From Chitinophagaceae bacterium (lineage in GTDB: Bacteria; Bacteroidota; Bacteroidia; Chitinophagales; Chitinophagaceae): a DNA stretch of 33,258 nt. Made by a program: the position numbers and the translations under genes. Positions 1-33,258 of this stretch are shown piece by piece. The notes under the pieces were generated by a model, which was given only the letters and a program-made list of their open reading frames with translations, was not told where the DNA came from and ran no database searches. The DNA is taken from NCBI GenBank assembly GCA_028288585.1, contig JAQBNL010000095.1, forward strand, positions 1 through 33,258, given 5' to 3'. The number at the start of each line of letters is the position of its first letter. Positions within the stretch are counted from its first letter, which is position 1.

Positions 1-1
1 G

Positions 2-325
2 GAGCTGGAAATAAAACAATGGTAAGTTTATGATGAGCCCTTATCGATACAAAACATTGAACCGGATGTAGCTCTGGCATCATTAGTAAAATGGATGGAG
101 AAAAATGAATTGCAAAGATTATTTACACGAACACAAATTCTTATTGCGCCCGGTTATAAATTTAAAATTGCAAAAGCATTGATAACAAATTTTCATCAGC
201 CTCTATCGACTTTATTATTGTTGGTTGCTGCTATTACAGACAACTGGAAAACGATCTATGAGTATGCTTTGAATAATGATTTCCGGTTCCTTAGTTATGG
301 CGATGGATGTTTGCTCTTTTTATAA
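2..325 (+). pseudogene. queA: 3' part of queA-like tRNA ribosyltransferase-isomerase, with in-frame TAA
   Basis: The family transfers and isomerises the ribosyl group of S-adenosylmethionine onto 7-aminomethyl-deazaguanine in tRNA, the penultimate step of queuosine synthesis. The C-terminal signature is clear: IAPGYKFKIAKALITNFHQP, then STLLLLV and, near the end, FRFLSYGDGCLLF. The same frame is open from the window edge except for a TAA at 23-25. The residues before it, ELEIKQW, and after it, VYDEPLSI, look like continuous QueA sequence in which one codon (GAA is my guess) became TAA. The first ATG after the stop is at 95 and would yield only a useless C-terminal piece. The rest of the gene lies outside the window. 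It is either a decayed gene or a single-base sequence error. Family assignment is secure; inactivation is inferred. Confidence 0.7.
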
Positions 326-377
326 TCTCTTATATCTATGTAAATTACAGTGGTATTATAATATTAAAACCATGATC

Positions 378-1286
378 ATGAGAACAATTATAATTTCCAT
401 TTTATTATTAAATTTTTCATTTTGCTTTGCACAGCAAAATGACTGGAGTGCCGTTGAAAATGTATTTGGCAAAAAGGGAACTGTTCAGGATAATGTTTTT
501 AAGATAAGCTATCCCCGCTCTGACCTTAAAGTAAAGGTTGGTGACTTTACAGTTGCGCCTGGCTTTGCTCTCGGCTCATGGATAGGGTTTATAAATTTAA
601 GTAAGAGGATGAATATGAGCGACCATGAGACTGACATGAAAAACCAGGCAATGATGATGGGAGACCTCGTTCTTTTGGATACTGAAGTGCCGGAAGTTTT
701 AAAAAAACTGGTAGCAGTTGATCTAAAAGTAACAGCCATTCATAATCATCTTATTAATGAATCGCCCAATGTAAAGTATGTACATTTTTCAGGAACGGGT
801 GACAGGGTAAAGCTGGCAGAAACGATCAAATCTGTTCTTGCAATAACATCTACACCATTAATGCCCCCGCAATCACCTGCGCAAACAACTAATATTGATT
901 GGTCAAACGTAGAGGCAATCTTAGGAACAACAGGTAAGCATAATGGAATGTTGTTACAATATGTTTTTCCAAGAAAAGAAAAATTAAAGGAAAGCGGAAT
1001 GGTGATGCCGCCATTCATCGGGATGGGAACTGCAATTAATTTTCAAAAGGACGGTGATAAAGCTGCTATAACAGGCGATTTTGTTTTATTGGCAGATGAA
1101 ATAAATCCTGTGATTAAGATTTTAATTGATAATGGAATTACCCCAACAGCATTGCACAACCACATGATACATGATGATCCAAGATTATTTATGATGCACT
1201 TTTGGGCAATTGATGATCCTGCAAAATTAGCAAAGGCATTGCAACAGGTCCTTACTTCGACAAACCATGCTGCAATAAAAAAATGA
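378..1286 (+). CDS. Secreted protein with two DUF1259 (LppY/LpqO-type) domains
   Basis: About 302 residues. A signal peptide is visible (MRTIIISILLLNFSFCFA, then QQND). Two homologous halves follow. Each begins with DWS(A/N)VE, has a conserved FPR or YPR segment and a GDFVLL/GDLVLL strand, and ends with a histidine motif: AIHNHLI with VHFSG in the first half, ALHNHMI with MHFWA in the second. This tandem layout is characteristic of the DUF1259 family found in LppY/LpqO lipoproteins. Its biochemical role is not established; the repeated HNH histidines suggest metal or ligand binding, which is inference. An in-frame ATG at 372 is an alternative start; starts further upstream would spoil the signal peptide. 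No convincing ribosome-binding site. The next gene is convergent. Confidence 0.8.
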   Translation: MRTIIISILLLNFSFCFAQQNDWSAVENVFGKKGTVQDNVFKISYPRSDLKVKVGDFTVAPGFALGSWIGFINLSKRMNMSDHETDMKNQAMMMGDLVLLDTEVPEVLKKLVAVDLKVTAIHNHLINESPNVKYVHFSGTGDRVKLAETIKSVLAITSTPLMPPQSPAQTTNIDWSNVEAILGTTGKHNGMLLQYVFPRKEKLKESGMVMPPFIGMGTAINFQKDGDKAAITGDFVLLADEINPVIKILIDNGITPTALHNHMIHDDPRLFMMHFWAIDDPAKLAKALQQVLTSTNHAAIKK

Positions 1287-1433
1287 GAATAACTTTCTTA
1301 TAACAAGGTAAAAATTGCAATTGTTGGGGCCTTTATTTTAATTCGATTCAAAAAAGTTCAGGGGCCTTTTATACTTCCTGCGGCAGCTTTTTTAGGGTTG
1401 ATGATTAAGAGTTTTGTGTAGATTTTTTTTAAT

Positions 1434-2024
1434 TTATTTTTGAATAGTAACCGGTGTACCCGAAGGAATGTAACTATATAGATCTTTTGCTTCACTGTAT
1501 TTTAAAGAAACACATCCATCGGTCCAGTTTTGAAAATAATCAACCGTCCATTCTTCCTGCGGGCGGGTAGCATGTATGGCAATACCACTGCCTATTCTTG
1601 CAGTCCTTGGTATAAGGCCGCGGGACTGTCTTTCATTAAATTTTTTAATGCTCTCCTGGTTAGGGAAATCCAATAATAATTCAGGGCCCCATTGAGGATG
1701 AATTTTTTTAAGTAAAACTTTAAAGTGTCCTTCCGGCGTTTTTTTATCTCCCTCCATGTACTTATCATTTAGGTCATTGCTGCCAAACACTACGGGATAA
1801 GTAGCATACCAGCCTTCTTCATCATACACCTTTAATTCATAATCAGATTTATCAATGATAATATAGTAAGGATTGTCTTTAACTAATGCCGAAGTGAGAG
1901 AGGAATTTATCTTTATACCAATGGATGTTCTTTTAACTATTTTTCTCTTTTTTGATTTACTAAACGAAAAAAATAATATTGAAAAAGCTAAAAGAATAAA
2001 GGTTCGTAATCCAAAGTTTTTCAT
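1434..2024 (-). CDS. L,D-transpeptidase (YkuD domain)
   Basis: 196 residues. An N-terminal hydrophobic segment (about 8-22) followed by a lysine-rich patch indicates export, with either cleavage or membrane anchoring, so it would act in the periplasm on peptidoglycan. The YkuD domain spans about 50-195. Catalytic residues are visible: His151 in AIHATRP and Cys171 in NWTDGCVSL, the active-site cysteine motif in its TDGC rather than SHGC form. The strand VFGSNDLNDKYMEGDKKTPEG matches the conserved substrate-side motif (the GD-KTPEG part). The family makes 3-3 cross-links or attaches proteins to peptidoglycan by a cysteine acyl-enzyme; which of these applies cannot be read here. It is convergent with the DUF1259 gene and upstream of no obvious partner. 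Confidence 0.88.
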   Translation of the reverse strand: MKNFGLRTFILLAFSILFFSFSKSKKRKIVKRTSIGIKINSSLTSALVKDNPYYIIIDKSDYELKVYDEEGWYATYPVVFGSNDLNDKYMEGDKKTPEGHFKVLLKKIHPQWGPELLLDFPNQESIKKFNERQSRGLIPRTARIGSGIAIHATRPQEEWTVDYFQNWTDGCVSLKYSEAKDLYSYIPSGTPVTIQK

Positions 2025-2139
2025 TGCCGGGGCCGGGGTTTAAATCAAAAATAATTTAAATGAGATGCCTTGCAAAACAATTATAGTTAAGTGAATAACA
2101 ATTAACTTTTTTTCAACAGCAGATGAAGGAGATTCAAAA

Positions 2140-3024
2140 CTAATCCCATTGTTTTTCTTCCAGCATCCTTTGTTTATCAACCCTGGCCGAAATAAAAATA
2201 CTTATCTCATATAAGAAAATAAGCGGTACAGCTACAATGGTTTGGCTTGTCCAGTCGGGAGACGGTGTTATAATAGCCGCTAAAATTAAGATAACTATGT
2301 AGGCATACTTACGGTATGTTTTTAAATATTGGGGAGTTATAATTCCTATTTTAGAAAGTACATATGCCAGCACCGGCAGCTCAAAGGCTATCCCGCAACC
2401 AAGGATAATATTTACCAGCGTATCAATATAATCTTCAAGACTGGGTAAATAAGTTTGTGAGCCTAATGTGCCCAGCTTAAAGGTTGCTAAAAAATTAAAT
2501 GTAAACGGCGCCAGCAAAAAATAGCCGAATGCCCCGCCGGTAAAAAAACAAAGAGAAACCCATCCAATACTTCCTCTTGCATATTTTAATTCTTTGCTTG
2601 ATAAAGCAGGTTTTACAAACTTCCACAACTCCCAAAATAAATAAGGAAAAGCTATAATCAATCCTCCCATAAAACAAATATTAATGGCAGAAGTAAAGGA
2701 CCCTCCAATAGTATTTATTAATAACGGGATTTTTACAGGCGGCATGCATAGCGTATTCCCAAGATGAAGTGTGTGTCCTAAACTGCACAATGCTCCATAA
2801 GTTATAAAGCTTTCTCTTGCGGGAGCATATATGATGTTATCAAATATCCAGTCAATGAAAATAAAGATACCAATGGCTGCTACCACCAAAGCAATTGCAG
2901 ACCGCACAATATGCCATCGTAGTACTTCAAGGTGGTCAATAAAGCTCATTTCAGCTTTTTCGCCATCATCCTTTCCACGTATCTTTTTAAAGAAAGATTT
3001 TCTATTTGTTGTGTCTACGCTCAA
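2140..3024 (-). CDS. tatC: Sec-independent protein translocase subunit TatC
   Basis: 294 residues. TatC is the multi-spanning inner-membrane receptor that binds twin-arginine signal peptides and, with TatA, exports folded proteins. The N-terminal cytoplasmic signature is present (EMSFIDHLEVLRWHIVRS), followed by six hydrophobic segments. The conserved ELWKFVKPAL stretch and the F(A)ELPVLAYVLSKIGII helix, with its Glu, match the family. The first periplasmic loop (about residues 65-110) is longer than in E. coli TatC, which I recall as common in Bacteroidota. No tatA gene is seen nearby. A TATCTTTG box about 24 bases upstream of the start is a likely promoter element. The downstream gene on the same strand is the L,D-transpeptidase, 115 bases away. 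Confidence 0.96.
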   Translation of the reverse strand: MSVDTTNRKSFFKKIRGKDDGEKAEMSFIDHLEVLRWHIVRSAIALVVAAIGIFIFIDWIFDNIIYAPARESFITYGALCSLGHTLHLGNTLCMPPVKIPLLINTIGGSFTSAINICFMGGLIIAFPYLFWELWKFVKPALSSKELKYARGSIGWVSLCFFTGGAFGYFLLAPFTFNFLATFKLGTLGSQTYLPSLEDYIDTLVNIILGCGIAFELPVLAYVLSKIGIITPQYLKTYRKYAYIVILILAAIITPSPDWTSQTIVAVPLIFLYEISIFISARVDKQRMLEEKQWD

Positions 3025-3047
3025 TGCTGAATTTATAACTGGTTACG

Positions 3048-3055
3048 CAAAGATA
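3048..3055 (-). promoter_or_regulatory. -7 promoter box of tatC
   Basis: The minus strand reads TATCTTTG, matching the Bacteroidota -7 consensus TAnnTTTG, and is followed by CG as is common. It lies about 23 bases before the tatC start codon. No good TTTG -33 element sits 19-21 bases upstream, so the call rests on one box. Confidence 0.45.
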
Positions 3056-3096
3056 CTATTTAGGGATGTTAGATTTTAAGCCAGCAACCATTTCAT

Positions 3097-6000
3097 TTAG
3101 CTAACGGCTATTTTTTTTACACTCCCTGTACGCTTTAACGGCCCCCAGCCCTGCAACTCACCTTTTATTGCCCGGGTAAATGATTTAAAGGCGATATAAT
3201 ACATCATCTGGCGGTATATTAACCGTTGAGGAATCATCCAAAAAAGTTTTTTATAATCTTCCTTTTCAAAAGCAAATGCAAGAGCAGCACCTGCCAGGTC
3301 AACCAAAGTAAATATTCCATAATAAAAAAGAATGTGGGGAACGCTGGCTACAACAATATTCATAGATGCTGCAATTAAACTAACTGCGAGTATAAGGTCG
3401 GCCAGCGGGGCCAGGAAAGGTAATATCATTTGAAATATGAGAATGTTAGGCATGGCTACCATTCCAAAGTTTTTATATTTTGGGTTAAGCACTGTATCGC
3501 GGTGCTTCCAAAAACATTGCATCACACCAAAGCTCCAGCGAAAGCGCTGCCGCATAAACTGCCTGAATGTTTCCGGGGCTTCAGTATATGAAATAGCCTT
3601 AGTACAATTACGGATTATATATCCTTTGCGATGCAAACGCATAGTAAGGTCACAATCCTCAGCTAAAGTATCTGTAGTAAAACCTCCTGCAATTTTTATT
3701 GCTTCTTTGTTAAATGCGCCTATTGCGCCGGGCACAACCGTTATACAATTAAGCAGATCAAATGCACGCCTGTCAAAATTCTGGGATGTAATGTATTCAA
3801 TGCTTTGCCATTTGGTAATCATATTTATCTCGTTACCAACTTTTACATTGCCTGCTACTGCGGCCACTTTTTCATTATCAAAATATTTCATTAAAAGAGA
3901 TACGGCATCTGATTTTAACTGGGTATCTGCATCAATACAAACCACGTAATCTGCCTTTGATTTTTCAATACCAAAATTTAATGCAGTTGCTTTACCTCCA
4001 TTTTGTTTTGTGAATACATGAACGTTAGGAGCATTATTAAAAGCATCTTTTACTATTTGATAGGTTTCATCTTTACTTCCGTCATCAATAAAAATTATTT
4101 CCAGGTTCGGATAATCCTGTGCTATTAAACTGTTAACCGTTCTAACTGCATTAACCTTTTCATTATATGCCGGAATTATTATACTAACCAATCGGGCATG
4201 ATTAGGATCAAATGCAAAAGCATGACTTTTCTTTTCAGCACTTTCCTTACGTTTTTGAATGGCAGCCAGTGTGGCCATAGCAATCATTCTACCCACAGAT
4301 AATACAATGCCGATTATAAATAAAGAGAATAAAATATGACCGCCCCAATAAGTTACTTCTGCTAAAAAGAAATTCAATTTCATTATCCATCCGTCACGGG
4401 ACCGGGGGACAGGTGGCATTACAACATCTTTGGTTTCACCCATAAGATCAGCAATGGTTGTAAACTTGTAACCTCTTTCTTTAAAATATTTTATTATAAC
4501 AGGTAATGCATTTACAGTAGCCTGCCGGGTTTCGCCACCGGCATCGTGTAATAAAATAATGCTGGCATTTCTTTCCTCAACCTGCTTTATTACTCTTGCT
4601 ATTATGGAATCTGAGGTCACACCCGGCTGCCAGTCCATAGGGTCAATGCTTTCGGCAACCGTTAAATAATTTTCATTCCTGCTCCTGGCAATAGGTTCAA
4701 GCTCTTCATAAGTTTGAGGCTCAGAGTCAGCATTATAAGGCGCCCTGAATAAAATAGTTGATCTGCCTGTAATGCTTTCAATCAGCAGGCGGGTGGCTTT
4801 CATTTCAATTCCGGCTCTCACTAAACTCATCTTGGCAATATTATGATGTGTAAAAGTGTGATTGCCTATTTCAAACCCGGCTTTATAAATACGTTGTAAA
4901 ATGGGTATGTTGTTTTCTGCAGCCAATCCTACAATAAAAAATGTTGCAGGTATTTTTTCTTTTTCAAGAATATCCAAAATTTGCGGAGTGTATTCATCAC
5001 TTGGCCCATCATCAAAAGTGAGAATAAGTTTATGTCCCTTACCTATGGTAGTGTCTTCTGCAAATTTTCTTATAACATAGCCTGATGGCAGTTGTATATA
5101 CGCCTGCTCTGCGATCAATTGGTCTGTACTGTCAATCTCAAATTTAATTTTTCCTTCCTGCGGTGTATAAAGAATATCAAGCATCTCGCCCTCACCAACA
5201 AAGCCTACATTATCAGCAATTATGGGTATAGCGGACAATGCATCAAAATTAAAAGGATGAACTTCTAAAGCAGCATTACTAAGATCCATATTATAATAAT
5301 TCCACATCCTCGTGTCTTCGCTTCCAAGCCTCCACAAGGCTGTTCCACCTGTAGCATATTCATCACTATACCTTAAAATATTAAAAGTAGTTGCAGCATC
5401 GGTAAACCAAACCTGGTGTGGGATTTTTTTTATCTTACCCTCTTCATCCTCCTGCTCTGATACATAGCTGTAGTGAAGATTGTAGCTGTCATTATCATAA
5501 ATAATTTTTGCATTAAGTACTTTGGCTTTGTTAATCGCCTGGTTATAAGTATAGGCTGAATCCTGTTTACCATTTGACCAATCGTAACCGAAGCCGCCGA
5601 TACCTAAAATTATTTTAGAAGCCGGCATTTTAGAAGCCGTCCAATCCAACGCCTCTTCAATCCATTTTTGAGCACTGATTGGCCCGGGCCCTGTTGAATT
5701 ATTGGACTGATCGTAAGCCATCAATATCACATAATCATTATAATCAGATAATTTTTTATAATCATAATCATTATTTTTTGGTTCAACATCCATTGTAACC
5801 GTCATATTCAATCCATGCAGGGTTTCATATAATTTCTTTTGAAAAGAAGTGAGTGGTCCGTTGGTTTTTTCAATCAGGTCTTCAAAGTCTATATTAATTC
5901 CGCTGAAATGGTAATATTTTAAGGTATCGGCAATTTGCTGAATCAGTTTATCCCGGGATATTGTATCCCCTAATATTTTATGGAGCAATTTCCCGTCAAA

Positions 6001-6558
6001 GCTTTTTAAAGAAGAATTAAAATTGGAGAGCATTGGCATTATGCGTAATTTTTTCAGCCGCATTTCTGCCAATCCTGCACTATCAATTCTTGTTTGTAAC
6101 CGTAATGTTACTGTATCAATAAAAAACCATTCGGGAAAGATTGTATTAAGCTTATCTCCATATTTTTCGAGGTCCGGCAATGAGGTACTGGCCGTCCACG
6201 GAGTATAAAAAGCGGCTCTTATATAAGGTATCTTTTCAGCGCTATTGCCGGTTGATAATTTTTTGAGTCTTCTTAGTGAATCTTCTTTTTCTTTATTGAT
6301 CAGGAATTCTTTAAAGCCCTTTATTTTTTTGTTTTGATGGGAAGGAATGGATAATGGACTGGAGGGATCCATTTGCAATTCATAATCCCTGGCCTTTGAT
6401 TGCAGGTTAGGCATAGAGGGTAGTGAGCCGCTAAATAAAGCCAGTCCTAATACTACAAATAAAAATATAGCAACCATTGCCAATATCCTGGTTGTCCACT
6501 TAACACTTTTCCATCGGATAGTCTTTTGGGTTTGAAAAACCTGGGAAGCATTACTCAT
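3097..6558 (-). CDS. Tri-domain membrane protein: GH18-like, NodB polysaccharide deacetylase and GT2 glycosyltransferase
   Basis: About 1153 residues from the ATG at 6558. A GTG two codons earlier (6564) is open too, and the numbering here counts from it. Order: cytoplasmic tail and one membrane helix (about 27-45); GH18-like domain (about 115-425) with catalytic-type Glu228 in GINIDFE and MAYD at 282; NodB deacetylase (about 510-705) with TFDDGPS (Asp518/519), His569 and His573, RAPY at 607 and HD at 673; membrane helices near 735-765; GT2 domain from 792 with DDGS (827), DAD (878), ED (969) and QRFRW (1006); then two to four C-terminal helices. Such GT2 domains polymerise beta-linked hexosamines, and NodB removes N-acetyl groups, so export and trimming of an N-acetylglucosamine-like polymer is likely. 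The order resembles a fused PgaB-PgaC system. The substrate is inferred. Confidence 0.9.
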   Translation of the reverse strand: MSNASQVFQTQKTIRWKSVKWTTRILAMVAIFLFVVLGLALFSGSLPSMPNLQSKARDYELQMDPSSPLSIPSHQNKKIKGFKEFLINKEKEDSLRRLKKLSTGNSAEKIPYIRAAFYTPWTASTSLPDLEKYGDKLNTIFPEWFFIDTVTLRLQTRIDSAGLAEMRLKKLRIMPMLSNFNSSLKSFDGKLLHKILGDTISRDKLIQQIADTLKYYHFSGINIDFEDLIEKTNGPLTSFQKKLYETLHGLNMTVTMDVEPKNNDYDYKKLSDYNDYVILMAYDQSNNSTGPGPISAQKWIEEALDWTASKMPASKIILGIGGFGYDWSNGKQDSAYTYNQAINKAKVLNAKIIYDNDSYNLHYSYVSEQEDEEGKIKKIPHQVWFTDAATTFNILRYSDEYATGGTALWRLGSEDTRMWNYYNMDLSNAALEVHPFNFDALSAIPIIADNVGFVGEGEMLDILYTPQEGKIKFEIDSTDQLIAEQAYIQLPSGYVIRKFAEDTTIGKGHKLILTFDDGPSDEYTPQILDILEKEKIPATFFIVGLAAENNIPILQRIYKAGFEIGNHTFTHHNIAKMSLVRAGIEMKATRLLIESITGRSTILFRAPYNADSEPQTYEELEPIARSRNENYLTVAESIDPMDWQPGVTSDSIIARVIKQVEERNASIILLHDAGGETRQATVNALPVIIKYFKERGYKFTTIADLMGETKDVVMPPVPRSRDGWIMKLNFFLAEVTYWGGHILFSLFIIGIVLSVGRMIAMATLAAIQKRKESAEKKSHAFAFDPNHARLVSIIIPAYNEKVNAVRTVNSLIAQDYPNLEIIFIDDGSKDETYQIVKDAFNNAPNVHVFTKQNGGKATALNFGIEKSKADYVVCIDADTQLKSDAVSLLMKYFDNEKVAAVAGNVKVGNEINMITKWQSIEYITSQNFDRRAFDLLNCITVVPGAIGAFNKEAIKIAGGFTTDTLAEDCDLTMRLHRKGYIIRNCTKAISYTEAPETFRQFMRQRFRWSFGVMQCFWKHRDTVLNPKYKNFGMVAMPNILIFQMILPFLAPLADLILAVSLIAASMNIVVASVPHILFYYGIFTLVDLAGAALAFAFEKEDYKKLFWMIPQRLIYRQMMYYIAFKSFTRAIKGELQGWGPLKRTGSVKKIAVS

Positions 6559-6563
6559 TGCCA

Positions 6564-6571
6564 CAAAGTTA
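6564..6571 (-). promoter_or_regulatory. -7 promoter box almost touching the start of the glycosyltransferase fusion gene
   Basis: The minus strand reads TAACTTTG, a match to TAnnTTTG. It ends five bases before the ATG at 6558, so a transcript starting at the usual distance would have little or no leader. The box also overlaps the GTG at 6564, which argues against using that codon as the start. A -33 TTTG is not evident. Confidence 0.4.
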
Positions 6572-6625
6572 TAAAAGCTGCAATGTAAAATTTATTTAAA
6601 AAGAAGGAGAAGGAAGTAAAGAGGG

Positions 6626-6657
6626 TAAAAAGAAAGGACCCTGTAGAAACAGGGTCC
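6626..6657 (-). terminator. Rho-independent terminator downstream of prfA
   Basis: A perfect 9-bp stem (GGACCCTGT / ACAGGGTCC) with a 4-base loop. On the minus strand it is followed by a T-rich run (TTTCTTTTTA). It lies about 150 bases beyond the prfA stop and before the start region of the next minus-strand gene, so it probably separates the two transcripts. Confidence 0.7.
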
Positions 6658-6808
6658 GTTTACCAAAACTAACTGCTTATGAGAAAATTGACTTTTAAAA
6701 CTTACGATATTATATTATTCAAATAAGATGCCAAAAGTCCAAATCAAGTTGTTAAGGAATTTATAATGTAATAGGAGAAGCAAAAAAAATTACCCCGTCG
6801 CTGTAAAA

Positions 6809-7873
6809 TTAATTCTGGGATGTAAGCTTTTCAGAATTTTCAGCAAACTGCAAAGCATCTATAAATTCCTGTACACCACCATTTAATACAGCATCTAAAT
6901 TATAGATAGTTAATCCAATACGATGATCGGTTACCCTGCCCTGTGGATAGTTGTATGTTCTTATTTTAGCTGAGCGGTCACCGGTAAGCACCAGACTTTT
7001 TCTATGCCTTGAAATTTCCTCTTCCTGTTTACGAACCGTTTCCTCGTAGAGTTTTGTCCTCAGCATCTGCATAGCTTTTTCCCTATTCCCCAACTGTGAG
7101 CGCTCCGTTTGACAAACCACCACGATTCCTGTAGGTATATGAGTTAAAAAAACTTTCGTCTCAACCTTGTTTACATTTTGCCCCCCGGCACCGCCACTCC
7201 GGGCAGTCTCCATCTTTACATCGCTGTCTTTTACTTCCACATCAACTTCTTCAGCTTCGGGCATTACTGCCACTGTTGCAGCACTGGTATGAACCCTGCC
7301 ACTGGCTTCTGTATCGGGAACCCGTTGTACCCGGTGAACCCCGCTTTCAAATTTTAATGTTCCATAAACATCATCCCCCGTCACCTCTATCTGCACTTCT
7401 TTATATCCTCCTACTGTTCCTTCGCTTTCGCTTAGCAGTACCGTTTTCCAACCTTTTCTTTCACAATATTTCAGGTACATCCTCATCAGGTCGCCTGCAA
7501 AAAGGGAAGCTTCATCCCCGCCTGTTCCTGCTCTTATTTCTAATATGCAGTTCTTATCATCCATCGGATCTTTTGGGATAAGCATTGTGCGGATCTGTTT
7601 TTCCAGCGCCTCTTTTTTTTCCTGTAAGCCGGGTAATTCTTCCTTCGCCAGGTCTCTCATTTCATTATCATCACTGTTCAGCACTTCTTTATTAAAGTCA
7701 ATATCTTCCAATACTTTCGCATATTCATTACGCACCTTCACAATTTTCTCAAGGCTACGGTATTCCTTACTTATGGCGGTATACTTTTTATTATCCCCTA
7801 CAATCTCAGGATTGGTTAATGCAACACCCAACTCATCAAATCTTGCTTTTATTCCATCCAGTTTATCTAACAT
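6809..7873 (-). CDS. prfA: Peptide chain release factor 1
   Basis: 354 residues, the usual RF1 length. RF1 reads UAA and UAG in the ribosomal A site and triggers hydrolysis of peptidyl-tRNA. The GGQ catalytic tripeptide is at 230-232 inside [16 protein letters not shown]. The stop-codon reading motif is PDT at 186-188 ([15 protein letters not shown]), which is the PxT form of RF1 and not the SPF of RF2. The [15 protein letters not shown] segment of the PCRF domain is intact. The start [15 protein letters not shown] is the normal RF1 beginning. No prmC (the methyltransferase that modifies the GGQ glutamine) lies beside it. The opposite-strand amidohydrolase is divergent. Confidence 0.97.
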
Positions 7874-8016
7874 AATGTATTTTTATTTTGGTTACCGGCA
7901 GATGTACTACTACTAAACATCGTGGAGCTTATCCTGGGTTTAGCAAAGGATCACTCACTTCAGCCGCATACCAATATTCAACAATTGGCGGCAAAATTAA
8001 TTCATTAACGGATTGT

Positions 8017-9207
8017 ATGAGTTATAGAAAGTTTAAAGCGGATCATTTATTTACAGGAACTGAACTGCCTGGCAATAATAAAGTGCTGGTAATAAAAAGT
8101 AATGGAGAGATTGAAGGCATCATCAATGAAAATGAGGCCGGAGAAGATATTGAAAGTTTTAAGGGAACCCTTACCCCTGGCTTTGTAAACGCTCACTGCC
8201 ACCTGGAACTATCCCACATGAAAGATTTAATTCCGGAGAAAACGGGGTTAGTGGATTTTGTTTATAAAGTAGTGAATGAAAGACATTTTGCTGAAGAAGA
8301 AATTTTAAATGCTATAGAGAATGCAGAAAATGAAATGCTTTCAAATGGAATTGTAGCCGTTGGTGATATTTGTAATAATCTTTTAACCCTGCCACAAAAA
8401 CAAAAACAAAGATTAGCATATTATAATTTTATTGAAGCCAGTGGATGGTTGCCAACAATTTCTCAAACAAGATTTGAAAGAACATTAAATATTTACAATG
8501 AATTTTTAACTCACAACCCGCAACTCACAACCCGCAACTCCATCGTTCCGCATGCGCCCTATTCCGTATCCGATGAATTATGGAAACTTATCACTCCTTA
8601 TTTTAAAAATAAAGCAGTGAGCATTCACAACCAGGAAACTGTATTTGAAGATGAATTATTCTTACAAGGCTCGGGAGATTTTGTAAGAATGTATCAACTA
8701 ATGAATATTGATAACACACACCATCAGCCTACCAATAAATCAAGTTTACAATCGTATTTTTCAAAATTATCAAAAGCAGCATCACTCATTCTTGTTCACA
8801 ATACTTTTATCAAACAGGAGGATATTGATTTTGCAGAAAACAATAAAAGTGATGGCCAGCAATTATCTTTTTGCATTTGTATAAATGCAAATCAATACAT
8901 CGAAAACGCCGTGCCGCCCATACAACTGTTGATGAAAAATAATTGCAACATTGTTTTAGGCACAGACAGCCTTGCGGGCAATTGGAGCCTGAACTTACTT
9001 GACGAAATGAAAACTATTCAAAAGAATTTTCCTGGTATTACTTTAAAAGAAATGTTGCAATGGAGTACTATTAATGGGGCAAAAGCTTTGCAAATGGATA
9101 CAGCTTTAGGCAGCTTTGAAAAAGGCAAAAAGCCCGGAGTAGTGTTAATAGAAAATACAGATGGTGTAAAATTGAAAAAGGAATCTTCTGTAAAAAGAGT
9201 TCTGTAA
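8017..9207 (+). CDS. Amidohydrolase, cytosine deaminase/chlorohydrolase-like (COG0402 type)
   Basis: 396 residues from the ATG at 8017 (MSYRKFKADHLF). The frame is open further upstream to 7888, but that extension is of poor composition and overlaps the prfA promoter region. Metal-binding and catalytic features of the metal-dependent hydrolase barrel are in order: GFVNAHCHLELSHM (HxH), VPHAPYSVSD, SIHNQET, LVHNTF and LGTDSLAGN with the late Asp. These fit deaminases of the SsnA/guanine deaminase/aminofutalosine deaminase superfamily. Which substrate is used cannot be told from sequence. A 14-bp tandem repeat lies inside the gene at 8508-8540. It ends 24 bases from the convergent recO. Confidence 0.85.
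   Translation: MSYRKFKADHLFTGTELPGNNKVLVIKSNGEIEGIINENEAGEDIESFKGTLTPGFVNAHCHLELSHMKDLIPEKTGLVDFVYKVVNERHFAEEEILNAIENAENEMLSNGIVAVGDICNNLLTLPQKQKQRLAYYNFIEASGWLPTISQTRFERTLNIYNEFLTHNPQLTTRNSIVPHAPYSVSDELWKLITPYFKNKAVSIHNQETVFEDELFLQGSGDFVRMYQLMNIDNTHHQPTNKSSLQSYFSKLSKAASLILVHNTFIKQEDIDFAENNKSDGQQLSFCICINANQYIENAVPPIQLLMKNNCNIVLGTDSLAGNWSLNLLDEMKTIQKNFPGITLKEMLQWSTINGAKALQMDTALGSFEKGKKPGVVLIENTDGVKLKKESSVKRVL
8508..8540 (+). repeat. 14-bp tandem repeat inside the amidohydrolase gene
   Basis: The unit AACTCACAACCCGC occurs twice exactly (8508-8521 and 8522-8535), followed by a partial third copy AACTC. The unit length is not a multiple of three, so successive copies are read in different frames (LTHNPQLTTRNS). 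It sits in a loop before the conserved VPHAPYSVS motif, where length change would be tolerated. Confidence 0.85.
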
Positions 9208-9235
9208 TCTTTTAATCCCAAAATCCCGGTTCAAA
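9206..9235 (-). repeat. Left copy of an inverted dispersed repeat flanking recO
   Basis: On the minus strand it begins TTTGAACCGGGATTTTGGGA and continues into an A-rich GATT-containing end. It covers the recO stop codon and the gap to the amidohydrolase. A related copy in opposite orientation lies at 9970-10000. Blocks TTTGAACC and TTTTGGGATTAA are identical in both. Confidence 0.6.
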
Positions 9236-9965
9236 CAGACAACACCTCGTGCAAAATCGGAAGCGTTTTCATGATCCCAAAATCCTGGATATGTAATCCA
9301 TAAAAATTTTGCAAAGCAAACAGCATCTCTTTTCTCATAGATTTATTAAGTTTTATTTCTGTCAGTTCACCAGGGTGCTGCACCTTTAATAATTGCGAAA
9401 TGTGATAACTGTAATCCTGCTCTAAAAAATGCGGGTGATGGGGAGTAAGCTTAATAAACCTGCCTTCCTGCAAATCGAGTATTGAATTATTTTCAGAATA
9501 ATCGTCCTCGAGTTTTAACCCGAAAAAATGTGAGAGGTGTAAACAAAAGTATAAAGGAAAGTTGGCTGCAACTGCATCTTCTGATATATCCAGCTGCATA
9601 AATGCATCTTCTGTAAATTGAAAAAGATCAACATTGTTTTCAGGTTGCTTTAAACATTTTTGTAAAAGCTCAACCATATATAATGCAACTGAATTCCTGG
9701 TAACGTCGTTTAAAATATTTTTATATAAATGTGCCCATTTAAATTCTTTAATTCTTTGCAAATTCTTTAATTCATTGTGATACACTTCCATCTCTAAAAT
9801 AGAAGCCGGCTGAAAAAAATTTGCCTTTGAGGTTTTACCCGACGACCGCACACCATTTACCAAATAGGATTGTATACCAAAAAGCTCGGTAAAGATATTT
9901 ACAACCACAGATGTTTCACCGTATTTTACAGTTCGTAATACAATGCCTTTTGTTTGATAAATCAT
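9231..9965 (-). CDS. recO: DNA repair protein RecO
   Basis: 244 residues, normal for RecO. It loads RecA on SSB-coated single-stranded DNA in the RecFOR pathway. The N-terminal OB-fold is recognisable (MIYQTKGIVLRTVKYGETSV, then the LVNGVRSSGKTSKANFFQPAS strand with its basic residues), followed by the helical domain with LYMVELLQKCL and a late LHLSHFFGLK segment. The zinc-binding CxxC pairs found in some RecO proteins are absent. It is flanked on both sides by an inverted dispersed repeat; the left copy overlaps the stop codon. The downstream amidohydrolase is convergent, and the upstream MMPL gene is divergent. Confidence 0.93.
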   Translation of the reverse strand: MIYQTKGIVLRTVKYGETSVVVNIFTELFGIQSYLVNGVRSSGKTSKANFFQPASILEMEVYHNELKNLQRIKEFKWAHLYKNILNDVTRNSVALYMVELLQKCLKQPENNVDLFQFTEDAFMQLDISEDAVAANFPLYFCLHLSHFFGLKLEDDYSENNSILDLQEGRFIKLTPHHPHFLEQDYSYHISQLLKVQHPGELTEIKLNKSMRKEMLFALQNFYGLHIQDFGIMKTLPILHEVLSV

Positions 9966-9969
9966 AATG

Positions 9970-10000
9970 TTTGAACCATGACTTTTGGGATTAAGGATTA
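9970..10000 (+). repeat. Right copy of the inverted dispersed repeat flanking recO
   Basis: The plus strand begins TTTGAACCATGACTTTTGGG and continues ATTAAGGATTA. It starts five bases upstream of the recO start codon on the other strand. With small gaps it aligns to 9206-9235 read on the minus strand. From memory, TTTGAACC-GGGATTTTGGGATT-like sequences are scattered in many Bacteroidota genomes. Confidence 0.6.
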
Positions 10001-10086
10001 ATGGAATTTGAATAATATTATATCCTTATTAAGTAAAATTAATCAAAGAGAATAATACGCTAAATCTTATTAATTGGGTATGGCTG

Positions 10087-10094
10087 TATATTTG
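10087..10094 (+). promoter_or_regulatory. -7 promoter box of the MMPL exporter gene
   Basis: TATATTTG matches TAnnTTTG and lies 19 bases before the ATG at 10114. A TTTG -33 box at the expected distance is not seen. Confidence 0.4.
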
Positions 10095-10113
10095 AATAAA
10101 TTAATATTCTGTT

Positions 10114-12447
10114 ATGTGGAAACTCCTTGCAAAATTTGTTTTAAAATTCAGGCTTTTCTTACTTATTATTTTATTGGCCCTTACAGGCTTAATGGCATAC
10201 TTTGCCAGCAAGGTTCAAATTAGCTATGAGTTTGCCAAAGCAATACCAACTGATAATCCGAAATACCAGCAATACTTATCATTCAGAGAAAAGTTTGGAG
10301 AGGATGGAAACCTTTTGGTAATAGGCGTACAGACTGATAAATTTTTTGAGCTGAATACATTTAATTCTTTTAATAAACTTACTGCTGAGCTAAAAACTAT
10401 TCCGCATGTAGAGGATGCACTAAGTGTTTCTTCTGCAGTAAATCTTATAAAAGATACAGCAACACAAAAACTAACTTCTGTTCCTATATTTTCTAAAACG
10501 ATAAGTTCGCAACAAGAGCTTGACAGCAGCAAAAATGTTTTTTTTAGCCTTCCATTTTATAAAACTCTTTTATACAATCCTGAAAGCAGTGCATATCTTA
10601 TTGCAATTCGCATTAATAAAGTAGCCCTGGCTTCTTCTTTAAGAACTGAAATAGTAAACAATATCATTGTCAAAGCAAATGCTTTTACTGCCGCAACAAA
10701 AATTGAGACGCACTTAAGCGGGCTTCCTTTAATTAAAACATTGGTAGCTGACAGGATAAAAAGGGAAATGAAATGGTTCCTTCTCGGCTCACTGGCATTA
10801 TCAGCCATTATATTATTGATATTTTTCCGTTCGGTAAGTACAATGTTTTTATCCTTATCAGTTGTATTAACCGGCGTTATATGGAGTTTTGGTATTTTAT
10901 TTTTATTTGGATATAAGATTACTTTACTAACCGCTTTAATTCCACCTTTAATTGTTGTTATCGGGGTACCGAATTGTATTTACTTTTTAAATAAATACCA
11001 TTCAACCTATAAGGCAAGTAATAATAAAGAGCAATCTCTTATAGATATGGTTAGTAAGATGGGGGTTGTAACACTATTTTGTAACCTTACAGCAGCCATT
11101 GGTTTTGCGGTTTTTGCTCTTACCAAAAGTGCCATCTTAAAAGAATTTGGTGCAGTTGCAGGCATCAGCATCATGATGATTTTTGTAATATCATTTATTT
11201 TATTACCCGCCGTATTAAGTTATTTATCCCCGCCAAAAAAATCACAAATTAAATACCTTGATAATCCCTGGCTTACAGGTTTGCTTTTAAAAATTGAGCA
11301 ATGGGTTATGCATCATAAAAAAATTGTTTATGGAGCTACTGTAATAATTCTGGCCTTTGCAATAATGGGTGTTCTTAAATTACGTTCCGAAGCATTTATG
11401 GTTGAGGACCTTCCGGAAACAGATAAAATTTATTCTGATCTTAAATTTTTTGAAAAAAATTTTAAAGGTGTTTTACCGCTGGAAATTGTTGTGGATACAA
11501 AAGAGCGGAATGGCATTAGAAAACGTGGATTGGAAGTATTTGAAAAAATAGATTCTTTATCACAATATGTTTCGCAGCAAAAGGAAATGGCACGGCCACT
11601 TTCCATTGCAGAAGCCATGAAATTTCTCAAACAGGCTTCATTTGACGGTGATACTGCTAATTATCTTTTGCCAAACACGAGTGATTTTATGGTCATGTCA
11701 GGGTATTTTAAATTTAAAAAAGACAGCAGCCAGAAAAACGGGTTAACAAACCTGGTTTCAAGCTTTATAGATACCGCAAACCAAAGTACCCGGATAAGTA
11801 TTAATATGGCAGACGTAGGTACAGTAAGGCTGCCGGAAATTTTGAATGGCATAAAAACAAGGGCCGATCAACTATTTGATACATCAAAATATAATGTACA
11901 GCTAACAGGAGGCAGTATCACATTTTTAGAAGGCAGTAAATTTATTATAGAGGGATTAAAGCAAAGTATACTCTGGGCATTTTTATTAATTGCATTATGT
12001 ATGCTGTATCTCTTTAAATCTATTCGTATCCTTTTCTGTTCTCTTATTCCCAATGTAATTCCATTAATTGTAACAGCGGGTATTATGGGCTGGGTAGGCA
12101 TACGCCTAAAACCTTCAACTGTATTAATTTTCAGCGTGGCGCTGGGAATAGCCATTGATGTTACCATACGGTTTCTCGTAAATTATAAACAGGAACTTCC
12201 ACAGCATAATAATAATGTTATTAAAACAGTTAGTGAAACCATTAAACATACGGGTTTAAGTATTTTATATACCTCAATGGTGTTGATTGCTGGTTTTATA
12301 ATTTTTTGTTTCAGTGGCTTTGGAGGCACCCAGGCACTGGGCTGGCTAACCTCATTAACTTTATTGGTTGCCACATTAACCAATCTTATTTTGCTTCCTG
12401 TATTATTACTGGCCGGTACAAAAGACAAGCGTGAAACAGGGGTTTAA
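10114..12447 (+). CDS. MMPL/RND-superfamily exporter
   Basis: 777 residues with the duplicated RND plan. Helix 1 is at about 12-32, followed by a long periplasmic loop and a bundle of five helices beginning near MKWFLLGSLALSAIILLIFF. The pattern repeats in the second half (helix near 398, loop, then a bundle beginning SILWAFLLIALCMLYLF). The conserved helix-4-type segment is IPPLIVVIGVPNCIYF in the first half and VALGIAIDVTIRFLVNY in the second, the latter keeping the Asp expected for proton relay. Members move lipids, hopanoids or other hydrophobic compounds using the proton gradient. No membrane-fusion protein or outer-membrane channel gene is adjacent, so it probably acts alone, and the cargo is unknown. 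Ends 228 bases before the susC-like gene. Confidence 0.85.
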   Translation: MWKLLAKFVLKFRLFLLIILLALTGLMAYFASKVQISYEFAKAIPTDNPKYQQYLSFREKFGEDGNLLVIGVQTDKFFELNTFNSFNKLTAELKTIPHVEDALSVSSAVNLIKDTATQKLTSVPIFSKTISSQQELDSSKNVFFSLPFYKTLLYNPESSAYLIAIRINKVALASSLRTEIVNNIIVKANAFTAATKIETHLSGLPLIKTLVADRIKREMKWFLLGSLALSAIILLIFFRSVSTMFLSLSVVLTGVIWSFGILFLFGYKITLLTALIPPLIVVIGVPNCIYFLNKYHSTYKASNNKEQSLIDMVSKMGVVTLFCNLTAAIGFAVFALTKSAILKEFGAVAGISIMMIFVISFILLPAVLSYLSPPKKSQIKYLDNPWLTGLLLKIEQWVMHHKKIVYGATVIILAFAIMGVLKLRSEAFMVEDLPETDKIYSDLKFFEKNFKGVLPLEIVVDTKERNGIRKRGLEVFEKIDSLSQYVSQQKEMARPLSIAEAMKFLKQASFDGDTANYLLPNTSDFMVMSGYFKFKKDSSQKNGLTNLVSSFIDTANQSTRISINMADVGTVRLPEILNGIKTRADQLFDTSKYNVQLTGGSITFLEGSKFIIEGLKQSILWAFLLIALCMLYLFKSIRILFCSLIPNVIPLIVTAGIMGWVGIRLKPSTVLIFSVALGIAIDVTIRFLVNYKQELPQHNNNVIKTVSETIKHTGLSILYTSMVLIAGFIIFCFSGFGGTQALGWLTSLTLLVATLTNLILLPVLLLAGTKDKRETGV

Positions 12448-12482
12448 TGCACATTTCTGTGCAAAAACTCATGTAAATTATT

Positions 12483-12513
12483 TTTGTGAATTTGTGGTTC
12501 TCACATATATTTG
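12483..12513 (+). promoter_or_regulatory. Near-consensus Bacteroidota promoter of the susCD operon
   Basis: TTTG at 12483-12486, a 19-base spacer, then TATATTTG at 12506-12513. This fits the published Bacteroidota primary sigma pattern TTTG-N19-TAnnTTTG exactly. The transcript would carry a leader of about 155 bases before the ATG at 12676. Confidence 0.65.
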
Positions 12514-12675
12514 TTTTTACCAAAATTTTATCATTCAGGAAAGAGCATAAGAATATTTCTAAAGAGGATCCCGCTAATGCAGCATTCGATGTACTAATAT
12601 TGTCATTAAGTATTCCATTTAACAATAATTAACAATTTTTTTTTAATCAGCATTAATAATTAAATTAAAACACAC

Positions 12676-15600
12676 ATGAGAAAATTTTTCTTAACGTTAT
12701 CAGCGATATTTTTCCTGCTGATAAATGCAATGTCTCAGAATCGCACAATTACAGGTAAGGTTACTGACGAGAATGGGCAGGGAATTCCAAGAGCCTCTGT
12801 AATCGTTAAAGGTACCCAGATTGGAACAACTACTAATTCCGATGGAAACTTTACTTTAAATGTTCCGGCAAATGCCAAAACACTGGTTATTTCATCAGTT
12901 AACATGAACATCCAGGAAGTTGCTGTAAAAAGCGGGAATATTGATGTTGCTTTAGTGCCTAAGGCTAACAACCTGGAAGAAGTTGTAATTAATGTACCGT
13001 ATGGCGTAATTAAAAAGACTGCCTTTACAGGTTCTGAAGCAACTGTTACTTCAAGGTCAATTGAAAAACAGCAGGTAACTTCTGTTACAAGAGCTTTAGA
13101 AGGCTTGGTACCTGGGATTATGACCACAAATGGTGGTGGTGCTCCGGGTTCAGGTGCTTCCATTGTTATAAGAGGCTTCAGTTCAATTAATGGATCAAGC
13201 AATCCTCTTTATGTTTTAAACGGAATTCCTTACGATGGTTCTATTTCATCGCTTTCTACTGATGATATTGAATCTGTTACCGTTTTAAAAGATGCAGCAG
13301 CTTCTGCGTTATATGGTTCACGTGCTGCCGGTGGCGTTATTATGATAACAACAAAAACCGGTAAAAGAGGCCGGCCTGCAGTTTCTGCTACCGTTCGCCA
13401 GGGTTATTTAACCAGGGGTATTCCGGAATATGACAGGGTAGGCCCTAAAGATTATTATGAGTTAATGTGGCAGGCTACCAGAAATGCTTTCCAGTATGGA
13501 CAGGGTCAAACTGCTGCTGTTGCAGGAGCTAATGCTTCCGCACAGCTAACTGATGCCAATCACCTTGTATACAATGCTTACAATGTGCCCGGCGCTCAAC
13601 TGGTAGATCCTGTAACAGGGAAATTAAATCCTGCTGCACAGCTTTTGTGGAACGAATCATGGGAAGATGCCCTCTTTCGTGTTGCACCCCGTACCAATGC
13701 TAATGTAACTGTTTCCGGTGCTGGTGACAAAAGTGATTATTACCTTTCTTTGGGTTATTTAAACGAAAGTGGAATTGAAAAGCATACCGGTTATAAGAGA
13801 TATAATATCCGTTTAAATGTAAATACAGCAGCTACAAACTGGTTAAATGTAGGTACAAATCTTGACGGAGCTTATTCTGAAAATCAGGGTGTGCTTCAAT
13901 CAGGTTCATTTACATCAAATCCTTTTTATTACAGCCGAAACATGGGGCCTATTTACCCGGTTTATCAACATGATAAAACTACAGGGGCCATAATTTTAGA
14001 TGCCAGCGGTAAACCAACACTGGATTATGGTGTACCGGCTCAAATGGGCGCCAGGCCTTATGCTACTAATTCTAACCTGGTAGGTTCACTGGCATTAGAT
14101 GAAAGGTCCACTAAACGTTTTAATGGAAATTCAAATTCTTTTGCAGAAATTAAATTTTCAAAAAACTTTTCTTTTAAATCTACTTTCGGACTTGGTCTAA
14201 CAGAAGATAATGGTACTACCTATCAAAACAGCCAGTTTGGTGATGCCCAAAATGTAAGTGGAAGGTTAACCAAATCTTTTAACCGCCAGGTTTCTTATAC
14301 TTTTAACCAGGTATTAAACTTTAATAAAAGTTTTGGCCGTCATTCAGTAAGGGCATTGGTAGGTCATGAAAATTATAAATGGAGTAATACTGTCATGTCA
14401 GCTACAAAAACAGGCTTCCAGTTTCCGGATATAATTCAACTGAATACTGCTACCTTAACTGAGGGTACTCCTTCTTCAAGTTTAGACAAGCTGAGAATAG
14501 AAAGTTATTTTGCCAATGTTAATTACGATTTCAATCAAAAATACCTGCTTTCAGCCAGTGCACGCAGGGATGGCTCATCCCGTTTTGCTGATTCAGTAAG
14601 ATGGGGAAATTTTTATTCCGCAGGTATTGGCTGGCGTTTGTCACAGGAAAGCTTCCTGAAGAATGTTAGCTGGCTTAATGAATTAAAATTAAAGGCAAGT
14701 TATGGTGAAGTGGGACAGGATGATATTGGATTGTTATACCCGTACAGGGATTATTTTTATGGTGACGGTTTTGGAAGTTACTTTGGCAGCAATACAGTAG
14801 CTAACCCTACTTTACATTGGGAAAAGAATAAAAAATTCAATGTAGGTTTTGATTTTGCAATCTTAAATAACCGTGTGCAGGGAACGATAGAATATTTTAA
14901 TAATGTTTCCCAGGACCTTTTATTTAAAGTTCCTCTTGCTCCTAGCTCTGGTTCTTCTGATGTTAACCAGAATATTGGATCTTCTAAAAACACGGGTATT
15001 GAACTTCAGTTGGGGTATAATGTAATTCGCAAAAAGAATTTTGACTGGAGGATAGATTTAAACCTAACCCATATAAAGAATGAAGTAACAAAATTACCGC
15101 CCAATCAAACCGAAAAGGGAATTGTTAGTGGTACCAAAAAGATTTCTTTGGGTCATTCTATCTATGATTTCTGGTTAAAGGAATTTGCAGGAGTGGATGC
15201 AGCAAATGGTGAGGCATTATTTTACAAAGATGTACTGGATGCCAATGGAAAAGCAACAGGCAGCAGGGTTTTAACCAATAACATTAATTCTGCAAGCTTT
15301 TATTATTTTGGCTCAGCTATTCCTGATATTAATGGAGGCTTAACCAATTCATTCCGTTATAAAAACTTTGATCTTTCTGTTTTGCTAACTTTTGCTTACG
15401 GCGGACTGTTTTACGACGGTAACTATTCAGGACTTATGAGCGCAAGCGGTTACGGTACAGCATTGCATACTGATATATTGAACAGGTGGCAAAAGCCAGG
15501 TGATGTTACTACAGTTCCTAAACTGCAAAATGCCGTGGCTAACCAGGAAGGCCAGTCGAACCGCTTCCTTTTTGATGGTTCTTATCTTAATGTAAAAAAT

Positions 15601-15801
15601 ATAACATTAGGCTATACACTTTCTAAACCATTACTAAACCGTTTGCATATGGGCGGAGCAAAACTTTTTGCAAACGTTGATAATGCTTATTTGTTCACTG
15701 CAAAAAAAGGTATGGACCCACAACGGGCATTTAATGGAACATCAGATGCCAGTTACCCTCCTTTCCGCACATTTACAGTTGGCCTCAACATAAATTTATA
15801 A
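12676..15801 (+). CDS. SusC/RagA-type TonB-dependent outer-membrane transporter
   Basis: 1041 residues. The signal peptide (about 1-20) ends before QNRTITGKV. A carboxypeptidase-regulatory-like domain follows (about 22-90: GKVTDENGQGIPRASVIVKG). LEEVVI marks the TonB-box region, and the plug domain (about 110-235) carries IVIRGFSSINGSSNPLYVLN and LYGSRAAGGVIMITTKTG, the SusC signature. The rest is beta-barrel rich in aromatic strands. SusC proteins form the barrel through which a substrate captured by SusD enters the periplasm, powered by TonB-ExbBD. The gene heads an operon with the SusD-like gene 18 bases downstream. No glycoside hydrolase, sulfatase or anti-sigma/ECF gene is adjacent, so the substrate cannot be guessed. 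Confidence 0.96.
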   Translation: MRKFFLTLSAIFFLLINAMSQNRTITGKVTDENGQGIPRASVIVKGTQIGTTTNSDGNFTLNVPANAKTLVISSVNMNIQEVAVKSGNIDVALVPKANNLEEVVINVPYGVIKKTAFTGSEATVTSRSIEKQQVTSVTRALEGLVPGIMTTNGGGAPGSGASIVIRGFSSINGSSNPLYVLNGIPYDGSISSLSTDDIESVTVLKDAAASALYGSRAAGGVIMITTKTGKRGRPAVSATVRQGYLTRGIPEYDRVGPKDYYELMWQATRNAFQYGQGQTAAVAGANASAQLTDANHLVYNAYNVPGAQLVDPVTGKLNPAAQLLWNESWEDALFRVAPRTNANVTVSGAGDKSDYYLSLGYLNESGIEKHTGYKRYNIRLNVNTAATNWLNVGTNLDGAYSENQGVLQSGSFTSNPFYYSRNMGPIYPVYQHDKTTGAIILDASGKPTLDYGVPAQMGARPYATNSNLVGSLALDERSTKRFNGNSNSFAEIKFSKNFSFKSTFGLGLTEDNGTTYQNSQFGDAQNVSGRLTKSFNRQVSYTFNQVLNFNKSFGRHSVRALVGHENYKWSNTVMSATKTGFQFPDIIQLNTATLTEGTPSSSLDKLRIESYFANVNYDFNQKYLLSASARRDGSSRFADSVRWGNFYSAGIGWRLSQESFLKNVSWLNELKLKASYGEVGQDDIGLLYPYRDYFYGDGFGSYFGSNTVANPTLHWEKNKKFNVGFDFAILNNRVQGTIEYFNNVSQDLLFKVPLAPSSGSSDVNQNIGSSKNTGIELQLGYNVIRKKNFDWRIDLNLTHIKNEVTKLPPNQTEKGIVSGTKKISLGHSIYDFWLKEFAGVDAANGEALFYKDVLDANGKATGSRVLTNNINSASFYYFGSAIPDINGGLTNSFRYKNFDLSVLLTFAYGGLFYDGNYSGLMSASGYGTALHTDILNRWQKPGDVTTVPKLQNAVANQEGQSNRFLFDGSYLNVKNITLGYTLSKPLLNRLHMGGAKLFANVDNAYLFTAKKGMDPQRAFNGTSDASYPPFRTFTVGLNINL

Positions 15802-15819
15802 TACTTAAAGAATAATAAA

Positions 15820-17307
15820 ATGAAAAAATTAAAACTTATCGCAATGCCGTTTCTGCTGTTAATTCTGGCAGTGGGCTGCAAAAAAGATTACCTCGAAACA
15901 CGTCCAAGTGATGCGGTTACACAACAGGAAATTTTTGGAACTACTGCTAAAATAGCTTCAACGCTTGATGCAGCTTACAAAACATTTTTTGCTTTCTCCC
16001 CTGGTGGTAGCGGACGGCATGATGATTTTGGACAAAAGGCATATGACCTTGAGAATGATCTTATGGGTACTGATATGGTAGTGCATACTGCAGGTTATGG
16101 CTGGTTTAATTCAGATTATCAATATACTGAATGGCAAGTACCAACCGCAAATAGGGCACCGGATGAAGCCTGGTTTTATTATTACAATCTTATCAAACAG
16201 GCAAACACAATTTTAAAAACTATTGATGGAGCAACCGGACCTCAGGTTGATAAAGATAAATTTAAAGGAGAAGCGCTAGGTATAAGAGCCTATGCATATT
16301 TCTTCCTGATAAATTATTTTCAGCAAACGTATAAAGGAAATGAAACCAAGCCCGGGGTAATTCTCCAGCTTGATCCAAGTGATTTTTCGGGTAAAACAAG
16401 GGGTACGGTACAGCAGATTTATGACCAAATTATTGCTGACCTTACACAGGCAGAAACATTATTAACCGGGAAAACAAGAACTGATAAAGTTCATATTGAC
16501 GTGAGTGTAGTACGCGGCCTTAGGGCAAGAGTTGCTTTATTGATGGAAGATTGGCCAACTGCATCTGCAAAGGCTAACGCAGCACGCCAGGGTTATACTC
16601 TAATGCCTATTGCTACCTACCCAACCAGGGCCGGCTTTTCTACAATAAGCAACCCGGAGTGGATGTGGGGTTCTTTTATTCCTTCTGACCAGGCTACTAT
16701 TTATGCCTCATTTTGGTCGCACATTGATATCACTAACCAGGGATATGCTTATTTGGGTACACAAAAGAAGATCACAAAGGCATTATACGACCAGATTCCA
16801 ACAGGTGACGTAAGAAAAACTGTATTTAAAACACCAGGTACAGGAACTGCAACAAATCCTGATTATAACCAGTTAAAATTCCAGGTGCCAACACCGGGTA
16901 ACTGGGCAGGCGATTATGTGTATATGCGCAATGCTGAAATGTATTTAATAGAAGCAGAAGCATTATCACGCCAGGGCCAGGATGGACCTGCCAGAACAGC
17001 TCTTGAAACACTGGTAAAAGCAAGATACCCTGCTTACTCCGCTGCAGCATTTAGCGGCGCAGGATTACTTACTGAAATTTTATTACAGCGCAGGATAGAA
17101 TTATGGGGTGAAGGCTTTGCTTTGATGGATATCAAACGCTTAAAAGCAGGGTTAAACAGGCCAACAGGCCCGGGCAACCATGGCTCGCCAAACTTTGATC
17201 CTGCAGTGTATACATTACCGGCCGGAGATCCTAAATTTTTAATGAGAATTCCGCAAAAGGAATTGGATAATAATTCCGCATTAACACCTGCAGATCAAAA
17301 CCCGTAA
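15820..17307 (+). CDS. SusD/RagB-type nutrient-binding outer-membrane lipoprotein
   Basis: 495 residues. A lipoprotein signal peptide ends in the lipobox LAVGC with Cys20, followed by KKDYLETRPSDAVTQQEIF, the standard SusD N-terminus. The middle keeps the TPR-like helices (YYNLIKQANTILKTI; GEALGIRAYAYFFLINYF) and the C-terminus the RRIELWGEGFALMDIKRL motif. SusD forms a lid on the SusC barrel and captures the substrate at the cell surface. The short 18-base gap after the SusC gene and its same strand support one transcript. Confidence 0.95.
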   Translation: MKKLKLIAMPFLLLILAVGCKKDYLETRPSDAVTQQEIFGTTAKIASTLDAAYKTFFAFSPGGSGRHDDFGQKAYDLENDLMGTDMVVHTAGYGWFNSDYQYTEWQVPTANRAPDEAWFYYYNLIKQANTILKTIDGATGPQVDKDKFKGEALGIRAYAYFFLINYFQQTYKGNETKPGVILQLDPSDFSGKTRGTVQQIYDQIIADLTQAETLLTGKTRTDKVHIDVSVVRGLRARVALLMEDWPTASAKANAARQGYTLMPIATYPTRAGFSTISNPEWMWGSFIPSDQATIYASFWSHIDITNQGYAYLGTQKKITKALYDQIPTGDVRKTVFKTPGTGTATNPDYNQLKFQVPTPGNWAGDYVYMRNAEMYLIEAEALSRQGQDGPARTALETLVKARYPAYSAAAFSGAGLLTEILLQRRIELWGEGFALMDIKRLKAGLNRPTGPGNHGSPNFDPAVYTLPAGDPKFLMRIPQKELDNNSALTPADQNP

Positions 17308-17336
17308 AAAATTATTAAGAGACTAAAATTTCATTT

Positions 17337-18176
17337 ATGAATAAAATTATTTCGATTGCCTTTTTTGCATCATTCTTATTTATAGGTATTATATCCTGTA
17401 AAAAAAATAACCTGGTTATTGACCAGGCTATCACACCACCTTCCTATGCTAAGTTTAATGTAAGAACTGCTGCTGATACAGTAGCAACGTACTATGTTAA
17501 GAGCGACAATGCTCCCTTTAAAATACCCATAGGAATTACTACAGTATCTGATAAAGACAGAACTATTAACCTGTGCTATTCTTCTACTACTGCAGTAGCG
17601 GGGGCACAGTATACTGCACCGGCCACTATTGTTATTCCTGCCGGTAAATCATTGGATTCTCTTAGTATTCAGGGATTATTTGCAGGCTACCCATTAGCAT
17701 CCAGGATAGATCTTCTTACTATTACAATTTGCGGGGGTGACGTTCCTCCCAATGCTTATTGGACTACTTACAAATTAACAATGCGTAAGTATTGTGATGT
17801 AACGCTAAGCAGTTTTTACGGCGCTTACACAAAGGCTATTGACAATGGTAATTATGGGCCTTACCCAATGACCGTTAAAACCGGCAGCGCAGTATCTACA
17901 GGAGCTACGAGCGGTTCTATACAGATAACAAACCTGTGGGATTACGGTGATCCTTCCATTACCACCACCGTAAACCTTGACTGGAGTAACCCGGCTGCCT
18001 TTGCAGTTACTATTCCTGACCAGGTATATTATGCACCGGATGGCTTATGGATAAAAGGAACAACAGCAGGAACATTTTCTTCCTGCAATCAAACCTTTAC
18101 TTTCAGGTATACGCTTTACTTTAAAGCAACAGGAGCAAATTATTATGCCAACCAGGTAACTACCCTGGCTAGATAA
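17337..18176 (+). CDS. Lipoprotein of the susCD operon, Calx-beta/DUF1735-like N-terminal domain
   Basis: 279 residues. The signal peptide ends with IGIISC, giving lipidated Cys21. The N-terminal domain (about 30-150) has a beta-sandwich pattern: PFKIPIGITTVSDKDRTINL, then AVAGAQYTAPATIVIPAGKS, which is the Calx-beta/DUF1735 style seen in surface lipoproteins of Sus-type loci. The second half (about 155-279) is rich in Thr, Tyr and Gly and ends FRYTLYFKATGANYYANQVT. I do not recognise it as a named domain. It lies 29 bases after the SusD-like gene and before a strong terminator, so it is the last gene of the operon. A role as an accessory surface binding protein is inference. Confidence 0.75.
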   Translation: MNKIISIAFFASFLFIGIISCKKNNLVIDQAITPPSYAKFNVRTAADTVATYYVKSDNAPFKIPIGITTVSDKDRTINLCYSSTTAVAGAQYTAPATIVIPAGKSLDSLSIQGLFAGYPLASRIDLLTITICGGDVPPNAYWTTYKLTMRKYCDVTLSSFYGAYTKAIDNGNYGPYPMTVKTGSAVSTGATSGSIQITNLWDYGDPSITTTVNLDWSNPAAFAVTIPDQVYYAPDGLWIKGTTAGTFSSCNQTFTFRYTLYFKATGANYYANQVTTLAR

Positions 18177-18194
18177 AAATCATACTTTGCAAAT

Positions 18195-18230
18195 AAAAAA
18201 GGCTGTCTTAAAAAGACAGCCTTTTTTATT
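18195..18230 (+). terminator. Strong rho-independent terminator ending the susCD operon
   Basis: A perfect 9-bp stem (GGCTGTCTT / AAGACAGCC), extended by A:T pairs on both sides, has a 3-base loop and is followed by TTTTTTATTT. It begins 18 bases after the last susCD-operon stop codon. Confidence 0.9.
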
Positions 18231-18377
18231 TAGGGTCAATTTATTTCCCTGTAGAAAATCTTCCTCATAGCTTAATCAATTTTAAATATTCAGCTTATAA
18301 ATGTATTGGCCGGTTGAGCTAATAAAAAAGGCACAATACTTTCTTATAAGATTATACTTTAAATTAAATCAATTGCC

Positions 18378-19157
18378 ATGAGACCAATATGGACAGGCGC
18401 TATCGGTTTTGGACTTGTAAATATTCCTGTAAAACTATACAGCGCCACACAATCCAGCACTCTCGACCTGGATATGCTTGATAAAAAAGACCACGCTAAC
18501 ATTAAGTTTATGAGGGTAAATGAAAAAACAGGTAAAGAAGTTAAGTGGGAAAGCATAGTAAAAGGTTATAAATACAACAACGATTATGTGATACTGGATG
18601 ATAAAGATTTTGAAGCCGCCAGCGCCAAAAAAACAAAAACGATCGAGATATCAGATTTTGTAAAAGAAGATGAGATAAGCAGTATTTATTATGAAACACC
18701 TTATTATATTGAGCCGGATAAATCAGGAACCAGGGCCTATGCGTTATTACTTGAAGCCCTGCAAAAAACCAAAAAGGTTGGTATCGCAACTTTTGTAATG
18801 CGAAGCAAAGAAAGTCTTGCGGTGCTTCGCCCTGATAAAAATGTTTTGGTGCTGAACCGTATAAGGTTTGAAGAAGACATCAGGGACCCAAAAGAACTTT
18901 CACTTCCTGAACACACAACCATTAAAGCGCCGGAATTACAAATGGCGGTATCATTAATTAACCAGCTTACCGGAAAGTTTGATATTTCTAAATACAAGGA
19001 TACCTACAGGGAAGAATTATTGAAATTAATTCATGCAAAAGCTAAAGGAAAGAAAATAGAAGTTCCGAAAATGAAAGTTGTACATAGCAAAACACAGGAT
19101 CTTATGTCACAATTAAAAGCAAGTCTTGAAACTCCAAAACGTAAAAAAGCTTCATAG
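18378..19157 (+). CDS. ku: Ku protein, non-homologous end joining
   Basis: 259 residues, normal for bacterial Ku. The homodimer threads onto double-strand DNA ends and recruits LigD. The N-terminus [23 protein letters not shown] is the hallmark. Conserved stretches include the [11 protein letters not shown] region, [39 protein letters not shown] and the ring-forming [14 protein letters not shown]. The basic C-terminal tail (about 230-259, PKRKKAS) is typical for DNA or LigD contact. The stop codon is two bases from the ATG of the LigD phosphoesterase gene, so the two are almost certainly co-transcribed and translationally coupled. No clear -7 box is seen upstream; the 147 bases after the preceding terminator must hold the promoter. 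Confidence 0.96.
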
Positions 19158-19159
19158 GT

Positions 19160-19807
19160 ATGGCACTTGAACTGTATAAAAAGAAAAGAAATTTTAGTAA
19201 GACACCTGAACCGGAGGGCAAACCAAAATCTTCAAAATCAAAACTGGCGTTTGTAATCCAGCGCCATAAAGCCTCTCACCTGCATTATGATTTTAGGTTA
19301 GAGATGGATGGCGTTTTAAAAAGCTGGGCCGTGCCGAAGGGGCCTTCGTTAAATCCCAAAGACAAACGTTTGGCAATGATGGTAGAAGATCATCCTTATG
19401 ATTATAAAGATTTTGCAGGCGTAATTCCATCAGGTTACGGGGCCGGCATTGTAGAAATATGGGATGAAGGAACTTATTCCGATCTTGAAAATTCTGATAT
19501 TAAAACTGCGCAAAAAAATCTGAAAGCCGGCTTACATGCAGGCAATTTAAAATTCAGGATGTTTGGTAAAAAACTGAAAGGTGAGTTTGCCCTGGTAAAA
19601 TTAAAGGGCAAGGGTGAGAATAACTGGCTGTTGATAAAACACAATGATGAGGGTGCAGTGGAAGAAGATTACAACAGCGAACTTGAAACTCCAAAGAGTT
19701 CACCGATAAATAAATGGCTGGCAGAAAATCAGCCTGAAAGATTAGCAAGCCGTTCAAAAAATTCGGCTGCAAAGGAAACTTCTTCTTCTAAAAAAAAAGT
19801 TTCCTGA
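19160..19807 (+). CDS. ligD: LigD N-terminal 3'-phosphoesterase domain, probably the first part of a frameshifted LigD
   Basis: 215 residues. The phosphoesterase (PE) domain removes 3'-terminal ribonucleotides and phosphates from broken ends. Active-site residues match Pseudomonas LigD with an offset of six: His36, His42, Asp44 and Arg46 (RHKASHLHYDFRLE) and His78 (VEDHPYD). The segment GVIPSGYGAGIVEIWDEGTY is also typical. From about residue 178 the sequence turns into a low-complexity Ser/Lys linker and stops at TGA 19805-19807, seven bases after an A9 tract. The ligase-polymerase part follows in the -1 frame, which is open from the A9 tract onward. A stand-alone PE protein exists in some bacteria, so two separate proteins remain possible. 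Translation coupled to ku. Confidence 0.93.
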   Translation: MALELYKKKRNFSKTPEPEGKPKSSKSKLAFVIQRHKASHLHYDFRLEMDGVLKSWAVPKGPSLNPKDKRLAMMVEDHPYDYKDFAGVIPSGYGAGIVEIWDEGTYSDLENSDIKTAQKNLKAGLHAGNLKFRMFGKKLKGEFALVKLKGKGENNWLLIKHNDEGAVEEDYNSELETPKSSPINKWLAENQPERLASRSKNSAAKETSSSKKKVS

Positions 19808-19834
19808 GAACCTCAGTAAAAAATAGCAGGAAAC
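19790..19834 (+). promoter_or_regulatory. Candidate slippage site: A9 tract and hairpins joining the two halves of ligD
   Basis: In the PE frame the tract is read AAA AAA AAA (19790-19798), then GTT TCC TGA. A -1 shift gives AGT TTC CTG AGA and an open path into the ligase. Two alternative hairpins follow: a perfect 8-bp stem GTTTCCTG (19799-19806) / CAGGAAAC (19827-19834), and CTGAG (19804-19808) / CTCAG (19812-19816) with a 3-base loop, five bases after the tract. Either encloses the zero-frame stop. A slippery A-run plus a near-downstream hairpin is the arrangement known from dnaX frameshifting and from transcriptional slippage. Confidence 0.55.
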
Positions 19835-19854
19835 TTACAGAGTTCGTAAAACCC

Positions 19855-21732
19855 ATGCTGGCAAAGGAAACCACTGAACCCTTTGATGATAAAGATTGGC
19901 TGTATGAAATTAAGTGGGATGGTTACCGGGCAATTGCTGAAGTAAATAATGGTGATGTTAGATTGTATTCACGCAACGGAAACACTTTCGAAAACTCCTA
20001 CCCCGTTGTTGTAAATGAATTAAAAAAAATAAAAGCCGATGCAGTACTGGATGGAGAAATAGTGGTTTTAAATAATGAAGGCGTTCCGGAATTTCAATTG
20101 CTGCAACACTACGAGGAGAACACTCACCGGCCTATTCAATTTTATGCATTTGATATTTTATCACTGAATGGTCACACTACTACTGAACTGCCCCTTATTG
20201 AGCGGAAAAAATTGCTGCAGAAAATCATTCCTAAAAACGAGGTGATAAAATATTCTGATCACATTATGGAAAAAGGAATTGACTTTTTTAATGTGAGTAA
20301 AGAAAAAAATCTTGAAGGCATTTTAGCTAAAAAAGCTGACAGCCATTATTATATTGGCAAGCGAACAAATGAATGGCTTAAAATAAAAAATCACAAAACC
20401 CAGGAGGCAATTATCTGCGGCTATACAGATCCCGGTGGAGCCCGAAAATATTTCGGCGCTTTGGTATTGGGAGTTAAAGATGGAGATAAATTAAAGTACA
20501 TTGGTCATACAGGCTCCGGCTTTACTCAAAAATCATTAAAGGAAATGTGGGATCTGCTACAGCCCCTAAGGCAAAGCAAGTCTCCCTTTGCTGAAAAAAT
20601 AAAAACCAACATGCCGGTAACCTGGGTAAAACCCAAATTGGTTTGCGAAATGAAATTTACTGAAATAACAAGAGAAGGAATACTACGGCATCCAATATTT
20701 CTTCATTTGCGGGAAGATAAATCTATTAAAGAAGTAACAATGGCAAATACTAAAACAGTAAAAAAAGCTGAGATAAAAAAAATAGATAAGGGAGAGAAAA
20801 AATTAGAGGATCCGGAAAATGAAAATGATAAAATATATTCTTTTGAAAAAATAAAAGTAAAAGTTACCAACATTAATAAATTATATTTTCCTGATGAAGG
20901 AATAACAAAAGGTGATGTGGTTAATTACTACCAGCAAATGGCCGATTACATTCTGCCCTACTTAAAAGGCAGGCCACAATCTTTATTAAGAATGCCAAAT
21001 GGAATAAATACCAAAGGCTTTTTTCATAAAGATGCAGGCGCAGGAACGCCGTCATTTGTGAAAACAAAAAAACTTTTTTCTGAATCAACTAATAAAGACA
21101 TCAATTATATTATTTGCGATAACAAACCAACGCTAGCCTATCTTAATAATTTAGGAAGCATAGAAATTAACCCATGGCACTCTACTATAGAAAAACTTGA
21201 TTACCCTGATTATTTAATGATAGATATTGACCCATCCAATGAAAATACTTTTGAGCAGGTAATAGAAGCAGCCAATGTTGTAAAAGAAGTTCTTGACAGA
21301 GCCGGAGCTCCATCTTATTGCAAAACTTCAGGTGCTTCAGGCCTACACGTTTATGTTCCTACAGCAAAAAAATATACCTATGAGCAGGTAAAAGATTTTG
21401 CTTACTTAATCTGTATGCTTGCCAGTGAACAGATCCCCGCATTCACTACACTTGAACGGAATTTACAAAAACGTGGACATAAACATATCTACATGGATTA
21501 CCTGCAAAACAGAAGAGGACAAACTATTGCCTGTGTTTATAGTCTTAGGCCAAAGCCGGGAGCAACAGTATCTGCACCATTATTATGGAAAGAAGTTAAG
21601 AGCGGGCTAACGCCGCAGGATTTTACTATCAATAATATTATGAAACGTGTAAAAAAGATGGGAGATATATTCACACCTATACTTGGAAAAGGAATTGATC
21701 TTAATAAGTGTTTAAAAAAATTAGGTGGCTGA
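19855..21732 (+). CDS. ligD: LigD ATP-dependent DNA ligase and polymerase domains
   Basis: 625 residues from the ATG at 19855. The ligase domain (about 1-290) has nucleophile Lys20 in EIKWDGYRA, the DGEIVVL motif (66-72), EGILAKK (154-160) and WLKIKNH, then an OB-fold (ICGYTDPGG, YIGHTGSGF). A Lys/Glu linker (about 300-330) leads to the primase-like polymerase (about 335-620) with LRMPNGI, EINPWHS, metal-binding DID (457-459), TSGASGLHVYVP and MDYLQNRRGQT. It seals and fills ends bound by Ku. The ATG falls inside the conserved entry sequence (FVKPMLA), has no Shine-Dalgarno, and the frame continues 21 codons upstream to the A9 tract. The natural product is therefore probably a fused protein of 857 residues in PE-ligase-polymerase order, the usual LigD size. 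Confidence 0.95.
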   Translation: MLAKETTEPFDDKDWLYEIKWDGYRAIAEVNNGDVRLYSRNGNTFENSYPVVVNELKKIKADAVLDGEIVVLNNEGVPEFQLLQHYEENTHRPIQFYAFDILSLNGHTTTELPLIERKKLLQKIIPKNEVIKYSDHIMEKGIDFFNVSKEKNLEGILAKKADSHYYIGKRTNEWLKIKNHKTQEAIICGYTDPGGARKYFGALVLGVKDGDKLKYIGHTGSGFTQKSLKEMWDLLQPLRQSKSPFAEKIKTNMPVTWVKPKLVCEMKFTEITREGILRHPIFLHLREDKSIKEVTMANTKTVKKAEIKKIDKGEKKLEDPENENDKIYSFEKIKVKVTNINKLYFPDEGITKGDVVNYYQQMADYILPYLKGRPQSLLRMPNGINTKGFFHKDAGAGTPSFVKTKKLFSESTNKDINYIICDNKPTLAYLNNLGSIEINPWHSTIEKLDYPDYLMIDIDPSNENTFEQVIEAANVVKEVLDRAGAPSYCKTSGASGLHVYVPTAKKYTYEQVKDFAYLICMLASEQIPAFTTLERNLQKRGHKHIYMDYLQNRRGQTIACVYSLRPKPGATVSAPLLWKEVKSGLTPQDFTINNIMKRVKKMGDIFTPILGKGIDLNKCLKKLGG

Positions 21733-21773
21733 ACTGGGTGATGGTGACTGACAACTTGTAGTTGTGTGACACG

Positions 21774-22166
21774 TTAAGAAGTTGAGCGGGAAAAAATTCT
21801 TTTTAATAATCCACCTTTTTTATGACCGATGTTTTCTTCGTTGGCTTTATTTTTTGCTATAAAGCTCGTAACGCCAAATTGCAAGGCAGTGCCCATGGTT
21901 CTTGCTAATAAGCCAGCTTTTCTTCCGGTAGCAATTTTTTTGGTAACATAGCCTGCTCCAATTCCTAGTACAAGATTTAAAAGATTGTGTTTAAACTGCG
22001 GAGATGCCGATACTTCTGAAACAGTATTCTTTAAAATATTTGATGGCTTAAATATCTCAACGGTTTCATGAAATTGCCGTTTCAGTGCTTCTTCGGTCAC
22101 AATTTTTTTTGCCTCCAATTCAAGAATTGCACTCTTTAACTCCTCAGCTTTATGTATCTTTTTCAT
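21774..22166 (-). CDS. Unknown small protein with a glycine-rich hydrophobic segment
   Basis: 130 residues. The first 45 residues are a charged helix (KAEELKSAILELEAKKIVTE). A middle segment, NLVLGIGAGYVTKKIATGRK, is glycine-rich and weakly hydrophobic, and is followed by a second hydrophobic stretch (MGTALQFGVTSFIA) and a basic tail. I do not recognise the family. It is the third gene of a minus-strand set with the holin-like gene 18 bases upstream and YtxH before that, so it is probably part of the same envelope-stress operon. It is convergent with ligD. Confidence 0.7.
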   Translation of the reverse strand: MKKIHKAEELKSAILELEAKKIVTEEALKRQFHETVEIFKPSNILKNTVSEVSASPQFKHNLLNLVLGIGAGYVTKKIATGRKAGLLARTMGTALQFGVTSFIAKNKANEENIGHKKGGLLKRIFSRSTS

Positions 22167-22184
22167 GCAATAAATTGAATTAGA

Positions 22185-22532
22185 TCAATCCATTAAATTT
22201 TTGATCATTGAATTAGCTATGGGCGACTTCAGCCATTTTTCACGCAAGGAATAAAGAACAAGTCCGGTGATAAGATAAAATCCGCCTACAATGAAAAATC
22301 CATAATAAACTTTGCCCAGGCAATCACCTATAAGAAGAGCAATACCCACACTTAACATCATAATAGAAATAAAACTTACCAATATCACAACGATCATCGA
22401 TATAAGCAATGATAAAAACGACGATGATTTATCAATGGCTTTTAGCCTTAACAGATCTATTCTCGTTTCTACATAACTCTTTACTCTGTCAATCAGTGAT
22501 TCAACAGGGCTTGATTGATTTTCCATTTCCAT
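22185..22532 (-). CDS. Holin-like membrane protein (phage holin family/YqjE type)
   Basis: 115 residues. An amphipathic N-terminal part (SLIDRVKSYVETRIDLLRLKAIDKSSSF) is followed by two hydrophobic hairpin segments: FLSLLISMIVVILVSFISIMM with ALLIG, and YYGFFIVGGFYLITGLVLYSL. This is the pattern of the DUF1469/Holin-X family, which is widespread in chromosomes beside YtxH-like genes and is not necessarily phage-derived. Its molecular role is not known. There is no lysis or phage gene nearby, so a phage origin is not supported. The gene lies 47 bases after the YtxH gene and was probably co-transcribed with it. Confidence 0.75.
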   Translation of the reverse strand: MEMENQSSPVESLIDRVKSYVETRIDLLRLKAIDKSSSFLSLLISMIVVILVSFISIMMLSVGIALLIGDCLGKVYYGFFIVGGFYLITGLVLYSLREKWLKSPIANSMIKNLMD

Positions 22533-22579
22533 TTCTATATGTTTATCACCGGAACTTGTTTGTTACTTCAACAAAGAAA

Positions 22580-22897
22580 CTAGGAATTCATGGAATTTCT
22601 AACATCGGCTTTCATTGAAGTACCTCTATCTCCTGCGCTGCCTCCGCGGGCCTGGTTAATCATGTCCCTGCCTTCTGATGCTAATCCTGTAATTTTTTCT
22701 TTTACTGAATCATATTTTTCTGCAATGGCATCGCTGTATTCACTTACTTTGCCTTTAACAGAGTCGGCTAATCCGGCACCTTTCTCAGCAATTTTTCTTC
22801 TTGTTTCTGTGCCTTTATCGGGCGCAAATAAAATTCCAAGAATAGCGCCTGCTGCGGCACCTGCTAATACGCTTGCTAATACTTTTCCTGAGCCCAT
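22580..22897 (-). CDS. YtxH-domain stress protein
   Basis: 105 residues. The short N-terminal membrane segment is VLASVLAGAAAGAILGILFAP, followed directly by DKGTETRRKIAEKG, the YtxH signature. The remainder is an amphipathic helix with repeated K(V/I)SEY and EKYDSVKEKITG segments and ends in a Gly/Ser-rich tail. In other bacteria YtxH members belong to general stress regulons. It heads the minus-strand set YtxH, holin-like and unknown protein. A TTG-N13-TATACCT element lies 40 bases before the start codon and is shared with two other stress genes here. Confidence 0.85.
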   Translation of the reverse strand: MGSGKVLASVLAGAAAGAILGILFAPDKGTETRRKIAEKGAGLADSVKGKVSEYSDAIAEKYDSVKEKITGLASEGRDMINQARGGSAGDRGTSMKADVRNSMNS

Positions 22898-22937
22898 AAT
22901 TTGTGGTTTTAAAATTAAAAAATGAGATTCTTATACA

Positions 22938-22960
22938 AGGTATACAAAATATTTTGCCAA
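22938..22960 (-). promoter_or_regulatory. Stress promoter-like element TTG-N13-TATACCT (YtxH)
   Basis: On the minus strand it reads TTGGCAA, then six more spacer bases and TATACCT, with 13 bases between TTG and TATACCT. The same spacing and box occur at 25912-25934 and 29024-29046, each on the minus strand upstream of a stress gene. Distance to the YtxH start codon is 40 bases. It does not match TAnnTTTG. Confidence 0.5.
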
Positions 22961-23153
22961 TCTTATTATCACTATTCGTTACCCGCTGAAATACGCACCG
23001 GTAAAGGCTTTAAAACATCTGGCTAATTGGTTACAGGATGTAAATCATGTATGTCTTTGAGTATTTTTTTTCCCATTCTGAGGAAGCAAAATTGTGTTGA
23101 TTTTTCACCATATATTATTCTTATTAGTTATTTATACTAATAGATATTTTGGC

Positions 23154-23176
23154 ATAATCTTTAAAAGAAAGATTAT
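23154..23176. promoter_or_regulatory. Perfect 9-bp inverted repeat upstream of the YciF-like gene
   Basis: ATAATCTTT, a 5-base spacer AAAAG, then AAAGATTAT. It ends 23 bases before the ATG at 23200. It could be an operator for a dimeric regulator or a hairpin in the leader. A/T content makes chance occurrence less negligible. Confidence 0.4.
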
Positions 23177-23199
23177 CTAATCATTTAAAAGTTAACACT

Positions 23200-23790
23200 A
23201 TGGCACAAACAAAAAGCAAAAGCAATTCTGGCAGGCCTGCTTCAATCCAGGCGGGCAAAAGCTCCGGTAAAAATTCAAATACTTCATCACAGGAGCAATC
23301 TTCTATGTTGGAAGAATTATTTCTTGATGAATTAAAGGATATATACTGGGCAGAAAAACATCTGGTAAAAGCATTACCCAAAATGGCAAAGGCAGCTACA
23401 TCAGATGAATTAAGACAATCATTTACCGATCACCTGGAAGCTACGAAAGGCCATGTAACAAGATTAGAAAAAGCATTTGGGCTATTGGGCGAAAAAGTGC
23501 AGGCAAAAAAATGTGAAGCTATGGCGGGTTTAACAAAAGAAGGAGATGGTATAATTGAAGATACCGAAAAAGGTACTTTAACCCGGGACGTAGGATTAAT
23601 TATGGCGGCGCAAAAAGTAGAGCATTATGAAATAGCTACCTACGGAAGCCTTGCGCAACTTGCAAAAACCTTGGGCAAAAGTGATTTGGCTGATCTTATG
23701 GTTCAAACGTTAGAAGAAGAAAAAGAAGCCGATGAATTATTAACGAGCATAGCTGAAAACAATATAAACGTAGAAGCCACAGCAGAATAA
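23200..23790 (+). CDS. YciE/YciF-type ferritin-like protein (DUF892)
   Basis: 196 residues. The first 40 residues are a Ser/Lys-rich low-complexity tail (TKSKSNSGRPASIQ and so on). Then comes the DUF892 four-helix domain: LEELFLDELKDIYWAEKHLVKALPKMAKAA, HLEATKGHVTRLEKAF, AAQKVEHYEIATYGSLAQLAK and TLEEEKEADELLT. The Glu and His residues at ferritin-like positions (ELKD, EATKGH, EHYE, EEEKEADE) could bind a di-metal centre. Related proteins are induced by osmotic or oxidative stress in enterobacteria; the enzymatic role is not settled. It probably has its own promoter in the divergent region and is followed one base later by a small ORF. Confidence 0.9.
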   Translation: MAQTKSKSNSGRPASIQAGKSSGKNSNTSSQEQSSMLEELFLDELKDIYWAEKHLVKALPKMAKAATSDELRQSFTDHLEATKGHVTRLEKAFGLLGEKVQAKKCEAMAGLTKEGDGIIEDTEKGTLTRDVGLIMAAQKVEHYEIATYGSLAQLAKTLGKSDLADLMVQTLEEEKEADELLTSIAENNINVEATAE

Positions 23791-23791
23791 T

Positions 23792-24007
23792 ATGAAAAAA
23801 AATATATTGCAAGAATCTATCCTTCCCTGCTTCTGGCTTTTCTTTTTTATTATTTCTTCTAAAAATGAGGATAACGTGAGGTTAAAAAAAGCAGATGATA
23901 CAGGATTGAAAAAACAGGATAATATATCGGGAGCAGGAGCCACTAATGGCACTAATAAAAATAAGGAAGGAACATTTACTAAAGCGGTTTATCTATCGGG
24001 ATATTAA
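23792..24007 (+). CDS. Possible small membrane or secreted protein after YciF-like gene
   Basis: 71 residues starting one base after the preceding stop codon, which suggests translational coupling. The N-terminal part has a hydrophobic segment (SILPCFWLFFFIISS) after a few charged residues, then a hydrophilic stretch rich in Lys, Asn, Gly and Thr. I do not recognise it. It ends before a clear terminator at 24045, which fits a two-gene transcript. Low certainty, because length and composition alone support it. Confidence 0.4.
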   Translation: MKKNILQESILPCFWLFFFIISSKNEDNVRLKKADDTGLKKQDNISGAGATNGTNKNKEGTFTKAVYLSGY

Positions 24008-24044
24008 GAATGGATGTACAAAAAATATAATTTTGAATAGGAAT

Positions 24045-24074
24045 AAGTCAGGTTATAAAAGACCTGACTTTTTT
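24045..24074 (+). terminator. Rho-independent terminator after the YciF-like transcript
   Basis: A perfect 9-bp stem (AAGTCAGGT / ACCTGACTT), 8-base loop, with the T-run TTTTTT at its 3' side. Confidence 0.85.
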
Positions 24075-24110
24075 GGATGAGTTTAGTTCTTTTATAAATG
24101 AGAGCTTTTA

Positions 24111-24380
24111 ATGACAACGGAATACATACAGATGACAGGAATAGGAGCAGGGATTTTAACATCTGTTTCAATGCTTCCGCAGATTATTAAAACTTTTAAA
24201 GAAAAAAATGTAGAAGACCTATCCATGGTTATGATACTTGTATTAATGAGCGGAATAGGATGTTGGATATGGTATGGAATTTTAAGACGTGATCTGCCGA
24301 TAATTTTTACCAATTGTTTTTCTTTTCTGTTAAATGCTATACTCTTATTCCTTCGTTTTAAATATGCAGATAAAAAATAA
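24111..24380 (+). CDS. SemiSWEET family transporter
   Basis: 89 residues, the normal SemiSWEET length: three helices that work as a dimer to carry small sugars or related solutes across the inner membrane. The first helix holds the PQ motif at 23-24 (SVSMLPQIIKTFKEKNVEDLSM). The second and third helices are MVMILVLMSGIGCWIWYGIL and IIFTNCFSFLLNAILLFLRF; the WYG and the Asn near TNCFSFLLN are typical. It lies just after a terminator, so it has its own promoter or is read through. The next gene is 36 bases downstream on the same strand. Confidence 0.92.
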   Translation: MTTEYIQMTGIGAGILTSVSMLPQIIKTFKEKNVEDLSMVMILVLMSGIGCWIWYGILRRDLPIIFTNCFSFLLNAILLFLRFKYADKK

Positions 24381-24416
24381 AAAGCGTTTTTGAATGATTA
24401 CTTTTAGAAAAAAATT

Positions 24417-24902
24417 ATGAGCACAAAAAAAAAGAGTGGCTTATCTAAATTTTTTAATAATTTTTCCAATGCAGTAACAAGAGCTACCGGAAAGCCTGTT
24501 GCATTTATAGTAGCCACTTTAATTATTATTGTTTGGGCTGTTACAGGTCCTATTTTCCACTTTTCTGATACATGGCAACTGGTTATTAATACAGGTACAA
24601 CCATTATTACTTTTTTAATGGTCTTTGTAATTCAGCATTCTCAAAACAAGGATACGGTGGCCATACAATTAAAATTAAATGAGTTGATTGCTGCCAGCCA
24701 TGATGCCAGTAACAGGTTAATATCAATTGAAGACCTTACAGATGAAGAATTGGAAGTGCTCAAAAAATTCTATACCCACCTTGCCCAACTGGCAAAAAAA
24801 GAAAGAAATGTTTTTAAAACGCATTCAATAGATGAAGCAAAGAGAAGAAGTGCAATTAAAAATGTTGAGGAAGAATCAGCAATTACTAAAATAAAAAAAT
24901 AA
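24417..24902 (+). CDS. Low-affinity iron permease family membrane protein
   Basis: 161 residues. The N-terminus (LSKFFNNFSNAVTRATGKPVAFIVATLIIIVWAVTGPIFHFSDTWQLVINTGTTIITFLMVFVIQHSQNKDT) closely matches the PF04120-type family named after yeast Fet4: two membrane helices, with a conserved GP-FHFSDTWQL loop and FLMVFVIQ-QN-DT. The cytoplasmic tail LQLKLNELI continues into a charged helix (EELEVLKKFYTHLAQLAKKE). Iron transport has not been shown for these short bacterial forms, so the name should be read as family only. It follows SemiSWEET by 36 bases and precedes a small lipoprotein by 6 bases. Confidence 0.85.
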   Translation: MSTKKKSGLSKFFNNFSNAVTRATGKPVAFIVATLIIIVWAVTGPIFHFSDTWQLVINTGTTIITFLMVFVIQHSQNKDTVAIQLKLNELIAASHDASNRLISIEDLTDEELEVLKKFYTHLAQLAKKERNVFKTHSIDEAKRRSAIKNVEEESAITKIKK

Positions 24903-24908
24903 AACATC

Positions 24909-25079
24909 ATGAAAAAGAACAGCTCTTTATTATTAGCAGCATTACTTTTCATCATCACTGCAATGAGTGGATGCCAGGTGATAGGAGATATATTTAAAGC
25001 AGGTGTATGGGTAGGCGTATTACTGGTTGTGTTGGTAGTTGGAATAATTATCTGGATAATAGGAAAAGCGAGGAAATAG
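24909..25079 (+). CDS. Short lipoprotein with one C-terminal membrane helix
   Basis: 56 residues: a lipoprotein signal peptide (KKNSSLLLAALLFIITAMSGC, lipobox AMSGC at Cys22), then QVIGDIFKAGVWVG and a strong helix LLVVLVVGIIIWIIG with a basic end. The ATG is six bases after the stop of the iron-permease-like gene, so it is probably co-transcribed. I recall similar short proteins in related genomes but know no function. It is easily missed in annotation because of its size. Confidence 0.7.
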   Translation: MKKNSSLLLAALLFIITAMSGCQVIGDIFKAGVWVGVLLVVLVVGIIIWIIGKARK

Positions 25080-25132
25080 ATAGACCCGGATAAAATTATA
25101 GCAGTTTTTAAATTGCTACAATCTCTGTATAT

Positions 25133-25360
25133 CTATGCTTTCTTTGAACCCTTTTTAGGGCCGGGTTTTTTGCCTCCCTTTTTAGGAGAAGATTTTTTAG
25201 GGACTTTCGCTCCCTCTTCTCTTGCTTCGGATAACCCGATAGCAATTGCCTGTTTACGGGATGTTACTTTTTTACCACTGCCGCTTTTTAATTCGCCCCG
25301 TTTTTTTTCGTGCATTGCTTTTTCTACTTTTTCACCTGCGTGTTTTGAATACTTTGCCAT
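25133..25360 (-). CDS. DUF6496-like lysine-rich small basic protein
   Basis: About 75 residues from MAKYSKHAGEKVEKAMHEKK; an ATG three codons upstream (25369) is also possible. The conserved core GELKSGSGKKVTSRKQAIAI continues GLSEAREEGAKVPKK, the DUF6496 pattern. The C-terminal tail is made of PKK/GPKKG-like repeats, resembling histone H1-type tails, so DNA binding is plausible but unproven. It lies downstream of the PA2169-like gene on the same strand with only 32 bases between, so the two are likely one transcript under the TTG-N13-TATACCT element. Confidence 0.82.
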   Translation of the reverse strand: MAKYSKHAGEKVEKAMHEKKRGELKSGSGKKVTSRKQAIAIGLSEAREEGAKVPKKSSPKKGGKKPGPKKGSKKA

Positions 25361-25392
25361 CTTATACATTTAGCGATTAATAATAAAATTTT

Positions 25393-25881
25393 TTACGCAG
25401 TTGCAGTTGCTGCAAGAGAGCGTATACTGTTTAGTGCGAATTGAATGCCGCTTAACTGGTGTGAGATAATTGGTTTTGTATTCCCTGTTATATTTTCATC
25501 CTCCATAGCTTCAGTGTAAGCTTTTATAGCAGCCTCTTCACCGGTAATACATGTTTTTAAAATTGCCTCCCTGTCGCCTGAAGTAATGGTAGACTTAATA
25601 TCCATCCATGTGCGATGCAAGGCGCCCAAAGGTCCTCCACCTTTATCAGGCGAACCTCCGGATTTAGATACTTCCCTTTTTAGTTCTTCAACGTACCTTA
25701 CTCTTTCCAGTGAATATTGCCTGAACATTTGTTGTAGTGTTACATCATTTATATCCTGTGCAGCATTTTCATAACCATATTTTCCATCATTGGCAATAGC
25801 AATTAAATGATTTAATCTTTCAATTGCTTTTTGATTTATATCTGGCATAATAAAGAAATTTAGTTTAAAAATATCAGGCAA
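25393..25881 (-). CDS. PA2169-family four-helix-bundle protein (DUF2383-like)
   Basis: 162 residues from the ATG at 25881, or 151 from the internal ATG at 25848 (MPDINQKAIERLNHLIAIAN), which looks like the family's usual start. Helices: AIERLNHLIAIANDGKYGYENAA; QQMFRQYSLERVRYVEELKREV; LHRTWMDIKSTITSGDREAIL; and EEAAIKAYTEAMEDENITG. The Glu-rich ferritin-like positions (YENAA, ERVRYVEEL, GEEAAIKAY) fit the family, whose function is unknown though often stress-linked. The stress promoter-like element ends 30 bases before 25881, and would leave 63 bases before 25848. Divergent from the CHASE3 kinase. Confidence 0.85.
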   Translation of the reverse strand: MPDIFKLNFFIMPDINQKAIERLNHLIAIANDGKYGYENAAQDINDVTLQQMFRQYSLERVRYVEELKREVSKSGGSPDKGGGPLGALHRTWMDIKSTITSGDREAILKTCITGEEAAIKAYTEAMEDENITGNTKPIISHQLSGIQFALNSIRSLAATATA

Positions 25882-25911
25882 TTTTTATACCAGTAGCGCC
25901 TTAATTTTATT

Positions 25912-25934
25912 AGGTATAAGAACAGAAAAATCAA
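25912..25934 (-). promoter_or_regulatory. Stress promoter-like element TTG-N13-TATACCT (PA2169-like)
   Basis: The minus strand reads TTGATTTTTC, then the rest of the 13-base spacer and TATACCT. Box and spacing equal those upstream of YtxH and Lmo0937-type genes, although GCAA after TTG is not kept here. Confidence 0.45.
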
Positions 25935-25945
25935 AATAACCTAAG

Positions 25946-25953
25946 TATATTTG
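25946..25953 (+). promoter_or_regulatory. -7 promoter box of the CHASE3 histidine kinase
   Basis: TATATTTG, a TAnnTTTG match 14 bases before the ATG at 25968; the leader would be very short. No -33 TTTG is seen at 19-21 bases upstream. Confidence 0.4.
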
Positions 25954-25967
25954 AAACAAAACCGTTA

Positions 25968-27377
25968 ATGCTAACCTCTATTACTGATAAAATTGGAGAC
26001 AGGGTCCGCTGGGGTTATCTTACCGCCTTTATTCTTTTACTTACCTCGTATATATTAACTTTTTATAGCTCCCAACAGGTATTAAACCAACAGCAACAGG
26101 TACATCATACAACTATCGTTATTAATACACTTGATATCCTGTCATCTGAATTAATAGATGCCGAGTCAGCAGTAAGAGGATATCTTATAGTAAAAGATGA
26201 AAGTTTTTTAAATGATTATTACAAAGCTCCGCATCGTATTGATTCCACATTTCTAAACCTTAAATGGCTAACATCAGACAATGAGCAACAACAAAAAAGA
26301 CTTGACACTTTACACCTATTAATAAAAAGTAAGCTGAATTTATTGACATTGGGATTGGCAATATTTAAAAGCAACAATGCTGTAATTCCTGATACCATGA
26401 TAAAAATGGGGCATGAAGGCAAACTGATAATGGATAGTATAAAAATGATGGCAGTAAAATTACAAACAGAAGAAAATGATCTGATGGCAAAAAGATCGAA
26501 CAGGGTAACTACTTTGTCCAACTTCATTAAAGTTATAAATATCGCCTCTATTGTTATAGCCGCTGTATTAGCCTTTTATTCCCTTACTACTTTTAATAAA
26601 GAAAATAAAGCAAAGCAGGCTGCAGATAAACAGGCCGACCAATTTAGAGAACAACTGCAGCTAAGAGTAAATGAACTGGATAGACTGAACACCGAATTAC
26701 TTGAACTGAGAAGTATTGAAAAATTTGCAGTTACAGGAAGGATATCCCGGACAATAGCTCATGAGGTAAGAAATCCTTTAACCAATATTAACCTGGCAAC
26801 TGAACATTTGCGCTCAGAAATACAACCCGGTGCTGAAACAGAACTTCTGTTTGATATGATAACAAGAAACAGCAACAGGATAAATGAATTAATAAATGAT
26901 CTTTTAAATTCTACAAAAGCCGCCCATCTCAATTTTACCAAAGTTAATATTAATGACATACTGGAACAGAGCCTGGGTTTTGCGCAGGACCGTATTGATT
27001 TAAAAGACATTAAAGTAATTAAGAATTTTGCAGCTCACCTTCCCCAGGTACTTGTTGATGTTGAAAAAATAAACATCGCTTTTTTAAATATCATCCTTAA
27101 TGCTGTGGAAGCGATAGAAGCGCAGCAAGGTATTATTACCCTTACCACAGAAAACAAAAATAACCGATGTACAGTTACTATTTCAGATAATGGAAAGGGT
27201 ATAGATAAAGAATCTATATCCAAATTATTTGAGCCATACTATACTACTAAAGAAAAGGGTACCGGCTTAGGATTAACCAATACACAAAATATTATTTTAA
27301 GCCATCATGCTAACATCTATGCAGAGAGTGAGGAAGGAAAAGGATCTTCTTTTATTATTTCATTTAACCATGCCTGA
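25968..27377 (+). CDS. CHASE3-domain sensor histidine kinase
   Basis: 469 residues. Helix at about 16-34, an extracytoplasmic CHASE3 domain (about 40-175, with ELIDAESAVRGYLIVKDESF), second helix about 188-206, and a coiled-coil linker (QLRVNELDRLNTELLELR). The kinase core has the H-box IAHEVRNPLTNI with phospho-acceptor His265, the N-box NIILNAVEAIE, G1 DNGKGID and G2 GTGLGL. It should autophosphorylate on His265 and pass the phosphate to a response regulator. No regulator gene is adjacent; the single-domain receiver at 29167 and the NtrC-type protein at 30670 are the local candidates. The signal is unknown. Confidence 0.93.
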   Translation: MLTSITDKIGDRVRWGYLTAFILLLTSYILTFYSSQQVLNQQQQVHHTTIVINTLDILSSELIDAESAVRGYLIVKDESFLNDYYKAPHRIDSTFLNLKWLTSDNEQQQKRLDTLHLLIKSKLNLLTLGLAIFKSNNAVIPDTMIKMGHEGKLIMDSIKMMAVKLQTEENDLMAKRSNRVTTLSNFIKVINIASIVIAAVLAFYSLTTFNKENKAKQAADKQADQFREQLQLRVNELDRLNTELLELRSIEKFAVTGRISRTIAHEVRNPLTNINLATEHLRSEIQPGAETELLFDMITRNSNRINELINDLLNSTKAAHLNFTKVNINDILEQSLGFAQDRIDLKDIKVIKNFAAHLPQVLVDVEKINIAFLNIILNAVEAIEAQQGIITLTTENKNNRCTVTISDNGKGIDKESISKLFEPYYTTKEKGTGLGLTNTQNIILSHHANIYAESEEGKGSSFIISFNHA

Positions 27378-27394
27378 AAAGGTTTACAAACTGC

Positions 27395-28519
27395 CTAACC
27401 GGCTTTATTAGTTTTCCTGCTTTTTAATACTTTTATTCTTTTATATATTCCCGCTCTTTTTGTACCGGTAATATCATCTCCTAAAAGTATTCCCCATGCC
27501 TGCAAGCCTTCTACCTGGTCGCAAATTATTTTTGTCATAGCAACAGCAGGTACCGATAAAAATAATCCTGAAATACCTGTTAACGCTCCGCCTGCTATTA
27601 CTCCTAATATTGATATTAATGCATTTATCCTTAGCCTTGAGGCTACAATTTTAGGCATCAGTATATTAACATCCAATATATGAATACCATACATTATAAC
27701 TATTACCCAAACTATATCACTTGTATTTGTAGAGGTGGTTAATGTTACCAGTACGGTAAACAGCGTTGCGGTAAACATACCTATATAAGGAATAATATTT
27801 AGCACTGCCGCTAACACACCAAAAAACAATGCATACTTTATACCCAGCATTACCAGCCCTATTGAATTACAGGCGGCTACTATTCCCATCTCTATCAGCA
27901 AGCCGGTCATATAACTGTTTATCATTAGCTTGGATTGCTTAATTACCAGGCCTACTTTATCGCTATGCTCCTTACGGAATACTGCATATAAAAACCTTCG
28001 GATAAGATCGCGGTAATAAAGAATAAGAAAAGTATAGATGGGCATTAATATAATAAGCATTAATGCCTCTGTAATAGAAAAGAAAGTATCACTGATGTAT
28101 TCTCCTTTAGTGCCTGTGATTTTTTCAGCAGCATCATTAAAAACTTCATTTTGTTCTCTTAGAGAAATATGCATTTTAGTTCTTATCCACCTCTGAACAG
28201 TTATCCAATGATCGTTAAGATGTTTTTTTATAGAAGGTATATCATCAACAAAATTGGCAATTTGTGTTGAGAGAAAATAAATTATTGCACTGATGAATAG
28301 TATTGCCAGTAATAATGATATGGCAATTGAAAGAACCCTGGGAATATTCCGGTTTTCTAAAAAATTAACCAGGGGTAAAAGTAAAACAGCCAGCAAAACA
28401 GCAAATGCCAGCGGAACCAGTATTTCCTGTGCAACGTAAATAAAGTAGCAAATAAAAAAGAACACAAGGAATTTAAATCCGAGCTGTACATAAAGTGGCG
28501 AGCTGTTATTTATTTGCAT
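27395..28519 (-). CDS. AI-2E family (PerM/UPF0118) membrane transporter
   Basis: 374 residues with about eight hydrophobic segments. Family marks: the N-terminal triple helix (KFLVFFFICYFIYVAQEILVPLAFAVLLAVLLLPLVNFL), NRNIPRVLSIAIS, the central cytosolic region (about 85-150), and the C-terminal GVLAAVLNIIPYIGMF and LMPKIVASRLRINALISILGVIAGGALTGISGLFLSVPA. The family includes TqsA and sodium/proton antiporter-type members; substrate prediction is unsafe. The gene is convergent with the kinase and lies downstream of the CsbD terminator, so it needs its own promoter. Confidence 0.9.
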   Translation of the reverse strand: MQINNSSPLYVQLGFKFLVFFFICYFIYVAQEILVPLAFAVLLAVLLLPLVNFLENRNIPRVLSIAISLLLAILFISAIIYFLSTQIANFVDDIPSIKKHLNDHWITVQRWIRTKMHISLREQNEVFNDAAEKITGTKGEYISDTFFSITEALMLIILMPIYTFLILYYRDLIRRFLYAVFRKEHSDKVGLVIKQSKLMINSYMTGLLIEMGIVAACNSIGLVMLGIKYALFFGVLAAVLNIIPYIGMFTATLFTVLVTLTTSTNTSDIVWVIVIMYGIHILDVNILMPKIVASRLRINALISILGVIAGGALTGISGLFLSVPAVAMTKIICDQVEGLQAWGILLGDDITGTKRAGIYKRIKVLKSRKTNKAG

Positions 28520-28532
28520 TTATTAAAGTTAT

Positions 28533-28563
28533 AAAAAAAGCCCTCATTTATACTGAGGGCTTT
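28533..28563 (-). terminator. Rho-independent terminator of the Lmo0937/CsbD transcript
   Basis: The stem AAAGCCCTCA / TGAGGGCTTT encloses a 7-base loop; on the minus strand it is followed by T-rich sequence. It lies 35 bases beyond the CsbD stop and before the AI-2E gene start. Confidence 0.8.
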
Positions 28564-28597
28564 ATAGCCTGATGTAAAAGATAATTAATAAACCCGG

Positions 28598-28789
28598 TTA
28601 TAAATCCTCAATCCATTTTATTACTTCATCTTTTGTTTTACCAATTTTCTTTTGCAACCTGCCAACCAGTTCATCATCTTTTCCTTCCTCATATTTTAAA
28701 TCATCATCACTCAGGTCGCCATAGGCTTGTTTTATCTTACCCTTGGTTTGATTCCAATCACCTTTTAATTTTAATTTCCAGCTTTCCAT
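28598..28789 (-). CDS. CsbD family stress protein
   Basis: 63 residues: a CsbD-like protein, with [54 protein letters not shown]. The family is induced by the general stress response in Bacillus and others; the function is unknown. It sits 42 bases after the Lmo0937-type gene on the same strand and ends before a terminator, so both likely form one transcript under the element at 29024. Confidence 0.93.
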
Positions 28790-28831
28790 AATTTGAATTT
28801 TAGAAATGAAGAAATTATTTATTCCGGATGT

Positions 28832-28984
28832 TTATGCAGCTCCCCGTATAACTCTCAATAAGATGGCAATGATTGCTATCACCAAAAGTATATGAATTAG
28901 GTTACCTCCAAAAGGAGAAACAAAAGCTCCGAAGATCCAGACGATAATCAGGATTACTGCGATTACATATAATAAACTTCCCAT
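28832..28984 (-). CDS. Lmo0937-type small membrane protein
   Basis: 50 residues, not longer: MGSLLYVIAVILIIVWIFGA, then FVSPFGGNLIHILLVIAIIAILLRVIRGAA. Two hydrophobic helices are separated by a PFGGNLIH turn, which matches the Lmo0937/DUF5670 family of tiny membrane proteins commonly annotated in stress loci. The start is the ATG at 28984. A TTG-N13-TATACCT element ends 39 bases upstream, almost the same distance as for YtxH. It heads a two-gene transcript with CsbD. Confidence 0.85.
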   Translation of the reverse strand: MGSLLYVIAVILIIVWIFGAFVSPFGGNLIHILLVIAIIAILLRVIRGAA

Positions 28985-29023
28985 TTTTTAAGAGTTTAAA
29001 AGTGAAAAATAATTTTACACGAT

Positions 29024-29046
29024 AGGTATATAAAAAATATTGCCAA
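29024..29046 (-). promoter_or_regulatory. Stress promoter-like element TTG-N13-TATACCT (Lmo0937/CsbD)
   Basis: The minus strand reads TTGGCAATATTTTTTATATA then CCT, with 13 bases between TTG and TATACCT. It shares TTGGCAA and TATACCT with the YtxH element and the same distance to the start codon (39 and 40 bases). Confidence 0.5.
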
Positions 29047-29166
29047 AAATTTATTGTCTTAACATTCACTTGTTAAATAAAGGAACGATATAAAATATTT
29101 CACTATTGAGGTATCAAGGTGTAAAACCTCGGGGAAATAAGTCTACAATTTGAGTAAGCTAGCAGG

Positions 29167-29637
29167 TTAATGAACATTTTCTGACATTAAATTATCAATA
29201 GTTTCATTTATGGTATCCCTTGTAAAAGGCTTTCCAATAAAAATATCAGCCCCTGCAGCCAGCGCTTTATTTTTATTTGCTATAGTATCATCAGCAGTTA
29301 TCATAATTATCCTTGTTAATGGATGGTTGTTTTTTATTTGATGTATAAAATCAACGCCGCAGCCATCCGGCAGGTTATTATCCAAAAAGAGAAGGGATGG
29401 ATGCTTGGTATTCAGAATAATTTCAGCTTCGCGTATATTATTTACGAAAGTTGTTTGCAGATTCTTTTTTCTTAATATCCCTGTTAATAAAAAACAGATA
29501 TCATTTTCGTCCTCTACAATAAGTGCCTCTATATCCTGATCGAGATGTTTTTCCACACTGAAACCCTTTACAGGTAAAGGGCAATTTATCTGCCAGTACC
29601 GGTTATATAAATATTTTTTTAAAAAACTGCTATACAT
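29167..29637 (-). CDS. Single-domain response regulator
   Basis: 156 residues. After about 35 residues without recognised domain (SSFLKKYLYNRYWQINCPLP) comes a receiver domain with acidic pocket Glu42/Asp43 (IVEDEN), phospho-acceptor Asp86 (SLLFLDNNLPDG), Thr114 (IMITADD) and Lys136 (GKPFT). There is no output domain, so it would act by protein contact or phosphotransfer, as CheY-like proteins do. The N-terminal extension is unusual, and an alternative non-ATG start nearer the receiver is possible. The nearest kinase is the CHASE3 protein 1.8 kb away. Its promoter region is shared with the divergent BrkB gene. Confidence 0.88.
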   Translation of the reverse strand: MYSSFLKKYLYNRYWQINCPLPVKGFSVEKHLDQDIEALIVEDENDICFLLTGILRKKNLQTTFVNNIREAEIILNTKHPSLLFLDNNLPDGCGVDFIHQIKNNHPLTRIIMITADDTIANKNKALAAGADIFIGKPFTRDTINETIDNLMSENVH

Positions 29638-29705
29638 TAATTTTAAACTTATATGAACATTGTTATCTAAGGGTATATTCTTAAAATGTTGTGTAATTTG
29701 TAATT

Positions 29706-30641
29706 ATGAAGAAAAAGATAAAAAATGTCTACGTTTATTTAAAACAGGTCTTTACTGAATTTGTTGAGGATGATATTTTAAAATACAGCGCTTCCCTTGC
29801 TTACTATACAGTTTTTTCATTAGCGCCTGTTCTCATAGTTATTATATCAATATGCGGCGTTCTGTTTGGCAAAGAGGCAATACAGGGCCAGGTATATGGC
29901 CAGATGAAGGGATTAGTGGGCGGTGAGGCGGCCATCCAGGTTCAGGATACCATTAAAAATATTCATCTTACAGGGCATAATATTTTTGCCACCATAATAA
30001 GCATACTTGTTTTATTAATTGGTGCTACCGGCATTTTTGGAGAAGTACAGGATTCATTAAATAAAATATGGGGATTAAGAATTAAAACCAGGAAGACCTG
30101 GTGGAAACTTATCATTAACAGGTTGCTTTCCTTCTCAATAATAATATGTATAGGTTTTGTGATGATGGTATCGCTATTATTAAACGCAATGGTATCTGCT
30201 TTCGGAAAATTTTTAGCCCGGTATTTTTCAGAATTCAGTGTAATCGTTGTTCAAATAACTGATAGCGTACTAACCTTTGTTATTACTACATTTTTATTTT
30301 CGTTGATGTTTAAAATGCTGCCTGATGCTAAAATAAAATGGAAAGATGTTTTAGTTGGCGGGCTTATCACTTCTGTATTTTTTACACTTGGCAAACTGGC
30401 AATTGGATATTATCTTGGCTCCAGTAATATTGCTTCTGTTTATGGTGCCGCCGGTTCTATAATGATTATTATGGTATGGGTTTATTACAGCTCTATAATA
30501 TTATATTTGGGAGCAGAATTTACTAAAGTGTACGCTAAATTATATGGTGGCAAAATTTTCCCTAATGAATATGCCATATGGATAAAAACAGAAGAAACAC
30601 AGGTAGCAAACCCTGCATTAAAAAACAAAGTTTTAGAGTAA
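29706..30641 (+). CDS. YihY/BrkB family inner-membrane protein
   Basis: 311 residues. The hallmark N-terminus is VYLKQVFTEFVEDDILKYSASLAYYTVFSLAPVLIVIISI, followed by the segments IFGEVQDSLNKIWGLR, LLSFSIIICIGFVMMVSLLLN, the FVITTFLFSLMFKMLPDAKIKWKDVLVGG stretch and GYYLGSSNIASVYGAAGSIMIIMVWVYYSSIILYLGAEFTKVYA. About six to seven membrane helices. The family was once called ribonuclease BN in error; transport or envelope roles are suggested but not proven. A -7 box of the next gene lies across its stop codon. Divergent from the single-domain response regulator. Confidence 0.93.
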   Translation: MKKKIKNVYVYLKQVFTEFVEDDILKYSASLAYYTVFSLAPVLIVIISICGVLFGKEAIQGQVYGQMKGLVGGEAAIQVQDTIKNIHLTGHNIFATIISILVLLIGATGIFGEVQDSLNKIWGLRIKTRKTWWKLIINRLLSFSIIICIGFVMMVSLLLNAMVSAFGKFLARYFSEFSVIVVQITDSVLTFVITTFLFSLMFKMLPDAKIKWKDVLVGGLITSVFFTLGKLAIGYYLGSSNIASVYGAAGSIMIIMVWVYYSSIILYLGAEFTKVYAKLYGGKIFPNEYAIWIKTEETQVANPALKNKVLE

Positions 30642-30646
30642 CTTTG
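30639..30646 (+). promoter_or_regulatory. -7 promoter box of the NtrC-type gene
   Basis: TAACTTTG overlaps the brkB stop codon and matches TAnnTTTG, followed by C. It lies 23 bases before the ATG at 30670, suggesting the regulator has its own promoter in addition to read-through. Confidence 0.45.
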
Positions 30647-30669
30647 CTATCCCTAAACCGGTAGTCTTT

Positions 30670-32088
30670 ATGAACAAAAAAATCCTCATTATTGATGACG
30701 ATCTTGATATGTGTACTTTGCTCAGCAGATTCCTGGGTAAAAAAGGATATGATGTTGATGTAGCCCACAGCGCCTCAAAAGGCATAGCAAAAGTTACTGA
30801 AGGAATTTTTGACATTGTCTTATGCGATTTCCGCCTGGGTGATAAAGATGGTAAAGATGTTTTAGTTAAGATAAAGGAGCTAAACCCTGAAACAATTGTA
30901 ATTATTATCACAGGATATTCTGATATTAAAACTGCCGTGGACGTTATTAAGCTTGGCGCCTTTGATTACATTACAAAACCCCTGGTACCAGATGAAGTTA
31001 TAAATGTTATTGAAAAAGCTTTGGCGGCTCCTGCTGATGACCATGTAACTCCTTCTGTTAATGCTCCTGTCGCAAAAAATAAAAAGTCGTATGTTATTTC
31101 CGCTAACAAAGAATTTTTAGTTGGCCAGGATGGAGAAACAGCACAGCTTTATAAGCAGATAGAAATTGTTGCATCCACTAATTACAGTATCATTTTGTAT
31201 GGCGAAAGCGGTACAGGCAAAGAAGTAATTGCCAAAACAATTCATGAATACAGCAACCGGAAGGATAAACCATTTATTGCAATGGATTGCGGCACACTTT
31301 CAAAAGAACTTGCCGGCAGCGAATTATTCGGGCATGTAAAAGGCGCTTTCACCGGCGCTATTGTGGATAAAGAAGGACACTTTGAATTAGCCAATGGCGG
31401 TACTTTATTTTTAGATGAGGTTACCAATTTATCTTACGAGATACAGGCGGCATTATTAAGAGTTATACAGGAAAGGAAATTTAAAAGAGTGGGAGGCACA
31501 AAAGAAATGGATGTTGATATCCGTATCATTGTTGCATCCAATGAAAATTTACAGGATGCTTACCGTAAAGGGAAATTCAGGGAAGATCTTTATCACCGCT
31601 TTAATGAATTCTCTATAAATCTTCCGCCATTAAGAAACCGTAAAGTGGATATCCCTTTGTTCGCAGATTTTTTTCTTGATAAAACAAATAAAGAACTTAA
31701 TAAAAACATTGAGGGTTACGAAGATGATGTACAGGAAATGTTCTTAAACTACACCTGGCCCGGCAATCTGCGTGAATTTAGAAATGTAGTGAGAAGAGCC
31801 GTTTTGTTAACACCATCAGGCAAAATAACTTCAAAAGTGTTGCCATGGGAGATAACCAATTCATACACTCATCCGCATTCTGCTTCTCAAAACACTGACA
31901 ATAATTCTATACCTGAAAACTCAATTCCCAAGGATCTTGATTTAAAAGATGCTGCTGCCAAAGCTGAGTATGACACTATTATGAATGTTTTAAAGGATGT
32001 AAATTTTAATAAAACAAAAGCTGCCGAGATCCTGAAAATAGATAGGAAAACCTTATACAATAAGATAAAGATTTATCAATCTTTGTAA
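30670..32088 (+). CDS. NtrC-family sigma-54-dependent response regulator
   Basis: 472 residues. Receiver domain (about 1-118) with Asp9-11, phospho-acceptor Asp53 (LCDFRLGD) and Lys103 (ITKPL). Sigma-54 interaction AAA+ domain (about 145-385): Walker A GESGTGKE (178-185), GAFTGA sigma-54 contact loop (225-230), Walker B TLFLDE (245-250), the sensor/arginine-finger stretch GKFREDLYHRFNEF, and WPGNLREFRNV. The C-terminus (about 428-472) is a Fis-type helix-turn-helix (NKTKAAEILKIDRKTLYNKI) that binds DNA enhancers. Phosphorylated protein would open RNA polymerase complexes at sigma-54 promoters. The likely partner is an unlinked or local kinase such as the CHASE3 protein; this is inference. I found no good sigma-54 promoter in the window. 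Confidence 0.96.
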   Translation: MNKKILIIDDDLDMCTLLSRFLGKKGYDVDVAHSASKGIAKVTEGIFDIVLCDFRLGDKDGKDVLVKIKELNPETIVIIITGYSDIKTAVDVIKLGAFDYITKPLVPDEVINVIEKALAAPADDHVTPSVNAPVAKNKKSYVISANKEFLVGQDGETAQLYKQIEIVASTNYSIILYGESGTGKEVIAKTIHEYSNRKDKPFIAMDCGTLSKELAGSELFGHVKGAFTGAIVDKEGHFELANGGTLFLDEVTNLSYEIQAALLRVIQERKFKRVGGTKEMDVDIRIIVASNENLQDAYRKGKFREDLYHRFNEFSINLPPLRNRKVDIPLFADFFLDKTNKELNKNIEGYEDDVQEMFLNYTWPGNLREFRNVVRRAVLLTPSGKITSKVLPWEITNSYTHPHSASQNTDNNSIPENSIPKDLDLKDAAAKAEYDTIMNVLKDVNFNKTKAAEILKIDRKTLYNKIKIYQSL

Positions 32089-32168
32089 CGCTGTTTACTT
32101 TATAATTTTATTTACTCTCTCCTTTAAAAGGGGTACAGATTTTGCCACAGGGCTTATAACCATTTATC

Positions 32169-32186
32169 TCCCGATAGTTATCGGGA
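32169..32186. repeat. Palindromic element TCCCGATA-GT-TATCGGGA
   Basis: A perfect 8-bp inverted repeat with two central bases, 15 bases before the ATG at 32202. From memory, CCCGATAG-CTATCGGG-type palindromes are frequent between genes in Bacteroidota. It could be a dispersed element or a hairpin in the leader. Confidence 0.5.
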
Positions 32187-32201
32187 TTAAAATTAATTTA
32201 T

Positions 32202-32615
32202 ATGACTGAGACAAAAACGGATATAACAACTGAAACAATTGAAACCAAGCCGGGAGAAATGACTACGGTTACTTCTGTGCTTGAAAGATTAAGAGTTAAA
32301 AAACGGGATAAGGAGTTTAGAATGACCCCTGAAGGTTTTACAGCCGGCACTGGAAAATTTTATCAGCCCGAAGATCTGAAAATTATCAAAACATACCGTT
32401 TTGAGGGTGAATCGGATCCTGCAGACTCTTCAATAATTTATGTTATTGAAGCCAATGACGGATTGATAGGTTATAGTATGGATGCTTATGGAGTTTATAG
32501 CGATCATGACGAAGAAGGCTATGATGATTTTATAAGAAAGATACCGGTTGAAGAAAGAGATGAGCAACAGATATTCCAGGATGCTGACAGCATTCCTGCA
32601 GAGGGAGCAAAATAA
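32202..32615 (+). CDS. Unknown acidic soluble protein
   Basis: 137 residues. The first 30 residues are Thr/Glu-rich and likely disordered (TETKTDITTETIETKPGEMT). The core follows: TSVLERLRVKKRDKEFRMTPEGFTAGTGKFYQPEDLKIIKTYRFEGESDPADSSIIYVIEANDGLIGYSMDAYGVYSDHDEEGYDDFIRKIPVEE. No enzymatic motif is visible. I recall that similar Bacteroidota proteins are sometimes named phosphoribosylpyrophosphate synthetase, but nothing in the sequence supports that reaction. Monocistronic, between a palindromic element and a terminator. Confidence 0.75.
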   Translation: MTETKTDITTETIETKPGEMTTVTSVLERLRVKKRDKEFRMTPEGFTAGTGKFYQPEDLKIIKTYRFEGESDPADSSIIYVIEANDGLIGYSMDAYGVYSDHDEEGYDDFIRKIPVEERDEQQIFQDADSIPAEGAK

Positions 32616-32630
32616 ATCATCAAAACACAT

Positions 32631-32663
32631 AAACCTTGAGGTGTAAAATCTCAAGGTTTTTTT
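32631..32663 (+). terminator. Rho-independent terminator after the acidic protein gene
   Basis: A 9-bp stem (AACCTTGAG / CTCAAGGTT), 9-base loop and T-run. The T-run contains the stop codon of the converging acyl-CoA synthetase gene, so the two genes share this end. Confidence 0.85.
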
Positions 32664-33258
32664 ATGCATAGATCCTTTCTACAGCATCCCGATATTTTTC
32701 CATAATAACTTTTCTCTTGAGGCTGAGCTTTGGGGTCAGTTCACCCGTTTCAACACTCCAGTCGTGGGGTAGTAATTCAAATTTTTTAATTTGCTCTACA
32801 TTATTAAAGTATTTATTAAAGCTTTCCACAAGCTGTTTATAAAATTCAATTACCTTCTCGTTCTTTATCACCAGTTCATCAGATATAAACTCAATATTAT
32901 TTGCTTTACACCATTCTTTTAAATTGGAAAAGGAAGGGACTATTAATGCAGCTGTATACTTTTGCTCAGCCCCAATTACCATTACCTGTTCAATATAAAG
33001 GGATTCTTTAAACTTACTTTCTATTGGTAAAGGCGCTACATATTTTCCGCCACTGGTTTTAAACATTTCCTTTTTCCTGTCAGTGATCTTTAAAAATTTA
33101 TTATCTATCATCATCCCTATATCACCTGTTTTAAACCAGTCATTTTCCATCACTTCCCCGGTAAGTTCAGGATGTTTATAGTAGCCCATCATTACATTTG
33201 GTCCCTTGCATAAAATTTCCCCATCATCAGCAATCTTAACTTCCACCCCGTCAATCAA
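32662..33258 (-). CDS. Long-chain acyl-CoA synthetase, C-terminal part (cut by the window edge)
   Basis: 198 residues are visible; the N-terminal part lies beyond 33258, and the first codon here is TTG inside the gene, not a start. The AMP-binding C-terminal signature is present: GEILCKGPNVMMGYYKHPEL, NDWFKTGDIG, the hinge ITDRKKEMFKTSGGKYVAP and the catalytic Lys region ELTPKLSLKRKVI. The long insertion after KYVAPLPIE (IEQVMVIGAEQKYTAALIVP) fits the FAA1/FadD long-chain type (COG1022). It activates fatty acids to acyl-CoA through an acyl-adenylate. Convergent with the acidic protein gene, with which it shares the terminator. Confidence 0.93.
   Translation of the reverse strand: MIDGVEVKIADDGEILCKGPNVMMGYYKHPELTGEVMENDWFKTGDIGMMIDNKFLKITDRKKEMFKTSGGKYVAPLPIESKFKESLYIEQVMVIGAEQKYTAALIVPSFSNLKEWCKANNIEFISDELVIKNEKVIEFYKQLVESFNKYFNNVEQIKKFELLPHDWSVETGELTPKLSLKRKVIMEKYRDAVERIYA

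Follow-up and report, generated by a model that had tools for sequence, protein, structure and literature searches.

A conserved A9 tract between the PE and ligase-polymerase frames of LigD as a candidate transcriptional slippage site in Chitinophagaceae and the Chryseobacterium family

In the window (the whole stretch of DNA analyzed, 33,258 nucleotides from a Chitinophagaceae bacterium), the gene for the repair enzyme LigD is divided between two frames that meet at a tract of nine adenines (A9), located on the forward strand at positions 19,790–19,798. We consider it probable that this run is a programmed transcriptional slippage site, unslipped mRNA encoding a free phosphoesterase (PE) protein and slipped mRNA the full LigD. 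RNA polymerase would sometimes insert one A (or skip two) when copying the run. The unslipped mRNA would then be translated into a 215-residue free PE protein, and the slipped mRNA into an 857-residue PE-ligase-polymerase LigD. Slippage would be the main source of the ligase, a role that, like its rate, we infer; the free PE protein would be of use in end processing. We favor this reading because the run and the −1 offset are conserved, the linker between the two frames is under selection at the protein level, and alternative starts for the ligase are scarce.

All features of the locus lie on the forward strand. The NHEJ protein Ku (18,378–19,157; 259 aa; PF02735, TIGR02772 Ku_bact) is encoded directly upstream of the LigD PE (3′-phosphoesterase) ORF (19,160–19,807; 215 aa; PF13298 [LigD_N/PE], TIGR02777). 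The zero-frame PE product has the C-terminus ...SSSKKKVS and ends at a TGA (19,805–19,807), two codons past the lysines. The ligase and polymerase domains (19,855–21,732; 625 aa from a conserved Met; PF01068, PF04679, PF21686, TIGR02776) are read in the −1 frame relative to PE. This frame extends open back into the run, to a total of 646 codons, through the linker SFLRTSVKNSRKLTEFVKP (19,798–19,854), whose first codon begins at the final A of the tract; across this linker, the ligase frame contains no ATG, GTG or TTG. Adding one A at the run yields KKK-SFLRTSVKNSRKLTEFVKP-MLAKE..., that is, 213 + 19 + 625 = 857 residues. The split LigD matches the profile domains LigD_N/PE, DNA_ligase_A_M and _C, and LigD_Prim-Pol, so that the PE, ligase and polymerase domains of a LigD are all found, with Ku adjacent. 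The two different frames, the position of the A9, the 19-residue open −1 path into the ligase and the 857-residue total, all proposed in the preliminary description, were confirmed in the sequence. Elsewhere in the window, a single 1155-aa protein (3097–6564, minus strand) combines glycosyl hydrolase 18, polysaccharide deacetylase and family 2 glycosyltransferase domains.

A9 tracts are not rare in this organism. The window holds 3, where shuffled sequences lead to expect 10.45, and 147 exact A9 runs occur on both strands of the 3.3-Mb genome. The A9 as such is not special in the genome; what is beyond chance, as judged from sequence, is its conserved place and frame. A further A9 (24,425–24,433) follows closely on the start codon in an ORF for a low-affinity iron permease (24,417–24,902; MSTKKKSG...), and slippage there would throw part of the permease mRNAs out of frame.

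Conservation was assessed in relatives. In 99 relatives searched, a short ligase frame (about 645–690 codons) is present in many matches from the same genus and in some from other genera, and a frame of 800–955 codons in others. The near clade junctions show the A9, the zero-frame stop and an open −1 linker leading into the conserved block before MLAKE. We then compared 217 distinct LigD PE/ligase junctions, mostly from Chitinophagaceae and the Chryseobacterium family. The loci are the best ligase matches to that of the window among the matches listed (family, phylum and second family), 20 from the Chryseobacterium family being hand-picked to span both frame lengths, and for this reason the split-to-fused ratios are not prevalences. 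From loci L001–L200 we dropped 30 without a detectable PE, one without a ligase and 17 duplicates; L201–L270 contributed 65 of its 70 loci, five having been set aside because they repeated the same stretch.

The two frames are offset by −1 in 91 of the 217 junctions, and 87 of these 91 carry a run of nine or ten adenines (66 A9, 21 A10). All 87 runs lie inside the overlap in which both frames are open. The frame transition is thus marked by a run of about nine or more, as in genes known to use slippage, both in the window (A9) and in 87/91 −1 splits (A9–10). By family, the run-bearing −1 splits comprise 47 in the family coded f1, 39 in the Chryseobacterium family and one in Methylobacter, and they span at least 27 genera among the matches listed. 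The remaining four −1 splits are particular: one (L010) has an A8 and an ATG 13 codons upstream, one (L058) an ATG overlapping the PE stop, one (L208) an ATG of its own, and in one (L056) the PE is far away; the latter was counted among the 217 but omitted from the trees and from the split codon-redraw null described below. Splits of other offset carry an A9–10 run in one case out of 14: among ten +1 junctions there is a single run of nine (L211), outside its frame overlap, and none among the four junctions that keep the same frame but contain a stop. The other 112 junctions are fused, with A9–10 in 52, A11 in three and shorter runs in 57. No linker in the 217 junctions has a run longer than 11. 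In the genus of the window, 10 of the 11 main-clade LigD junctions are −1 splits, nine of them with A9–10; four more distant LigD copies are fused. The preliminary description had proposed a programmed frameshift or slippage at the A9, and the comparison with relatives, among which uninterrupted single frames lacking a conserved run would have spoken against it, came out in favor of the proposal.

As the run encodes lysines, we compared it with what codon choice would give when the linker amino acids are fixed and synonymous codons redrawn. In the first set of loci, A9–10 occurs in 48/50 splits (null mean 19.5, highest of 1000 draws 32) and in 43/91 fused genes (null mean 25.2, highest draw 37). 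In the Chryseobacterium family, nine or more adenines occur in 39/39 splits (null 24.0, highest draw 34); the value for its fused genes, 8/12, is within chance (null 5.3, highest draw 9). The same gene provides a control: where a locus contains both linkers (56 of the first 152 junctions), nine or more adenines are found in 1/56 lysine-rich ligase-polymerase linkers vs. 32/56 PE-ligase linkers. Elsewhere in the gene such runs are found in 3/152 PE bodies and 1/152 ligase starts. The junctions are related to each other, so that the counts are not independent and these enrichment comparisons are descriptive; on them, the run is not explained by lysine content alone.

An A-run with a −1 offset might also make the ribosome slip. 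In E. coli, dnaX undergoes −1 ribosomal frameshifting on an A-rich slippery heptamer with conserved stimulators, and the preliminary description had proposed such a combination of run and hairpin here. Programmed −1 frameshifting of this style, on A AAA AAA or A AAA AAG within the run, is in our judgment rather unlikely. LigD resembles E. coli dnaX in its A-rich site and −1 direction. A heptamer of the form X XXY YYZ is available, A AAA AAA being contained in any A9–10, which in any register holds two slippable AAA codons; A AAA AAG is in frame in 28 of the 87 run-bearing splits, and a GAGG adjoins the run in 25/87. The 60 bases past the run show a slight folding tendency (mean z −0.71, with 14/87 at or below −2; control −0.27, 2/57). 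On the other hand, the run measures 9–10 although seven bases would suffice, its register relative to the PE frame is free (26, 30 and 31 of the 87 splits), and an SD-like motif 5–17 bases upstream, where a distant stimulator would be expected, is found in only 2/87. In run length, register and hairpin pattern, LigD fits the dnaX model poorly.

The two hairpins of the window (19,797–19,836) do exist as had been described. The large one pairs 19,797–19,806 with 19,827–19,836 over 10 bp (fold z −2.08 vs. shuffles), and the small one 19,804–19,808 with 19,812–19,816. Neither is clearly kept in relatives. For the large stem, 76% of cells are paired in five near relatives, with no compensatory change; for the small stem, 3/5 pairs are kept in all five, and the one compensatory cell is reached by 308 of 500 shuffles. 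When three relatives were folded, L005 formed part of the large stem and the other two did not. Conserved hairpins as part of the mechanism are thus not supported by pairing, compensation or folding, and those of the window are probably outside it. Of the earlier dnaX-like model, the conserved A-run and −1 offset stand and the hairpins are not borne out, which makes it the less likely half of the original proposal. Because of the run length of 9–10, the varying register, the lack of clearly kept hairpins and the scarcity of SD-like motifs, we favor slippage of RNA polymerase over that of the ribosome; some ribosomal stimulation may still contribute, given the slight folding tendency and the adjoining GAGG. 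Baranov et al. (2005; PMC1088944) place at nine the run length from which a large proportion of genomes show signs of selection.

A further possibility is that PE and ligase-polymerase are two ordinary genes, translation stopping after PE and reinitiating at the ATG at 19,855. That ATG exists, and L011 and L058 have an ATG at the PE stop. It is, as the preliminary description had recognized, situated inside the conserved ligase entry: it encodes the Met of a PMLA block which is present in fused LigD as well. The description had also pointed out that no Shine-Dalgarno precedes it, which weighs little, since Bacteroidota initiate translation largely without one. Across the 18 codons preceding the ligase Met, five near relatives give a pN/pS of 0.25 in the ligase frame, vs. 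0.97 and 2.1 in the other frames; in the same relatives, the ligase start gives 0.16 and PE 0.11. By this measure, the linker in the clade of the window behaves as protein-coding sequence in the ligase frame. Run and offset are conserved, in at least 27 genera among the matches listed, and both frames are maintained, as judged by the pN/pS of these five sequences.

The search for alternative starts points the same way. An ATG at least seven codons upstream in the ligase frame is found in 10/87 run-bearing splits, 14/18 other splits and 37/112 fused linkers, the two groups of splits having been searched over stretches that differed in length. Run-less splits therefore tend to have a start of their own, and run-bearing ones are mostly without. 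In the run-bearing splits, 18/87 have only a GTG or TTG upstream, so that 28/87 have some upstream ATG, GTG or TTG for the ligase, whereas 59/87 have none at least seven codons upstream. Taken with the selection on the linker, this renders the explanation by two genes improbable. The distance to the zero-frame stop has a median of 3 codons in the splits of the first set (third frame, 8) and of 8 in all 87.

Phase variation, in which the length of the A-run would change in the DNA and toggle LigD within a population, is in turn very improbable. A-runs mutate readily, and the runs of some fused and split neighbors are a single A apart: L135 (A9, split) vs. L119 (A10, fused), as well as L270 and L269. 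Random switching, however, predicts +1 offsets about as often as −1, and among runs of 9–10 the counts are 1 vs. 87. An A8 occurs in 2/91 −1 splits (12/112 in fused genes), and in other flips the run is unchanged; L206 (split) and L268 (fused) carry the same A9, an 11-base deletion immediately past it distinguishing the two. The comparison covered a single genome per species. On a 216-tip tree, parsimony placed 17 fused/split switches among the run-carrying tips of the best tree, some of them on weak branches, and the state of the run changed 17 times among 112 fused tips vs. 3 times among 90 −1 splits. A tree-based paired test of run against state had too few informative pairs. The split and fused states seem interchangeable while the run stays. 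A single junction among the 52 of the Chryseobacterium family, L244, combines an A8 with a +1 offset, where relatives such as L239 have an A9 and a −1 offset; it may represent a read error or an allele that is inactive.

A sequencing error or private frameshift mutation in the window, which the preliminary description had kept as the alternative, and which the error-prone nature of homopolymers and the 98-contig assembly might suggest, is in practice already refuted by conservation: the same run, stop and offset occur in L003, L004, L005 and L012, and single-contig assemblies from another family (e.g., G643) share the run and the offset.

What was not visible from the window is that many fused relatives retain the same run. 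There, the polarity of slippage would be reversed, plain mRNA giving LigD and slipped mRNA the free PE protein. With somewhat less than even confidence, we propose that selection acts on the run in split and fused genes alike, as an old, polarity-reversible module of Chitinophagaceae and the Chryseobacterium family, every bearer making both free PE and full LigD in proportions determined by run length and frame. In fused genes, proximity of stops was examined as a sign of dual coding and gave no difference: the +A stop lies at a median distance of 8 codons and the −A stop at 7, so that dual output there is argued from run enrichment. It is possible that the run is merely tolerated, since slippage would rescue either frame. 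In the first set, its excess among fused genes, 43/91 against a null maximum of 37, mildly disfavors tolerance, with the counterpoint that 57/112 fused genes lack the run. The same 57 genes, without a run of nine or more, indicate that free PE is not universally required. The free protein could work on ends that LigD does not hold; alternatively, slippage could serve simply to adjust LigD dosage.

Slippage on A-runs has precedents. In tssM1 of Citrobacter rodentium and tssM3 of Yersinia pseudotuberculosis, PMC4256274 describes A-run slippage just before the stop and two length variants per gene, as proposed for LigD. One of these species slips to the long form and the other to the short one, a reversal of polarity like that between split and fused LigD (PMC4256274). 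The tssM case differs in having an A11 in tssM1 and in comprising only two tssM genes, as against at least 27 genera and a DNA repair enzyme for LigD; slippage was measured in tssM, and in LigD we infer it from sequence (PMC4256274). The dnaX gene of Thermus thermophilus likewise has an A9 within its coding sequence and gives a short and a long form of a DNA enzyme, the shorter product amounting to 50%, as reported by Baranov et al. (2005; PMC1088944). It differs from the window in that unslipped mRNA yields the long form, which here would come from slipped mRNA.

In bacterial NHEJ, the three LigD domains process ends, add bases and ligate (PMC7719229). The window shares with such systems a Ku standing beside the PE, LIG and POL domains. 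Genomes are grouped in that survey according to whether the domains are conventional or separate, and it classes all Bacteroidetes with NHEJ as conventional; its passages on the subject make no reference to frameshifting (PMC7719229). A literature search, in which papers on transcriptional slippage with DNA ligase or in Flavobacterium were judged by title, found no report on LigD and frameshifting or slippage. In the main text of Antonov 2013, "ligase" occurs once, for a Mur ligase, and neither "ligase" nor "LigD" occurs in the part of the Atkins 2016 review covered. The mechanism class is known, and within this search LigD was not found described as a member.

If correct, slippage at this run would represent a broadly conserved programmed event in a chromosomal DNA repair gene and offer a natural series of split and fused genes for asking what slippage is for. 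Many Bacteroidota annotated with a separate PE and a PE-less LigD may make full LigD, and end joining may involve a free PE enzyme. Should the reading of two interchangeable states hold as well, this NHEJ ligase would have a regulated two-product output that is split or goes undetected in standard annotation. Apparent frameshift "errors" at A9 tracts deserve comparison with relatives before being dismissed.

Several loci depart from the common arrangement. A Chitinophagaceae-type Ku-PE-LigPol operon with an A9 split (L057, 1511–4851) is found in a contig of the gammaproteobacterium Candidatus Methylobacter favarea, an apparent horizontal transfer; its ligase frame stops at 3849, before the polymerase domain. 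In L072, L074, L075, L077 and L078 (genus code g3), the ligase frame has about 330–430 codons, and PE, ligase and polymerase look like separate ORFs. In L079 (g30), an A9 joins PE to ligase, with the polymerase in another ORF. A second LigD lineage (about 45% identical; L019, L020, L029, L043, L044 and L045) has a ligase-polymerase frame of 670–710 codons, and no PE was detected within about 1.5 kb upstream of it. In L031 (G001), the PE domain directly precedes the polymerase domain, and no ligase domain was found in the locus.
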